Below, piece by piece: positions 1-64,000 of a stretch of DNA of 64,000 nt (positions within the stretch are counted from its first letter, which is position 1; each line of letters opens with the position of its first letter). The DNA is taken from the NCBI RefSeq assembly GCF_019375555.1, contig NZ_JAHXDN010000002.1, positions 496,001-560,000 on the forward strand, written 5' to 3'. The stretch comes from Roseobacter insulae. Its GTDB lineage: Bacteria; Pseudomonadota; Alphaproteobacteria; Rhodobacterales; Rhodobacteraceae. A program made the translations under genes and the position numbers. The notes under the pieces are model-generated. The model ran no database searches and was not told the DNA's origin. It was given only the letters and a program-made list of their open reading frames with translations.

Positions 1-779
1 TGGTGCTGTTGCGCGCGGGTGTCCCGATGGCGCTGACCTTTGCCGCCGGCGGCTTGTACCTGTCGGATGAAGCGCGGCGTCTGGCGATCCAAGACACCGT
101 GGCCGAGGCGCGCGCCAGTTTTGAAACCCGCCCCGAGTTCATGGTGCAGCTGATGGCCATTGACGGTGTTGCGGGCGACCTGGCCGAGGACATCCGCGAG
201 GTTGTGCCGATTGATTTCCCCACCAGCTCTTTTGACCTCGACCTCAGGGAAATTCGCGCGACGATCGCAGATCTGCCGCCCGTCCAGACGGTCTCGGTGC
301 GCATCCGGCCCGGCGGCATCTTGCAGATCGACGTGACCCCGCGCACGCCTGTCGCCATCTGGCGCGGGCGCGAAGGCCTCGTGCTGGTGGATGTCACCGG
401 CGCGCATGTTGGCACCCTGCACCAGCGCATGGACAGGCCCGACCTTATGGTGATCGCGGGAGAGGGCGCGCAGGCGCATGTCAAGGACGCGCTCGACCTT
501 TATCGTGCGGCCGCTCCCCTGGGGTCGCGGCTGCGCGGGATTGTACGGATGGGCGAGCGGCGCTGGGATGTCGTGCTGGACCGGGAGCAGCGCATCTTGC
601 TGCCGGAAGCCGGCGCGGTGCAGGCGCTGGAACGGGTGATCGCCCTGGATGGTGCGCAGGATATTCTTGCGCGTGATGTGGTGCGGGTCGACCTGCGCCT
701 CGGCGCACGCCCGACGGTGCAGATGAGCGAACAGGCCACAGCATTGTGGTGGGAAATAAAACAAGGGTCGGGGCAGTAA
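1..779 (+). CDS. ftsQ: Cell division protein FtsQ (5' truncated by window edge)
   Basis: FtsQ is a single-pass inner-membrane protein of the divisome that bridges early and late division proteins through its periplasmic POTRA domain. The reading frame is already open at base 1, so the N-terminal cytoplasmic part and start codon lie outside the window. About 258 residues are visible. A hydrophobic stretch at the beginning (the transmembrane segment) is followed by a POTRA-like region around residues 75-125, including FDLDLREIRATIADLPP and VTPRTPVAIWR. Identity is strongly supported by ftsA starting 5 bases downstream and ftsZ after that, the usual alphaproteobacterial order. The gene ends with TAA at 777-779. 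Confidence 0.93.
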   Translation, partial: VLLRAGVPMALTFAAGGLYLSDEARRLAIQDTVAEARASFETRPEFMVQLMAIDGVAGDLAEDIREVVPIDFPTSSFDLDLREIRATIADLPPVQTVSVRIRPGGILQIDVTPRTPVAIWRGREGLVLVDVTGAHVGTLHQRMDRPDLMVIAGEGAQAHVKDALDLYRAAAPLGSRLRGIVRMGERRWDVVLDREQRILLPEAGAVQALERVIALDGAQDILARDVVRVDLRLGARPTVQMSEQATALWWEIKQGSGQ

Positions 780-784
780 CAACG

Positions 785-2116
785 ATGGATTTATACGACA
801 GCCAGCGCCAGATGCGCAACATGCGCAAAGCCGCCATGCACCGCGGTGTGGTGGCCATTCTGGACGTGGGTAGCTCCAAGATCTCCTGCCTTGTTCTGCG
901 GTTCGACGGCACGGGCGATCTTGGCGACGAAGGGGAGATCGGCTCGCTGGCCGGCCAGTCCGGCTTCCGCGTCATCGGGGCGGCGACAACCCGGTCCCGG
1001 GGTGTGCGTTTTGGCGAGATCTGCGCCATGCAGGAAACCGAACGCGCCATTCGCACCGCGCTGCAGGGCGCCCAGAAAATGGCGGGCATCCGCGTCGATC
1101 ACGTGATTGCCTGCTTTGCCGGGGCGGAGCCGCGCTCTTACGGGCTGGACGCGCAGATCGCGCTGGAAGGCGAGGCGGTGGACGAGCAGGATGTCGCCCG
1201 CGTGCTGGCTGCCTGCGACGTGCCGGACTATGGCTCCGGGCGCGAAGTGCTGCACGCGCAACCGGTCAATTTCGCCATCGATCACCGCTCTGGTCTCGGC
1301 GATCCACGTGGGCAGTTGGGCAACTCCCTCTCCGTGGACATGCACATGCTGACGGTCGATGGCTCTGCCGTTCAGCACCTGGCGCATTGCATCAAGCGCT
1401 GCGACCTTGAACTCGCCGGGATTGCGTCCTCGGCCTATACAAGCGGCATCGCGGCGCTGGTGGAGGATGAGCAGGAACTGGGGGCCGCCTGTATCGATCT
1501 GGGCGGCGGCTCTACCGGGGTGTCGATCTTCATCAAGAAACACATGATCTACGCGGATTCGGTGCGGATGGGGGGCGATCATGTCTCCGGCGATATCTCC
1601 ATGGGTCTGCAGGTTCCGATGACCATGGCGGAGCGCATCAAGACCATGCACGGCGGCGTGCATGCAACCGGCATGGATGACCGCGAGATGATCGAGATCG
1701 GCGGCGACACCGGCGATTTCGAGCATGATCGCCGGACGGCCAGCCGGGCGGAGGTCATCGGCATCATGCGTCCAAGGGTCGAGGAAATTCTGGAAGAAGT
1801 GCGTGCCCGGCTGGATGCTGCCGGATTTGATCATCTGCCCAGCCAGCAGATCGTGCTGACGGGCGGTGGCAGCCAGATTCCGGGGATGGACGGTCTGGCC
1901 AGCAAGATACTGGGCCAGCAGGTCCGGCTGGGGCGGCCATTGCGCGTGCACGGGCTGCCGCAGGCGGCGACGGGTCCTGCCTTCGCCTCGGTTGTCGGTC
2001 TGTCGCTGTTTGCGGCCCATCCGCAGGACGAGTGGTGGGATTTCGACATCCCGGCGGAAAGCTACCCCCACCGGTCCCTCAAGCGCGCGGTGCGTTGGTT
2101 TCGCGATAACTGGTAA
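785..2116 (+). CDS. ftsA: Cell division protein FtsA
   Basis: FtsA is an actin-fold ATPase that tethers FtsZ filaments to the inner membrane and recruits later divisome proteins. The 443-residue product shows the phosphate-1 motif (DVGSSK near residue 27), the phosphate-2 motif (DLGGGSTG near 238) and the adenosine motif (LTGGGSQIPG near 357). The C-terminal end (SLKRAVRWFRDNW) is the short amphipathic helix that binds the membrane. An upstream in-frame GTG at 746 exists inside ftsQ. I chose ATG 785 because it falls just after the ftsQ stop and gives the usual family length. It is co-transcribed with ftsQ. Confidence 0.95.
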   Translation: MDLYDSQRQMRNMRKAAMHRGVVAILDVGSSKISCLVLRFDGTGDLGDEGEIGSLAGQSGFRVIGAATTRSRGVRFGEICAMQETERAIRTALQGAQKMAGIRVDHVIACFAGAEPRSYGLDAQIALEGEAVDEQDVARVLAACDVPDYGSGREVLHAQPVNFAIDHRSGLGDPRGQLGNSLSVDMHMLTVDGSAVQHLAHCIKRCDLELAGIASSAYTSGIAALVEDEQELGAACIDLGGGSTGVSIFIKKHMIYADSVRMGGDHVSGDISMGLQVPMTMAERIKTMHGGVHATGMDDREMIEIGGDTGDFEHDRRTASRAEVIGIMRPRVEEILEEVRARLDAAGFDHLPSQQIVLTGGGSQIPGMDGLASKILGQQVRLGRPLRVHGLPQAATGPAFASVVGLSLFAAHPQDEWWDFDIPAESYPHRSLKRAVRWFRDNW

Positions 2117-2478
2117 GCGCGCAATCGAATCACGGTGACGTCGCCGGCGCGCCATGATATGATTTCGACAAGGCCCGTCAGAGGCCCCATGGCGACCGAG
2201 CAGTCGTCCGAACATTGTGAAACCGGGGCTTCGGCCCGAAGCGGGTGCGGCGCATCCGGGCGAATCTGTTGCGCGTGCTCTAGCGTCTGATTTCGTAAAT
2301 TGCGCAACATCTTGCCGATCCTCCCTGCAAGCTGGGGATATGAGGCCGATTGGACCCATATTTTGTGTCGAAATTGCGTTTTTTACGTGACCCTGAGGCT
2401 CTCAAAGGGTAGGGTCAGCCCTGAATAGGCACCAAAAACACCCGTGAATACGGGTCAGCAGCACAGGCGGATTTAACC
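2117..2478 (+). promoter_or_regulatory. ftsA-ftsZ intergenic leader with dyads and GANTC sites
   Basis: This 362-base gap has no convincing gene. It holds two GANTC sites (GAATC at 2127-2131 and 2262-2266), the recognition sequence of the alphaproteobacterial cell-cycle methylase CcrM. It also holds a 7-bp dyad around one central base (2228-2242), an inverted repeat TGACCCT/AGGGTCA (2388-2394 with 2411-2417), and a perfect 6-bp hairpin with loop GAAT (2440-2455). The last hairpin ends 8 bases before the likely ribosome binding site AGGCGGA at about 2464. The size of the gap compared with the tight ftsQ-ftsA spacing suggests ftsZ has its own promoter here. That is inference; no clear -35/-10 pair was seen. 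Confidence 0.5.
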
Positions 2479-4125
2479 ATGACCCTTACTCTCTCGATGC
2501 CCGGACAGGCAGATCTCAGACCTCGTATCACCGTCTTCGGTGTTGGTGGCGCAGGCGGGAATGCGGTCAACAACATGATCGAGAAAGAGCTCGACGGGGT
2601 CGAGTTCGTGGTCGCTAACACCGACGCGCAGGCGCTGCAGCAAGCCAAATCAGACAACCGGGTGCAGTTGGGCATCAAGGTCACCGAAGGCCTGGGTGCC
2701 GGTGCGCGTGCAACCGTCGGTGCTGCGGCGGCGGAAGAGAGCATCGAACAGATCGTCGATCATCTGGCTGGCGCGCATATGTGTTTCATCACCGCCGGTA
2801 TGGGCGGGGGCACCGGCACCGGGGCCGCACCGATCATCGCGCAGGCTGCGCGCGAGCTGGGTGTGCTGACCGTTGGAGTGGTCACCAAGCCCTTCCAGTT
2901 CGAAGGGGCCAAGCGGATGCGTCAGGCCGAGGACGGCGTCGAGGCGCTGCAAAAGGTCGTGGATACGCTGATCATCATTCCCAACCAGAACCTCTTCCGT
3001 CTGGCGAACGAAAAAACCACCTTCACCGAAGCCTTCTCCATGGCGGACGATGTGCTTTATCAGGGGGTGAAGGGCGTGACGGACCTGATGGTCCGTCCGG
3101 GGCTGATCAACCTCGACTTTGCCGATGTCCGCGCTGTGATGGACGAGATGGGCAAGGCGATGATGGGTACGGGCGAATCCGACGGCGAAGATCGTGCCAT
3201 TCAGGCGGCCGAGAAAGCCATCGCCAACCCGCTGCTCGACGAGATCAGCCTGCGTGGTGCCAAGGGCGTGTTGATCAATATCACCGGCGGTCATGACCTG
3301 ACCCTGTTTGAACTGGACGAGGCTGCAAACCGGATCCGCGAAGAAGTGGACCCGGAAGCAAACATCATTGTCGGCTCGACGCTCGATACCGACATGGGTG
3401 GGCTGATGCGGGTCAGCGTTGTTGCCACCGGCATCGACGCCACGGATGTGAACACCGAAATGCCGGTGCCGCGCCGGTCGCTGTCTCAGCCCTTGAAACC
3501 GTCGGTTTCTGTAGAAGAAGACGCGGCCGAGCCAATCGAAGCGCCAGCCGTGGCGACCGTTGCAAACAGCATGCCAGAACCACGCGAAGCGATGGTTGCC
3601 GAAGCAGCCGAGGAACCCTCCCTCTTCGAGACGCTGGACGCGCAACAGGTGGCAGCCGAAGACATGGCCGAGGATATTTTTGCGGAAGAGATGCAGCCAC
3701 AGGCGGACGATGATCTGCCGCCGCCCGCGTACCGCCCGGAAGTCGCCGCCTTTGAGCCTAACCGTGATGTCAAGAACGTGGACGCGGAAAGCTTCGTGGC
3801 GCCGCAGGCCCCGACACCGGGCACGCCGTCGCCGGAAGCAATGGCGCGCCTGCGGGCCGCTGCACAAAAAGCGGCCCCGCAGGATCCGCGCAGACAGCCC
3901 GCAACCGCCGATGATGCATCCGCGGCGGAGCGTCCGCGTTTCGGTATCAACTCACTGATCAACCGGATGACGGGGCATGGCGAAGGTGGCGCACAATCCG
4001 CACCACGTCAGCAGCCGCCCGTACAGCAGCGCGCCGCAGAACCGGCGCCAATGCCGCAGGAACAGGCCGACCCGGATCAGGAACGCATTGAAATCCCCGC
4101 GTTTCTGCGCCGTCAAGCCAACTGA
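2479..4125 (+). CDS. ftsZ: Cell division GTPase FtsZ
   Basis: FtsZ is the tubulin homologue that polymerises into the cytokinetic Z ring. The 548-residue product begins with the nucleotide-binding fold ([17 protein letters not shown] near residue 16) and carries the tubulin signature [10 protein letters not shown] near 110. Residues from about 330 to 530 form a long, Pro/Ala/Glu/Gln-rich linker of low complexity, typical for alphaproteobacterial FtsZ and the reason it exceeds the roughly 380 residues of E. coli FtsZ. The C-terminal peptide [12 protein letters not shown] matches the conserved tail that binds FtsA and other partners. Start ATG 2479 is preceded by AGGCGGA at a good distance. A strong terminator follows. 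Confidence 0.98.
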
Positions 4126-4145
4126 AGAGATCACGAAATAGCACG

Positions 4146-4178
4146 AAAGGGCTGCGAATTCGCGGCCCTTTTTCTTTT
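4146..4178 (+). terminator. Intrinsic terminator after ftsZ
   Basis: An 11-bp stem (4146-4156 with 4161-4171, one G-T wobble) with loop AATT is followed by a T-rich tract at 4170-4178. It starts 20 bases after the ftsZ stop codon and is the clearest rho-independent terminator in the window. It separates the ftsQAZ unit from lpxC. A weaker GCACAA/TTGTGC hairpin follows at 4199-4216. Confidence 0.9.
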
Positions 4179-4330
4179 AATGTCAGGGGCTTGAATGGGC
4201 ACAAGCGCCTTTGTGCTCAAATGTAACAGATGTGTTTCAGTCCGTTGCAAAGATTGAGTTGAGGCTTCCCGGCTCAGCCCCTAGTTACATCGCAACCGGG
4301 CCAAAGGTCCGAGAATTTTGTGGGGCTATT

Positions 4331-5254
4331 GTGCAGACAACGATCAAATCACCGATCAGCTTTCCCGGCTGTGGTCTTCATACGGGCCGCACGGCGACGG
4401 TTACGATTCGTCCCGCCACTGCCGAGCATGGTATTTGGTTCTCGCGCACTGACGTGGCCGTGGGGGATCGCCTGATCCCTGCGCGCTGGGATGTGGTTCT
4501 GCGCTCTCCGCTGTGCACCAAGATCGAAAATGCTGCTGGCCTTCAGGTGTCCACTGTCGAACACATCATGGCGGCGCTTGCCGGATGTGGCGTGCACAAC
4601 GCGCTGGTGGAGATCGACGGACCGGAAGTGCCCATTCTGGACGGATCAGCCGTGCCTTTCGTGCGCGGCATCATGCAACGGGGCCTGCGCAAGCTGGCGG
4701 CTCCGGTGCGTGCTTTCGAGGTTCTGAAAACCGTTTCCGTGTCAGATGGCATGGCGTCGGCCACCCTGGCGCCCGCCGATACGCTGCGCATCGACTTCGA
4801 AATCGATTTCGCCGATTCCGCGATTGGTCACCAGCAGAAATCGCTGGTCATGAACAATGGCAGCTTTGCCCGCGAGCTTTGCGACAGCCGCACCTTCTGC
4901 CGTCAGGCGGACGTGGACGCAATGCGCGCGAACGGTCTGGCCCTGGGTGGCGAGCCCGGCGAAAACGCGGTGGTTTTTGACGGCGACCGCGTGCTGAGCC
5001 CCGGCGGCCTGCGCCATAGCGACGAGCCTGTGCGGCACAAGATGCTGGATGCGCTCGGTGATCTGGCGCTGGCGGGGGCACCGCTGATCGGCCATTACAC
5101 AGGGGTGCGTGCCGGGCACTCGATGACCAACACGTTGCTGCGCAATCTCTTTGCGACGCCCGGTGCCGTGCGCATGGTCGTCTGCGACGAGAGTATGGCG
5201 GCCCGTCTGCCGGGGTACGGCCTGATCTGGGATGAAATTCCCGCCGTCGCATAA
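4331..5254 (+). CDS. lpxC: UDP-3-O-acyl-N-acetylglucosamine deacetylase LpxC
   Basis: LpxC is the zinc-dependent deacetylase that carries out the committed step of lipid A synthesis in the cytosol. The zinc ligands are visible as His78 in STVEHIMAAL and His236/Asp240 in HKMLDALGD, matching His79, His238 and Asp242 of the E. coli enzyme. An in-frame TTG at 4211 would add 40 unrelated residues. I chose GTG 4331, which gives 307 residues and the family-typical N-terminus MQTTIKSPISF. The gene sits between ftsZ and bamD, as in many alphaproteobacteria, and lies downstream of the ftsZ terminator, so it probably has its own promoter in 4179-4330. Confidence 0.95.
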   Translation: MQTTIKSPISFPGCGLHTGRTATVTIRPATAEHGIWFSRTDVAVGDRLIPARWDVVLRSPLCTKIENAAGLQVSTVEHIMAALAGCGVHNALVEIDGPEVPILDGSAVPFVRGIMQRGLRKLAAPVRAFEVLKTVSVSDGMASATLAPADTLRIDFEIDFADSAIGHQQKSLVMNNGSFARELCDSRTFCRQADVDAMRANGLALGGEPGENAVVFDGDRVLSPGGLRHSDEPVRHKMLDALGDLALAGAPLIGHYTGVRAGHSMTNTLLRNLFATPGAVRMVVCDESMAARLPGYGLIWDEIPAVA

Positions 5255-5426
5255 GCCGATGCTGCGGCCACTTGCGTCTTGCGGCAAAATCACCTTTACG
5301 TGCTTTATGACAACTGCCTTCACAAAGGGTGCAATGAGCGTTTTGCACGGGAAATTTCTGTGCTACGACCTCACAGGGGCCGCGTGGATCAAGGCGGGTA
5401 GTGGTGCAGAATAAAGGTGGCAAAGC

Positions 5427-6296
5427 ATGAGTAGGCTTGGGTCGCACAAGCGGATTATAGCCGCGGTGCTGGTGACGGCGACGCTTGTTGCATGCGGTGA
5501 CAGAGATACCGGACGTCGTACCGGCAGCTTTTTCAATCCCGAAGAGATCCCGCTGGAGACCTATTCGGCTGAGCAGATTTTCGAACGCGGCGAGTTCGAG
5601 CTGACCCGCAGCCGCCCCGAGGATGCCGCCTTCTATTTTTCGGAAATTGAGCGCCTCTATCCCTATTCCGACTGGGCGCGCCGGGCCCTGATCATGCAGG
5701 CGTTTTCCTATCACCGCGATCAGGATTACCCCAACAGCCGTTCCGCCGCCCAGCGGTTCATCGACTTTTACCCCGATGATGACGACGCGGCCTATGCGCA
5801 GTATCTGCTGGCGCTCAGTTACTACGACCAGATTGACGAAGTCGGTCGGGATCAGGGGTTGACGTTCCAGGCACTGCAATCTCTGCGCGACGTGATCGAA
5901 CGTTACCCGGACAGTGAATATGCACGTGCGGCCATTCTCAAATTCGACCTCGCATTCGATCACCTCGCGGGCAAGGAAATGGAGATTGGCCGGTATTACC
6001 TGCGCCGCGACCATTATACGGCAGCCATTAACCGCTTTCGCGTCGTGGTCGAGGATTTCCAGACCACAACCCATACGCCGGAAGCATTGCACCGGCTGGT
6101 CGAAGCGTATCTGTCGCTGGGGCTGACCAACGAGGCGCAAACCGCCGGCGCCATTCTGGGCTACAACTACCAGTCAACGGACTGGTATGAAGACAGCTAC
6201 GCCTTGTTGACGGGGCAGGGGTTGACGCTGGAGGCGGCGGGCGACAGCTGGCTGCGGCAGGTCTATCGCCAGACGATCAAGGGCGAATGGCTCTGA
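5427..6296 (+). CDS. bamD: Outer membrane assembly lipoprotein BamD
   Basis: BamD is the essential lipoprotein of the BAM complex, which folds beta-barrel proteins into the outer membrane. The 289-residue protein has an N-terminal lipoprotein signal ending in the lipobox LVAC, with the acylated Cys at residue 23. Tetratricopeptide-like helical repeats fill the rest, with the recurring pattern of a helix followed by YPYS, YPDD or YPDS (for example near residues 75, 115 and 165). Start ATG 5427 follows an AGGTGG stretch. It lies between lpxC and recN on the same strand, the common alphaproteobacterial order. Confidence 0.93.
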   Translation: MSRLGSHKRIIAAVLVTATLVACGDRDTGRRTGSFFNPEEIPLETYSAEQIFERGEFELTRSRPEDAAFYFSEIERLYPYSDWARRALIMQAFSYHRDQDYPNSRSAAQRFIDFYPDDDDAAYAQYLLALSYYDQIDEVGRDQGLTFQALQSLRDVIERYPDSEYARAAILKFDLAFDHLAGKEMEIGRYYLRRDHYTAAINRFRVVVEDFQTTTHTPEALHRLVEAYLSLGLTNEAQTAGAILGYNYQSTDWYEDSYALLTGQGLTLEAAGDSWLRQVYRQTIKGEWL

Positions 6297-6322
6297 TCCG
6301 GCACATTTGACGGGTAGGGCCA

Positions 6323-7972
6323 ATGCTGCGCGGGCTTGATATCTCGGACATGCTGATCATCGACCGGCTGGAATTGAGCTTTCAGCCGGGTCTGAACGTT
6401 CTGACTGGAGAAACCGGGGCAGGTAAGTCCATCTTGCTGGATTCGCTGGGGTTTGTGCTTGGCTGGCGCGGGCGGGCCGATCTGGTGCGCCAGGGGGCCA
6501 AGCAGGGCGAGGTGTCGGCATGGTTTGATCTTGCCGCCGATCATCCGGCTCATGCGGTACTGCGAGAGGCGGGCCTGCCTCAGGGTGATGAGCTGATCCT
6601 GCGCCGCATAAACACCGCTGACGGGCGCAAGACGGCATGGGTAAACGACCGGCGCTGTTCCGGCGAGGTGTTACGGCAGCTCTCGGATACACTGGTGGAA
6701 CTACACGGGCAACATGACGACCGGGGCCTGCTGAACCCACGGGGTCACCGGATCATTCTGGACGAATTCGCAGGGCTTGACGGGCCCAGATCGAAGTGCA
6801 GGGCGGCCTGGGCCGCAAAGGGCAAGGCTGCAAAGGCTCTGGCCGCCGCAGAGGCCGCGATGGCGGCCATCCGCGACGAAGAGGAGTTCCTGCGGCACGC
6901 GGTTGCCGAACTTGATGCGCTTGCGCCCGATCCGGGGGAAGAGGCAACACTGGATGCGCGCCGCCGCATGATGCAGGGCGCGGAAAAAATTCGCAGCGAT
7001 GTGGTTCGGGCACATGAAATCCTTGGGCAACAGGGTGCCGAAGCCGCACTGGGCGACGCGCTCAGATGGCTGGATGGTGCGGCAGAGAAGGCCGAAGGCG
7101 CCCTTGAAGCGCCCATGGCATCGCTGTCCCGCGCGATGGTCGAACTGGACGAGGCGATGGACGGTATCGTCGGTGCCATCGAAGGGCTGTCTTTCAACCC
7201 GGCGGAACTGGAGGATACGGAAGAAAGACTGTTTGCCATCCGCGCTCTGGCCCGCAAACACGAAGTGCTGGCAGATGACCTGTCTGGCTTTGCCGACACC
7301 TTGCGTGACAAACTCGCAACGCTGGAAGCAGGCGACGCCGACCTGTCGCGCCTGCGCCGGGAGATGGGGGCAGCGGAGACAGCCTATGGCGCGGCCGCCG
7401 ACGCGTTGACGAGGGCCCGGTGCAAAGCGGCCACGGCCCTCGACAAGGCGGTCACGGGTGAATTGGCGCCTCTCAAGATGGAACGCGCTGTTTTCAAGAC
7501 GCAGATCACCCCAGAGACACCGGGACCAGACGGGGTTGACGCGGTTGCATTCACCGTCGCCACCAACCCGGGCGCGCCCTCCGGTCCGCTGAACCGCATT
7601 GCATCCGGGGGTGAGCTCAGCCGGTTTCTGCTGGCGCTCAAGGTGTGTCTGACACGCGGACAATCGGGGTTGACCATGATCTTCGACGAGATCGACAGGG
7701 GCGTGGGTGGCGCAACCGCCGACGCGGTGGGGCGCAGGCTAGCCGCGCTCGCGGCGGGCGGTCAGGTGCTCGTGGTCACCCATTCACCGCAGGTCGCCGC
7801 ACTTGGTGCGCATCACTGGCGGGTGGAAAAACACGTGCGCGCAGGGATGACAACCTCCACCGTTACGGCGTTGCCAGACCCCGACCGGGTGGACGAAATC
7901 GCCCGGATGCTGTCGGGCGATACGATCACCGAAGAAGCACGGGGAGCGGCCCGTGCGCTGTTGGCGGGATAA
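6323..7972 (+). CDS. recN: DNA repair protein RecN
   Basis: RecN is an SMC-like ATPase that acts early in double-strand break repair. The 549-residue product has the Walker A motif GETGAGKS at residues 29-36, long alpha-helical arms rich in Ala, Glu and Arg between about 150 and 400 (coiled coil), the ABC signature region with SGGELSRFLLAL near 430, and Walker B MIFDEID near 452. Its length matches the family. It starts 26 bases after bamD. I looked for an alphaproteobacterial LexA box (GTTC-N7-GTTC) immediately upstream and did not see one, so SOS control, if present, is not local. The usual downstream neighbour ligA is absent; a channel gene follows. Confidence 0.95.
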   Translation: MLRGLDISDMLIIDRLELSFQPGLNVLTGETGAGKSILLDSLGFVLGWRGRADLVRQGAKQGEVSAWFDLAADHPAHAVLREAGLPQGDELILRRINTADGRKTAWVNDRRCSGEVLRQLSDTLVELHGQHDDRGLLNPRGHRIILDEFAGLDGPRSKCRAAWAAKGKAAKALAAAEAAMAAIRDEEEFLRHAVAELDALAPDPGEEATLDARRRMMQGAEKIRSDVVRAHEILGQQGAEAALGDALRWLDGAAEKAEGALEAPMASLSRAMVELDEAMDGIVGAIEGLSFNPAELEDTEERLFAIRALARKHEVLADDLSGFADTLRDKLATLEAGDADLSRLRREMGAAETAYGAAADALTRARCKAATALDKAVTGELAPLKMERAVFKTQITPETPGPDGVDAVAFTVATNPGAPSGPLNRIASGGELSRFLLALKVCLTRGQSGLTMIFDEIDRGVGGATADAVGRRLAALAAGGQVLVVTHSPQVAALGAHHWRVEKHVRAGMTTSTVTALPDPDRVDEIARMLSGDTITEEARGAARALLAG

Positions 7973-8038
7973 ATCCGCCAAAAGGCTTCCCCCTATGGTC
8001 CGCTTGGCCTAGACAGGGATCAGCCAGAGTACGAATTG

Positions 8039-9718
8039 ATGTCCAAGCGATCCCATTTATCCCAGCAACTCGACTATGCGCTGAACACTTGTCGGGATGG
8101 ATTGCGAGTGTTGCGCCACCGCGGCCCCAACCAGATTCAGTTCTGGTTCATCGCTCTGGCCATCGGGATCGCGGCGGGGTTTGCCGCGCTGTTTTTTCGC
8201 AAGGGTGTCAATGCCCTGCAAACCTATTTCTACGGAACAGAAGACGTCCGCCTGCTGCACAGCTTTGCGGAATCGCTACCGTGGTACATGATCCTGATTA
8301 TTCCGATCCTCGGTGGGCTGGCGGTGGGGATCATCCTGAATACCTTTACCCGTGATGGCAGGGCGCGCTCTGTGGCCGATGTGATCCACGGCGCTGCGAT
8401 GCATGATGGCCGGGTGGAAACGCGCGCTGGACTGGCCTCCGCACTGGCCTCGATGATCACGTTGAGCACCGGCGGATCGACCGGCCGGGAGGGCCCCGTT
8501 GTGCACTTGGCCGCAGTGATCTCAACCTGGGTGAACCGTCGTATTCTGGCGGATGGTGTAACCGGGCGCGATCTGTTGGGATGTGCCGTGGCCGCCGCTG
8601 TCTCGGCCAGCTTCAACGCGCCCATTGCCGGGGCGCTTTTCGCGTTGGAGGTGGTGCTGCGGCACTTCGCCGTGCACGCTTTTGCCCCTATCGTCATTGC
8701 CAGCGCGGCGGGCACCGTGATCAACCGGCTGGAGTTTGGCGATGTGACCGAATTCACCCTCGCAACCACGGGGGCCGTGCAATTCTACCAGGAGATGCCT
8801 GCCTATCTGCTCTTGGGCCTGATGTCCGGCCTGGTTGCGGTCGCCCTGATGAAAGCGGTGTTCTGGGCAGATGATTTCGGCACCTTCGTTCAACATAAAA
8901 CCCGCCTGCCGCGATGGCTGCGCCCGGCGGTCGCGGGGGCCATGCTCGGCGGTCTGGCGATTTACTATCCCCATATCATCGGCGTTGGTTATGAAACCAC
9001 ATCGCTGGCCCTGACCGGGCAACTGGGCCTTTGGAATGCCATCGTCTTTGCGGTTCTGAAGACAGCAGCGGTGGCCATCACCATGGCCGGTCGCATGGGC
9101 GGCGGCATCTTCTCTCCATCCCTGATGGTGGGCGCGCTGACGGGGTTAAGCTTCGGGTTGATTGCGACAGGCGTTTTCCCGGATGTCTCCAGCTCGCTCA
9201 CGCTCTATGCGCTGACGGGCATGGGGGCGGTTGCGGCAGCTGTTCTGGGTGCACCGATTTCAACCACGTTGATCGTGTTCGAGCTGACCGGCGACTGGCA
9301 GACCGGGTTGGCGGTGATGGTGGCGGTGTCGATGTCAACGGCCCTCGCGTCGCGGCTGGTGGACCGCAGCTTCTTCCTGACCCAGCTTGAGCGCCGGGAT
9401 ATTCACCTTGCAGCCGGACCACAGGCCTATCTGCTGGCAATGCTGAGGGTCAACGGGGTGATGCGCACGCCCGCCGATCAGGGTGCCGCAGATGAAGACC
9501 GCTGCTGGGAAATGATCGGTGAGGGTGTCTATATCGACGCAAACGCGACCCTGGAGGCGGCAATGCCGATCTTTGAGACCGGTGTCAACTTCATCCCCGT
9601 CGTGACGCTGAGCGCGGATGCCGCGCCGCCTGAGCTGCTGGGCGCGCTGTTCCATGTCGACGCCCTGAAGGTCTACAACCGCGCACTGGCAGCAACCGCC
9701 GCCGAAGAGCATTCCTGA
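8039..9718 (+). CDS. ClC-family chloride channel or Cl-/H+ antiporter
   Basis: This is an integral membrane anion channel or exchanger of the ClC family. The 559-residue protein has about ten hydrophobic segments. The selectivity-filter signatures are present: GSTGREGPVVH, with the gating glutamate at about residue 151, and GGGIFSPSL at about 354-362. The last roughly 110 residues are soluble and sit where other ClC proteins carry CBS domains. I could not recognise a clear CBS pair there. TTG at 8036 and ATG at 8039 are adjacent in frame; ATG is preferred. The gene is convergent with the DUF427 gene, with only 7 bases between the stops. Confidence 0.9.
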   Translation: MSKRSHLSQQLDYALNTCRDGLRVLRHRGPNQIQFWFIALAIGIAAGFAALFFRKGVNALQTYFYGTEDVRLLHSFAESLPWYMILIIPILGGLAVGIILNTFTRDGRARSVADVIHGAAMHDGRVETRAGLASALASMITLSTGGSTGREGPVVHLAAVISTWVNRRILADGVTGRDLLGCAVAAAVSASFNAPIAGALFALEVVLRHFAVHAFAPIVIASAAGTVINRLEFGDVTEFTLATTGAVQFYQEMPAYLLLGLMSGLVAVALMKAVFWADDFGTFVQHKTRLPRWLRPAVAGAMLGGLAIYYPHIIGVGYETTSLALTGQLGLWNAIVFAVLKTAAVAITMAGRMGGGIFSPSLMVGALTGLSFGLIATGVFPDVSSSLTLYALTGMGAVAAAVLGAPISTTLIVFELTGDWQTGLAVMVAVSMSTALASRLVDRSFFLTQLERRDIHLAAGPQAYLLAMLRVNGVMRTPADQGAADEDRCWEMIGEGVYIDANATLEAAMPIFETGVNFIPVVTLSADAAPPELLGALFHVDALKVYNRALAATAAEEHS

Positions 9719-9725
9719 CCGGCGC

Positions 9726-10070
9726 TCAGATCTGTTCGACGGTCACGTCACCGTTGGTGTAAAAGGCCAGATGATCCTTGATCCGGGCCACGCCGTCTTT
9801 CGGTGTCTCGTAAGACCATGCAACATCAGCCAGCGTCGTGCTTTTGGTCACAACGGAAAAATAGGTCGCATCCCCTTTGTAAGGGCAATGGGTCGACTTG
9901 TGGGTCTGGTCGAGAAACGCCATGGCGATATCGCCGCGCGGAAAATAGATGACTGGCGGGTAATCCCCTTCGACCAGTTCCAGAGCATCTGCGCTTTCGC
10001 CCAAGACGGCGCCACCCGCGCGTACGCTCCATGTGCCGTCCGCCTTCCGGATGGTGATGTGGTCTGCCAT
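9726..10070 (-). CDS. DUF427 family protein
   Basis: The 114-residue soluble protein has the family pattern of DUF427: an N-terminal beta-rich part (MADHITIRKADGTW), the central motif YPPVIYFPRGDI, and the conserved stretch THCPYKGDATYFSV. The biochemical function of the family is not established. It lies downstream of aminopeptidase P on the same strand (75 bases apart) and ends next to the ClC gene. Nothing in the sequence ties its role to either neighbour. Confidence 0.88.
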   Translation of the reverse strand: MADHITIRKADGTWSVRAGGAVLGESADALELVEGDYPPVIYFPRGDIAMAFLDQTHKSTHCPYKGDATYFSVVTKSTTLADVAWSYETPKDGVARIKDHLAFYTNGDVTVEQI

Positions 10071-10145
10071 GTTGAACGTCTCCCCTTCGTCTCACAGATG
10101 CTATTGCGCGAGCTTCGTAACAAAACCATGACGCAATATCAGGTG

Positions 10146-11936
10146 TCAGATCGGCGCAGTCGCAGCATCCAACCACGTTTTCGCACCGGGCGATAGGCGG
10201 GGCGCAATCTTTTCTGCAACTTCAGCGTGATAGGCATTAAGCCAGTCGCGTTCCACCGCCGTCAGCATCCCGGTGACGATAAGGCGCCTGTCGATGGGCG
10301 CGAAGGTCAGGGTGCGCCAGTGCAACATCTTGCGATGAGCATCACCGCCGGGCAGGGCCGGGGCCTCCTGCACGACAATAAGGTTTTCAAGGCGGATGCC
10401 AAACGCGCCTTCCCGGTAGTACCCCGGCTCGTTGGACAGGATCATCCCCGCTTCCAACGGCACATGGCTGATCCTGCTCAGCCTTTGCGGCCCTTCGTGC
10501 ACACTGAGATAAGCCCCGACGCCGTGGCCCAGACCATGGTCGAAATCCTGCCCCGCAAGCCATAGCGGCATCCGCCCGATCGCCTCGATGTCGCGCCCGG
10601 CCAGACCTTCGGGCCAGCGCAGACGGCTCATCGCGATCATTCCCTGCAGCACACGGGTAAAAGCTTCTGCAGCCTCCCGGGGCGGCAACCCGATGGCGAT
10701 CGTCCGGGTGATATCGGTCGTGCCGTCAAGATACTGACCACCGCTGTCCAGCACGATCAACTGACCCTCTTCCAACAGGCTGTCGGTCTCTTCAGTCACC
10801 CGGTAGTGCATGATCGCGCCGTTGGGTCCGGTGCCTGCAATGGTTTCAAAACTGATGTCCTGAAGCGCGTTGTCGTTGCGTCGAAACCCCTCGAGCTTGC
10901 CGACGACCTGCGTCTCGCGCAACGCGCCTGCGGGCTGTGCATCGAGCCAGGCCAGCATTTCGACGATCGCCGCCCCGTCGCGCAGATGCGCGGCGGCTGC
11001 GCCTTCGATCTCGGCACTGTTTTTGCGCGCCTTGGGCAGGGCGCAGGGATCACCGGCATAGGCGGCACGGTCCCCCAGCAGCCGCGACAGCACAACCGGA
11101 ACGGTGCCCTTGTCGACACGGACTGACCCTTTCAACCCGTCCAGAAACGGCACCAGCGCCTGCGGATCATGCTGTGTCACCTCCGCGCCAAGATGGTCGG
11201 CAACCTCATGCAGTTTCCCGGCCGCCATGAACAGATCAACCGCGCCGGTGTCATGCAAAACAGCAAAGCCCTGGGCAATGGGGTTGCGCGGGATATCCGC
11301 GCCGCGAATGTTCAGCAGCCAGCACAGCGAATCCGGTAGGGTGATCAGCGCCGCGTTCTGGCCGTCATCGCAGAGCTCCCGCGCCATCCGCTGGCGCTTG
11401 TCAGCATGGCTTTCGCCCGCAAACTCCAAAGGGTGCACCTTGGCGGGCTGCACCGGCGGCGCCGGCTGATCCTGCCAGATCTGATCGACCGGATTATCAC
11501 AGGCGCGCAAATCGACGCCGGTGCCTTTGAGGGTCTTCTCCAGCGTCTCGATCTGCCCCGCGCTGTGCAGCCACGGGTCGAAGCCGACAACGCCGCCCTG
11601 CGGCAATTGCTCCGTCAGCCAGTCGCCTAATGAAACATCGGGCCAGGGCACGGGTGTGAACTCTTCGGCGACCTGCGCCTTGACCTGTGTGCGATAACGT
11701 CCGTCGATGAAAACCCCTGCAATGTCGTGAAGTACCGCGCAGAATCCCGCAGAGCCTGTGAACCCCGTCAGCCAGGCTAGACGCTCGTCATGTGCCGCAA
11801 CATATTCCCCCTGGTGGGCATCGGCACGGGGGACCAGAAAGCCATCCAGACCCCCGGCCTTCATCGCGTCGCGCAGCGCGGCAAGCCTTGGCGGTCCCTG
11901 TTCCGGCCGAGCCGTCACCTCGAAGGTCTGAAACAT
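10146..11936 (-). CDS. pepP: Xaa-Pro aminopeptidase (aminopeptidase P family, M24B)
   Basis: This is a metallopeptidase that removes an N-terminal residue from peptides with proline in the second position. The 596-residue length fits the long (eukaryote-like, XPNPEP1-type) version with two N-terminal creatinase-like domains followed by the pita-bread catalytic domain. Metal ligands are visible in the catalytic domain: Asp in VLDSGGQYLDGTTDITRT (two aspartates), His in GHGVGAYLSVHEGPQ, and glutamates in LSNEPGYY and IRLENL. It lies 54 bases downstream of cobT on the same strand and could be co-transcribed, but shares no obvious function with it. Confidence 0.92.
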   Translation of the reverse strand: MFQTFEVTARPEQGPPRLAALRDAMKAGGLDGFLVPRADAHQGEYVAAHDERLAWLTGFTGSAGFCAVLHDIAGVFIDGRYRTQVKAQVAEEFTPVPWPDVSLGDWLTEQLPQGGVVGFDPWLHSAGQIETLEKTLKGTGVDLRACDNPVDQIWQDQPAPPVQPAKVHPLEFAGESHADKRQRMARELCDDGQNAALITLPDSLCWLLNIRGADIPRNPIAQGFAVLHDTGAVDLFMAAGKLHEVADHLGAEVTQHDPQALVPFLDGLKGSVRVDKGTVPVVLSRLLGDRAAYAGDPCALPKARKNSAEIEGAAAAHLRDGAAIVEMLAWLDAQPAGALRETQVVGKLEGFRRNDNALQDISFETIAGTGPNGAIMHYRVTEETDSLLEEGQLIVLDSGGQYLDGTTDITRTIAIGLPPREAAEAFTRVLQGMIAMSRLRWPEGLAGRDIEAIGRMPLWLAGQDFDHGLGHGVGAYLSVHEGPQRLSRISHVPLEAGMILSNEPGYYREGAFGIRLENLIVVQEAPALPGGDAHRKMLHWRTLTFAPIDRRLIVTGMLTAVERDWLNAYHAEVAEKIAPRLSPGAKTWLDAATAPI

Positions 11937-11981
11937 CCTGCGTCCTCGTTTCTCTGGTTGATAAATATCCCCGCCGGAGGC

Positions 11982-12003
11982 ACGGGCCAGTTAACTGGCC
12001 CGT
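11982..12003. repeat. Perfect 22-bp palindrome at the cobT stop codon
   Basis: The 22 bases form a perfect palindrome: 11-bp arms, centre GTTAAC. The cobT stop codon (TAA on the minus strand) lies in it. On the plus strand it is followed by TTTTAT, on the minus strand by GCCTCC, so it is not a classical terminator for cobT. As RNA it would form an 11-bp stem with a tight turn and could protect the cobT transcript end or attenuate reading into pepP. A shorter related palindrome (CAGTTAACTG) covers the stop codon of the gene at 19328-20602. Confidence 0.7.
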
Positions 12004-13868
12004 TTTATGCCCATGATGCGGGCGCGGGCGCGCGGGTCGCTGTCGAAAAGGGCTGCCAGCTGCTCTGTCATCGCGCCGGCCAGCTGATCCACATCCGTGA
12101 TCGTCACCGCGCGGTCGTAGTACCGCGTCACATCATGCCCGATCCCGATGGCCAGCAGTTCGACGGCGCGGCGTTTTTCCACCATCTCGATTACGTCACG
12201 CAGGTGTTTTTCGAGGTAATTGGCAGGGTTGACCGACAGGGTGCTGTCATCCACCGGCGCCCCGTCCGAGATCACCATCAGGATCTTGCGGACCTCGTGC
12301 CGCATCAGCATCCGGCGGTGTGCCCATTCCAGCGCCTCGCCATCGATGTTTTCCTTCAGCAAGCCTTCTTTCATCATCAAACCGAGGTTTGGCCGCGTGC
12401 GCCGCCAAGGTGCATCCGCGGATTTATAGATGATGTGCCGCAGGTCGTTCAGACGCCCCGGCTGCTGTGGCCGCCCGTCGTTCAGCCAGGCTTCGCGTGC
12501 CTGACCGCCTTTCCAGGCGCGCGTGGTGAAGCCCAGAATTTCGACCTTCACATTGCAGCGCTCCAGCGTCCGCGCCAATACATCCGCGCAGATGGCCGCG
12601 ATGGAGATCGGGCGCCCGCGCATCGACCCGGAGTTGTCGAGCAGCAGCGTCACGACCGTATCGCGGAAATCAGTGTCCTTCTCCACTTTGAACGACAGGG
12701 GCGTCGTCGGGTTGGCCACCACCCGCGCCAGACGTCCGGCATCCAGCATGCCCTCTTCCAGATCAAATTCCCAGGAGCGGTTCTGCTGTGCCTGCAACCG
12801 GCGTTGCAACTTGTTGGCCAATCGGCTCACGGCGCCTTTCAAAGGCTCCAACTGCTGATCGAGATAGGCCCGCAGCCGTTCCAACTCGACGGGCTCGGCA
12901 AGCTCTTCGGCTCCGATCTCTTCATCATGGTCATTCAGGTACACAAGGTAATTCGGGTCCGCATCCGATGCAGGGGGCGGGGCAGGCGGCTCCATCGGGG
13001 CCTCCCCCTCTGGCATGTCCGCCTCATCGCCCATTTCCTGATCGGCCATGTCATCCATGGAGACCTGCGCCTGCGCCGCGTCCTGTTGCTCCTCCTGGGA
13101 TTGCTCGGGCGAGCCTTCGGACTCTTCGTCTTCCTGATCGTCTTGACCTGTGCTGTCGGGATCGGAATCCTCTTCGGCCCCTTCTTCGGCTTCGTCTTCC
13201 TGATCCTCGTCGATCTGGTCCGGGTCGTCGCCCAGCTGGTCACCATATCCAAGATCGCAGATCAGCTGCCGCGCGAACTTGGCAAAGGCCGCCTGATCGC
13301 TGAGCGTGTCATCGAGGTTTTCCAGCGTGCCGCCGCATTGGTCTTCGATAAAACCGCGCCACAGCTCCATCACGTTCTGCGCGCCCGACGGCAGATCGCG
13401 CCCGGTCGCCAGATGCCGGATCAGATAGCCCGCAGCCGTTGCCAGCGGGGCATCGGCGGCCTGCGTGATCTGATCGTACCCTTTGCGCATCGCCTCATGG
13501 GCGATCTTGGCGTCGATATTTCCCGCCGTTCCGGGCATGTCGCGGGCACCCATCGCCTCGCAGCGGGCGGTTTCCATAGCTTCATACAGGTCTTTGGCCA
13601 TGTCCCCTTGTGGCTGATAGCGGGCATGGGTCTGGCCGTTGTGGTAGCGCCGGTTCAGCGCCAAAGCATCCGCGGTGCCCCGCGCCAGCATCACCTCGTC
13701 GCGTGTCATGCGGCGACTGACCTGCGGCAATCGCATGGAATCGCCCGACATACCTGCAGGATCCACAGAGTAGGAGACGGTCAGCTCCGGGTCATGCGCC
13801 ATGACCTTTGTGGCCTCCGACAGCGCTTTTTTGAACGCATCGGCCGGATTGTCTGACTGTTTGCTCAT
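11991..13868 (-). CDS. cobT: Cobaltochelatase subunit CobT
   Basis: CobT is the von Willebrand factor A subunit of the aerobic cobaltochelatase (CobNST), which inserts cobalt into hydrogenobyrinic acid a,c-diamide during cobalamin synthesis. The 625-residue protein has an N-terminal helical part and a very acidic Glu/Asp/Gln-rich stretch around residues 210-300. A C-terminal VWA domain carries the MIDAS motif DNSGSMRG near residue 410, which binds Mg2+. CobT works with the AAA+ subunit CobS, encoded just upstream. The large CobN subunit is not in the window. The start is 3 bases after the stop of the racemase-like gene, so the genes form one transcript. Confidence 0.95.
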
Positions 13869-13871
13869 AGC

Positions 13872-14570
13872 TTAGCCCTTCGTCCCCTGCGGCAAGGTCG
13901 CCCTGCCCGTGGCCAGATCGGCCAGCAGCGCAACATGTACATCCAATGCGTCGATCACTTTATAGCCGGGATCATGCCCGTCAAATGCCAGTCCCAGATC
14001 GGTCCCGGCGAGCACGATTGCATCGGCCCCCTGATCGGCGGTCATCCGGTGTCCGGCCTCGAAGAAAAAGGCGCGATCCGCATCCGTCGCAGCACCCCTG
14101 ACAGCCATCTCCAGATAGGTTTTGCCGACGTCCTGCAGATTGCCCTCCGGCGCCACCGCGCGGGTGTGGGGCAATTGCCCGTAAAGCCGCGTGCGCATCA
14201 CGACCTCTGTTCCCAGAAGCCCGACGGTTCCCAGACCCTGCGCCACGAAATACGCATCAAGCGGTGTCACTCCGCTGACCAGGGGCAGGGGGCTGATGGC
14301 TTCCGTTTCGGGATAGCAGAAATGCCCCCCCAGCGAGGTGATCGCGGCGCACTCGGCTCCTGCTGCTTTCAGCCGGCCAATAAGATCTGCGTAAATCTCC
14401 GCCTGTGCATTGCGATTATCCGCCAGATTATTGGCGATGAGTTCATCGGCGCTCGCCTGCACAATCGTCAGGTCCAGCTTCTTGCCGCGCTCCCGCATCA
14501 GGGCCGTCAGCCGCTGATAGTAAACCACCGTGGCTGCCGGGCCGATGCCTCCGATCAACCCGATGTGCAT
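13872..14570 (-). CDS. Aspartate/glutamate racemase-superfamily protein lacking both catalytic cysteines
   Basis: The 232-residue protein opens with MHIGLIGGIGPAATVVYYQR, the standard start of Asp/Glu racemases, and keeps the two-lobe fold pattern. Family enzymes use two cysteines as acid/base pair, in motifs like PCNTAH and GCTE. Here the first motif region reads ITSLGGHF (Ser at the Cys position) and the second reads LAGTDLG (Gly at the Cys position). Classical racemase activity is therefore unlikely. It sits exactly between cobS and cobT, with 3-base gaps on both sides, so it is co-expressed with the cobaltochelatase genes. Function unknown. It could be a decayed racemase, a hydrolase or decarboxylase variant, or a binding protein. 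Confidence 0.85.
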   Translation of the reverse strand: MHIGLIGGIGPAATVVYYQRLTALMRERGKKLDLTIVQASADELIANNLADNRNAQAEIYADLIGRLKAAGAECAAITSLGGHFCYPETEAISPLPLVSGVTPLDAYFVAQGLGTVGLLGTEVVMRTRLYGQLPHTRAVAPEGNLQDVGKTYLEMAVRGAATDADRAFFFEAGHRMTADQGADAIVLAGTDLGLAFDGHDPGYKVIDALDVHVALLADLATGRATLPQGTKG

Positions 14571-14573
14571 GGC

Positions 14574-15560
14574 TTATCCTAAACTCACGCTGGCGGCACT
14601 TTCCGGCAGCTCCTCGTCAAAGAGACGCTGATAGAATTCTGCCACGGTCTGGCGTTCCAGCTCGTCACATTTGTTGAGAAAGCTGAGGCGGAAAGCATAG
14701 CCGACATTGCGAAAAATCTCGGCGTTCTGCGCCCAGGCGATCACCGTGCGCGGCGACATCACCGTGCTGAGATCGCCGTTCATGAAAGCGGTGCGCGTCA
14801 GGTCGGCCACGGTGACCATCTGCTTGACGATCTTGCGGCCTTTTTCGGTGTTGTAATGCGGGTTTTTCGACAGGACGATCGCGGTCTCCGCGTCGATGCT
14901 GAGGTAATTCAGCGTGGCCACCAGCGACCACCGGTCCATCTGGCCCTGGTTGATCTGCTGGGTGCCGTGGTACAGGCCCGTGGTGTCGCCCAGACCCACC
15001 GTGTTGGCGGTGGAGAAGATGCGGAAGTAGGGGTGCGGCGTGATCACCTGGTTCTGATCCAGCAGCGTGAGCTTGCCGTCCACTTCCAGCACGCGCTGAA
15101 TGACGAACATCACATCGGCCCGGCCCGCATCATACTCGTCAAAGACGATCGCGGTGGGGTTTCGCAATGCCCATGGCAGGATACCCTCCTGGAAATCGGT
15201 GACCTGTTTGCCATCTTTCAGCTTGATCGCATCCTTGCCGATCAGATCGATGCGGCTGATGTGGCTGTCAAGGTTCACGCGCACGGCAGGCCAGTTCAGT
15301 CGGCTGGCAACCTGTTCGATATGGGTGGATTTACCCGTGCCGTGATAGCCCTGGATCATCACGCGCCGGTTGTGTGCAAAGCCCGCCAGAATGGCCAGCG
15401 TCGTGTCCGGGTCAAACTTATACGTGGTGTCCAGATCAGGCACGCGGTCGCTGCGGTCCGCAAACCCTTTGACTACCATATCGCTATCAATGCCAAAGAC
15501 GTCGCGAACGTGGATCTCTTCGGTGGGCTTCGTGTTGATGTCCAGTGCGCCGTCGGCCAT
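14574..15560 (-). CDS. cobS: Cobaltochelatase AAA+ ATPase subunit CobS
   Basis: CobS is the AAA+ ATPase of the CobNST cobaltochelatase, powering cobalt insertion into the corrin ring. The 328-residue protein has Walker [10 protein letters not shown] at residues 71-79, Walker B IVFDEYD near 145, and the AAA+ arginine region after it. The N-terminal ~20 residues carry the [10 protein letters not shown] segment typical of CobS. It is the first cob gene of the minus-strand run cobS, racemase-like gene, cobT. The dnaJ-like gene lies 125 bases upstream on the same strand. Confidence 0.96.
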
Positions 15561-15685
15561 GAGGTTTCACCCTTGTAGAAAGACTAAGAATTCGGGACGT
15601 GTGCGGCCCGGGTCATCTGGTGCAACATATATCGCGCATGTGCAAGGGGAAGGGGCGTGCCAGTTGGCCCAAATCGGTAGCGCCA

Positions 15686-16312
15686 TCAATCCTTGAAGTT
15701 GCGGCTGCCCTTGATCTGATCCCAGGCCCAGACGACCTCCTGCAACTGCTCTTCCTGGCTGCGGTCGCCGCCGTTCATGTCAGGATGCAGCACCTTGATC
15801 AGCGCCTTGTAAGCCTTGCGCACCTCGGGCTTGGTCCAGGTGTCTTTGGCGTCCAGTATCTCGATCGCGCGGCGCTCGGTCGGTGGCAGGCGCCGTCCTG
15901 CCTGTGGCCCGCGCCCGGGGTTCTGCGTTGCGTTTGCACCAAGCACCTGATGCGGGTCTTCGATACCCAGCCGCGCCCAGGCCCGCGCCTCCGGATCACC
16001 CATCGGCTTGGTGTTGCGTTCCCACACCTTGTCTTTCGACATCTGCGCGTTCAGTTCCGCCTCGGTGGTGCCGTCAAAGAAATTCCACTTCAGATTATAT
16101 TCCCGCACATGCGCCTGGCAGAACCAGAAAAAATCATCCAGCACGTCCGGTGCCTTGGGCGCACGATACTTGCCGGGTTCCTCGCAGCCATCGTGATCAC
16201 AGACGCGGGTCGAGGTCTCCGACGCGCCGGACATACCACGCCGTCCACGCGGGTTTTTCTTCTTGGAAGAAGAGACAGACATATCGAATCCAAATGGATC
16301 TGGCTTTGGCAT
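15686..16312 (-). CDS. DnaJ-domain protein with N-terminal Cys/His-containing region
   Basis: The 208-residue protein has a C-terminal J domain (about residues 140-205) with the HPD tripeptide at 176-178, which stimulates the ATPase of an Hsp70 partner. The N-terminal half contains CDHDGCEEPG and WFCQAHVREYN, a possible small zinc-binding region (two Cys close together, then Cys and His). There is no Gly/Phe region or standard DnaJ zinc finger, so it is a specialised J protein and not the general DnaJ. Start ATG 16312 is preceded by AGGTG. It is divergent from bolA and upstream of cobS, as is common in this group. Confidence 0.88.
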   Translation of the reverse strand: MPKPDPFGFDMSVSSSKKKNPRGRRGMSGASETSTRVCDHDGCEEPGKYRAPKAPDVLDDFFWFCQAHVREYNLKWNFFDGTTEAELNAQMSKDKVWERNTKPMGDPEARAWARLGIEDPHQVLGANATQNPGRGPQAGRRLPPTERRAIEILDAKDTWTKPEVRKAYKALIKVLHPDMNGGDRSQEEQLQEVVWAWDQIKGSRNFKD

Positions 16313-16386
16313 ATTGGCACCTATACGAGTCGAGGCCGCTTAGTTTAGACTGCACACGGAAAGAGTGAAGGGGTCTGGGCAAAAAA

Positions 16387-16644
16387 ATGTCGAAACGACA
16401 AGAGATTGAAGATCGGTTACGCGACGCTTTCGCGCCACGGGAGCTGGAGGTGGTGGATGACAGCGAAAGCCACCGTGGCCATGCGGGGTATCCGGAAGGT
16501 GGTGAAAGTCACTTTAACGTGGCGATCCGCGCCGAGCAGTTCAAGAGCATGAACCGTGTGGCGCGGCATCGTGCCATCCATGCCGCGCTCGGGTCCCGGC
16601 TCCTGTCGGAAATCCATGCCCTCGCGATAGATGCAGATGGTTAG
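16387..16644 (+). CDS. bolA: BolA family protein
   Basis: BolA-type proteins bind monothiol glutaredoxins through a shared [2Fe-2S] cluster and take part in iron-sulfur and stress regulation. The 85-residue protein shows the class II KH-like fold: an N-terminal helix (IEDRLRDAFAPRELEVVDDS), the conserved HxGHxGYPEGGESHFNVAI region with invariant histidines, and the helix RVARHRAIHAALGSRL. The length fits the family. It is transcribed divergently from the dnaJ-like gene and converges on the DUF4177 gene, 9 bases away. Confidence 0.93.
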   Translation: MSKRQEIEDRLRDAFAPRELEVVDDSESHRGHAGYPEGGESHFNVAIRAEQFKSMNRVARHRAIHAALGSRLLSEIHALAIDADG

Positions 16645-16653
16645 GAGTGTTCT

Positions 16654-17106
16654 CTAATCTTTTGGTTTATCTGGGTTTCTGCTTGCTGCCAGTTGCTTCA
16701 GCGAGCTGGTCATCCCGGAAACCTCACTCGCTTCCTCAACACCGTTATCGCTGAGCATCCGGCTCGCGCCCTCGCTTTGGGAGGCATCATCGTCGGGTGT
16801 TTTGGGGGGTATGATGACAGGTTCGCGCCGCTCTGTCGGGGCGGCCTCCGGGGCCGTCTGGGCGCGGGGCGCTTGCAGCAACTTGCGGAACACCAGCACG
16901 TTGCGCCAGTTGGTCGTGCTCGACGTGAGGCCCGAGCGTTCGACGGATGGCAACGTCTCTGCCCGCTGATATTCCCACCCCTCGGACGCCATCTGGTTCA
17001 TCACCTCTTCGAGCGCATGGGAGAACCGGTCTTCGGGCGTTTTGAGCGCCTTGGTTTTTACACCACGCGTGGGTGCGCTGATCACCCGATATTGGTACTG
17101 TGGCAT
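16654..17106 (-). CDS. DUF4177 domain protein
   Basis: The 150-residue soluble protein has an N-terminal DUF4177-like domain (residues 1-75): a beta strand with YQYRVISAPTRG, a helix ending in MNQMASEGWEYQRAE, and a closing strand NVLVFRK. The rest (about 80-150) is Pro-, Glu- and Ser-rich and probably disordered. The family is small and of unknown function. It is downstream of gatB on the same strand with a 117-base gap, in which GCAGGCCACA occurs twice. Confidence 0.75.
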   Translation of the reverse strand: MPQYQYRVISAPTRGVKTKALKTPEDRFSHALEEVMNQMASEGWEYQRAETLPSVERSGLTSSTTNWRNVLVFRKLLQAPRAQTAPEAAPTERREPVIIPPKTPDDDASQSEGASRMLSDNGVEEASEVSGMTSSLKQLAASRNPDKPKD

Positions 17107-17223
17107 GCGCTCTCTCCAACTCCGTGACGTTCATTATTAGCAAACCCGGCTGTGCAGGCCACATGGGCCGGGCGCCAGTTGGGCAGGCCACAGCCCGCAG
17201 CGTCCCCGGCCACTCCCCGCCGA

Positions 17224-18735
17224 TCAGCCCTTCAGTTTCTGCGCCACAAGCTGGTTGACCGTCTTGGGGTTCGCCTTGCCGCCCGTGGCCTTCATGACCT
17301 GACCCACGAACCAGCCCGCCAGCTTCGGGTTTTCCTGCGCCTTTGCCACCTGATCCGGATTGGCGGCGATGATCTCGTCCACCGCCGCTTCGATCGCGCC
17401 GGTGTCAGTTACTTGTTTCATGCCGCGCGCCTCGACGATTTCCGCAGGATCGCCGCCTTCGGTATACACGATCTCGAAAAGGTCCTTGGCGATCTTGCCG
17501 GAGATTGCATCCGAGGCGATGAGGTCAATTACGCCGCCCAATTGCGCGGGGCTGACGGGGCTGTCGGTGATGTCCCTGTCGTCCTTCTTGAGGCGCCCGA
17601 AAAGCTCGTTGATCACCCAGTTCGCGGCGATCTTGCCGTCGCGACCCGCTGCAACCGCTTCAAAATAGCCGGCTGAATCCAGATCCGCGGTCAGCACCGA
17701 GGCATCATAGTCGGACAATCCGAAATCACTGATGAACCGCGCCTTCTTGGCATCCGGCAGCTCCGGCAGGTTCGCGGCGATGCCATCGACCCAGGCCTGT
17801 TCAATCACCAGCGGCAAAAGGTCGGGGTCGGGGAAGTAACGGTAATCATGCGCTTCCTCTTTCGACCGCATCGAGCGGGTTTCGTTCTTGTCCGGATCAT
17901 AGAGACGGGTTTCCTGATCGACGCTGCCGCCGCCTTCGACGATGGCGATCTGGCGGCGGGCTTCAACCTCGATAGCGGCCTGGATAAATCGCATGGAGTT
18001 CATGTTCTTGATCTCGCAGCGGGTGCCCAGGTGGCTGAAGTCCTGCGTCGCCTGATACTTTTCATAATCGCCCGGGCGGCAGATTGAAACATTGACATCC
18101 GCGCGCATGGAGCCCGATTGCATATTGCCATCGCAGGTGCCGAGATAGCGCAGGATCTGGCGCAGTTTGCCCAGGTAAGCGGCGGCCTCTTCGGGGCCAC
18201 GGATGTCAGGGCGGCTAACGATCTCCATCAGCGCGACACCGGTCCGGTTAAGGTCCACGAAGGACATATTCGGGTCCATGTCATGGATGCTTTTCCCGGC
18301 ATCCTGTTCGAGATGAATGCGTTCGACGCGCACCAGTCTCGCGGTGCCGTCGCCCATTTCCACCAGCACTTCCCCTTCGCCCACGATGGGGTGGTAGAGC
18401 TGCGAAATCTGGTAGCCCTGCGGCAGGTCCGGGTAGAAGTAGTTCTTGCGGTCGAAGGCGCTTTCCAGATGGATTTCCGCTTTCAGGCCCAGCCCGGTGC
18501 GCACTGCCTGCTCGACGCAGTATTCGTTGATCGTGGGCAGCATGCCGGGCATGGCCGCGTCCACGAACGACACGTTGCTGTTGGGTTCTGCGCCGAACCG
18601 CGTGGAGGCGGCGGAAAAGAGCTTCGCCTTTGAGGTGACCTGCGCATGCACCTCCATGCCGATCACCAGTTCCCAATCGTGCTTGGCACCCGCAATGATC
18701 CTGGGTGTCGGTGTCTCAAAGGTCAAATCAAGCAT
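17224..18735 (-). CDS. gatB: Asp-tRNA(Asn)/Glu-tRNA(Gln) amidotransferase subunit B
   Basis: GatB is the kinase and tRNA-binding subunit of the GatCAB amidotransferase, which converts mischarged Glu-tRNA(Gln) and Asp-tRNA(Asn) to the correct amidated forms. The 503-residue length matches the family. Signature segments are [13 protein letters not shown] near the start, [19 protein letters not shown] near residue 95, and the C-terminal YqeY-like helical tail ending in [12 protein letters not shown]. gatC and gatA are not in the window. The start is ATG 18735. Confidence 0.97.
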
Positions 18736-18820
18736 TGCGGTCCCTCGTCAGGCAGGTCTGATCGTGGGAGAGGTCTTAGGCCAGCGCGCGCGGTGCTGCA
18801 AGCCCCTGCGCAGGCCGATG

Positions 18821-19306
18821 TCAGTCGCTGGTCGGCAGGTCCCGCCAGTGCAGATCGATCTGGCCTTCCGTCCGGTCCGGCAGGGTCGCGCGCGGCATCA
18901 TGCGCCCTTCGACCTTGAAGTTATCCCTGATGCGCACAACGATCAGACAGCAAAATGCTTTGGACAGGTCCACGCTGACGACATCCGTCGGACCATGGGG
19001 CGCGATCACGATCAGTTGCGGCGGTGTGCCATCCGTGTTCGCGCAGGTGTTCTGGTCCAGCGGCAGGTCAAAGGCGAGCGCGGCGTGAACCTTGGCAATA
19101 CTGTCATAGACCGGGAGGTGTTGGCCTGACATTTCGAAATAGGCGCGCGCGCATTGCAACAGTCGGGTGCGCAATGTGTGCAGTCGCGCCTGCGGGTCTT
19201 CGGATGGGGCCGAACACGGGGGATTTTCCGGGGGTGCCGCGGTGCGGTGCCATTCAATCCAGTCTCCACTGTCCCAGTGGATGGCGTCAGCTGGTATCGA
19301 ACCCAT
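18821..19306 (-). CDS. Unrecognised conserved-looking protein (161 aa)
   Basis: I do not recognise this 161-residue protein. It has no signal peptide or clear membrane segment and contains five cysteines, including a CC pair in FCCLIVVRIRDNF. The C-terminal half looks like an alternating beta-strand core (QLIVIAPHG, VVSVDLSKAFCCLIVVRI). The start ATG 19306 is well placed after AAGGA. It lies 21 bases downstream of the 424-residue gene on the same strand and is probably co-transcribed with it. Coding character (third-position GC, codon use) agrees with the neighbours, so I consider it a real gene. Confidence 0.65.
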   Translation of the reverse strand: MGSIPADAIHWDSGDWIEWHRTAAPPENPPCSAPSEDPQARLHTLRTRLLQCARAYFEMSGQHLPVYDSIAKVHAALAFDLPLDQNTCANTDGTPPQLIVIAPHGPTDVVSVDLSKAFCCLIVVRIRDNFKVEGRMMPRATLPDRTEGQIDLHWRDLPTSD

Positions 19307-19327
19307 GATGCGTCCTTTCCTTGTCAG

Positions 19328-20602
19328 TTAACTGTGTTCGGCCACGGGGCCGTCAGCGGTGAATATGATGCGATGCCCCTGTGCGATTTCGCGGCGAAAG
19401 AGATCAGCGATGATGCGCAGGGCTTCAGCGCGCCCGGCTGCGGCAAAACCGCGTGCGGAGCGCACCCGCAGGTTGTTGTCAAATCCATTGGCCGCATGGG
19501 CCCAGATGAGCGGGTGCAGTTCGGTCAGATGTTTGCGCACGATCCAGTCGGCGCAGCCTGCGATGCGGGTGCGGGTCTGATCGGCGGGGTCATACCCGGT
19601 CAGATTGCTGCCGATCGTATTGGCGCAATACGCGGCAAGCAGATTGACGGTGTACTGATGCGGTTTGCGGTCGAGGATGTCGTGCAGGCCTTCCACGAAG
19701 AAGTCGAGGTCGAGGTCCGCGCAGGCGATATCGTCACCTGACAACGCGTCGAACATCACCCATGTATAGGCACCCGCGCCCCAGATGTGCTGCGTACGTG
19801 ACGCGGTGCGGCGCGCTTCAAGCTCAAGCTGCGCGTGGGTGCCGAACCAGCGCGGCGACAGGTAGTTGCCCATCGCGCGCATCGGGCCGGGGTTGCGCGG
19901 TTCGAGGTCGATCAGTTTCTCGTAGTCCGCCGCCAGCTGGTTGGGGGTGCTTTTGCCCGATCCGTGCAGCGCGCATTTGGCGGCGGCAAGTATCGGCGAC
20001 GTGCAGCTGCGCATTTCGAACGGCGCCAGAATATCCCTTGCGCGGTCGAAATGCGCATCGAAGGCATCGCGGTGGCGTTTGGGAACCTGAGTGTCCCACC
20101 CCGTCCCGCGCCATGCCCAGGCAATGTCCATATGCGCCTGGGCGACGATTGTGCTCAGCGTCATGTCGTTGTCGGCCTCCGCCAGCATCACTTCGAGCGC
20201 CTCGACGCCGTTCAGCAGGGGGGCTCCGCGAGCCGGCCGACCATCGAAGAGAGCATGCTCAACCGCCATCACCACATCGGCGCGCGCGCCATAGCTCAGC
20301 AGGTCCGCGACGGGCATCAGCCCGGGCGTTGCGCGGCGCGCATCCTCCGCGATGCGGATGTCCTGTGCCAGATCTTCCCACCGGTCCTGCCGGGCGAGGA
20401 ACTGTCCCCGCACCTGGTGGGAATCGCGGCAGGATTCCTCTTCGGTAGGGTTTGGGCAGGCGATCATAAGCGCGTTTTCCGGGCGCACCGAGGTGCGTTG
20501 TCTGGCGTGTCGTAACAGGGGGTCATGGGAGTCTGAGTCATCGGTCGTTCGCCAACGAGACGGCGCCATGGGAAGCTTGGTGAGCAAAGAAAGCAGCGAC
20601 AT
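19328..20602 (-). CDS. Unrecognised helical-repeat-like protein (424 aa)
   Basis: No named family recognised. The 424-residue product is largely alpha-helical, with Ala/Leu/Arg-rich helices of about 15 residues resembling tetratricopeptide or Sel1-type solenoids (around residues 110-210 and 340-415) and no signal peptide. Possible starts are ATG 20602, preceded by GGAA 8 bases upstream, or an internal Met (IACPNPTEEE) about 45 residues later. The first 45 residues are low in regular structure, so the internal start is a real alternative. It is divergent from the lytic transglycosylase gene and precedes the 161-residue gene. Confidence 0.6.
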   Translation of the reverse strand: MSLLSLLTKLPMAPSRWRTTDDSDSHDPLLRHARQRTSVRPENALMIACPNPTEEESCRDSHQVRGQFLARQDRWEDLAQDIRIAEDARRATPGLMPVADLLSYGARADVVMAVEHALFDGRPARGAPLLNGVEALEVMLAEADNDMTLSTIVAQAHMDIAWAWRGTGWDTQVPKRHRDAFDAHFDRARDILAPFEMRSCTSPILAAAKCALHGSGKSTPNQLAADYEKLIDLEPRNPGPMRAMGNYLSPRWFGTHAQLELEARRTASRTQHIWGAGAYTWVMFDALSGDDIACADLDLDFFVEGLHDILDRKPHQYTVNLLAAYCANTIGSNLTGYDPADQTRTRIAGCADWIVRKHLTELHPLIWAHAANGFDNNLRVRSARGFAAAGRAEALRIIADLFRREIAQGHRIIFTADGPVAEHS

Positions 20603-20686
20603 TTACAGTATTCCAAATACAGGTAACAAAAATGAAACTGACGGTCCTTTGGGGCTGAAACATGGCGTCCGCGCGGAGATATCTCG

Positions 20687-20700
20687 TTGATTGGGATCAT
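20687..20700. promoter_or_regulatory. FNR-like box (9/10) in a divergent promoter region
   Basis: TTGAT-TGGG-ATCAT matches the FNR/FnrL consensus TTGAT-N4-ATCAA at nine of ten positions. It lies 85 bases upstream of the 424-residue gene and 148 bases before the lytic transglycosylase start, in a 245-base gap that is AT-richer than the surrounding genes. One such near match can occur by chance; confidence is modest. Confidence 0.35.
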
Positions 20701-20847
20701 GATCGTAGACAATTGATGTAATTTGTTCGGGATTGGATAACGATGGTGCGGACACACCTCTTCCGGCTGAGCGAAGTTGCGCAGATACGCGTATCGCGAC
20801 CAAGTGTTGACTTGCGTTGCGGCGTGTCGCTGGCGCATAGCATTTGC

Positions 20848-21510
20848 ATGAAACGCATTTTTGCCCTGATGATATCGCTGCTGTGTGCCGGCTTGAGCGC
20901 GGCCGGCGCACTGGCGCAATCTCCGACCGATGCGACCCCGACAACCGCAACGCAACTGCCCCAGATGCGGTGGAGCCACATGCCGAACCATCGCCTGTGG
21001 AACCAGGCCGCATTGCGTGCGCTGGCAACGCATGGGCAGCCCCTCACCAGCATGGTGCCTGCCGATATTGACCAGTGGTGCCCTTATTACCGCGAGGCCG
21101 ATGTGGCGGGACGTCAGGCATTCTGGGTGGGCCTGATGTCGGCGCTGGCAAAACACGAAAGCACCTACCAGCCCTGGGCCGTGGGTGGCGGCGGCAAATG
21201 GTTTGGCCTGTTGCAGATCGCACCGGCCACCGCGCGCGGGTACGAGTGCCGCGCGGGCAGCGGCGAGGCGCTGAAAGACGGTGCGGACAATCTGAGCTGC
21301 GCCCTTCGGATCATGGCCGTGACCGTGCCGCGCGATGGGGTGATTGCGGGGCGGGAGGGCAGATGGCGCGGCATCGCCGCCGATTGGGGCCCCATGCGCA
21401 GTGCCACCAAGCGGCGCGACATGGCCACATGGCTCAACCAGCAGCCCTATTGCAATGCGCCGCCGAAGCCGGTTCGGAAAAGAAGTCGGTACCAATCACC
21501 CAACGAGTGA
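20848..21510 (+). CDS. Periplasmic lytic transglycosylase (SLT domain)
   Basis: The product cleaves peptidoglycan glycan strands between MurNAc and GlcNAc. The 220-residue protein starts with a clear Sec signal (MKRIFALMISLLCAGLSAAG, cleavage after ALA-Q). The catalytic glutamate lies in ALAKHESTYQPWAVGGGGKWFGLLQI, the Glu-Ser and Gly-Leu-Leu-Gln-Ile motifs of the SLT family, followed by APATARGYEC. An in-frame ATG at 20743 would bury the signal peptide, so ATG 20848 is chosen. The 3' end overlaps the opposite-strand gene by 15 bases. Confidence 0.85.
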   Translation: MKRIFALMISLLCAGLSAAGALAQSPTDATPTTATQLPQMRWSHMPNHRLWNQAALRALATHGQPLTSMVPADIDQWCPYYREADVAGRQAFWVGLMSALAKHESTYQPWAVGGGGKWFGLLQIAPATARGYECRAGSGEALKDGADNLSCALRIMAVTVPRDGVIAGREGRWRGIAADWGPMRSATKRRDMATWLNQQPYCNAPPKPVRKRSRYQSPNE

Positions 21511-21933
21511 AAAGTGATGCCGCTCTGTTCGGATGCCGATGGCGTGCAGCGCCGTCTCAAGGCTCTGATGGGGGGGTGTCGCTTCGTAGGGCAGACGGAT
21601 CTTGCGGCCGGTTTGCAGCACCGCTGTCACACGCACGGAAAAGTCGAGCCGTGTATCAAGGCGCATGAAATCCACCTCTGACCATCGCAGGGACGCCTGC
21701 CGTTTGCCGCTGAACCACCGCAGTTCCCGATCATCGAAATCGAGCCCGGCGACGGGGTTTGCGATGAGGTCCCACAGGGCCGGGAGGGTGAACAGCGCGA
21801 TGATCCCCATCAGCCATGGCGCGGCATCGACCTGGGTCATCGCCAGGATCAGAACGGCCCAGACGCCCAGAACCACCCAGAGCGTCGCGCGGTTGCGCCC
21901 CGCGCGGCGATAGGAAAAGGGCTCAGCGCCCAC
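21496..21933 (-). CDS. Small inner-membrane protein with two TM segments (145 aa)
   Basis: This 145-residue protein of unknown function has two adjacent hydrophobic segments (about residues 17-33 and 39-57: LWVVLGVWAVLILAM and APWLMGIIALFTLPALW), then a soluble domain of about 85 residues with alternating strands (LDFDDRELRWFSG, RQASLRWSEVDFMRLD). The layout resembles PH-like membrane-associated proteins, but I cannot confirm that. It overlaps the upstream SDR gene by 11 bases, so it is the last gene of pepN-SDR-this gene. It also overlaps the lytic transglycosylase tail to tail. Confidence 0.7.
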   Translation of the reverse strand: MGAEPFSYRRAGRNRATLWVVLGVWAVLILAMTQVDAAPWLMGIIALFTLPALWDLIANPVAGLDFDDRELRWFSGKRQASLRWSEVDFMRLDTRLDFSVRVTAVLQTGRKIRLPYEATPPHQSLETALHAIGIRTERHHFSLVG

Positions 21934-22663
21934 CCGTGACGTCCAGCGTCGACCCTGTCACGTAGCTGGCCTCATCCGTCAGCAGCCAGACCACGGCCTG
22001 CGCGACTTCTTCGGCACTGCCCTTGCGTTTCATCGGGACCATATGCGCAAGCCTATCCGCGCGCCCCGGTTCGCCGCCCTTGGCATGCAGTTCCGTTTCG
22101 ATCAGGCCCGGCCGCACCGCCATGACGCGAATATTGTCCCCGGCCACTTCGTCCGACAGCCCCTTGGTGAAGCAGTCGATTGCTGCCTTGGACGCGGCAT
22201 AATCAACATATTGATTGCCAGAGCCCAAGCGCGCCGCCGCCGAAGAGATGTTCACGATCACACCGCCCTGACCCTGCGCCTGCATGCGCAGCACGGCCTC
22301 CTTGGCCACCAGCATCGCGCCGATCACATTGATGTCGAACATGCGCTTGAGACGCGCGTGATCCATCTCGGTGACTTTTGCCGTCTGATCAACCACTCCG
22401 GCGTTGTTGATAAGCGCATCGAGCCGTCCGAAGCTTGCATCAATCTGTGCGTAGATGCGCGCGATGGCGTCCGGGTCCGCAACATCGCCGGGGCACAGGA
22501 TGACCTTCGCCCCCGCAGCTTCGCAGTACTTGGCCACGGCCTCCGCGCCGGTCTTGTCGGTGCGGAAATTCAGCGCCAGATCGTATCCTTTGCCAGCGGC
22601 GATGCGGGCGCAGGCGGCCCCGATACCGGCGGAACCGCCGGTGATGAGAAGGACAGGTTTCAT
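21923..22663 (-). CDS. SDR-family NAD(P)-dependent oxidoreductase
   Basis: A classical short-chain dehydrogenase of 246 residues. The cofactor motif is TGGSAGIG at residues 8-15, the NNAG motif is near 88, the catalytic Ser lies in NISSAAARLG, and the YxxxK pair lies in YAASKAAI. The C-terminal VTGSTLDVTGG is typical. Substrate cannot be inferred. The start codon overlaps the pepN stop (ATGA), indicating translational coupling with the aminopeptidase gene. Confidence 0.88.
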   Translation of the reverse strand: MKPVLLITGGSAGIGAACARIAAGKGYDLALNFRTDKTGAEAVAKYCEAAGAKVILCPGDVADPDAIARIYAQIDASFGRLDALINNAGVVDQTAKVTEMDHARLKRMFDINVIGAMLVAKEAVLRMQAQGQGGVIVNISSAAARLGSGNQYVDYAASKAAIDCFTKGLSDEVAGDNIRVMAVRPGLIETELHAKGGEPGRADRLAHMVPMKRKGSAEEVAQAVVWLLTDEASYVTGSTLDVTGGR

Positions 22664-25215
22664 GACTGTGTTCCTCGGATACGGGTGAGCATTTCGGATG
22701 CGTTACGCGACAGGGTCGGCGTGGCCAGCATGCGGTCAAGCTCTGCCGCTGCCAGCGTCTGGCGCTGCGCATCATAGCGTTGCCATGTCTGGAACGCGAC
22801 GCACATGCGCGCGGTGGTCTGCGGGTTGACAGGGTCAAGCCGGATCAACCAGTCCGCAAGCAGTTTGTAGCCCGACCCACCCGCTGCATGGAAACCGGCG
22901 TGATGAGCCGCCAGCGCCCCGAAGACCGCCCGGAAACGGTTGGGGTTTTTCCATTTGAAATCAGGGTGCTCTGTCAAGGCTGCCGCCGTGGCGACGGCCT
23001 GGTCCGGATCGGCCTGCATGACCTGCAGACCGAACCATTTGTCCATCACGAGGCGGTCGTCTTTCCATTGTTCTTCGAATGCCTTGAGCGCCGCATCTCC
23101 GGCTTTTTCGCGCAGCAGGACTGACAGGCCGGCCAATTGTTGCGTCATGTTATCGGCCTTGTCGAATTGTCTTTGCGCGCGCTCGGGGCCCTCCATCCGG
23201 CACAGCAGGGAGAGGGTGGCATTGGCCAGACTGCGCCTCCCGGACTGATCGGCGTCTGGCTTGTAGGGTTCGGGCACCTGATGATCGGCAAAAAGGCCCG
23301 GCAGAATCTCCTTGAGATGTTCAGCCTGCGCGGCACGCATCTTTTCCGACGCGGTCCAGATCACATCCGGATCGGGGGTGTCACCCGCGTCGTGAAGCGC
23401 TGTCGCCAGATCGGACTGGCTGGGCAGGCCCAGCATCAATGCACGGAAGGTGGGGTCAAGATCGCCCTGCGACATCACGGCACGCAACCCGTCAAGATAC
23501 TGTGTATCGGGCGCTGCATCGGTCCGCACCATGTCGAGCAGGCTCGCCTTGGCAAGGCTGCGTCCGGCCTCCCAGCGGTTGAAAGGGTCCGTGTCATGGG
23601 CCAGCAAAAAGGCCGCGTGATTTTCCGCAAGCTCGCTTTCAAGAACCACCGGCGCGGAAAAACCGCGCAGGACCGAGGGGATCGGGCGCTCCGCCAGCCC
23701 TTCGAAGGTGAAGGATTGCGACTCTTCCGTCAGTTCCAGCACCTGGCTGGACACCACTTCCTGACCCGACGGCGACAGCAAGCCGGTCACAATCGGGATC
23801 ACCTGGGGTTGCGGGTCGGGTGTGGTCGCGGATGGCTTGAGGTGTTGCGTGAAGGTCAATATATAAGTGCCTGCGTACCAAGCATCCTTCACGGTCACCC
23901 GCGGCGTTCCCGCCTGTGAGTACCAGCGTTTGAATTGCGTCAGATCACGTCCTGTCGCGTCTTCGAAAACCTTCAACCAGTCTTCGATTGTGCAGGCCTG
24001 GCCATCGTGGCGGTCGAAATAAAGGCTCAGCGCCTTGTCGTAAGCCTGCGCGCCGACGATCCGGCGCAGCATGCCGATCACCTCAGCGCCCTTTTCGTAG
24101 ACGGTGGCAGTATAGAAATTGTTGATCTCCTGAAAGCTTTCCGGCCGGACAGGATGGGACAACGGGCCTTGATCCTCGGCGAACTGGCGCCCCCTGAGAT
24201 CGATGACATCCGTTATGCGCTTGACCGGGGCCGAGCGCATGTCGGCGGTAAACTGGGCGTCCCTGAAGACCGTGAGGCCTTCCTTGAGGCACAGTTGGAA
24301 CCAGTCGCGACAGGTGATGCGGTTGCCCGTCCAGTTGTGGAAATACTCATGCGCGATGATCGCCTCGATCCGCTCGAAGTTTGCATCGGTTGAGGTCGCC
24401 TGCGATGCCAGCACGGCAGAGGAGTTGAAGACGTTCAGCCCCTTGTTCTCCATCGCGCCCATGTTGAAGTCATCGACCGCCACGATGTTGAAGATGTCGA
24501 GGTCATACTCGCGGCCATAGACGTCTTCGTCCCATTTCATACTGTCCTTGAGCGCCTGCATCCCGAAGGCGCATTTGCCTTCGTCGCCGGGTCGCACGTA
24601 GATGTTGAGCGCAACGTCGCGTCCGGAACGGGTGGTGAACGACCCCGGATGTGCAACGAGTTCCCCGGCCACCAGCGCGAAGAGATAGGCCGGTTTCGGC
24701 CATGGGTCGTGCCATTCAGCGTGACCTTCCGTTTGCGAGACGGGGTTGCCGTTGGACAGCAGCACGGGGTGGGGGCCGTTGATCCGTACCGTGAAGACGC
24801 TCATCACATCCGGGCGGTCCGGATAATAGGTGATCTTGCGGAACCCTTCCGCCTCGCATTGAGTGCAATACATGCCGTTTGACATGTAAAGACCATCCAG
24901 AGCGGTGTTGTTCTCGGGGTCGATCTCGACCTCCGCCTCCCAGATGAACGGTGCATCCGGTACCGTGCAGGTCAACCCGTCGTCCGACAACGCCGGCGAT
25001 ACGTCGGTGCCGTCGATCTTGGCGGATATCAGCTTTAGCTCCTTACCGTGCAGAAAGAACGTCCGCTCTGCATCCGCTTTGGGTTCAAACGCGATTTTAG
25101 AGCGCACACGGGTGCAATTCGGCGCCAGATCGAACGTCAGCTCCACTGACGTTACATCAAAGCCAAAGGGTTTGTAATCGCTCAGATATATGGTTTGAGG
25201 GGTCGCGTCGCGCAT
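22660..25215 (-). CDS. pepN: Aminopeptidase N (M1 family)
   Basis: PepN is a zinc metalloaminopeptidase that degrades cytosolic peptides. At 851 residues it matches the bacterial PepN group. The GAMEN exopeptidase motif (MGAMENKGLNVF) is near residue 260. The zinc motif HEYFHNW is near 290, with the third ligand Glu in LKEGLTVFRD. An open frame extends to 25299, but I chose ATG 25215 (MRDATPQTIYL) because AGGTG precedes it and the extra upstream residues have no family counterpart. It heads an operon with the SDR and a membrane protein gene. Confidence 0.95.
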   Translation of the reverse strand: MRDATPQTIYLSDYKPFGFDVTSVELTFDLAPNCTRVRSKIAFEPKADAERTFFLHGKELKLISAKIDGTDVSPALSDDGLTCTVPDAPFIWEAEVEIDPENNTALDGLYMSNGMYCTQCEAEGFRKITYYPDRPDVMSVFTVRINGPHPVLLSNGNPVSQTEGHAEWHDPWPKPAYLFALVAGELVAHPGSFTTRSGRDVALNIYVRPGDEGKCAFGMQALKDSMKWDEDVYGREYDLDIFNIVAVDDFNMGAMENKGLNVFNSSAVLASQATSTDANFERIEAIIAHEYFHNWTGNRITCRDWFQLCLKEGLTVFRDAQFTADMRSAPVKRITDVIDLRGRQFAEDQGPLSHPVRPESFQEINNFYTATVYEKGAEVIGMLRRIVGAQAYDKALSLYFDRHDGQACTIEDWLKVFEDATGRDLTQFKRWYSQAGTPRVTVKDAWYAGTYILTFTQHLKPSATTPDPQPQVIPIVTGLLSPSGQEVVSSQVLELTEESQSFTFEGLAERPIPSVLRGFSAPVVLESELAENHAAFLLAHDTDPFNRWEAGRSLAKASLLDMVRTDAAPDTQYLDGLRAVMSQGDLDPTFRALMLGLPSQSDLATALHDAGDTPDPDVIWTASEKMRAAQAEHLKEILPGLFADHQVPEPYKPDADQSGRRSLANATLSLLCRMEGPERAQRQFDKADNMTQQLAGLSVLLREKAGDAALKAFEEQWKDDRLVMDKWFGLQVMQADPDQAVATAAALTEHPDFKWKNPNRFRAVFGALAAHHAGFHAAGGSGYKLLADWLIRLDPVNPQTTARMCVAFQTWQRYDAQRQTLAAAELDRMLATPTLSRNASEMLTRIRGTQS

Positions 25216-25319
25216 GGGCACCTGCATGATTGAATGGAACGGATATGACGCGGGGGACGTTATGTCTCCAAGAGACAAGCCGCAACCCGGCTTCGACACG
25301 AATGACGAAAGGAACGATC

Positions 25320-25487
25320 ATGTCAGCACCCGACACCAATATCGGCAAACAGAAAAAGCGCCACAGGCCAGCACTTTGGGGTCTCTGGCTTGGCCTCGCC
25401 CTTGCCGTGATCCTCGTCCTTGCGATTGTGTGGTTCACGGGCGGCGAGGAAGCTGCCGCCTATGGTTCGCTGCACCAGCTCGTGTAG
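25320..25487 (+). CDS. Small single-pass membrane protein (55 aa)
   Basis: The 55-residue product has a basic N-terminal stretch (GKQKKRHRP), one strongly hydrophobic helix at about residues 24-41 (LWGLWLGLALAVILVLAIVW) and a short C-terminal tail. In-frame starts at 25230 and 25302 exist, but ATG 25320 has AAAGGA at ideal spacing. Function unknown. It is divergent from pepN. The DUF2256 gene begins 3 bases after its stop, which suggests the two are translated together. Confidence 0.6.
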   Translation: MSAPDTNIGKQKKRHRPALWGLWLGLALAVILVLAIVWFTGGEEAAAYGSLHQLV

Positions 25488-25490
25488 AAC

Positions 25491-25649
25491 GTGCGGAAGA
25501 AGGCCGACTTGCCCGAAAAGACCTGCGCCGCCTGCCGGCGGCCTTTCACGTGGCGCAAGAAATGGGAAAAGAACTGGTCCGAGGTGCGATACTGCTCCGA
25601 CCGGTGCCGCCGCGCCCGCCACAGCGGTGTCGGGCGATTGGTAAAGTAA
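25491..25649 (+). CDS. DUF2256 zinc-finger-like small protein (52 aa)
   Basis: A short gene starting with GTG at 25491 encodes 52 residues with the DUF2256 pattern: KKADLPEKTCAACRRPFTW, then RKKWEKNWSEVRYCSDRCRR. Four cysteines (12, 15, 35, 39) in CxxC...CxxxC spacing suggest one zinc site, surrounded by Trp and basic residues. In other bacteria this small family is often found beside cryptochrome/photolyase-like genes. Here the neighbours are a small membrane protein and malate synthase G. There is no clear ribosome binding site, so coupling to the upstream stop (3 bases away) is likely. Biochemical role unknown. Confidence 0.8.
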   Translation: MRKKADLPEKTCAACRRPFTWRKKWEKNWSEVRYCSDRCRRARHSGVGRLVK

Positions 25650-25656
25650 CCTTACC
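25640..25656. promoter_or_regulatory. 17-bp palindromic operator candidate upstream of malate synthase G
   Basis: GGTAAAGTAACCTTACC is symmetric at 14 of 17 positions (perfect outer arms GGTAA/TTACC). It overlaps the DUF2256 stop codon and lies 78 bases before the malate synthase start, a usual place for a regulator site. No cognate regulator gene is in the window. Confidence 0.45.
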
Positions 25657-25733
25657 ACATCTGTTGCCTATCGGAAACAAACCTCCTACACCTTTGCGCC
25701 AAGTCAAGGCGCCATCGTCAGGGAGTGTTTCAT

Positions 25734-27875
25734 ATGGCCGGTTTCGTGAAAAAAGATGACCTCCAGGTGGCGGCAGAACTGGTTGACTTCATCGAAACGC
25801 AGGCGCTGCCGGGCACGGATGTCAGCGCGACAGATTTCTGGTCCGGCCTGTCCGGGCTGGTGCATGACCTTGGGCCGGAGAACCGCGCCCTGCTCCAAAA
25901 ACGCGACGACATTCAAAGCAAGATTGACAGCTGGCACGTTGATCGGCGGGGAAAACCGCATGATCACGAAGCGTATTGCGCCTTTCTGCGCGATATCGGC
26001 TACCTGCTGCCCGAAGGCGATGCATTCGAGATTGACACAGCAAACGTGGACGACGAGATCGCACGTGTCCCGGGGCCTCAACTGGTGGTGCCGATCACGA
26101 ATGCGCGTTACGCGCTGAATGCCGCGAATGCCCGGTGGGGCAGTCTTTATGACGGCTTCTATGGCACCGATGCAATGGGCAGCGCGCCGCCCACAGGGGG
26201 CTATGATCAGGGGCGCGGCGCGCGGGTTGTGGCGCGGGCACGGGTGTTTCTCGACGAGGCTTTTCCCATTCAGAAGACCAGTCATGCGGACGCGCGGCGG
26301 TACTACGTGCACAATGGCGCGCTGCTGGTCGATGATCAGCCGCTGGTGCAGCCTGACAAATTCGTCGGCTATACCGGCCACCCGAAATCACCGGACAGCG
26401 TCGTGCTGCGCAACAACGGTCTGCATGTGGAACTGGTGTTCGACCGGACACACGCCATCGGCAGCCGCGATCAGGCGGGGCTGGCCGATGTGCAGATGGA
26501 AAGCGCCGTTTCCGCGATCATGGACTGCGAGGATTCCGTGGCCTGTGTCGATGCCGAGGACAAGGTGGTGGCCTATGCCAACTGGCTGGGCCTGATGAAG
26601 GGCGATCTGCAAGACACTTTCGACAAGGGCGGCAAATCGGTTACGCGGGCGCTGAACCCTGATCGCGAATATACCGGCCCGGACGGCATGAAGGTCACGC
26701 TCAAGGGGCGCGCGCTGATGCTGGTGCGCAACGTGGGACACCTGATGACCAACCCGGCTATTCTGGACCGCGACGGCAACGAAGTGTTCGAAGGTCTCAT
26801 GGATGCCATGATCACTACGCTCATCGCCATGCATGATCTCAAGCGGGACGGCGGCAATTCGCTGCACGGGTCCGTTTACGTGGTCAAACCCAAGATGCAT
26901 GGCCCGGACGAGGTTGCGTTCGCGGATCGCACCTTCAGCCAGGTTGAGAAAGTGCTCGGCCTGCCGCAATACACCGTCAAGCTGGGCATCATGGATGAAG
27001 AACGCCGCACGTCCGTCAATCTGAAAGAGTGCATTCGCGCGGCGCGCTCGCGGGTGGCCTTCATCAACACCGGGTTTCTGGACCGCACGGGGGACGAGAT
27101 CCACACCTCTATGGAGGCAGGCCCCTTCAGCCGCAAGGACTTCATCAAGCGCAAGGCGTGGATCGGCGCCTATGAAAACCAGAACGTGGACATTGGCCTT
27201 GAATGCGGGTTGAGCGGCAAGGCGCAGATCGGCAAGGGCATGTGGGCGATGCCGGACCTCATGGCGGCCATGCTGGAGCAGAAGATCGAGCACCCGAAAT
27301 CCGGCGCCAATTGCGCATGGGTGCCCAGCCCCACGGCGGCCACCCTGCATGCGCTGCACTATCATCGTTTCGATGTCTTCGCCGTGCAGGCCGCCTTGAA
27401 GAAAGGCGGGCGCCGGGCCTATGTCGATACGGTGCTCAATATCCCGCTGGCGGAGTACCAGAAGTGGACGGATGCCCAGAAAACCCGGGAGGTGGAAAAC
27501 AACGCCCAGGGTATCCTTGGGTACGTCGTGCGCTGGATTGATCAGGGTGTTGGGTGTTCGAAAGTGCCCGACATGAACGACGTCGGTCTGATGGAAGATC
27601 GCGCCACCTGCCGCATATCGGCGCAGCACATTGCCAACTGGTTGCACCACGGTGTGGTAGATGCCCAAGACGTGATGAAGATCATGCGCAAAATGGCCGA
27701 GGTGGTGGACGGGCAGAACGCCTCTGATCCGCTCTATCGGCCAATGGCGCCGGGATACGACGGGATTGCCTTTCAGGCGGCCTGCGATCTGGTGTTCAAG
27801 GGCCGCACGCAGCCCTCGGGATACACCGAACCTGTGCTGCACGCCCGCCGGTTGGAGTTGAAAGCGGCGCAGTGA
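25734..27875 (+). CDS. glcB: Malate synthase G
   Basis: Malate synthase G condenses glyoxylate with acetyl-CoA to (S)-malate, feeding C2 carbon (acetate, glycolate) into the TCA cycle. The 713-residue length identifies the G isoform. Family segments include [15 protein letters not shown] near residue 268, the GLMKGDLQ stretch, [11 protein letters not shown] near 390, [21 protein letters not shown] near 445 and the CoA-related C-terminal part. Start ATG 25734 is preceded by GGGAG; a GTG at 25725 is in frame but less well placed. A GlcG-like gene follows. Confidence 0.96.
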
Positions 27876-27947
27876 TTGCCGCATCGCCACGCGCGTTTGC
27901 CCCTGCATCGCTCTGAAAGAAATCACACGGAAGGAAAAGGACAGCCC

Positions 27948-28373
27948 ATGACACTCTCGTTGGACCAGGCGCGCACGATCATCCGCAAAACCCTCGAAAA
28001 AGGGCGGGCGGAGAATTTCAAACCGTTGTCCGTCGTGGTGCTGGACGCGGGCGGGCACGTGCAGGCCTTTGAGCGGGAAGATGGCGCTTCGCCCGGGCGG
28101 TTCGGCATTGCGCACGGAAAGGCGTACGGGTCGGTCATGCTGGGCATGGCGGGCACCGCGCAGATGGCGCGCGCCGATGCGCAGGCGTACTTCATGACCG
28201 CCGTGAACGGGGTATTCGGCGGTCAGGTTGTGCCGGTGCCGGGCGGTATTCTCATCAGGGATGCCGATGGCGCCGTGATGGGCGCGGTCGGCGTGACGGG
28301 CGATACATCTGATAACGACGTCATCGCTGCCATGGCGGGTATCGACGCTGCGGGTCTGAGTGCTGAGGTCTGA
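27948..28373 (+). CDS. GlcG/HbpS heme-binding-like family protein
   Basis: The 141-residue protein matches the GlcG/HbpS (DUF336) family: LSVVVLDAGGHVQAFEREDGA near residue 25, a helix with HGKAYGSVMLGM, GGQVVPVPGGILIRD near 90, and AVGVTGDTSDND near the C-terminus. Members occur beside glycolate-utilisation genes and some bind heme or degradation products; the molecular role of GlcG itself is unsettled. It follows malate synthase G after 72 bases with an AAGGAAAAGG ribosome binding site, supporting a link to C2 metabolism. Confidence 0.85.
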   Translation: MTLSLDQARTIIRKTLEKGRAENFKPLSVVVLDAGGHVQAFEREDGASPGRFGIAHGKAYGSVMLGMAGTAQMARADAQAYFMTAVNGVFGGQVVPVPGGILIRDADGAVMGAVGVTGDTSDNDVIAAMAGIDAAGLSAEV

Positions 28374-28421
28374 TACCGACCATTCTCCGACGGCCCGCCA
28401 ACCCGTTAAGCAAAAGTGCAC

Positions 28422-28486
28422 ATTTGTCTGCGCGGTCATAGGCTGTTAACCAATGTCGTGCGAGGTTATATGTTGCGCAGACAGAT
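28422..28486 (+). repeat. 12-bp inverted repeat upstream of the PuuD-like gene
   Basis: ATTTGTCTGCGC (28422-28433) and GCGCAGACAGAT (28475-28486) are complementary at 11 of 12 positions across a 41-base spacer. The right arm ends 15 bases before the next start codon. It could be a paired operator or a long stem in the 5' leader that would occlude the ribosome binding site. Confidence 0.6.
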
Positions 28487-28501
28487 GATTATGAGGTTCC
28501 G

Positions 28502-29278
28502 ATGGCCCGCCCAATCGTTGGTATCATTACCAATCACTACCTGTTGAATGATGAGTACCCCGTTCATGCAGGGGGCGTCATGAATACGGAAGCTGTGTCA
28601 GATCTCTCGGGCTGTATTCCCATGCTGATCCCGACCGACCCCAAGTATGTTTCGGTGACGGAACTGCTGGAAACATGCGACGGGTTTCTGTTCACCGGCG
28701 GCCGTCCCAATGTGCACCCGGAGGAATACGGCGAAGATGAAACTGATGCACATGGCGAATTCGACCGCGCGCGGGACGCGATTGCACTTGCATTGGTGCG
28801 TGCCTGTGTCGAGCGCGGACAGCCGTTTTTAGGCATCTGCCGCGGCTTTCAGGAAGTCAACGTGGCGATGGGCGGTTCGCTACATCCGGAAATTCGCGAC
28901 CTGCCGGGGCGGATGAACCACCGGATGCCCCCGGATGGCACTCTGGAAGAGAAATTTGAACATCGTCACACGGTGTCGTTCACCGATGGCGGCGTGTTTC
29001 ACCGGTTGATGGGCGCACAGGAAGTGATGACCAATACCCTGCACGGGCAGGGCATCAAGACATCCGGGTCGCGTGTGGTGATCGATGGCAGGGCGCCGGA
29101 CGGCACACCCGAAGCGATCTACATCGACGGCGCACCGGGCTTCACGCTCGCGGTGCAATGGCATCCGGAGTACGAAGCCGCGCAGGATCCGGTGTCGCGC
29201 CCCTTGTTTGCCGCCTTTGGGGAGGCAACTCACGCCTGGGCTGACGGACGAAAGCTGCGCCCGGCACAGGTGGCCTGA
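28502..29278 (+). CDS. Gamma-glutamyl-gamma-aminobutyrate hydrolase family (class I glutamine amidotransferase, PuuD-like)
   Basis: The 258-residue protein is a class I glutamine amidotransferase-like hydrolase. The catalytic nucleophile is Cys in FLGICRGFQEVNV and the His/Glu pair is in AVQWHPEYE. The opening PIVGIITNHYLL and the HRHTV segment fit PuuD, which hydrolyses gamma-glutamyl-GABA in putrescine breakdown. No other puu genes are nearby, so substrate remains open. The 128-base upstream gap carries a large inverted repeat. Confidence 0.85.
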   Translation: MARPIVGIITNHYLLNDEYPVHAGGVMNTEAVSDLSGCIPMLIPTDPKYVSVTELLETCDGFLFTGGRPNVHPEEYGEDETDAHGEFDRARDAIALALVRACVERGQPFLGICRGFQEVNVAMGGSLHPEIRDLPGRMNHRMPPDGTLEEKFEHRHTVSFTDGGVFHRLMGAQEVMTNTLHGQGIKTSGSRVVIDGRAPDGTPEAIYIDGAPGFTLAVQWHPEYEAAQDPVSRPLFAAFGEATHAWADGRKLRPAQVA

Positions 29279-29293
29279 AAGGGCTGGGGCGGG

Positions 29294-29848
29294 TCACGCC
29301 ACAGACGCTTTAGTCTTTTTTGTCTTCAACGCCATTTCGCTGAATTTCGGGGGCGCTGACCTGTTGACGCGCGCGTGTGCTGCTGCATGGTCGCGATGCA
29401 GGGATGTCCATGCCCAGTCCTTGGCGTCCTGAACAAGCCCGGATTGCACCGGTGCGGAATGGATCAAAGACCGGTGCACCGCCAGATCATGCGCGGAGCG
29501 GATCCGGTGGTCCCAGAACCGACGTTGCCAGATGCCTTGCCCGCGCGGCGCCAGTTGTTCGGCGCGCTGCGGCACATTCTGAAGCAGCGCATGCGCGAAC
29601 CGGGTTTTCAGAAAGCGCCATCTTGTTGCGAAGTCTGTGTCGCCCCGCGGCAGTGTCCAGATGGTGTGCACGGCTGCGGGCAGCACCACGATCGCGTCGA
29701 TCTCAAACGGGTAGCGCCGGATCGTTTCCCGCATCGCCTGCCGCAGCAGGACAACCTCCTCCACCAGCAGCGAACTGCGCTGATCCGCCAGACGCGCGGT
29801 GAAGAAATAGGTGGCACCGGAGAATTCTGAGTGAGTGGTATCGGACAT
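29294..29848 (-). CDS. REP-associated tyrosine transposase (RAYT) homologue, probably inactive
   Basis: The 184-residue protein aligns with Y1/RAYT transposases: GATYFFTARL at the start, EIDAIVVLPAAVHTIWTLP (usually VMPNHVHLLW), KTRFAH, GIWQRRFWDHRIR and LIHSAPVQSGLV (usually YIHYNPVKHGLV). The first His of the HUH metal motif is replaced by Ala, and the tyrosine expected before the IH..PV segment is Leu, so DNA cleavage seems impossible. The frame is intact, so it may be domesticated or recently decayed. It converges on the PuuD-like gene with 15 bases between the stops. No flanking inverted repeats or REP arrays were seen. Confidence 0.8.
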   Translation of the reverse strand: MSDTTHSEFSGATYFFTARLADQRSSLLVEEVVLLRQAMRETIRRYPFEIDAIVVLPAAVHTIWTLPRGDTDFATRWRFLKTRFAHALLQNVPQRAEQLAPRGQGIWQRRFWDHRIRSAHDLAVHRSLIHSAPVQSGLVQDAKDWAWTSLHRDHAAAHARVNRSAPPKFSEMALKTKKTKASVA

Positions 29849-29917
29849 GGCGGAAGGCTAGCCTTGCCACGGTTAACGAATCCTGAAGAGCGGGACGTCA
29901 AGTTGCGGAAGGGGGCA

Positions 29918-30670
29918 TTACATCTGGCCGCCCGCGATTTCCACGGCTTGCCCGTTCACGCTTTCTGACCCGGGAGAGACCAACCACATCGCCGCCGCGG
30001 AAACCTCTTCGGGTGCGATCAGCCGGTTGTGGCGGTTGGCGGAGACCATCATGTCGCGCGCAGCCTGCGCGCTCACTCCCGCGCGTTCGGCAATGGAGGC
30101 GGTGTTTCGCGTCACGATTGGTGTGTCGACATAGGCAGGGCACAGCGCGTTGAAGGTAATTGGCTTGCCAAGGTAGTCTTCGCTCAGGGCGCGGATCAAC
30201 CCGATCAGCCCGTGTTTCGAGGCGGAGTAGCAGGCAGCACCCTGCAGACCCCGCAGCCCGGCGATGGAAGACACCGCGATGACCCGGCCCCAGTCGGTTT
30301 GCCGCATCGAGGCGAGGGATTCGCGGATCGTCAGGAAAGCGCCGTCCAGATTGGTCGCCATCATGTTGCGCCAGAACGCGAGGTCGGTTTTATGCAGGGC
30401 GCGCCCCTCGGCGATACCCGCGTTGGCGACACAGATCTGGATTGGCCCGCGCGCTGCCACTGCCGAAGCGATTTTCGCCACCACATCCGCCTCGTCGCGC
30501 ACGTCCATCGCCATGCCGAAAAGGCCCTCGCCACTGACCTCGTCCAGCACGTCCTGACGCCGCCCGGTAATCGTCACTACGGCGCCGTCAGCGGCAAGGG
30601 CGCGGGCAATCGCCAGACCAATGCCGGTGCCGCCTCCGGTGACCAACGCGTGTTTGCCTGCAAGTGACAT
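29918..30670 (-). CDS. SDR-family oxidoreductase, 3-hydroxybutyrate dehydrogenase-like
   Basis: A short-chain dehydrogenase of 250 residues with cofactor motif TGGGTGIG at residues 11-18, ANAGIAEG in the NNAG position, catalytic Ser in AVSSIAGLRG, and YSASK. PAYVDTPIV and the C-terminal VNGQAVEIAGGQM resemble D-3-hydroxybutyrate dehydrogenases and related 3-oxoacyl reductases. The substrate is not certain. It lies 69 bases downstream of the RAYT start on the same strand and is divergent from the VOC gene. Confidence 0.85.
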   Translation of the reverse strand: MSLAGKHALVTGGGTGIGLAIARALAADGAVVTITGRRQDVLDEVSGEGLFGMAMDVRDEADVVAKIASAVAARGPIQICVANAGIAEGRALHKTDLAFWRNMMATNLDGAFLTIRESLASMRQTDWGRVIAVSSIAGLRGLQGAACYSASKHGLIGLIRALSEDYLGKPITFNALCPAYVDTPIVTRNTASIAERAGVSAQAARDMMVSANRHNRLIAPEEVSAAAMWLVSPGSESVNGQAVEIAGGQM

Positions 30671-30794
30671 GATGTTCTCCCCTGATTGTCAGGGTCAGAG
30701 TAAACTGCACGCGCTGGGGCGCAAGAACGTGCGGTCGATTGAAATGCCTTTCCACCGGCGTTATTCTGTCCGTGACCTCACGAAGGGGGAGTTC

Positions 30795-31175
30795 ATGCAA
30801 CGCATCACGGGGTTTGGCGGCTTTTTCTTCCGCGCGGAGAACCCGGAACAATTGGCGGCGTGGTATGCGCAGCACTTCGGGATCACCGAAGTGCCCAAGG
30901 ATTACGTCACACCGGTCTGGACACAAGATCAGGGGCCCACGGTTTTTGCGCCATTTGCCAAGGACACAAAGTATTTCGGCGATGCGGATAAACAGTGGAT
31001 GCTGAACTTCCGGGTCGATGATCTCGACGCGATGATTGCCCAGTTGCAAGCTGCAGGTATTACGGTCGAAAAGCACCCAGAGGAGCTGCCCAACGGCAGT
31101 TTTGCGCGGGTCTACGACCCGGAAGGCAACCCGATCGAGCTGTGGCAGCCCAAAGACCCTGAAGGCGCTGAATGA
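30795..31175 (+). CDS. VOC (glyoxalase/bleomycin resistance-like) protein
   Basis: The 126-residue protein has a vicinal oxygen chelate fold: FFFRAENPEQLAAWYAQHFG at the start, a middle FRVDDLDAMIAQLQAAGI helix-strand unit, and the closing metal-ligand stretch VYDPEGNPIELWQP with the conserved Glu. It is of single-domain length and probably dimeric. Substrate unknown. ATG 30795 follows GAAGGGGGA. Its stop overlaps the start of the next gene (ATGA), so the two are coupled. Confidence 0.85.
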   Translation: MQRITGFGGFFFRAENPEQLAAWYAQHFGITEVPKDYVTPVWTQDQGPTVFAPFAKDTKYFGDADKQWMLNFRVDDLDAMIAQLQAAGITVEKHPEELPNGSFARVYDPEGNPIELWQPKDPEGAE

Positions 31176-31621
31176 AGTGGGTCGACCTGCCGCCGGTCTG
31201 GCTGGTGGTGTTCGCCGTCATTGCCTGGCTGCAGGCCACGCAGTTCCCCTTCGGGCTCAGTCTTGCACATCCCGTCACGATGCTGCTCGCAGGTGTGCTT
31301 GTGGGCGGCGGCATTGTGCTGACGCTTCTCGCCGTGATGGAATTTCGACGGCACAAGACCACGATCATCCCGCACGAAACCCCGGACAGTCTCATCCAGT
31401 CGGGTATCTTCGCCCGGTCGCGCAATCCCATCTACCTCGCGGACGTTCTGATTCTGGCGGGGCTCTGCCTGTGGTGGGACGCGGTGCTTGCGCTGGTGTT
31501 GGTCCCGGTATTGGCGTGGGTGCTCGAAAAAAGGTTCATTATCCCGGAAGAGAACCGCATGCGGCGCCACTTCAGGGCCGACTTTGCACGATATGAGCAA
31601 AAAGTGCGCAGGTGGCTCTGA
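31172..31621 (+). CDS. Isoprenylcysteine carboxyl methyltransferase-like membrane protein
   Basis: The 149-residue integral membrane protein belongs to the ICMT/PEMT-type family. It has three to four hydrophobic segments (about 8-25, 35-55 and 95-118), the signature GIFARSRNPIYLADVLILAG and the C-terminal EENRMRRHF...YEQKVRRWL. Family members methylate varied small molecules or lipids using S-adenosylmethionine; the bacterial substrates are mostly undefined. It overlaps the VOC gene by 4 bases. Confidence 0.82.
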   Translation: MKWVDLPPVWLVVFAVIAWLQATQFPFGLSLAHPVTMLLAGVLVGGGIVLTLLAVMEFRRHKTTIIPHETPDSLIQSGIFARSRNPIYLADVLILAGLCLWWDAVLALVLVPVLAWVLEKRFIIPEENRMRRHFRADFARYEQKVRRWL

Positions 31622-31747
31622 ATTCTTTGCATTTATTGCGCGACGGCAGGCGGCAAGTGCTTGTACCTCGCTGCAGTGCGGGGTAGTGGACAAGTCACCT
31701 TTGCGCATCAATGCGCGCCCAAACCGACCAGAATGGGGGAGTTTCAA

Positions 31748-33322
31748 TTGAAGATCGGGACACCAAAAGAGACCTTTGAAGGCGAAGCGCGGGTGGCAAT
31801 GACACCTGCTTCGGCAAAGGACTTGCAAAAACTTGGCCATGAATGCGTTATCGAAACAGGGGCCGGGCAGGCTGCCGGGTTCTCGGATGCAGATTACAAA
31901 GAGGCAGGGGTCACGGTCGCGAAAACGGCCGCAGCGCTCTGGAAGGCGGCCGACGTTGTCGCCAAGGTGCGCGCGCCCTCGGACACCGAAGTCAAACGCC
32001 TGCGCGATGGTCAGACGCTGATCTCTTTCTTCAACCCGGCGGGTAACAAGGATCTGATGGAAGCGGCCGCCAAAAAGGGCTCCACCGTCATCGCGATGGA
32101 CATGGTCCCGCGTATCTCGCGCGCCCAGAAAATGGACGCGCTGTCCTCGATGGCGAATATCGCCGGCTACCGCGCCGTGATCGAGGCCGGCAATAACTTT
32201 GGCCGGTTTTTCACCGGGCAGGTGACGGCGGCGGGCAAGGTGCCGCCGGCGAAAGTTCTGGTGGTGGGCGCAGGTGTGGCGGGTCTGGCCGCCATCGGCA
32301 CCTCCACCTCGCTGGGCGCGATCACCTATGCGTTTGATGTGCGTCCGGAAGTCGCCGAACAGGTGGAATCGATGGGAGCGGAGTTCGTCTTCCTCGATTT
32401 CGACGAAGAGCAGCAGGACGGGTCTGCCACCGGCGGCTATGCATCTGTGTCCAGCCCGGAATTCACCGCCGCCCAGCTCGCCAAGTTCCGCGAACTGGCG
32501 CCCGATATGGACATCGTGATCACCACTGCGCTGATCCCCAACCGCGAAGCGCCGGAGCTCTGGACCGAGGACATGGTGAAATCCATGAAACCCGGATCCG
32601 TTATCGTGGATCTGGCGGCGGAGAAGGGCGGGAATTGCAAGCTGACCGTCATGGACGAGAAAATCGTGACGGATAATGGGGTTACGATCATCGGTTACAC
32701 CGATTTCCCGAGCCGGATGGCGGCACAGGCCTCGACCCTATACGCCACGAACATTCGCCATATGATGACGGACCTCACGCCGGAAAAAGACGGTGTGATC
32801 GACCACGATATGGAAGATGACGTGATCCGCGGGGCAACCATTGCACATGCCAAGGAAGTCACCTTCCCGCCACCACCACCCAAGGTCGCCGCGATTGCGG
32901 CTGCTCCGAAGAAAGAGACGCCCAAAGAGCTGACCGCGGAAGAAAAACGCGATGCTGAAATCGCGGCCTTCAAACAGCAAACCCGCAATCAGGTCACGCT
33001 GCTGGCAGTTGGCGGAGCGCTGCTGCTCGGTGTCGGCCTTGTTGCACCGGCCAGTTTCATGCAGCATTTCATCGTATTCGTCCTTGCAGTCTTTGTCGGT
33101 TTCCAGGTGATCTGGGGTGTCGCCCACTCGCTGCACACGCCCCTGATGGCGATCACCAACGCGATCTCTTCGATCATCATCCTCGGCGCGCTGATGCAGA
33201 TCGGATCGGGGTCGTTGCTGGTGATATTGCTGGCGGCGGTTTCGGTCTTCATGGCCGGGATCAACATATTTGGCGGTTTTCTCGTGACACGGCGCATGCT
33301 CGCCATGTTCCAGAAATCATAA
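31748..33322 (+). CDS. pntA: NAD(P) transhydrogenase subunit alpha
   Basis: PntA carries the NAD-binding domain I and part of the membrane domain of the proton-translocating transhydrogenase, which makes NADPH from NADH using the proton gradient. The 524-residue protein opens with KIGTPKETFEGEARVAMTP, has the Rossmann motif VVGAGVAGLAAIG near residue 172, a Pro/Lys/Glu linker near 375-400, and four C-terminal membrane helices (about 415-520). I chose TTG 31748, preceded by GGGGAG at ideal spacing; ATG 31733 is in frame but lies upstream of that ribosome binding site and lengthens the N-terminus. pntB follows. Confidence 0.95.
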   Translation: MKIGTPKETFEGEARVAMTPASAKDLQKLGHECVIETGAGQAAGFSDADYKEAGVTVAKTAAALWKAADVVAKVRAPSDTEVKRLRDGQTLISFFNPAGNKDLMEAAAKKGSTVIAMDMVPRISRAQKMDALSSMANIAGYRAVIEAGNNFGRFFTGQVTAAGKVPPAKVLVVGAGVAGLAAIGTSTSLGAITYAFDVRPEVAEQVESMGAEFVFLDFDEEQQDGSATGGYASVSSPEFTAAQLAKFRELAPDMDIVITTALIPNREAPELWTEDMVKSMKPGSVIVDLAAEKGGNCKLTVMDEKIVTDNGVTIIGYTDFPSRMAAQASTLYATNIRHMMTDLTPEKDGVIDHDMEDDVIRGATIAHAKEVTFPPPPPKVAAIAAAPKKETPKELTAEEKRDAEIAAFKQQTRNQVTLLAVGGALLLGVGLVAPASFMQHFIVFVLAVFVGFQVIWGVAHSLHTPLMAITNAISSIIILGALMQIGSGSLLVILLAAVSVFMAGINIFGGFLVTRRMLAMFQKS

Positions 33323-33337
33323 GGCGGGACAGGGATA

Positions 33338-34771
33338 ATGGACTTCGGATTCACAACAGCGGCCTATGTGGTCGCAGCCATCCTCTTCATCCTGTCGCTC
33401 GGGGGGCTCTCGGGACAGGAAAGCGCGAAACGTGCGGTCTGGTACGGTATCGTCGGCATGGCGCTTGCGGTGCTGGCCACCTTGATCGGCCCGGGGGCAG
33501 GGCTCTGGCCCGCGTCGATCATCCTGATCGGTCTGGGTGGCGCCATCGGCTACCAGCTGGCGATGCGCGTGCAGATGACCCAGATGCCGGAACTCGTTGC
33601 GGCGATGCACTCGCTTGTCGGTCTGGCCGCGGTTTTCGTGGGCTACATCGCGCATATTGAGCTGGGCCGGGTCATGGCCATGGACGAGGCGTCCGCCAAG
33701 GCGCTGGACGGCTTTGCAGCGCTGCTTGCCAAGAAGGACGCTGTCGAAGTGGCCATCCTTCGGGTGGAGCTGTTCCTTGGGGTGTTCATCGGGGCTGTCA
33801 CCTTCACAGGTTCCGTCATCGCCTATGGAAAACTCGCGGGCAAAGTCGATAGCGCGGCCAAGAAACTGCCCGGCGGGCATATCCTGAACGCGGCGGCGGC
33901 GGGCCTGTCGCTGCTCTGCCTTGTCTGGTATTTCAACACGGGCGGCTTTTTCCCGCTGTTCGTGATGACGCTGGCGGCGCTTTTTATTGGCTATCACCTG
34001 ATCATGGGGATCGGCGGCGCGGATATGCCGGTCGTCGTGTCGATGCTGAACAGCTATTCCGGCTGGGCGGCAGCGGCGATCGGCTTCTCCCTCGGCAATG
34101 ACCTGCTGATCGTGGTGGGTGCGCTTGTCGGCTCGTCCGGTGCGATCCTCAGCTACATCATGTGCAAGGCGATGAACCGGTCGTTCATCAGCGTGATCCT
34201 GGGGGGCTTTGGCGGCCCTGCGGGCGAGCAGATGGCCGTGGAAGGTGAGCAGGTCGCGATCGAGGCCGAGGGCGTTGCAACAGCGCTGAATGAGGCCGAC
34301 AGCGTCATCATCATACCCGGCTACGGCATGGCGGTGGCGCAGGCCCAGCAGGGCGTGGCCGAGCTGGTGCGCAAACTGCGCGCCAAGGGCAAGAACGTGC
34401 GCTTTGCGATCCATCCGGTGGCGGGGCGGTTGCCCGGCCATATGAACGTGCTGCTGGCCGAGGCCAAGGTACCCTATGACATCGTGATGGAGATGGACGA
34501 GATCAACGAGGACTTCCCGGAGACGGACGTGGCCATCGTGATCGGTTCCAATGACATCGTGAACCCGGCAGCCCAGGACGATCCGAACTCACCCATTGCC
34601 GGCATGCCGGTGCTGGAGTGCTGGAGGGCCAAGCAGGTTTTCGTGTCCAAACGCGGGCAGGGCACGGGCTATTCCGGGATCGAGAACCCGCTGTTCTTCA
34701 AGGAGAACACGCGCATGTTCTACGGCGATGCGAAGGCCAGCCTCGACAAGCTTTTGCCGATGATCGACTGA
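33338..34771 (+). CDS. pntB: NAD(P) transhydrogenase subunit beta
   Basis: PntB supplies most membrane helices and the NADP(H)-binding domain III. The 477-residue protein has eight or nine hydrophobic segments up to about residue 290, then the NADP domain with [15 protein letters not shown] near 325, [18 protein letters not shown] near 365, [15 protein letters not shown] near 405 and the [18 protein letters not shown] segment near 445. It lies 15 bases downstream of pntA and is followed by a long hairpin. Confidence 0.97.
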
Positions 34772-34800
34772 GCCGCGTCGGCGATGATCACTGCGCCTGA

Positions 34801-34835
34801 AAAGCTGGTCGCCCCGGGCGCGGTCGACCAGCTTT
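34801..34835 (+). terminator. Stem-loop after pntB
   Basis: Perfect 11-bp arms (34801-34811 and 34825-34835, AAAGCTGGTCG/CGACCAGCTTT) enclose a 13-base GC-rich loop, 30 bases after the pntB stop. Only TTT follows the stem, and it is part of the stem, so it is either a weak or bidirectional terminator or an RNA-stabilising 3' hairpin. Confidence 0.65.
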
Positions 34836-35142
34836 GGGCCGGTTCCGAACGTGCAAGGCCCGCAAGGTCCGTCTGGCAGTCCAGTGCGGGCTTGTCCACG
34901 ATTGGCAGCCCGGGCGTCATTGGTGCGATGTCATTCACTGTGACCGGTCGATGAGTTCTGCAGGCCAAGTGTGTTGCCGCGACGAGCAATAGGTGATCGC
35001 AGGCGATAGACATTGGTGACCACTTCTGCCTCATTTTGCTCGGTATGCCAATGTGTACCGCTAACACAATGAATAAAAAGGATTTTTTCTTTACTTATGG
35101 TATGTGCGGCACTAAGTCCTTCTAAAGTCCCAGGAAGTTACT
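34836..35142 (+). other. Gene-free stretch between pntB and the DUF3422 gene
   Basis: No supported gene is visible. The last 100 bases are notably AT-rich (around 35065-35110, with runs of A and T), unlike the coding DNA on both sides, and probably hold the promoter of the DUF3422 gene. I could not assign -35 and -10 elements with confidence. Short open frames on both strands lack ribosome binding sites and family resemblance. Confidence 0.4.
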
Positions 35143-36426
35143 ATGGCACCTATCACCGATCACCCCTTGCGGTACAAATTGGCAAACGAGCTGCATGCGC
35201 GCCCCTTCCCGTCGATGAGCGCGCCCTGTTCGGCTGTGTATATCGCCATCAAGCAACCGAATGATGCTGTCAGTCGCGACCGGTCCGGGGATCTGGTGCA
35301 TCTGACCGCCTTGCTCGACCGGCATGGTGCGCCGCACCCGCAACCCGGCGCGACCCATTACTATGGTCAGATCGGGAAGCATTGGCTCAAGTGGGAACAG
35401 CACACCGAATTCGTCACCTACACCGCCTTTACGGACGGGCCGGTGAGACGGGCCTTCGATCCGGCGGAGTTCGATGTCTTTCCTGCCGACTGGCTCGATC
35501 AGGCGCCGGGGCAGCGCATCACCTCGGTCCTGTTGAACATCGTGCCGAAGCCGCGTGAGGCCGATGAGATCACCAGCAGGCTGGAGGACTGGTTCGTGTC
35601 CGAAAGCCTTGCGGTCTCGTCGGTGCTGGATGAAGCGGCGGTGGTGGCGGGGGATTTTCGTATCGATCTCAACGGGCATCTGCGGTTCGCAGTCTTTGCG
35701 GATGCGCAGACCGGCGCGCGGCGGATCGGGCGGATCGTGCAGCGGCTGTGTGAGATTGAGACCTACAAGACGATGTCGATGCTTGGTTTCGCGCGGGTAA
35801 GGGCGATGCAGCCGGGGCTGAACGAGCTCGACACGAAACTGACCGGCTTGATGGGCGCAATGAGCGACGAGAGCGCCTCTGCCGAGGAGACGCTGCATGA
35901 TCTGCTGGCCATTTCGGCGGAGCTGGAAACGCTGTCGGCCCGCTCATCGTTCCGCTTCGGGGCGACGGGGGCTTATGAAGCGCTGGTCAATCAGCGGATC
36001 GAGGCCCTGCGCGAGGATCGGTTTCAGGGACGGCAGCATTTCGCGGAGTTCATGATGCGGCGCTACGCGCCCGCCATGCGCACGGTCAATTCCGCGGCCC
36101 GCCGGCTGGAGGCGATGTCGAGCCGCTCCATCCGCGCCTCGAACCTGCTGCGGACCCGGGTGGATGTGGAACGCTCGGCACAAAACCAGTCGTTGCTGGA
36201 GAGCATGGACCGGCGCTCGGATTTGCAATTGCGCCTGCAGCGGACGGTCGAAGGGCTGTCAGTGGTGGCGATCAGCTACTACGCGGTGTCGCTGGTGGGT
36301 TATCTGATGTACCCGCTGACGCAGGCGACAGGGCTGAGCAAGGGGATGTTGACGGCCCTTGCAACCCTCCCTGTCGTTCTGCTGGTCTGGGCGCTGGTCC
36401 GGCGCTTGCGGAAATCCGTGGAATAG
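35143..36426 (+). CDS. DUF3422 family membrane-anchored protein
   Basis: The 427-residue protein matches DUF3422: HPLRYKLANELHARPFP at the N-terminus, HYYGQIGKHWLKWEQHTEF near 68, and RTVEGLSVVAISYYAVSLVGYLMYP near the end. The N-terminal ~370 residues are soluble and mostly helical in the second half (possible coiled coil at 225-330). Two hydrophobic helices at about 372-390 and 400-417 anchor the C-terminus in the inner membrane, a topology similar to CorA-like proteins, but function is unknown. It has its own promoter region and converges on oppC. Confidence 0.87.
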   Translation: MAPITDHPLRYKLANELHARPFPSMSAPCSAVYIAIKQPNDAVSRDRSGDLVHLTALLDRHGAPHPQPGATHYYGQIGKHWLKWEQHTEFVTYTAFTDGPVRRAFDPAEFDVFPADWLDQAPGQRITSVLLNIVPKPREADEITSRLEDWFVSESLAVSSVLDEAAVVAGDFRIDLNGHLRFAVFADAQTGARRIGRIVQRLCEIETYKTMSMLGFARVRAMQPGLNELDTKLTGLMGAMSDESASAEETLHDLLAISAELETLSARSSFRFGATGAYEALVNQRIEALREDRFQGRQHFAEFMMRRYAPAMRTVNSAARRLEAMSSRSIRASNLLRTRVDVERSAQNQSLLESMDRRSDLQLRLQRTVEGLSVVAISYYAVSLVGYLMYPLTQATGLSKGMLTALATLPVVLLVWALVRRLRKSVE

Positions 36427-36501
36427 GGCCGCCGGGACGACGCGCTTGCCGCTGTCGCGTCAAGACGCCCCGCCCACCGTCCCTTTTGTCAGCGCGGGCC
36501 T

Positions 36502-37488
36502 CTACCGTCCTCTGATCCTCGGATCGAGGGCGTCGCGCAGGCCGTCTCCAAGGTAGTTCACCGACAACACGGTCAGCGAGATCAGGATGCCGGGCAGCAT
36601 GACCCGTTCCGGGAATTCCTCCATGCGCGGCACGGCATCGGACAGAAGCTTACCCCAGGTCGGGAAGTCAGAGGGGAAGCCGACCCCCAGAAAGCTGAGC
36701 GCGCTTTCGGTGATGATGGCCGTGGCCAGACCCAGCGTGGCGGAAACCATGATCGGCGAGACCACATTCGGCAACAGGTGCCGCCGGATGATGGCGAAGG
36801 GTTTGGTGCCGATTGACCGGGCCGCAAGGATGAACTCCCGCTCTTTCAGCGCGAGGATTTCGCCGCGGACGATGCGGGCCGTCTGCATCCACGAAGTGAT
36901 GCCGATAACGCCGACGATCAGGATGAACATGCCGGTTTCCGGCCCGAAGTTGGCCCTGAGCGGTTGTCGGAAGAGGGTTACGGCCACCAGAAGAAGCGGC
37001 AGGATGGGCAGCGACAGGAACAGGTCCGTAAGCCGCATCAGCGGCCCGTCCAGCCGTTTGAAATAGCCCGCGGAGACGCCCACCGCGGTACCGATCAACA
37101 GCGCGAGGATCATCGCCGTCCATCCCACCGCCATGGAGGCTCGGCCGCCGGCGATGAGGGTGGCCAGAATGTCGCGACCGAGGTTGTCCGACCCCAGTGG
37201 CTTGGCCCAGCTGGTACGCGCGTCACCGTCCCAGAGCAGGGTATAAAGGGGGCGCATGTCCTTGTTGCGGATATCCAGCTTCTTGGGATCCACATCCCAG
37301 ACCAGCGGGCCGATCAGCACTGCCAGCGTGATGAAGAGCAAAAACCCACCGCCGATCATCGCGCCCTTGTGTTTGCGGAACTGGTCCCAGACGTCTTTCC
37401 ACTGGCTGCGCGGTTCTTTGGGCGGCTCCTTGTCCTTGAGCGCGCCGTAAAGTTCGATCTCGGAGGGGTCGGTGATCTGATCAGTCAT
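36502..37488 (-). CDS. Peptide/opine-type ABC transporter permease (OppC/DppC-like)
   Basis: This is an inner-membrane permease of a peptide/nickel-type ABC importer. The 328-residue protein has a soluble N-terminal ~45 residues, one membrane helix near 50-70, a periplasmic segment, and five further helices. The ATPase-docking loop (EAA motif) is at AARSIGTKPFAIIRRHLLPNV, followed by SALSFLGVGFPSDFPTWG, both typical of OppC/DppC. Its start overlaps the oppB-like stop by 8 bases. Third gene of the minus-strand unit. Confidence 0.92.
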   Translation of the reverse strand: MTDQITDPSEIELYGALKDKEPPKEPRSQWKDVWDQFRKHKGAMIGGGFLLFITLAVLIGPLVWDVDPKKLDIRNKDMRPLYTLLWDGDARTSWAKPLGSDNLGRDILATLIAGGRASMAVGWTAMILALLIGTAVGVSAGYFKRLDGPLMRLTDLFLSLPILPLLLVAVTLFRQPLRANFGPETGMFILIVGVIGITSWMQTARIVRGEILALKEREFILAARSIGTKPFAIIRRHLLPNVVSPIMVSATLGLATAIITESALSFLGVGFPSDFPTWGKLLSDAVPRMEEFPERVMLPGILISLTVLSVNYLGDGLRDALDPRIRGR

Positions 37489-38518
37489 AGCGGATCCTCG
37501 GATCGAGAATGCCGTAGAGCACGTCCGCGATCAGATTGAAGAGCACGATGAGGATGGCAAAGATGAACGTCAGGGTCATCACCATCGGCAGGTCATTGGC
37601 GAAAAGGGCGGTCAACAGCAGCTGCCCGATACCGTTCACCTTGAAGAGCGTCTCGGTGATGATGGCACCGCCGAAGATCGACGGAATGCCAAGCGCGATC
37701 ACCGTGATGATCGGGATCATCGAGTTGCGCAGCACGTGAACCAGAACCACGGCGCTTTCCTTCAGGCCCTTGGCCCTGGCGGTGCGCACGTAGTCCTGGT
37801 TGAGATTGTCGAGCATGGAGGCACGCATAAAACGGCTGATCTGGGCTGTTGTCTGCAAGGCCAGCACCATCACCGGCATGATCATCTGTTGCAGCTGGAC
37901 TTTGAAGCTTGCCCAGTCCGTCACCACATGGGTGGTGTCATAGATCGACGGGAACCAGCCAAGGTTGACCGAGAAGATCACGATCACCAGAACCCCGGAG
38001 AAAAACGGCGGCACCGAGAAGCCGATCATCGAGACGAAAGTGCCCGCCTGATCGAAAAGGGAGTATTGCTTGTAGGCAGAATAGATCCCGATCGGCAGGG
38101 CGATCAGGATGCCCACGATGTAGGACATGCCCACGACCCAGAGGGTTTGCGGCATGCGTTGCATCACGATGTCCATCACCGGCGACCGGGTCTGCCATGA
38201 GATCACCCGCAGCTTGCCTTCGGCAAAGGCGGTGTCGGGCAACCATCCCAGCAGCAGGCTTTCCCGCGTGGCCCAGTCGAGAAAGACCTGGGGTTCGATC
38301 CAGAAAAACTGCACCAGCCATTTCCAGTACTGGATATGAATGGGCGCGCCGAGGCCGAGGGCTTCGCGCATTTTCTGTTTGACTTCGGGGGGAACGGTCA
38401 GGGGCACCTGTGCCATCGGGTCACCCGGGGCCAGTTGCAAGAGCAGGAAGATCACAACGCTGATGAAAAGCAGCGTCGGGATCGACAGGACCAGCCGTCG
38501 GATGGTGTATGTCAGCAT
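37481..38518 (-). CDS. Peptide/opine-type ABC transporter permease (OppB/DppB-like)
   Basis: This is the partner permease. The 345-residue protein has the OppB N-terminus (MLTYTIRRLVLSIPTLLFIS) with its membrane helix, a large periplasmic loop of about 90 residues, and five more helices. The EAA docking loop reads VRTARAKGLKESAVVLVHVLRN. It is separated from the binding-protein gene by 118 bases holding a strong hairpin and overlaps oppC by 8 bases. Confidence 0.93.
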   Translation of the reverse strand: MLTYTIRRLVLSIPTLLFISVVIFLLLQLAPGDPMAQVPLTVPPEVKQKMREALGLGAPIHIQYWKWLVQFFWIEPQVFLDWATRESLLLGWLPDTAFAEGKLRVISWQTRSPVMDIVMQRMPQTLWVVGMSYIVGILIALPIGIYSAYKQYSLFDQAGTFVSMIGFSVPPFFSGVLVIVIFSVNLGWFPSIYDTTHVVTDWASFKVQLQQMIMPVMVLALQTTAQISRFMRASMLDNLNQDYVRTARAKGLKESAVVLVHVLRNSMIPIITVIALGIPSIFGGAIITETLFKVNGIGQLLLTALFANDLPMVMTLTFIFAILIVLFNLIADVLYGILDPRIRYD

Positions 38519-38598
38519 GTGCTACGCCTTTATGCGTTAGTCTTGTTATTGGTGGAAAAGAGGCAGGACCGGATCTGGCCAGAGATGCGAAAACCAAG

Positions 38599-38624
38599 CG
38601 GGGCGCGGAATGGTCCGCGCCCCG
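38599..38624 (-). terminator. Intercistronic hairpin between binding-protein and permease genes
   Basis: Perfect 11-bp GC-rich arms (CGGGGCGCGGA/TCCGCGCCCCG) with loop ATGG lie 12 bases after the oppA-like stop codon, read on the minus strand. The following minus-strand bases are CTTGGTTTTC, a poor T tract. This layout fits a partial terminator or 3' stabiliser that lets the binding protein be made in excess over the permeases. Confidence 0.75.
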
Positions 38625-38636
38625 TTCGATATCACA

Positions 38637-40358
38637 TCAGTTGCCGATCCGGTACCAGTCCGCCGCGTTCCACAGCTCGCTGTCCCATGTGTTGAGGATC
38701 ACACCACCAAGCGTGTTGGAGTGTGCCGACACACGACCACGATCCACCAGCGGTACGATTGTCATCGTCTCGCGGGTGATGATGTCGTTCAGGCGTTTGG
38801 CAATCTCGCCGCGCTTGTCGAGCTCACCTGTCCGTGCCAACTCATCCAGCAACGCATCATACTCTTCGTTGCAGAAGCGGTTGATGTTCTCACCCTGCCA
38901 CTGGCTCGCGGGCTTGGGCTCGTTGCCGCAACGATAGGCCGAGAGATAAGCCTGCGGGTCGGTGCCATCGAAGTTGTTGGCGTACATCTCCACGTCCGCG
39001 TAAAACTTCTGGAAGGTATCGGGCGAGCCCGGGTCACCGCCGAAGAACACGGAGGCATCGAGGTTGCGCAGTTCGGTTTCGACACCGATCTGGTTCCACC
39101 AGTCCTTGATCAGCGCCTGGAAGTCCTGGCGCACGGCGTTGGTGGATGTCTGGTACAGGATCGACAGTTTCACGCCGTCCTTGTCACGCACGCCGTCGCC
39201 ATCGCTGTCGACCCAGCCGGCCTCATCCAGCAGCGCGTTGGCGCCATCAATGTCCTGCGTCAGGCACTCGGTGTTGTCGGAGGCATAAAGCGCCGGCGCG
39301 GGCACGAGGTTGCAGGTCGCACGACCCGCCTGACCGTAGCCGATCTCGACCAGCAGTTCACGGTCGATCGCCATGGAGAGCGCCTTGCGCACGCTGAAAT
39401 CTGACAGGAACGGGTGCGGATGCGCAATGGTGGAGCGCTCCCCTTCGGGCAGATCCGGCGATGGGTTCGTCAGGTTCATTTCCAGACGTTCAACCAATGT
39501 GCCAAACGCGGAGACGGGAACGCCCTTGCCACCTTCTGCCATCTTGGCCAGAACGTCCGGTGCAAGTTGCAGGTTCCACGCGTAGTCGAATTCGCCGGTT
39601 TCCAGAACCGCACGCCCCGCGGCCGTGGCATCACCACCACCCTTGAAGGTCAGCGAAGCAAACGCGGGTTTGCCTTCGTGGCGGAAATTCTCGTTCGCCA
39701 CCATCTGGATCACGTCGTTGGGACGGAAATCGGTAACCACGAACGGGCCTGTGCCGATCGGGTTGAAATTGGCTTCGGTGCACTCGGGCGCCTTGGCTCC
39801 GAGGCAATCTGCGAACTGTGCTTTTTGAATAATCGGGGACTGACCGCCCATGAAGGGGCCATAGGGGTTCGGTTTGGCATCAACGAACGTCACCTTGACC
39901 GTCAGGTCATCGATGATTTCAACGCTGTCGACGCCGTCAAATTTTGCCGCCTGGGCGCAGCCGCCTTCCGGGTGCATGCAGTATTCCGCCGTGAAGGCCA
40001 CGTCGGCGGAGGTCACCGGGCTGCCGTCCGACCAGATCAGGCCCTCGGACAGTTTCCATGTGATGGATTTCAGGTCCGCGCTCACGCCGCCGTTTTCAAC
40101 GGTGGGGATTTCGTCGACCAGATAGGGCACCAACGCGCCGTTTTCGTCATACCGGCCCAGCGGCTCGATCACCAGTGAGGCGGATTCGATGTCCTTGGTG
40201 CCACCGGACAGATAGGGGTTCAGGATCGACGGGGCCTGCCAGTAGATGATATTGACTTGACCGTCTCTTCCACGTTCGCCCTCATGGCCGTCCGCGAATG
40301 CGACGGGCGCCAAGGCTGTTGTCGCAATTGCTCCCATCAATAGGGTTTTAAGTTTCAT
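38637..40358 (-). CDS. Periplasmic peptide-type substrate-binding protein (OppA/DppA-like)
   Basis: This is a solute-binding protein of the SBP_bac_5 cluster for a peptide, opine or related substrate. The 573-residue precursor has a Sec signal (MKLKTLLMGAIATTALAPVA, cleavage after AFA-D). Family marks are IIYWQAPSILNPYLSGG near the mature start, YLVDEIPTVENGG, ITWKLSEGLIWSDGSPVTSADV near 120, and the RKALSMAIDRELLVEIGY helix near 335. ATG 40358 is chosen because GGAG precedes it; the open frame reaches 40379. It heads the minus-strand transport genes and is divergent from the ATPase gene. Confidence 0.93.
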   Translation of the reverse strand: MKLKTLLMGAIATTALAPVAFADGHEGERGRDGQVNIIYWQAPSILNPYLSGGTKDIESASLVIEPLGRYDENGALVPYLVDEIPTVENGGVSADLKSITWKLSEGLIWSDGSPVTSADVAFTAEYCMHPEGGCAQAAKFDGVDSVEIIDDLTVKVTFVDAKPNPYGPFMGGQSPIIQKAQFADCLGAKAPECTEANFNPIGTGPFVVTDFRPNDVIQMVANENFRHEGKPAFASLTFKGGGDATAAGRAVLETGEFDYAWNLQLAPDVLAKMAEGGKGVPVSAFGTLVERLEMNLTNPSPDLPEGERSTIAHPHPFLSDFSVRKALSMAIDRELLVEIGYGQAGRATCNLVPAPALYASDNTECLTQDIDGANALLDEAGWVDSDGDGVRDKDGVKLSILYQTSTNAVRQDFQALIKDWWNQIGVETELRNLDASVFFGGDPGSPDTFQKFYADVEMYANNFDGTDPQAYLSAYRCGNEPKPASQWQGENINRFCNEEYDALLDELARTGELDKRGEIAKRLNDIITRETMTIVPLVDRGRVSAHSNTLGGVILNTWDSELWNAADWYRIGN

Positions 40359-40577
40359 TTCATACTCCATGTTGGACACTTTCGTGCCGTTGAGCGCCTC
40401 AATTCAAGTCTGGGCGCTATCTTGCTTGCCGAGAAAGGTGTGAGAACACTGGCCTAACGCTGCAAAAAGACGCAGTTTTTGAGCCGATCCCCCGGGTGCA
40501 TGCGCCCATCGAAGCATCTTTTTCGGAAAAAGCAAGCCTTGATACAGGTCACCTTGAGGAAACTGTGCCGGTCGGGT

Positions 40578-40607
40578 TTGACACCACCGGCCGCTTGGCT
40601 TTAGCGT
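40578..40607 (+). promoter_or_regulatory. Candidate promoter for the fused ATPase gene
   Basis: A perfect -35 hexamer TTGACA (40578-40583) is followed 18 bases later by TAGCGT (40602-40607, weak -10). The inverted repeat GCCGGT/ACCGGC (40567-40572 with 40586-40591) overlaps the -35 and could be an operator. It lies in the 276-base gap between the two divergent transport units. Confidence 0.35.
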
Positions 40608-40634
40608 CTTTGAATAAGAACATCAGGGGCGGCG

Positions 40635-42479
40635 ATGCTGGATCAAGAACAACAAACCGGTGCAGTGCATCCAATTGCGCAAATCAAGGGGCTGCGGGTT
40701 GAATTTCAAACCAAGGACGGGCCGGTGGTCGGGGTCGAGGATGTCTCGTTTGACATCAACCCGGGCGAGACGGTCTGCGTGGTGGGTGAAAGCGGGTCCG
40801 GCAAGTCGGTGTCCTCCCTGTCGCTGATGCGGCTGGTCGAATTCGGCGGCGGCGAGATTACCGGCGGGCAGCTCTGGTTCGACCGTCCGGATGCGGATGA
40901 CGTCGATCTGGCGAAAACCGATCCGGAGAGCATGCGGGCGATCCGTGGCAACGAGATCGGGATGATCTTTCAGGAGCCGATGACGGCGCTGAACCCGGTT
41001 TTCACCGTGGGGCGGCAACTGACCGAGGGACTGCGCCTGCACAAGGATATGACGCGGGCCGAGGCGGAGGCCCGCGCGCTGGAACTGTTGCGTGAAGTGC
41101 GCATTCCCGAGCCGGAGCGTCGCCTGACGCAATATCCGCACGAGCTGTCCGGCGGGATGCGCCAGCGGGTAGTGATAGCCATGGCGCTTGCCTGCAAGCC
41201 GCGCCTGTTGATCGCAGATGAACCGACCACGGCGCTTGATGTGACCATTCAGGCGGAGATCCTGGCGCTGATGGACCGCCTCAAGCGCGAAACGGGCACC
41301 GCGGTGATGTTCATCACCCATGACATGGCCGTTGTCGCGCAGATGGCTGACCGGGTGGTGGTGATGTTCCGCGGCAACAAGGTCGAGGAAGGCCCGGTCG
41401 AGGAGATTTTCGAGAACCCGCAGCACGCCTACACCAAGGCCTTGCTGGCGGCGGTGCCCAAGCTTGGCGAGATGACCGGCAAACCGCTGCCCGAACCGAT
41501 GAAGCTGCTCGGCACAAAGAATGACGAGATCAGGCCGATCCCGGGGACCGACGAGGTGCTGCTGACCGTTCGGAACCTGACCACGCGCTTCCCGGTCAAG
41601 GGCGGATTTTTCCGCCGGACGGTGGCCAATGTGCACGCGGTCGAAGACCTGTCGTTCACCATCAACAAGGGTCAGACGCTCAGCCTTGTAGGCGAAAGCG
41701 GCTGTGGCAAATCCACGGCAGGGCGGTCGATCCTGCGGCTGGTCGATCCGATGTCCGGCGAGGTCGATCTTGATGGCACCGATATCATGGCGCTGGATCA
41801 CAATGCGCTGCGCGAAGCGCGCCTGGACATGCAAATGATCTTTCAGGACCCCTTCGCCTCGCTCAATCCGCAGATGCAGCTGAGCGATCAGGTGGCCGAG
41901 CCGATCCACAACTACGGCACCCTCAAGGGCGCCGCTATTCAGGACAGGGTGGCGATGCTGTTTGACCGGGTGGAATTGCCGCGCAGTTTCATGCGCCGCT
42001 TCCCGCATGAGCTTTCCGGCGGGCAACGCCAGCGGGTGGCCATCGCCCGGGCACTGGCGCTCAACCCGAAACTGATCATCGCAGACGAGGCCGTGTCGGC
42101 GCTGGATGTGTCGGTGCAGGCGCAGGTGTTGAACCTGATGATGGAATTGCAGGCGGAATTGGGTCTGTCCTTCCTGTTCATCAGCCACGATATGGCGGTG
42201 GTTGAACGTGTCAGCCATCATGTCGGCGTCATGTATCTGGGGCGCATCGTCGAGATGGGGCCGCGTGCGCGGGTGTTCGAGAACCCGCAGCACCCCTATA
42301 CGCAGGCGCTGATGAAAGCGGTGCCCATTGCAGACCCGCGTCAGCGCAAGGATGAGAGGGATCTGAATTTCAAACCGATCCCGTCACCCATTCACCCGGT
42401 GGGTTACGTGCCCGAACCATCGCGTTACCGCGAAGTGGAAACCGGGCACCTCGTGCTTGAAACCGACAGCGGATACTGA
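40635..42479 (+). CDS. Fused double ATP-binding protein of peptide-type ABC transporter (OppD-OppF in one chain)
   Basis: One 614-residue polypeptide contains two complete ABC ATPase domains, which in the Opp/Dpp systems are separate proteins (D and F). The first has Walker A GESGSGKS at 51-58 and signature LSGGMRQR near 171. The second has Walker [10 protein letters not shown] near 353 and signature LSGGQRQR near 459. Each ends with the oligopeptide-type C-terminal extension ([36 protein letters not shown]). It would energise the OppB/OppC-like permeases encoded divergently. GsiA is a known example of this fused form. The deacylase gene follows after 6 bases. Confidence 0.94.
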
Positions 42480-42485
42480 CCGGGA

Positions 42486-43649
42486 ATGGCTGATCGCCTT
42501 GCACCGCTGGATATTCTGCGCCGCCTTGTCGCCTTTCCGACGGTGAGCCGCGACACCAATCTGCCGCTCATCGACTGGGTGGAAGACTACCTCGAAAGCC
42601 ACGGTATCAGGGCCCATCGCTATACCGATCCCGACCAGCCCAAGGCGGCGCTGTTTGCGCATGTCGGCCCGTGGGAGGAAGGGGCGATAGTCCTGTCGGG
42701 CCACACCGATGTTGTGCCTGTGGATGGCCAGCCCTGGGACACGGATCCTTTCGACGTTGTGGAAAAGGACGGCAAGTATTTCGGCCGTGGCACCTGCGAC
42801 ATGAAAGGGTTTGACGCCCTGGCAATCTGGGCGCTGGTCGAGGCACATCACGCCGGGGTCAGACGTCCGCTTCAGATCGCCCTGAGCTTTGACGAGGAGG
42901 TGGGCTGTACCGGCGCGCCGCCCATGATCGAGGCGATGCAACCGGTGCTGCCGAAGGGATCGGCGGTCATCGTCGGCGAGCCCTCGTCGATGCGCGCGGT
43001 GTCCGGCCACAAGGGCGGCACCGGGTTTGACACGCATGTGCAGGGCTTCGAGGTGCACAGTTCGCTTCTCGACCGCGGCGTCAACGCCATCATGTATGGG
43101 GCCAAGCTCATCGAGTGGGCCAATGAGATGAACAGCGCCAATCAGGCCGATAGGTCAAGCGATCTGGCGGCGATGTTCGATCCGCCTTTCACCACGGTGC
43201 ATGTCGGCATGATCGAAGGCGGCACCGCGCATAACATCACCGCCAAGGACTGCCGTTTCGCGATGGATTTCCGGGTTGTCCCCGGCGAGGACAAGACCGA
43301 CTGGGAAAAACGCTACCGGGCGCGGGTGGCCGAAGTCGAGACGCTGATGCAGTCGGTTGTCCCCGACACAAGGATCGAGATTTCACCGCGTTTCGACGTT
43401 CCGGCGCTGAAGCCTGAAACCGATGGCGAGGCGGAGACCCTTGCGCGCATGCTGACCGGGGATAACGCCAGCCACGTGGTGAGCTATGGGACCGAAGCCG
43501 GGCAGTTCCAGCAGGCGGGATATTCCGCGGTGATCTGTGGCCCGGGTGATATCGCGCAGGCGCACCAACCCAATGAATTCATCTCGGTGGCTGAATTCGA
43601 GGCCGGGCAGACCTTCATGCAGAAACTCGTGACACGATTGGCCGAATGA
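42486..43649 (+). CDS. argE: ArgE/DapE-type deacylase (M20 metallopeptidase)
   Basis: A 387-residue dinuclear zinc amidohydrolase that matches acetylornithine deacetylase best. Metal-ligand segments are SGHTDVVPVDGQPWDTDPF near residue 78, GRGTCDMKGFDA near 103 and SFDEEVGCTGAPPM near 138; the dimerisation domain follows, and the last ligand His lies in the GDIAQAHQPNEFISVAEF segment. Because it is coupled to a peptide-type transporter, its physiological substrate may be an imported N-acyl amino acid instead of acetylornithine. The gene symbol reflects homology only. Confidence 0.85.
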   Translation: MADRLAPLDILRRLVAFPTVSRDTNLPLIDWVEDYLESHGIRAHRYTDPDQPKAALFAHVGPWEEGAIVLSGHTDVVPVDGQPWDTDPFDVVEKDGKYFGRGTCDMKGFDALAIWALVEAHHAGVRRPLQIALSFDEEVGCTGAPPMIEAMQPVLPKGSAVIVGEPSSMRAVSGHKGGTGFDTHVQGFEVHSSLLDRGVNAIMYGAKLIEWANEMNSANQADRSSDLAAMFDPPFTTVHVGMIEGGTAHNITAKDCRFAMDFRVVPGEDKTDWEKRYRARVAEVETLMQSVVPDTRIEISPRFDVPALKPETDGEAETLARMLTGDNASHVVSYGTEAGQFQQAGYSAVICGPGDIAQAHQPNEFISVAEFEAGQTFMQKLVTRLAE

Positions 43650-43697
43650 CTGCGCTCGCCAGATGGTGCCGGTCGGGCGCAGCTGGCGCCTGCGTCC

Positions 43698-45065
43698 TTG
43701 GCGCGATACCTGACTGACGTGCATGCTTTTCCAATTTCACTGTCGACGCCTGTGCGCTTTTCCGGACCGGTACCGGCAAAAGCCGATGTGGTGGTGATCG
43801 GCGGCGGTGTGATCGGGGTGTCAACCGCCCTGTTCCTGGCACGCGCAGGTCGAAGAACGGTTCTTCTTGAAAAGGGCCGCATTGCCGCCGAACAATCCGG
43901 CCGGAACTGGGGCTGGATCAGGCAGCAGGGCCGCGATCCTGATGAATTGCCGATCATGGTCGAAGCAAACCGCTTGTGGCGCGGGCTTTCGGCCGAGACA
44001 CATCAGGACATCGGGTTGAGACAGGCCGGTGTCACCTATCTGGCAGCCTCCGGGGCGCAGATGGCGCGATACGCGGCGTGGGCTCCGATTGCGCGGGAAC
44101 AGGGGGTCGACACGCGTCTGATGAGCGCGGCGGAAACCGCGGCGCTGCTTCCCGGGGCGGCACGGCGCTATACCGGCGCGCTTCACACCGCTTCGGACAT
44201 GAAAGCGGAGCCGTGGCAGGCGGTGCCCGCGCTGGCAGAGATCGCGGCCCGCGAAGGCGCCACCCTCGTTGAGAACTGCGCGGTTCGGTCGCTGGATGTG
44301 GCCGCGGGCCGGGTCGCGGGCGTGGTTACTGAACAAGGTCGGATCAGCGCGCCCGAAGTTGTGCTGGCGGGGGGCGCGTGGTCAACCCTCTTGTTGCGCC
44401 ATCACGGCATCGACCTGCCACAGCTTTCGGTACGCGCCACCGTGGCGGCCACAACTCCCCTGCCTGCGGTGGCTGACGGCGGCGTTGCGGACGAAACATT
44501 GGCGTTTCGCCACCGGGCGGACGGCGGCTACACGCTCGCGCCCGGCGGATTTCACGAGCTTTTTGTGGGCTGGGACGCGGTGCGCGCGCTGCCGAAGTTC
44601 CTCACCCAGTTGCGCGCGCATCCCTTTGGCACAAGGTTCTACCCGGCAGCACCGCGCGGTTATCCCGATGCCTGGACAACGCCGCGCCGGTGGTCACCGG
44701 ATGCGCAAAGCCCCTTTGAAAGGATGCGAATCCTTGATCCGCGCCCCAATAAAAGGCGCGCCAGCCGGCTCAAACGCCAGTTTGCCGGCCGGTTCCCTGA
44801 ATTGCCGTCATTTGAGCTGTCACAGGTCTGGGCGGGCATGATCGACACGATGCCCGACCTTGTTCCGGTGGTCGATAGGGTTGCGGCCCTTCCCGGCCTG
44901 ACCCTTGGCACGGGCATGAGCGGACATGGCTTTGGCATCGGGCCTGCCATTGGGCGCATTCTGGCGGACCTTGCGCAGCACAACGATCCCGGTCATGACC
45001 TGTTGCGGTTTCGCCTGTCGCGGTTTACCGATGGCAGTGCGATGCGCCTTGGACCAGCCCTGTGA
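43698..45065 (+). CDS. FAD-dependent amino acid/amine oxidoreductase (DAO family)
   Basis: The 455-residue flavoprotein has the Rossmann FAD motif DVVVIGGGVIGVSTALFLARAG near residue 27, then LLEKGRIAAEQSGRNWGWIRQQGRD, common in D-amino acid and glycine/sarcosine oxidase-like enzymes of this group. GTGMSGHGFGIGPAIGRILADL near the end closes the FAD site. The N-terminus is uncertain. TTG 43698 opens the frame, GTG 43719 is an alternative, and neither has a good ribosome binding site. It follows argE after 48 bases. A role in oxidising the amino product of the deacylase is plausible but inferred. Confidence 0.82.
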   Translation: MARYLTDVHAFPISLSTPVRFSGPVPAKADVVVIGGGVIGVSTALFLARAGRRTVLLEKGRIAAEQSGRNWGWIRQQGRDPDELPIMVEANRLWRGLSAETHQDIGLRQAGVTYLAASGAQMARYAAWAPIAREQGVDTRLMSAAETAALLPGAARRYTGALHTASDMKAEPWQAVPALAEIAAREGATLVENCAVRSLDVAAGRVAGVVTEQGRISAPEVVLAGGAWSTLLLRHHGIDLPQLSVRATVAATTPLPAVADGGVADETLAFRHRADGGYTLAPGGFHELFVGWDAVRALPKFLTQLRAHPFGTRFYPAAPRGYPDAWTTPRRWSPDAQSPFERMRILDPRPNKRRASRLKRQFAGRFPELPSFELSQVWAGMIDTMPDLVPVVDRVAALPGLTLGTGMSGHGFGIGPAIGRILADLAQHNDPGHDLLRFRLSRFTDGSAMRLGPAL

Positions 45066-45263
45066 TGCGCTGTCGCGAAATAGACCTCGGATCAGGTTGA
45101 AGCCGCGGCAGGGAGGTTTAAGATAACATCAAGCGGTCAGAATCATGCCCGTATTTCCGTGCCGAGCAGGCACCAACGTCCAAAAGCCTGATGCAAAGCG
45201 GTTGGCTGCCATGGCAGTTCAGGACCCGCACGATGTCAGTGACACTTCAAGGAGAGATCCCGA

Positions 45264-46430
45264 ATGCCCGTCAAAAACCGTTTTGCCGAATTGCATGACG
45301 AAATCACTGCATGGCGACGTGATTTGCATGAACATCCCGAATTGCTGTTTGACACGCATCGCACATCCGCGCTGGTGGCCGAGAAACTGGCAGCCTTCGG
45401 TTGTGACGAGGTTGTCACGGGCATCGGTCGCACCGGCGTGGTCGGCGTGATCAAGGGCAAAACCGACCAGTCAGGCAAGGTGATCGGCCTGCGCGCCGAC
45501 ATGGACGCGCTGCCCATCCAGGAACAGACCGGAGTCGACTACGCGTCCAAGACGCCCGGTGCGATGCATGCCTGTGGCCATGACGGGCACACCGCGATGC
45601 TTCTGGGGGCGGCCAAATACCTGGCCGAGACGCGCAACTTCGATGGCACCGCTGTCGTGATCTTTCAGCCTGCCGAAGAAGGCGGCGGCGGCGGGCGCGA
45701 GATGTGCAATGACGGGATGATGGAACGCTTTGGCATTCAGGAAGTCTACGGCATGCACAACTGGCCGGGGCGTCCGCTGGGCAGCTTTGCAATCCGACCC
45801 GGTGCATTTTTCGCCGCCACGGACATCTTCGAGATCGAGGTCGAAGGCGTCGGCGGGCATGCCGCGAAACCGCATGAGACGGTGGATACCACAGTTGTCG
45901 CCAGCCATATCGTCGTTGCCGCGCAGACCATTGCGAGCCGGAATGCCGACCCGGTAGACCAGATCGTCGTCTCCGTCACCGCCTTCGAGACGTCGTCAAA
46001 GGCGTTCAACGTGATCCCGCAGCGGGTGATGCTGAAAGGCACGGTGCGGACAATGTCCGACGAAATGCGCGACCTTGCAGAGACGCGACTGAAAGCGGTG
46101 GCGACGGGGATTGCGGCAAGCTTCGGCGCCGAGGCTCGCGTCGATTACACGCGAAATTACCCGGTGATGGTCAACCACGGCGAACAGACTGAATTTGCGG
46201 CGAAAGTTGCAGAGAAAGTCGCGGGTGCCTGTGAAGAAGCGCCGCTGGTCATGGGGGGCGAAGACTTTGCCTTCATGCTGGAAGAGCGCCCCGGAGCCTA
46301 TATTCTGGTAGGGAACGGGCCGGGAGCAGCTGTGCATCACCCGGAGTACAACTTCAACGACGATGCAATTCCGGCCGGGTGCAGCTGGTGGGCTGAAATC
46401 GTCGAACAGCGCTTGCCCGCCGCGCCCTAG
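45264..46430 (+). CDS. M20-family amidohydrolase (hippurate hydrolase/IAA-amino acid hydrolase-like)
   Basis: The 388-residue M20D amidohydrolase cleaves N-acyl or N-aroyl amino acids. The metal motif HACGHDGHTAMLLGAAKYL is near residue 98, FQPAEEGGGGGREM near 132 contains the catalytic Glu, and the C-terminal MGGEDFAFMLE and VHHPEYNFND segments hold further ligands. AAGGAGAG precedes ATG 45264. It lies 198 bases after the FAD enzyme gene, so it may have its own promoter. Its 3' end overlaps the opposite-strand glycosyltransferase by 4 bases. Two M20 enzymes beside one peptide-type importer suggest handling of acylated amino acids. Confidence 0.9.
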   Translation: MPVKNRFAELHDEITAWRRDLHEHPELLFDTHRTSALVAEKLAAFGCDEVVTGIGRTGVVGVIKGKTDQSGKVIGLRADMDALPIQEQTGVDYASKTPGAMHACGHDGHTAMLLGAAKYLAETRNFDGTAVVIFQPAEEGGGGGREMCNDGMMERFGIQEVYGMHNWPGRPLGSFAIRPGAFFAATDIFEIEVEGVGGHAAKPHETVDTTVVASHIVVAAQTIASRNADPVDQIVVSVTAFETSSKAFNVIPQRVMLKGTVRTMSDEMRDLAETRLKAVATGIAASFGAEARVDYTRNYPVMVNHGEQTEFAAKVAEKVAGACEEAPLVMGGEDFAFMLEERPGAYILVGNGPGAAVHHPEYNFNDDAIPAGCSWWAEIVEQRLPAAP

Positions 46431-47500
46431 CTGCCCAGCAAGCGGCGATAGACACTGACGATGGCCGCAGCTTCCTGTTCCAGCCGGAAGCTTCCTTCGG
46501 CACGTGCGCGCGCGGCTTTTGACATCGCTCTGAGCGCTGAGGGGTCATGCAGAAGGCGCGTAACGGCATCCGCAATAGCACGCGCGTCCTCGATTTCCAC
46601 CAGATGGCCGGTTTCGCCCTCCACGATCAGTTCCTCGAATGCGCCGACCTTTGTCGCGACGGCAGGGGCGCCGCAGGCCATGGCTTCGAGCGGCGTCAGG
46701 CCAAAACCCTCCCAGCGTTGCGGGGCAACGTAGAGATCCAGAGCCTGAAAGTGGCGGGCCAGATCTTCGATCGGCACTTCGTCGCGAAAGAGAATGCGAT
46801 CTGATAAACTGGCCTCCGCCACATCCTTTTTGAGTTGCTTTAGGAAATCCTGATGTTCTGCCGTGGCACGGCCCATGATCAGCGCCCTGGCCGTTGGATG
46901 GGTGGCAAAGACCTCGATCATGGCGGCCACGAAGAGGTCATTGCCTTTTTGGTGGCGGATGCGGCCGAAGCACCCGATCAGCGGACCGTCCGTCGGCAGG
47001 TTCAACGCGGCCCGCAAAGCGGCGCGGTCGTCGACAGGTTGGAATTGCGTGCAATCCACGCCGTGGCGGATCACTTGCGCCTCGCGTTCGAGGTAACTCG
47101 CCGACTTGGAGGAGGTCGCGATGACCGCGTCCATCTGCCGGATCAGCCAGCGCGTGAACCCGGTGTGACGACGCTGGGCGGCAGAGGTGAACAACAGTTT
47201 CAACCGCTTGCCAGCAAGGTATTTCAATGCCAAGCCGGCGACCATTTCAACATTGCGACGGGCGTGCCAGACACGGGCGCCGGACGGACCGCTGCGTGGC
47301 AGAAGAAGCAGCCTGCGCGGGGGCAGGTTGGGCACCTCGGGCGGCAGGTCGGGGGCGCAGGATGTGATGGCAATCTGCCGCGCTTGCAGCGGCACCAGCC
47401 GGATCACCGTTGAGGTGACCCCGGAATGGCGCTTTTTGAAATTGGGGGCGATCACCTCGATCTCTCGCAAGGGGGGGACCGGTGCGGCAGGGGGTGTCAA
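46427..47500 (-). CDS. GT4-type glycosyltransferase, probably LPS core
   Basis: A 357-residue glycosyltransferase of the GT-B fold. The C-terminal half shows the donor-binding pattern LIGCFGRIRHQKGNDLFVAAM near 183 and EGFGLTPLEAMACGAPAVATKVGAFEELI near 270, with the E-x7-E motif. The N-terminal segment HSGVTSTVIRLVPLQARQIAI resembles LpcC-type mannosyltransferases that act on the Kdo-lipid A core. Its start overlaps the Kdo transferase stop by 4 bases, which supports a role in inner core assembly. The sugar donor is not determined by the sequence. Confidence 0.85.
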   Translation of the reverse strand: MTPPAAPVPPLREIEVIAPNFKKRHSGVTSTVIRLVPLQARQIAITSCAPDLPPEVPNLPPRRLLLLPRSGPSGARVWHARRNVEMVAGLALKYLAGKRLKLLFTSAAQRRHTGFTRWLIRQMDAVIATSSKSASYLEREAQVIRHGVDCTQFQPVDDRAALRAALNLPTDGPLIGCFGRIRHQKGNDLFVAAMIEVFATHPTARALIMGRATAEHQDFLKQLKKDVAEASLSDRILFRDEVPIEDLARHFQALDLYVAPQRWEGFGLTPLEAMACGAPAVATKVGAFEELIVEGETGHLVEIEDARAIADAVTRLLHDPSALRAMSKAARARAEGSFRLEQEAAAIVSVYRRLLGS

Positions 47501-48801
47501 AGGGTTTCGTCCTCCAGCTTGAGCATACGGATCAGGCGGGTTGCGATGCTGCTGAGTTGATCTGATTTGCCCTGAACGTAATCGCGCGCTGCCTGTTTCG
47601 CGGCGTCACGTTGGCTGCTGTCTTCCAAAAGCATTCCGACCGCTTCTGCAAGCGCCTCTGCATCCGGTGTGATGCGCGCCGCACCGGTTTCAGTCATATC
47701 CGCAAAAGTTTCGGCAAAATTCATCACATGCGGGCCGGAAAGCACCGCCGCATCGGCCTGCACGACCTCAAAGGGGTTATGACCGCCGATCGGGAAAAGA
47801 GAGCCGCCGAGAAATACGATGTCCGACAAGGCATACCAGTTGCCCAGTTCTCCCAGGGTGTCGGCAAGGTAGACCGCTTCACCTTTCTTGGGCTGCTCCC
47901 CGCGGGAGCGAATGGCGCAGCTGAAGCCGCCGCTGTTGACGATCCCCGCCACCTCAGAACTACGATCGGGGTGCCGTGGCACGAGGATCAGCAGCAGTTC
48001 CGGATGTGCCTCCAGCAGCTTTTTGTGAGCGTCAAGCACGATGGTTTCTTCGCCCTTGTGGGTTGAGGCCGCGACCCAGACCGGGCGATCCCTGATCGCG
48101 ACCCGCGCCGGCGCCAGCACCGACGGATCGGAGGGCAGGGGTGCGGACATGGATTTCAGGTTGATACCACGTGCCACACGGCCCGCAGGGGCATGCATGT
48201 TGACCATGGCCTGCGCCATGTCGTCGTTCTGGGTCAGGATCAGGTCGAAGACGTCGAAAACATACGCGGCAAGCGCCGGTTTTTTTGCCCAGGCCGCGCG
48301 GGACTTGGCGCTGAGCCGGGCGTTCACCAAGGCCATCGCAGCGCCGGTTGCCCGGGTCATGCGCAGCATCTGCGGCCAAAGTTCGCTTTCAACGAATATC
48401 GCTGCCGCCGGGCGCCAGTGGTGCAAAAACCGGGACACCGGTCCGGCTGCATCCAATGGCGCGAACTGGTGTACCGTGCGGGGCGGCAGCCGGTCAGCCA
48501 CCAGCCTGGCGGACGTCGGCGTGCCGGAGGTGATCAGGAACTGCGCCCGCGGCAGCATTTCGCCCATCCGGGTGATCAGTGCAAGAACGGAGAGGCTTTC
48601 GCCGACAGAGGCCGCGTGAAACCAGATCAGCTTGCCGCCGCCCGATCTTGGCTGGCTGGCATGGCCCAGCTTTTCATGGGCGCGCAGCACCGGCACACCC
48701 TGCCTGCGCAGTTTACGGGTTTCGGACCAGGCGGCAAAGGGAATGAGCAGCGATGTGGCGGCAACATAGACACGAAAGAGCAGCGGCGCGCGCATGGGCA
48801 A
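47497..48801 (-). CDS. waaA: 3-deoxy-D-manno-octulosonic acid (Kdo) transferase
   Basis: WaaA/KdtA transfers Kdo from CMP-Kdo to lipid IVA at the cytosolic face of the inner membrane. The 434-residue protein has the N-terminal membrane anchor (LLFRVYVAATSLLIPFAAW), the catalytic motif IWFHAASVGES near residue 62, LVNARLSAKSRAAW near 140, and WVAASTHKGEE near 247. The C-terminal domain carries FLGGSLFPIGGHNPFEV near 335. Start ATG 48801 lies 2 bases after the moaA stop; ATG 48795 is also possible. The order moaA, waaA, glycosyltransferase suggests one transcript. Confidence 0.94.
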   Translation of the reverse strand: MPMRAPLLFRVYVAATSLLIPFAAWSETRKLRRQGVPVLRAHEKLGHASQPRSGGGKLIWFHAASVGESLSVLALITRMGEMLPRAQFLITSGTPTSARLVADRLPPRTVHQFAPLDAAGPVSRFLHHWRPAAAIFVESELWPQMLRMTRATGAAMALVNARLSAKSRAAWAKKPALAAYVFDVFDLILTQNDDMAQAMVNMHAPAGRVARGINLKSMSAPLPSDPSVLAPARVAIRDRPVWVAASTHKGEETIVLDAHKKLLEAHPELLLILVPRHPDRSSEVAGIVNSGGFSCAIRSRGEQPKKGEAVYLADTLGELGNWYALSDIVFLGGSLFPIGGHNPFEVVQADAAVLSGPHVMNFAETFADMTETGAARITPDAEALAEAVGMLLEDSSQRDAAKQAARDYVQGKSDQLSSIATRLIRMLKLEDETL

Positions 48802-48803
48802 GA

Positions 48804-49811
48804 TCAGCCGCCTGTATGGCTCATATGGCGGGGCATCTGGCCGTCAAGCCGCTGGCGCGAATAGTCGAAATCATGGCCCTTGGGCTTCCGGGCAATCGCG
48901 GCGCGGATGGCGTCTTGCAGTGGCGCGTTGTCATCCGGATGCGCCCGCAGCGGGGCGCGTAGGTCGGCGGCGTCTTCCTGGCCGAGGCACATGAATATTT
49001 CGCCGGTGCAGGTCAGCCGTACACGGTTGCAGCTTTCGCAGAAGTTATGGCTCAGCGGCGTGATGAATCCGATCTTCTGCCCGGTTTCCTCCAGCCGCAC
49101 GTAGCGGGCAGGCCCCCCCGTGCGTTCGGCCAGATCGGTGACGGTATAATGCTCGGCGTAGCGGGCACGCACATCCTTCAGCGACCAGTATTGTCCCAGA
49201 CGATCCTCGTTGCCGATATCGCCCATGGGCATGACCTCGATCCATGTCAGGTCGATATCGCGCTCTGCGCACCACTGTGTGATGAAGGGCAGCTCTTCCT
49301 CGTTGAAGTCCTTCAGCGCCACGGCATTCAGCTTCACCCGCATTCCGGCGGCCTGAGCGGCATCGATTCCGCGCAGCACCTGGGGCAACCGGCCCCAGCG
49401 CGTGATCTCGGCGAATTTTTTCTCGTCCAGCGTATCGAGCGACACATTCACCCGGCGTACCCCGGCGGCGTAAAGATCCTTGGCAAAACGCTCCAGCTGG
49501 CTGCCATTGGTCGTCAGGGTCAGCTCTTTCAGCGCGCCGCTGTCGAGGTGGCGCGTCATGCCGTCGAAAAAGGTCATGATACCCTTGCGCACCAGAGGTT
49601 CGCCCCCGGTGATGCGCAGCTTTTCGACACCCAGCCCGATGAAGGTGGAACACATGCGGTCCAATTCCTCCAGCGTCAGCAGTTCTTTCTTGGGCAGAAA
49701 GGTCATGTTCTCCGACATGCAATAGACACAGCGGAAATCGCACCGGTCTGTCACGGAAACCCTCAGGTACGTGATGGCGCGCGCGAACGGATCAATCAGA
49801 GGTGCTGTCAT
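48804..49811 (-). CDS. moaA: GTP 3',8-cyclase MoaA (molybdenum cofactor synthesis)
   Basis: MoaA is a radical SAM enzyme that converts GTP to the 3',8-cyclo intermediate in molybdopterin synthesis. The 335-residue protein has the N-terminal [4Fe-4S] motif CDFRCVYC (Cys 24, 28, 31) and the C-terminal cluster motif [37 protein letters not shown] is the family N-terminus. The open frame reaches 49847, but ATG 49811 is preferred. It is divergent from the lipoprotein gene. The other moa genes are not in the window. Confidence 0.95.
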
Positions 49812-49895
49812 GGCACCATAGGTAATGCGCCCGTCGGAGCGCAGCAAGGGGTTAACGGCATTGATGACGAATGGCGTCTGTGCTTTAGACAGGTC

Positions 49896-50366
49896 ATGAT
49901 AGATATTTGGTCTCCGTCATCCCTTGTGCTGGCATGTGCGTTGGCGGTTTCGGGCTGCGCGGAGCTGGGACAGCTGGCGCCCTCTCTCGCGCCGTTACCC
50001 GAGGTGCCGGAGGGCGCGGGGGCCGGGGCCATTCCAACCAAGGCAACCAACACTGCCGACGTGCTGGATCAGACCACCGCCGCGGAACGTTCGGTGGCGG
50101 CTGCTGCCGGATCGGCCGGACCCGCGCTGGGACAGACAGTCGTGTCCCTGGGAAGCCCGACAGAGCCGGGGTTCTGGCTGAAAACGCCGCTTGTGGCCGA
50201 GCAAACGCCGGGGAAAGTGCGCAATCCCGCCACCGGGAAATCCGTTGCGGTCACGCTTATTCCGATTGCGGGACCACAGACCGCCGGCAGTCGTCTGTCG
50301 CTTGCCGCGATGCGGGTGCTGGAGGTCCGATTGACCGATCTCGTGACCGTCGACGTCAGCCTTTAA
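49896..50366 (+). CDS. Small predicted lipoprotein (156 aa)
   Basis: The 156-residue product has a lipoprotein signal with lipobox VSGC (Cys at residue 21), an Ala/Pro/Thr-rich linker, and a short C-terminal domain with [19 protein letters not shown] and [30 protein letters not shown]. Similar proteins are sometimes labelled D-galactarate dehydratase, but nothing here supports an enzyme. A longer open frame from 49047 runs antisense to moaA and is not believed. The last four bases overlap the opposite-strand PNPOx-like gene. Confidence 0.75.
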
Positions 50367-50917
50367 TGATCGTCCGATGTGGTGACGAAGGTTGGCGCGC
50401 CGTCGATTGTGTGCTGGTTGCGGGTTTCCCAGTAAGTCTTGATTTCGGCGGGCGATTTGTTCTGCGTCCACTTCGCGAGAACATCCCGGTCACCTTCATA
50501 AGCCATGAACGGCACCGCGTAACCGCAGCTGGTTTGCACAAGTTCCAGTGACATGTCGTAAATCTGTCTGGCGCCATGAGAGGGCGGGAAGTGGGAATTC
50601 AGCGCGTCGAATCCTTCGTCGCGGGGATGCAGCGTGCGCGCGCTGCCGTAGGTGCGCAGGATCATCGGCTTGGCCTCAAAGCCGCACCACATCAACGTCA
50701 TGCGGTTGGACTGCGCGAGGTGACCGGCGGTTTCGTTGCCCGACCCGGTCATATTGCGCCACACGATCCGGTTAGGCCCCATCACGCGCAGGGACTCCAT
50801 GCCCTTGGGCGAAATATTCACGCGGCCTTCGGGGGCGGCGGATCCCACGAAAAAAATGTGCTGTGCTTCGATGAACTTGGTCAGCGCGTCACTCAGGCAG
50901 TCAAACTGGGTGGCCAT
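50363..50917 (-). CDS. Pyridoxamine 5'-phosphate oxidase-like flavin-binding protein
   Basis: The 184-residue protein belongs to the PNPOx-like split-barrel superfamily: FIEAQHIFFVGSAAPEGRVNISPKG at the start, NRIVWRNMTGSGNETAGHLAQ near 49, MTLMWCGFEAKPMILRTYG near 72. This subgroup binds flavin or heme; it is not PdxH by length or motifs, and substrate is unknown. It starts 3 bases after the glmS stop on the same strand, so it is probably read as the third gene of glmU-glmS. Confidence 0.82.
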   Translation of the reverse strand: MATQFDCLSDALTKFIEAQHIFFVGSAAPEGRVNISPKGMESLRVMGPNRIVWRNMTGSGNETAGHLAQSNRMTLMWCGFEAKPMILRTYGSARTLHPRDEGFDALNSHFPPSHGARQIYDMSLELVQTSCGYAVPFMAYEGDRDVLAKWTQNKSPAEIKTYWETRNQHTIDGAPTFVTTSDDH

Positions 50918-50920
50918 ATC

Positions 50921-52741
50921 TCACTCCACTGTCACGGATTTTGCCAGATTGCGTGGTTGATCGACGTCCGTGCCCTTGGCCACGGCGGTATGATAGGCCA
51001 GCAGCTGCGCCGGGATCGCGTAGAGGATGGGCGTTACTGCATCAGGCACCGTTGGCAGTTCGATGGTGGCAAATGCGCCGTCACCCGCCTCGGCCAGTCC
51101 CTGCTTGTCAGATACGAGAATGACCCGGCCCTTGCGCGCCATGACTTCCTGCATATTGCTCACCGTCTTGTCGAAGAGCGCGTCGCGCGGTGCCATGACC
51201 ACCACGGGTACCGTCTTGTCAACAAGCGCGATGGGGCCATGCTTCAGTTCACCCGATGCATAAGCTTCTGCGTGTATATAACTGATTTCCTTTAATTTAA
51301 GCGCGCCCTCATGTGCGAGGGGGTACATCAGGCCGCGCCCGAGAAACAGCACGTCGCGCGCCTCGGCCAGTTTCAGCGCGGCCTTCTGCATCTCCTGATT
51401 GGCTTCCAGGGCCGTGCTCAGCACGCTGGGAAGGCTGCGCAGGGCGCTGACGTGATCGGCCAGTGTTGCCGCGTCCATCTCGCCCCTGTCGCAGGCCGCC
51501 TTGAGCGCGAGGATGAACAGAACGCTGAGTTGACAGGTGAACGCCTTGGTTGAGGCGACGCCAACCTCGACACCGGCATGGATCGGCAGCACCAGATCGC
51601 TTTCCCGCGCAATCGAGCTTTCGGGCACATTCACCACCGAGACGATGCGGTCAGCCCTGCCGTTGCAGTAGCGCAGGGCAGCCAGAGTGTCTGCAGTCTC
51701 CCCCGACTGGCTGACAAAAAGCGCCGTCGTCCGGGCCGGAACCGGTGGCTCCCGGTAGCGGAATTCGGAGGCGACATCGACGTCGACGGGCAGGCGCGCG
51801 ATCTGCTCGAACCAGTATTTGGCGGTGAGACAGGCATAATAGGCGGTGCCGCAGGCCACCATCGTCAACCTGTCAACCGAGGTGAAATCAAGCCCAGGTT
51901 CCGGCAGGCTGATCTCGCCTTCGGCACTCAGATAGTGTCCAAGGGCTTCGGCAATCACCGTGGGTTGTTCGGCAATTTCCTTGGCCATGAAATGCTTGTG
52001 GCCTGCCTTGTCGATGCGCGTGGCGCCGACCTGAACCGTCTTGATCGCGCGATTGGCAAGCGCACCGTGGGTGTCGCGGACTTCGAGGGATGTGCGCGTG
52101 ACCACCGCGCGGTCTCCTTCCTCAAGGTAGCTGATGCGATCGGTCAGCGGGGCCAGCGCAATCGCGTCCGAGCCTACGAACATTTCGCCCTCTCCATGAC
52201 CGATCGCCAGGGGCGACCCCTTGCGCGCCGCGACGATCAGATCGTCTTCGCCGGAGAACAGGAAGGCGAGGGCGAAGGCCCCCTGCAGGCGATCCAGCGC
52301 CTTGTTGGCGGCTTCCACCGGGGTCGCCCCCTGGGCGATGTAGTATTCTGTCAGCAAGGCAACGGTTTCGGTGTCGGTCTGGGTGACGAATTCGATCCCC
52401 TTGTCGGCGAGTTCGGCGCGCAGCTCGCGAAAGTTTTCGATGATCCCGTTGTGCACAACAGCAACGCGGCCTGCCTGATGCGGGTGCGCGTTGGTGACCG
52501 TGGGGGCACCATGCGTCGCCCAGCGAGTGTGACCGATACCGGATTTTCCGGCCAGCGGCTCATGCACCAGCAGGTCTGACAGGTTAACCAGTTTGCCGAC
52601 CGCGCGCCGTCGGTCCAGCACCCCGGCATTGACCGTCGCGATACCGGCGCTGTCGTAACCGCGGTATTCCAGCCGTTTGAGAGCCTCGACAAGAATGGGC
52701 GCCGCCTCGTGGCTGCCCAGAACCCCTACAATTCCACACAT
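50921..52741 (-). CDS. glmS: Glutamine--fructose-6-phosphate aminotransferase (isomerizing)
   Basis: GlmS makes glucosamine-6-phosphate from fructose-6-phosphate and glutamine, the first step to UDP-GlcNAc for peptidoglycan and lipid A. The 606-residue protein has the Ntn-type glutaminase domain starting MCGIVGVLG (catalytic Cys after Met removal), HTRWATHGAPTVTNAHPH near 75, and two SIS domains with VACGTAYYACLTAKYWFE near 300 and SQSGETADTLAAL near 347, ending in the conserved LAKSVTVE. It starts 1 base after the glmU stop. No glmS ribozyme-like leader is present, as expected outside Firmicutes. Confidence 0.97.
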   Translation of the reverse strand: MCGIVGVLGSHEAAPILVEALKRLEYRGYDSAGIATVNAGVLDRRRAVGKLVNLSDLLVHEPLAGKSGIGHTRWATHGAPTVTNAHPHQAGRVAVVHNGIIENFRELRAELADKGIEFVTQTDTETVALLTEYYIAQGATPVEAANKALDRLQGAFALAFLFSGEDDLIVAARKGSPLAIGHGEGEMFVGSDAIALAPLTDRISYLEEGDRAVVTRTSLEVRDTHGALANRAIKTVQVGATRIDKAGHKHFMAKEIAEQPTVIAEALGHYLSAEGEISLPEPGLDFTSVDRLTMVACGTAYYACLTAKYWFEQIARLPVDVDVASEFRYREPPVPARTTALFVSQSGETADTLAALRYCNGRADRIVSVVNVPESSIARESDLVLPIHAGVEVGVASTKAFTCQLSVLFILALKAACDRGEMDAATLADHVSALRSLPSVLSTALEANQEMQKAALKLAEARDVLFLGRGLMYPLAHEGALKLKEISYIHAEAYASGELKHGPIALVDKTVPVVVMAPRDALFDKTVSNMQEVMARKGRVILVSDKQGLAEAGDGAFATIELPTVPDAVTPILYAIPAQLLAYHTAVAKGTDVDQPRNLAKSVTVE

Positions 52742-52742
52742 A

Positions 52743-54098
52743 TCAGCTGCCTCTTTGCAGTTTGGCTTTTTTTGCCTTTAGAATTTGCATCAGCTTTGCA
52801 GCCATGCCGGGTTTTTCGACCTGCGGCGCCCGCGCGATGGCCAGCGCGTCCGCATCCACATCCGAGGTGATGACAGAGCCGCTGCCCGTCATCGCGCCAT
52901 CGCCGACATGAACCGGTGCCACCAGCATCGTGTTGGAGCCGATAAAGACGTTGTCGCCGATCTCCGTGCGATGTTTCATCACGCCGTCATAGTTGCAGGT
53001 GATCGTGCCCGCGCCCACGTTCGTCTGTTGGCCCAGCGTTGCATCGCCAATGTAGCTCAGGTGGTTGATCTTGGTGCCTTCGCCGATCAGCGCGTTCTTG
53101 ATTTCGACGAAATTCCCGACGCGGGTCTTCTCGCTCAGCTCGGTGCCGGGGCGCAATCGCGCGTAGGGGCCCACGATCGCTCCGCGTGCCACGTGACAGC
53201 CTTCAAGATGCGAAAACGCTCTGATCGTCGCGCCGGATTCAACGGTGACGCCCGGGCCGAAAACCACGTTCGGTTCGATCACGGCGTCGCGGCCAATCAC
53301 GGTGTCGAAGGCAAAATGCACCGTTTCGGGTGATGTGAGCGTCACGCCATCAGCAAAGGCTTCGGCGCGGGCGCGGCTCTGAAAGAGCGTCTCGGCATCG
53401 GCCAGATCCTGACGGGAATCGACGCCCAGAGTTTCACTTTCCGGGCATTTGACCGCCGTCACCGAGAGCCCGCGTGCATTCGCCAATGCAACGACGTCCG
53501 TCAGGTAGTACTCGCCAGACGCGTTGTCGTTGCCGATCTCGGCGATCAGGTCGAACAGTGTTTCCTTGTCACATGCCATCAGCCCGCTGTTGGTGAACCG
53601 GATCGCGCGTTCGTCTTTGGTGGCGTCCTTGTATTCGACGATCCGCGTCAACCGGTCGCCCTCCATGATCAGGCGGCCGTAGCGGGGTTGCAGTTCGGCG
53701 ATGTCAAAGCCCAGCACTACCACGTCGTGGTCGGCGCGCGCCGCCAGCATCCGCGCCAGCGTACCGCTCTGAAGGAAGGGGGTATCGCCATAGAGGACGA
53801 CAACATCCCCGTCAAACCCCTGCAAAGCGGCCTGCGCCTGATCAACCGCATGGGCGGTTCCCAGTTGTTCGTCCTGAATGACTACCTGCGCGGTGGGGTT
53901 ATGGCCCAGTGCCGCTGCGCGCACCTGCTCGGCCCCGTGGCCCGCCACAACCACCGTGCGTTCTGGGGCAAGGTTGCCGACCGCCTGCATGGCATGAACC
54001 AGAAGCGGCGCGCCCGCGAGCGGGTGCAGGACCTTCGGCAGGTCCGAGTTCATCCGGGTGCCTTTGCCCGCGGCAAGGATGACCAAAGCGATATTCAT
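52743..54098 (-). CDS. glmU: Bifunctional GlmU (GlcN-1-P acetyltransferase / GlcNAc-1-P uridyltransferase)
   Basis: GlmU carries out the last two steps to UDP-GlcNAc. The 451-residue protein has the N-terminal nucleotidyltransferase motif LAAGKGTRMNSDLPKVLHP (residues 8-26) and GDTPFLQSGTLARML near 105. The C-terminal left-handed parallel beta helix with hexapeptide repeats spans about 255-430 and includes LRPGTELSEKTRVGNFVEIK and NYDGVMKHRTEIGDNVFIG, the acetyltransferase site. It heads the glmU-glmS operon and is divergent from gph. Confidence 0.96.
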   Translation of the reverse strand: MNIALVILAAGKGTRMNSDLPKVLHPLAGAPLLVHAMQAVGNLAPERTVVVAGHGAEQVRAAALGHNPTAQVVIQDEQLGTAHAVDQAQAALQGFDGDVVVLYGDTPFLQSGTLARMLAARADHDVVVLGFDIAELQPRYGRLIMEGDRLTRIVEYKDATKDERAIRFTNSGLMACDKETLFDLIAEIGNDNASGEYYLTDVVALANARGLSVTAVKCPESETLGVDSRQDLADAETLFQSRARAEAFADGVTLTSPETVHFAFDTVIGRDAVIEPNVVFGPGVTVESGATIRAFSHLEGCHVARGAIVGPYARLRPGTELSEKTRVGNFVEIKNALIGEGTKINHLSYIGDATLGQQTNVGAGTITCNYDGVMKHRTEIGDNVFIGSNTMLVAPVHVGDGAMTGSGSVITSDVDADALAIARAPQVEKPGMAAKLMQILKAKKAKLQRGS

Positions 54099-54237
54099 GG
54101 TGTTTCTCTTTGTGTTCTGCTTCGGCCCTGTTTATCCGTCTGGCGGGGCGGTGCAAGCACTGCGCAGATCAAAGAAGGTTGCGGCTTGCAACATCTTATG
54201 GCGATGTTTCGCCCACAGATCAGACCGGGGAGCAGGT

Positions 54238-54903
54238 ATGAAAACGGTTATTTTCGATCTCGACGGGACGCTGGCCGACACCAGCGGCGACCTGATCGCG
54301 GCGGCGAATTACTGTTTTCGCGACATGGGTGCCGGGGATGTTCTGGACCCGGCGCAGGACGCGGGGACCGCGTTGCGCGGCGGCCGCGCGATGCTCACCC
54401 TGGGGATGGGTCGGCTGGGTCGCGCGCAGGAACTGGCCACGATAGACCGCTATTATCCCGTGCTTCTGGAAGCTTACGGCGCGTCCATTGACGTGCATAC
54501 CCAGCTCTACCCGCGCGCGATGGAGGCGGTCGACCGGTTGAAAACCAATGGATACGGCGTGGGCATCTGCACCAACAAGCCGGAAGCGCTGGCAGACACC
54601 CTGTTGCAGCGCCTGGGTGTACGCAACGCCTTTGCCGCGTTGATCGGTGCGGATACCCTGCCTGTCCGCAAACCTGATCCGGAACCGCTTTACGAGACGG
54701 CGCGACGCGCGGGCGGCGACCCGATGAAATGCGTTCTGATCGGGGATTCCGACACCGACAGAAACACCGCGCGCGCCGCAAATGTGCCCTGCATACTGGT
54801 GACCTTCGGACCTGCGGGCGGGGATATGGCCGCACTTCAGCCCGAAGCGCTGTTGCAGGATTACGCCGATCTTCCCGATCTTGTGGACCGCTTGCTGGCT
54901 TGA
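54238..54903 (+). CDS. gph: HAD-family phosphoglycolate phosphatase-like hydrolase
   Basis: The 221-residue HAD hydrolase has motif I FDLDGTLADT at residues 6-15, motif II in GICTNKPEAL near 107, and motif III/IV in KPDPEPLYE and VLIGDSDTDRNTAR near 145-180. The cap and length fit phosphoglycolate phosphatase, which salvages 2-phosphoglycolate from DNA repair or photorespiration. Other small sugar phosphates are possible substrates. Start ATG 54238 is preceded by GGGGAG; the frame is open further upstream without a better start. It is divergent from glmU. Confidence 0.85.
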   Translation: MKTVIFDLDGTLADTSGDLIAAANYCFRDMGAGDVLDPAQDAGTALRGGRAMLTLGMGRLGRAQELATIDRYYPVLLEAYGASIDVHTQLYPRAMEAVDRLKTNGYGVGICTNKPEALADTLLQRLGVRNAFAALIGADTLPVRKPDPEPLYETARRAGGDPMKCVLIGDSDTDRNTARAANVPCILVTFGPAGGDMAALQPEALLQDYADLPDLVDRLLA

Positions 54904-54949
54904 CCAAGATGCGTTGTCCGCCCACAGTCCCAGTCGTGAGAGGGCGCAT

Positions 54950-56158
54950 ATGACAGAGATTTTCAAAGGTAGTTTCACCCAACAGGAACCGATCCCGGAA
55001 GCAGGTATTGACGCTGCCTTGGCCGTGCTGCGCCATGGCCGGTTGCACCGGTACAACACAATCGCGGAAGAGATTTCCGAAACAGCCCTTCTGGAACAGG
55101 AATTTGCAGCCTCTGTCGGTGCCAAGTACTGCCTTGCGGTGGCCTCGGGCGGGTACGCGATGGCCACGGCCCTGCGCGCGGTCGGAGTCAAACCGGGCGA
55201 TCCGGTGCTGTCCAACGCCTTCACACTGGCGCCCGTGCCCGGGGCCATTGCCGCCGTCGGGGGCAGGCCGGTTTTTGTCGGCGTCACGGAAGCGCTGACG
55301 ATAGACCTGGACGATCTGGCGCAAAAGGCGGATGCCGCAAAGGTGCTGCTGCTCAGCCACATGCGGGGACATATCTGCGACATGGACCGGCTGATGCAGA
55401 TCTGTGACGCGGCAGGCATCACGGTGATCGAAGACTGCGCGCATACGATGGGGGCGGCGTGGAACGAAGTCCCTTCCGGCCGGCACGGCGCTGTCGGGTG
55501 CTATTCCTGCCAGACATATAAACACGTCAATTCGGGCGAAGGTGGGTTTTTGGTCACCGACGCTGCCGAGATCGCAGCACGCGCGGTGATCCTGTCGGGG
55601 TCATACATGCTCTTTGAACGCCACCTGGCAGCGCCCCCGAAAGAGGCGTTTGAGCAAATTCGCTATGAGACCCCGAACATTTCCGGTCGGATGGACAATC
55701 TGCGCGCGGCCATCCTGCGCCCGCAGGTGGCCGATCTTGCCACGCAATGCGCCCGCTGGAACGAGCGCTATTCTTGTCTGGAACAGGGGCTGCGCGATAC
55801 GCCGGGCCTGACCGTGATCGACCGCCCGGAGCAGGAGACGATTGTCGGCTCGTCCATCCAGTTTCTCCTGCTGGACTGGCCCGCAAGGGATGTGCGTGAC
55901 GTCGTGGCGCGCTGTGCCGCGCGCGGGGTCGAACTCAAGTGGTTTGGCGGGGCGAAGCCCGTGGGCTTTACCAGCCGCTATGACAGCTGGCGGTATGCGG
56001 ATACACCCGCAATGCCCGACACCGACCGGGTGCTTGCGGGCATCGTTGACATGCGTGTGCCGCTGACCTTCTCGCTGCAGGATTGCGCCTTGATCGCGCG
56101 GATCATCCGGGCCGAGGTCAGTGCTGTCTTTCAGGATCAGTCGACCGCCGCCGAATGA
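54950..56158 (+). CDS. DegT/DnrJ/EryC1/StrS-type PLP aminotransferase
   Basis: The 402-residue protein is a PLP enzyme of the sugar aminotransferase family. CLAVASGGYAMATALRAVGVKPGD near residue 62 binds the cofactor phosphate, VIEDCAHTMGAAW near 161 contains the Asp for the PLP ring, and Lys191 in SCQTYKHVNSGEGGFLV forms the internal aldimine. No nucleotide-sugar dehydratase, epimerase or glycosyltransferase genes lie nearby, so its sugar substrate cannot be assigned. It follows gph after 46 bases. The weak AGAGGGCGC sequence precedes the ATG. Confidence 0.85.
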   Translation: MTEIFKGSFTQQEPIPEAGIDAALAVLRHGRLHRYNTIAEEISETALLEQEFAASVGAKYCLAVASGGYAMATALRAVGVKPGDPVLSNAFTLAPVPGAIAAVGGRPVFVGVTEALTIDLDDLAQKADAAKVLLLSHMRGHICDMDRLMQICDAAGITVIEDCAHTMGAAWNEVPSGRHGAVGCYSCQTYKHVNSGEGGFLVTDAAEIAARAVILSGSYMLFERHLAAPPKEAFEQIRYETPNISGRMDNLRAAILRPQVADLATQCARWNERYSCLEQGLRDTPGLTVIDRPEQETIVGSSIQFLLLDWPARDVRDVVARCAARGVELKWFGGAKPVGFTSRYDSWRYADTPAMPDTDRVLAGIVDMRVPLTFSLQDCALIARIIRAEVSAVFQDQSTAAE

Positions 56159-56253
56159 CACTGTCGAGGTTTCTCCTGGCAGGGGGCGCTTGAGCCGATC
56201 CTCTGCGGTTCGCCGTTTGAAAGCTTGACCGAGGGACAGGGCTATGTCATTTT

Positions 56254-56269
56254 TGAACATGCGTTCAAT
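56254..56269. promoter_or_regulatory. Palindromic operator candidate upstream of ivd
   Basis: TTGAAC-ATGC-GTTCAA has perfect 6-bp arms around 4 bases and ends 24 bases before the ivd start. A possible -35 (TTGACC, 56226-56231) and -10 (CATTTT, 56249-56254) place it at the transcription start, a repressor position. The symmetry resembles TetR-family operators of acyl-CoA catabolic genes. No regulator gene is in the window. Confidence 0.55.
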
Positions 56270-56293
56270 AAAATCCGAGGGGAGTGCTGCGCG

Positions 56294-57457
56294 ATGTTTA
56301 TGGCAACCATGGCTTTCGATCTGGGCGAAGACGTAAACGCATTGCGCGACATGGTGCACCGGTGGGCGCAGGATCGCGTGAAACCGATGGCAGCCGAGAT
56401 CGACGCGAAAAACACCTTTCCGCCGGAGCTTTGGCCGGAGATGGGCGAGCTGGGGTTGCTGGGCATCACGGTCCCGGAAGAGTTCGGGGGCGCCGGCATG
56501 TCGTATCTCGCCCATACCGTGGCCATTGAGGAGATCGCCCGCGCGAGCGCATCCGTGTCCCTGTCCTACGGGGCGCATTCGAACCTGTGCGTCAATCAGA
56601 TCAAGCTCAACGGGACGGATGAGCAAAAGCAGAAATACCTGCCCGGTCTTATTTCGGGTGCGCACGTCGGTGCATTGGCAATGTCAGAGGCGGGGGCAGG
56701 CTCCGACGTCGTCTCGATGAAGCTGCGCGCCGAGAAGCGCAACGACCATTACCGCCTGAATGGCACGAAATACTGGATCACCAACGGGCCGGATGCGGAC
56801 ACGCTGGTTGTCTATGCCAAGACCGACCCCGACGCGGGCAGCAAGGGCATCACCGCCTTTCTGATCGAAAAGGAGATGACCGGTTTCTCGACCTCCCCCC
56901 ATTTGGACAAGCTGGGCATGCGCGGCTCCAACACTGCAGAGCTGATATTCGAGGACGTTGAAGTCCCGTTCGAGAATGTTTTGGGCGAAGAAGGCAAGGG
57001 GGTGCGGGTGCTGATGTCCGGCCTCGATTACGAACGCGTCGTGCTGGCCGGGATCGGCACCGGCATCATGGCCGCCTGTCTCGACGCGATCATGCCGTAC
57101 CTGAGCGAGCGCAAGCAGTTCGGCCAGCCGATCGGGAGTTTTCAGCTGATGCAGGGCAAGATCGCCGATATGTACACCGCGATGAATTCAGCGCGCGCCT
57201 ATGTGTACGAAGTGGCCAAGGCCTGCGACCGCGGGGATGTGACCCGGCAGGACGCCGCGGCCTGTTGCCTCTACGCCTCCGAGGAGGCGATGAAACAGGC
57301 GCATCAGGCGGTGCAGGCGATGGGCGGGGCGGGGTTTCTTAACGACAGTCCCGTGGCGCGGATTTTCCGCGATGCCAAGCTGATGGAGATCGGTGCCGGC
57401 ACGTCGGAAATCCGGCGCATGCTTGTGGGGCGCGAAATGATGACAGCGATGAGCTGA
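56294..57457 (+). CDS. ivd: Isovaleryl-CoA dehydrogenase
   Basis: This is an FAD-dependent acyl-CoA dehydrogenase that oxidises isovaleryl-CoA to 3-methylcrotonyl-CoA in leucine breakdown. The 387-residue product has the family N-terminus [38 protein letters not shown] near 136, [17 protein letters not shown] near 161, and the catalytic-base Glu in [14 protein letters not shown] near 247, the position used by IVD and not by most other members. [30 protein letters not shown] closes the active site. ATG 56294 follows GGGGAG. The carboxylase and HMG-CoA lyase genes downstream confirm the pathway. Confidence 0.93.
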
Positions 57458-57515
57458 CCCGATGACATCCACCGCGTCAGCAAATCTTGTCCCGTCCTCC
57501 AGCGCGCCCGCAGGC

Positions 57516-58121
57516 TCAGAAGCGGTGCACGTAGGCGATGCCGAAGAGGAAGGGGTCGATCTCGGCCGTACCAATGGCGGCACCGTTGAGCCTGGCGTCT
57601 GCGTCGATGTCGAACCAGCGCACATTCAGACGCACCGCGCCCGCGTCGCTGATCTGGTAATCGACACCTGCCTGCACCGAAAAGCCCCAGGAGTTATCCA
57701 GTTCCAGTGTGCCCAATGGCGATTCCTCGTCAAAGAAGGTGGTGTAGTTGATGCCCGCGCCGACATAAGGCTTCCACGCGGTCGCCGTCGGGAAGTGATA
57801 GTTCAGCGACAGGGTAGGCGGCAGGTGCTTGGTGCTGCCCGCGGCGCCGATCCCGGCAATCGAGATGTCATGTTCGAAGGGCGTTGCCGCCAGAAGCTCG
57901 ATACCGAGGTTATCGCGAATGAAGTATTCGAAAGTGAAAGTAATGCTCTCGTCGTCGCCAATGTCGGCTTCGCCCCCCGCGAGGGTGCCATTGCCGGATT
58001 TCGGGTTGATGGTGGCGAGGCCCAGACCGATTGTCCAATCTCCCTGAGACTGCGCCAGCGCCGGCGCAGCGAAAAGCGCCAGAGCGCTGCTCATGAGAAG
58101 AGTTTTAGCCGTGATTTTCAT
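57516..58121 (-). CDS. ompW: OmpW family outer membrane protein
   Basis: OmpW is an eight-stranded outer-membrane beta barrel forming a small hydrophobic channel. The 201-residue precursor has a signal peptide (MKITAKTLLMSSALALFAAP, cleavage after ALA-Q). Alternating strands run to a C-terminal Phe (FGIAYVHRF), the BAM recognition end. Typical OmpW segments are GDWTIGLGLATINP, LGIELLAATPFEHDI, PYVGAGINYTTFF and WFDIDADA. ATG 58121 is chosen by the signal peptide. It lies antisense inside the leucine catabolic locus and has a perfect FNR-type box 62 bases upstream. Confidence 0.92.
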   Translation of the reverse strand: MKITAKTLLMSSALALFAAPALAQSQGDWTIGLGLATINPKSGNGTLAGGEADIGDDESITFTFEYFIRDNLGIELLAATPFEHDISIAGIGAAGSTKHLPPTLSLNYHFPTATAWKPYVGAGINYTTFFDEESPLGTLELDNSWGFSVQAGVDYQISDAGAVRLNVRWFDIDADARLNGAAIGTAEIDPFLFGIAYVHRF

Positions 58122-58182
58122 GGTGGTTTCCATTCCTTCTTGTGGTTCAGGAGGGTGATGCGCCGGCTGCGGGAAAACCGTG

Positions 58183-58196
58183 TTGATGCAGATCAA
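58183..58196. promoter_or_regulatory. Perfect FNR/FnrL box upstream of ompW
   Basis: TTGAT-GCAG-ATCAA matches the FNR/FnrL consensus TTGAT-N4-ATCAA exactly. It is centred about 69 bases before the ompW start codon and about 115 bases before the LprI-like gene. E. coli ompW is a known FNR target, so oxygen control of ompW is the likeliest reading. Confidence 0.75.
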
Positions 58197-58303
58197 AAGG
58201 CGGTCGATTCAGCCTGTGCAAGATTGCCGCAGGTGCAAAGACGCCGCCAACGTGGGCTGCCATTATGTGTGGGCCGCTTCTGCCGGGCTGGAGGTGGGGC
58301 GTG

Positions 58304-58795
58304 ATGCGATTTCTTCTTGTTTTGACCCTCGCGCTGCCGATGTCGGTGTCGGCGCAGGACGTGCATTTTAGCGGCGATGCGACACTGGCCTGCCTGACCC
58401 GAACAGAAGATCATGCCGCGCGTCTGATGTGTGCGGGGCTGTCTGCCGGAAATTGCATCAATGCGCCGGGCGGGCAGACAACCGTCGGCATGGTGGACTG
58501 CTTTGACCGTGAATGGCGGCTTTGGGACCTTATGCTCAACCAGAACTACCAGGCGCGGATGGCGGAGGCGAAGGTCAGGGACAAGGAAGCGGTCGGCTAT
58601 GGTCAGTCGGTTGCGAAGGAGGCGGAGACGCTGCGCAATATGCAACGGTCATGGATATCCTACCGCGATGCTGCCTGCACGTACGAAAGGAGCCTGTGGG
58701 GTGGTGGTACCGGGGGTGGCCCGGCGACGGTCGCCTGCATGATGGAGCTGACTGCGGCGCAGGCGATCCGGTTGGAGACCCGTTTTGGGCCATGA
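58304..58795 (+). CDS. LprI-like (DUF1311) secreted protein
   Basis: The 163-residue precursor has a signal peptide (MRFLLVLTLALPMSVSA-Q). The mature part matches the DUF1311/LprI family: DCFDREWRLWDLMLNQNYQARM near 65, a long helix, and RSWISYRDAACTYE near 115, with six cysteines likely paired in disulfides. Some LprI proteins inhibit lysozyme; activity here is not shown. GTG 58301 is an alternative start. It is divergent from ompW. Its stop overlaps the start of the next gene (ATGA). Confidence 0.82.
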   Translation: MRFLLVLTLALPMSVSAQDVHFSGDATLACLTRTEDHAARLMCAGLSAGNCINAPGGQTTVGMVDCFDREWRLWDLMLNQNYQARMAEAKVRDKEAVGYGQSVAKEAETLRNMQRSWISYRDAACTYERSLWGGGTGGGPATVACMMELTAAQAIRLETRFGP

Positions 58796-59139
58796 ACCGT
58801 TGGCTTTGGTGGGCACCATTGGTCCTTTTGATAACGGGCCTTGCGGTCTGGGGGTTCCGACTGGGGTGGATTGCGGCAACGATAACGGAGACGGATGTGA
58901 TCACGACTTACGCGAAACGCTATCTCGAGGCGGCAGGTCCGGGGGCCGCGCTGTCCGACTGCGTTGCCTATCCCGGCAGGGATCGGGGCGTCTGGCTGGT
59001 GGTGCGCTGCGGGCCGGATCCGTCCGGGTCCGGCGGCAGATACGAATACCACGTCAACCGGCTGGGCGGGTTGGTGGCTTCGGGCGGGCTGTCGACGCGG
59101 GGTGCACCAGCCGGACGTGCCGCGATGCCCCAGACATGA
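58792..59139 (+). CDS. Small membrane-anchored protein (115 aa)
   Basis: The 115-residue product has one N-terminal hydrophobic helix (about residues 5-24: [18 protein letters not shown]), then about 90 residues with two cysteines ([16 protein letters not shown]) that could form a disulfide in the periplasm. No family recognised. ATGA overlap with the LprI-like gene implies coupled translation and possibly a joint function at the envelope. mccB starts 40 bases later. Confidence 0.7.
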
Positions 59140-59179
59140 TGAGCCGCAAGGCACCCGTTTTCGGAGTGAAGGAGACCAG

Positions 59180-60784
59180 ATGAAACTGACATCACAGGCG
59201 TTGCCGAGCTCGGAGAGTTTCAAGGCAAACCGCGCGGCCCATCTTGATGCATTGGCGGAGATTGCCGCCGCAGCAGAGGCCGCCGCCTTGGGCGGAGGCG
59301 AAAAATCCCGTGCCCGCCACATCAGCCGGGGCAAGATGCTGCCGCGCGACCGGGTGGCAAACCTTCTCGATCCCGGCAGCCCGTTTCTGGAAGTGGGCGC
59401 GACGGCCGCGCACGGTCTTTACCAGGGCGCAGCGCCTTGCGCGGGGGTGATTGCGGGCATCGGGCAGGTCCAGGGCCAGGAGGTCATGGTGGTGTGCAAC
59501 GATGCCACCGTAAAGGGCGGCACCTACTATCCGATGACGGTCAAAAAGCACCTGCGCGCACAGGAGATCGCGCAGGACAACCGGCTGCCCTGCATCTACC
59601 TGGTGGATAGCGGCGGGGCCAATCTGCCCAACCAGGATGAGGTGTTCCCCGACCGCGATCACTTTGGCCGCATCTTTTACAATCAGGCCCGGATGAGCGC
59701 GCAGGGCATTCCCCAGATCGCGGTGGTCATGGGTTCCTGCACGGCCGGTGGCGCCTACGTGCCTGCAATGTCTGACGTAACAATCATCGTGCGCGATCAG
59801 GGCACCATCTTTCTGGCCGGGCCGCCACTGGTCAAGGCGGCCACGGGCGAGGTGGTCAGCGCCGAAGACCTTGGCGGCGGCGATGTGCACACACGCCTCA
59901 GCGGCGTGGCGGATTATCTGGCGGAGGATGATGCACATGCGCTGGCGCTGGCACGCCGGGCCGTGGCCTCACTGAACCGTGCCAAGCCATCAACCGTGCA
60001 ATGGGAGACGCCCGAAGACCCGGTGTATGATCCCGAGGAAATCCTCGGCGTTGTGCCCGCCGATCTGCGCACCCCGTATGACATTCGCGAGGTGATCGCG
60101 CGGCTCGTGGACGGGTCGCGTTTTGACGAATTCAAGCCACGTTTCGGTGAGACGCTGGTCACCGGATTTGCGCATCTGAAGGGCTGTCCCATCGGGATCA
60201 TCGCGAACAACGGCGTGCTGTTCTCGGAATCCGCCCAGAAGGGCGCGCATTTCGTCGAACTGTGTTCGCAACGTCGTATCCCGCTGGTTTTCCTACAGAA
60301 CATCACCGGCTTCATGGTCGGCCGCAAGTATGAGAACGAAGGCATCGCGCGCCACGGCGCCAAGATGGTGACGGCTGTCGCCTCGACCAATGTGCCCAAG
60401 ATCACCATGCTGGTCGGCGGTTCTTTCGGGGCGGGCAATTACGGCATGGCGGGGCGCGCCTACTCGCCGCGCTTCATGTGGACCTGGCCCAACAGCCGCA
60501 TTTCGGTGATGGGCGGGGCCCAGGCGGCGGGCGTTCTGGCCACCGTCAAACGCGACGCCATCGAGCGCGCGGGGGACAGCTGGTCGGCTGAGGATGAGGC
60601 CGCGTTCAAACAGCCGACAATCGATATGTTCGAACGGCAAAGCCACCCGCTTTATGCCTCGGCCCGGCTGTGGGATGATGGCATTGTCGACCCGCGCAAA
60701 TCGCGCGATGTGCTGGCCTTGTCGCTTTCGGCAGCGTTGAATGCCCCAATCGAAGAGACGCGCTTCGGCGTCTTCCGTATGTGA
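59180..60784 (+). CDS. mccB: Methylcrotonyl-CoA carboxylase carboxyltransferase (beta) subunit
   Basis: MccB transfers the carboxyl group from biotin to 3-methylcrotonyl-CoA, giving 3-methylglutaconyl-CoA. The 534-residue crotonase-fold protein has two carboxyltransferase lobes: [22 protein letters not shown] and [17 protein letters not shown] in the first, [24 protein letters not shown] and [20 protein letters not shown] in the second. [21 protein letters not shown] is typical for MCC. ATG 59180 follows AAGGAG; the open frame starts earlier inside the previous gene. Context with ivd, mccA and HMG-CoA lyase favours methylcrotonyl-CoA over propionyl-CoA. Confidence 0.94.
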
Positions 60785-61098
60785 TATGCCGATGTCGCCC
60801 CTTGCCTGTTACCCCGTCATGTCTTTCCCGCCCTGCCAGCGCAGAGCGTGCGGCGGGCCGCTTCGTCCCCGCCTACGCCAAACACACCGACATCGCGCCG
60901 AAGTGGCGTGGCCCGTTGGCGCGCGGCATCCGAACGGTCGGGGTCGCACACATCCCTTTTGGGCAGGTGGACATGTTGGCGGGGCGTTTCGAAGGGGTCG
61001 GGGATTTCGGAAAATGAATCTGAAGCAGTTTTTCAAGAACGCCCTGCGGCGACAGACTGGCGGCAGCGCGGGGCAGTATGAAACGAAAGGGCCGGGGC
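60785..61098 (+). other. Spacer between mccB and mccA
   Basis: This 314-base stretch between two genes of one pathway contains no gene I can defend apart from a possible 30-codon frame at its 3' end. All plus-strand frames of over 60 codons in it lack family resemblance and ribosome binding sites. No strong hairpin was seen. Its base composition is like the coding DNA, so it could be the remnant of a gene. Confidence 0.4.

Positions 61099-61106
<8 letters not shown>
61014..61106 (+). CDS. Possible 30-residue peptide overlapping the mccA start
   Basis: ATG 61014 opens a 30-codon frame (NLKQFFKNALRRQTGG near its start) that is basic and could form an amphipathic helix. It ends in TGA at 61104-61106, overlapping the mccA start by 8 bases, an arrangement that would allow coupled translation. 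There is no good ribosome binding site, and no relative is known to me. It may be a leader peptide or chance. Confidence 0.25.
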
Positions 61107-63038
<1,932 letters not shown>

Positions 63039-63042
<4 letters not shown>

Positions 63043-63704
63043 TCACGCTGCACCACTGTCCGCAAACCCGGTCGATGCGAACGCTCTGGCTGCTGAACGA
63101 GCTTGGCATGCCGTTCCAACTGCGCAGCTACCCGTTTGACAGAACCCTGCGGGCGCCGGAATTCCTCAGCCTGTCGCCTGCCGGTCGGGTGCCCGCGCTG
63201 GAAATCGACGGGGAACGGATGTTTGAAACCGGTGCGATCACAGAATATCTGTGCGAAAGATTCAGCCCCGACCGGCTGGGGCGGATGCCCGGCAGCCCGG
63301 ACCGGATGTCGTGGCTGGTCTGGCTTCACTTTTCCGAAACGGTGAGCCAGCACACCGCCGCCCTGACCCAGCAGCATGTGGCCCTGCGGGAGGATCACAT
63401 GCGCAGCCCTATCGTGATGAAACTCGAAGCCGCCCGCGTCACGAAATGCTATGCTGCGATCGAAGCACGGCTGAACCCGCCTGCGCGCAAACGCGACTAT
63501 CTGCTCACGTCCGGATTTTCCGCTGTCGATATCTCGGTCGGACAGGCTGTTTACATGGCGCGCCACTTTGCCCGGCTGGAGGATTTCCCAGCCACCGCCG
63601 ACTGGTATGCTCGGATCACCGCCCGCGAGGGTTTCACGGCGTCCCTGCCGTGTGGCGATGGCATTTATGACCGAGACTTTTACGCGCCGTGGCCGTTAGA
63701 GTGA
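63039..63704 (+). CDS. Glutathione S-transferase family protein
   Basis: The 221-residue protein has a thioredoxin-like N-domain (ITLHHCPQTRSMRTLWLLNELG, then the cis-Pro motif GRVPALEIDGERMFETGAITEYL) and an all-helical C-domain from about 90. The Ser in the CPQTRSMR region fits the catalytic position of bacterial GSTs. GTG 63039 overlaps the mccA stop (GTGA), so it is translated with the carboxylase. A role in leucine degradation is suggested only by this coupling. Confidence 0.87.
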
Positions 63705-63735
63705 TGGTGAGTGCGACCAAAGGGGAGAATGCGCG

Positions 63736-64000
63736 ATGAGTCTGGGGCCATGTGAGATTTTCGAGGTGGGGCCGCGTGACGGGCTGCAGAACGAGGCGCG
63801 CGACATTCCGGTGGCGGAAAAGTTTGCCCTGATCGATACGCTGAGCCGGGCGGGGTTTCGCCGGATCGAAGCTGCAAGTTTCGTGTCGCCGAAATGGGTG
63901 CCTCAGATGGCGGGGTCGGCGGCGGTGCTTGCCGGGATCACTCGGGCAGAAGGCGTGCGATATGCCGCCCTGACGCCCAACCTGCGCGGCTTCGAGGATG
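63736..64000 (+). CDS. Hydroxymethylglutaryl-CoA lyase (3' truncated by window edge)
   Basis: The last step of leucine catabolism splits HMG-CoA to acetyl-CoA and acetoacetate. The 88 visible residues begin MSLGPCEIFEVGPRDGLQNE, with the metal/substrate motif VGPRDGLQNE of HMG-CoA lyases, then FRRIEAASFVSPKWVPQMAG, also diagnostic. The active-site Cys loop would lie beyond the window. ATG 63736 is preceded by AGGGGAG. It is 31 bases after the GST gene and completes the ivd-mccB-mccA-GST-lyase order. A methylglutaconyl-CoA hydratase is not in the window and may follow. Confidence 0.93.
   Translation, partial: MSLGPCEIFEVGPRDGLQNEARDIPVAEKFALIDTLSRAGFRRIEAASFVSPKWVPQMAGSAAVLAGITRAEGVRYAALTPNLRGFED

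Follow-up and report, generated by a model that had tools for sequence, protein, structure and literature searches.

The window analysed here, a stretch of 64,000 nucleotides of the Roseobacter insulae genome (contig NZ_JAHXDN010000002.1 of assembly GCF_019375555.1), carries an ATG-initiated gene for a protein of 232 amino acids (RAC; 13872..14570) between two genes of the cobaltochelatase, and all genes named in this paragraph lie on the reverse strand. The upstream neighbour cobS (14574..15560) encodes the AAA+ subunit (TIGR01650, 587.3 bits, cut-off 558.55), and the downstream neighbour cobT (11991..13868) the VWA subunit (TIGR01651, 807.2 bits, cut-off 759.05). The original prediction had placed RAC between the two ATPase-side subunits of this enzyme; the profile matches bear out the identity of both, CobS being an AAA+ protein, but CobT has a VWA domain by Pfam and is presumably the partner of the ATPase and itself no ATPase. 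Further out, a DnaJ-domain protein (15686..16312, by profile scan) is encoded upstream of cobS and an Xaa-Pro aminopeptidase-like protein (10146..11936, named by eye from its open reading frame) downstream of cobT, and these families account for 62 and 70 gene calls, respectively, in 80 named loci (the best 80 of at least 493 relatives). The cobS stop codon lies 3 bases before RAC and the cobT start codon 3 bases after it, so that the predicted 3-base gaps on both sides are confirmed by the coordinates. Within the final codons of cobS, an AGGA precedes the ATG of RAC, and a GAAGGG within the final codons of RAC precedes that of cobT. Scans for promoters (3 promoter-like sites vs. a mean of 1.9 in shuffled sequences) and terminators (4 terminator-like sites vs. 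5.4) were uninformative.

RAC falls into the Asp/Glu racemase fold family by its match to Pfam PF01177 (70.4 bits, cut-off 31). None of the NCBIfam racemase models matched RAC at its cut-off: the two best-scoring ones, for the cysteate racemase CuyB (NF052483, 65.3 bits, equivalog cut-off 190) and for amino acid racemases (TIGR00035, 51.5 bits, cut-off 93.1), remained far under their thresholds, as did the aspartate/glutamate racemase YgeA equivalog (NF007569, 38.3 bits, cut-off 417). An AlphaFold2 model built with 81 sequences (pLDDT 91.5, pTM 0.87) had its best row in the structural comparison with the Asp/Glu racemase 5hra_A (Z 29.5, 1.8 Å over 224 residues), and Foldseek ranked 2zsk first; the assignment of the predicted structure to this fold is secure. 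In the window's own genome, there are seven PF01177 matches (L001-L007), the RAC gene included. Five of them were counted as exceeding the cut-off of the family, although one did so only jointly with its in-frame neighbours.

The motifs ITSLGGHF (residues 77-84) and LAGTDLG (residues 187-193) correspond to the two catalytic-cysteine motifs of the racemases. AITSLGGHFC of the window aligns without gaps with VICTNTMHKV of the EcL-DER-type relative L181 (L182 and L183 are alike), and IVLAGTDL with VILGCTEI of the EcL-DER-type relatives, so that Ser79 (14334..14336, reverse strand) stands where catalytic Cys 1 would be (Thr83 in EcL-DER) and Gly189 (14004..14006, reverse strand) where Cys 2 would be. 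RAC thus has neither Cys 1 of the CNTxH motif nor Cys 2 of GCTE, the two residues that define a two-cysteine Asp/Glu racemase, and the predicted combination of a racemase fold with Ser and Gly at the catalytic sites is upheld. The motif histidine is retained as His83 (14322..14324, reverse strand). Two features of the first motif had gone unmentioned in the original prediction, namely the replacement of the Asn-Thr after Cys 1 by Leu80-Gly81 and a new cysteine, Cys85 (14316..14318, reverse strand), two residues past the histidine (GGHFC) at a position that is Val in the EcL-DER-type relatives. In the second motif, Asp191 (13998..14000, reverse strand) takes the place of the Glu of the canonical GCTE.

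Conservation of these residues was assessed in two partly overlapping alignments. A sample of 295 genomes of the window's family contained 52 strong RAC matches in 51 genomes, the window's own included, with identities of 39-71% apart from the window protein itself, while the next-best matches in these 295 genomes reached 32% or less. The first alignment comprises 52 rows of such family-sample members (L077, with 24% identity, was dropped beforehand, and L076 gave no match in the locus survey), and the second comprises 81 rows, the window protein and the 80 named loci, which, being the best 80 of at least 493 relatives, are nearer relatives. Neither catalytic cysteine was kept by any member of the two alignments. 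The Cys 1 site is occupied by Ser (n = 44), Ala (n = 7), or Leu (n = 1) in the 52-row alignment and by Ser throughout the 81 rows; Cys85, Thr78, Asp191, and Gly189 are each invariant in the former (52/52), where His83 is found in 48 rows and Arg166 and Thr190 in 49 each, and Gly189, Cys85, His83, and Asp191 are each invariant in the latter (81/81). More broadly, the conserved stretches (GGIG, TSLGGHFC, LLGT, LAGTDL, DALDVH, and Arg166) are predicted to surround the cleft. The double substitution, for which the original prediction had suggested a conservation test, is therefore conserved. Neither of the findings named there as pointing to simple decay was encountered in the two alignments: no homologue at this locus retains both cysteines, and the substitutions are not scattered and unconserved.

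All 14 members found in other families of the Alphaproteobacteria have Cys85 as well. It lies six residues past Ser79 as the sixth residue of a helix predicted by AlphaFold2 (residues 80-92), and because the periodicity of this helix would direct its side chain elsewhere than that of the canonical cysteine, we do not claim a catalytic role for it; Cys85 may be purely structural and need not face the cleft. The distant relatives L174-L176 lack both catalytic cysteines and have Cys, Ala, and Ala, respectively, at the Cys85 position. A further gene (L231:5277-5957, forward strand), with the motifs TSNTSH and LGGTEI, has Ser and Gly at the catalytic sites but retains Asn-Thr, and its motifs thus make it a doubly Cys-less relative of another kind. 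Loss of both cysteines therefore extends beyond the RAC group, whose hallmark at the sequence level is Cys85 together with the lost Asn-Thr.

Outside its own family, the RAC group was found in 14 of 385 genomes of a class sample. A phylum sample of 398 genomes gave, at E <= 1e-25, matches in 11 genomes from outside the class, with at best 104 bits, compared to 220 bits or more for the RAC group members in that listing; the three of these 11 that were inspected (L181-L183) have EcL-DER-type motifs. Three stretches of viral contigs matched a pattern, none of them encoding a relative. Copies sharing about 65-69% identity with the window protein were recovered from Gemmatimonadaceae- and Anaeromyxobacter-labelled assemblies and one same-family genome (L229:6001-6702, reverse strand; L147:6001-6684; L112:2967-3668; L116:1723-2409), where their neighbours are unlike; this suggests a transfer of RAC between phyla. 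RAC was present in only one of 24 genomes of the family of the Anaeromyxobacter MAG, and a search of the Gemmatimonadaceae yielded matches in 4 of 148 genomes (E <= 1e-35), including the distant L231 and a copy split into two frames (L230:1298-1968), which may reflect real decay or an assembly error.

Among carriers of RAC, the order cobS-RAC-cobT is the commonest arrangement, in line with the original prediction. In the 52 family members, for which flanks of either 1.5 kb or about 5 kb were available, cobS lies upstream and cobT downstream of RAC in 35, only cobS is found in four, and neither in 13; the corresponding numbers in the named loci, the best 80 of at least 493 relatives, are 67 with both genes, five with cobT only, one with cobS only, and seven with neither. 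In genome G034 (L066), which belongs to the four family members with cobS alone, RAC lies near cobS, and cobT is located ~141 kb away on the same contig. Spacing is often tight: within the named set (best 80 of at least 493), cobS and RAC are separated by no more than 40 bases in 46 of 68 placed loci and RAC and cobT in 45 of 72, with an exact 4-base overlap at 26 of these 72 junctions. These tight gaps and overlaps fit the proposed production of RAC in step with its neighbours, and co-translation with cobS and cobT is well supported as a prediction from gene anatomy.

The same interval is also used by other genes. We surveyed 40 RAC-less genomes picked from 120 well-assembled genomes of the family and found a cobS-cobT gap of at most 150 bases in seven and of more than 150 bases in 26, with cobS not found within about 4.5 kb in the remaining seven. 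A simple caller placed open reading frames (ORFs) in 24 of the 26 wide gaps, some of which resemble FMN reductases and one a PALP enzyme in their first residues, compared to scanned families. By its gene content, the cobS-cobT gap is an insertion site. In the Rhodobacteraceae (the RAC-less relatives L184-L223, and L078-L157), spacer ORFs are of many kinds and include FMN reductases and a PLP-dependent PALP enzyme and, judged by eye, small secreted-looking proteins as well as a LysR-type and a transposase-like ORF.

Conversely, RAC occurs away from cob genes. Thirteen of the 52 family members have neither gene in the interval retrieved around RAC, and their neighbours differ (names by eye); none of the 14 members outside the family has cobS or cobT within 1.5 kb. 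The seven named loci without an adjacent cob gene (among the best 80 of at least 493 relatives) all derive from MAGs, labelled Chloroflexi, Holophagaceae, Anaeromyxobacter, Gemmatimonadaceae (n = 2), Alphaproteobacteria, and Gammaproteobacteria, and again have differing neighbours. A position beside cobS or cobT, as would mark an accessory factor, is therefore not shared by the group as a whole. A CobT match is present in the alphaproteobacterial MAG and absent in the other six, although MAG completeness is not stated and binning errors of short contigs are possible. A genome that shares its family with one Gemmatimonadaceae MAG carries RAC on a 184-kb contig with unlike neighbours; in this and four more genomes, CobT_C (PF11775) exceeded its cut-off in none of the five (weak matches in four). 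CobN (TIGR02257) did so in none of eight genomes, and the sub-threshold matches in two MAG-family genomes, reaching 590 bits, may represent a related chelatase subunit. In a quick tree of 72 rows (29 of 69 inner branches open; the short L173 was left out and the L076 and L077 sequences were not recovered), L160 and L161, two of the 14 members outside the family and without cob neighbours, are placed in a 37-row clade that is well supported and has 31 of its rows beside cobS; by this placement, their RAC genes are moved or transferred copies retained without cob neighbours. The label "beside cobS" requires five changes on this tree, two of them forced by well-supported branches, so that it is uncertain how often RAC entered the site.

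With both catalytic residues gone and a median pairwise distance of 0.34, compared to 0.12 for CobS and 0.20 for CobT (named loci, best 80 of at least 493 relatives), RAC could at first sight be a former racemase in decay. This is highly improbable: the loss of both cysteines is accompanied by the same new cysteine in every row of both alignments, the frames are open at 225-238 amino acids in all 80 named loci (best 80 of at least 493), the split copy having come from the Gemmatimonadaceae search, and dN/dS of the window gene against eight near relatives from that set is 0.09-0.20, a rough estimate given dS values of 0.8-1.8. Two close RAC pairs (dS 0.14) gave dN/dS values of 0.14 and 0.19, and these ratios establish purifying selection at the level of sequence comparison. 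We exclude decay because of this selection and the conservation of the motifs, and of the passenger gene with lost activity that the original prediction had offered as its alternative, the passenger survives, with a function of its own, as the best reading, and the lost function does not. Alternatively, RAC may have remained an isomerase or racemase that employs other acid/base groups (Thr78, Ser79, His83, Cys85, or Asp191), an option that the conserved fold and active-site loops would accommodate but that we consider unlikely. The Asp/Glu racemase fold also houses non-racemase chemistry, as in the arylmalonate decarboxylase and maleate isomerase branches, which share the fold of RAC at lower similarity (Z about 14). 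To our knowledge, these branches retain at least one catalytic cysteine, and RAC has neither. EcL-DER (YgeA), an L-Asp/Glu-specific racemase (PDB 5hra, 5ell, 5elm), has the same fold, and relatives of its type share with RAC the N-terminal GG loop, the LLGT loop, the motif His, the arginine at position 166, and an Asp and a His close to the C-terminus; they differ in the Glu replaced by Asp in RAC, in lacking Cys85, and in the Asn-Thr after the first site, the catalytic pair being Thr83/Cys197 in EcL-DER (PMC12838360) and Ser79/Gly189 in RAC. Replacement of Cys 1 is tolerated in EcL-DER, by Thr83, and in RacX, by Ala79 (PMC12838360). PH1733 (PDB 2zsk), an aspartate racemase homologue and also the top phmmer match of RAC, has Ala at Cys 1 and is described as inactive with Asp and Glu (PMC12838360); it keeps the second-site cysteine (LGCTEL) and Asn-Thr, both of which RAC lacks. 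As for Cys 2, racemase activity is reported as absent in EcL-DER C197S and as markedly reduced, not as abolished, in RacX C193S (PMC12838360), and a second study gives at most 0.3% activity for OpaE C90S/C199S (PMC12661438). The RacX variant leaves some room for an alternative base, but Cys 2 is Gly throughout both alignments, the larger of which holds the window and the best 80 of at least 493 relatives, and Asn-Thr is lost too.

The position of RAC invites another explanation, namely that it works for the CobNST chelatase or in the corrinoid pathway, perhaps as a helper that binds cobalt or a corrinoid and is produced in stoichiometric amounts with CobS and CobT. The prevailing gene order, the short or overlapping junctions with cobT, the combination of an invariant cysteine and a nearly invariant histidine in one motif, and G034, which keeps RAC beside cobS though cobT lies elsewhere, are all consistent with such a role. 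CobT was also found in 29 of 30 RAC carriers tested, including all 27 with a completeness of 90% or more and a contamination of 5% or less; three of the 30 have no relatives other than the distant L174-L176, and in one (G082) there is also a copy at cobST. This co-occurrence says little because the CobT baseline is high (251 of 315 genomes of the class at E <= 1e-100 and 119 of 120 of the family), and it was dropped as support for a linkage. Against the helper role stand the members with differing neighbours away from cob genes, the close MAG copies without a CobT match (soft absences) together with the sub-threshold CobT_C matches, and the filling of the same cobS-cobT gap by other ORFs, as well as the absence of a RAC orthologue from 101 of the 120 well-assembled family genomes, all but one of which have CobT. 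Furthermore, pairwise distances of RAC correlate poorly with those of CobS and CobT (rho 0.11 and -0.04, respectively, in 24 family-sample loci; 0.22 and 0.17 in 66 named loci, from the best 80 of at least 493), compared to rho values between CobS and CobT of 0.52 and 0.63 in the two sets and 0.52-0.72 overall. For the 58 named loci with flanking genes (from the same best 80 of at least 493), RAC gave 0.12-0.22 and the other four genes mutually 0.54-0.84. This contrast is supportive only, since RAC evolves faster, the named set is of restricted range, and the closest pairs agree. Taken together, we regard service to the chelatase as quite improbable; of the non-racemase role linked to cobalamin synthesis or the chelatase that had been proposed originally, the non-racemase part is likely, and the link, though possible, is not favoured in view of the copies away from the locus, the MAGs without a CobT match, the gap ORFs, and the low correlations.

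We therefore favour, as the reading with somewhat better than even prospects, that RAC is an enzyme other than a racemase, or a binding protein, that its active site has been rebuilt, and that it is an independent tenant of the cobST unit; its function is probably other than racemisation and independent of the chelatase. By its motifs, RAC belongs to a coherent orthologous group within the Asp/Glu racemase fold in which 1,1-proton transfer by two thiols has been given up. Because the loops around the cleft are the conserved parts of the protein, we infer that a small ligand, probably one bearing a carboxylate, still binds in the cleft that separates the two pseudo-symmetric domains; such a ligand is plausible as Arg166 and Thr190 would be available for an anion. 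The chemistry, if any, would differ from two-base racemisation and could be that of an isomerase with a single base, of a lyase, or of the hydrolase type, or RAC could serve in pure binding or ligand sensing, with Thr78, Ser79, His83, and Asp191, and perhaps Cys85, as candidate working residues. In the Rhodobacteraceae, RAC would have arrived in the cobS-cobT spacer at an early stage, in a single event or in a few, and its retention there is best explained by lock-in rather than by service to the chelatase: as its start codon and its stop codon are tied to cobS and cobT through overlaps or gaps of a few bases, loss or movement of RAC would put the chelatase genes at risk. It is possible, though doubtful, that the cleft was rebuilt around a relocated His83-x-Cys85 pair together with Thr78 and Asp191 for a reaction new to the superfamily, and that this form spread horizontally among Alphaproteobacteria and other phyla (Gemmatimonadota, Myxococcota).

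The new element is the conserved doubly Cys-less group with its new invariant cysteine, rather than the locus. We found no description of the RAC gene or of a doubly Cys-less Asp/Glu racemase homologue in the literature searched, whose coverage excluded most subscription journals. Annotation by PF01177 alone yields "Asp/Glu racemase", a name that is doubtful given the missing cysteines and that concerns 51 of the 295 sampled family genomes. The group also offers a test of what else the racemase fold can do, and the locus cautions against inferring a cobalamin function from position, as the cobS-cobT spacer of the Rhodobacteraceae admits other ORFs. In five named loci (L090, L105, L108, L118, and L134), a PLP enzyme of the PALP family (PF00291, scanned in L134) is encoded between RAC and cobT, and the RAC-less L192 has a similar, PALP-like ORF (by eye) between cobS and cobT; a link to amino acid metabolism is conceivable.
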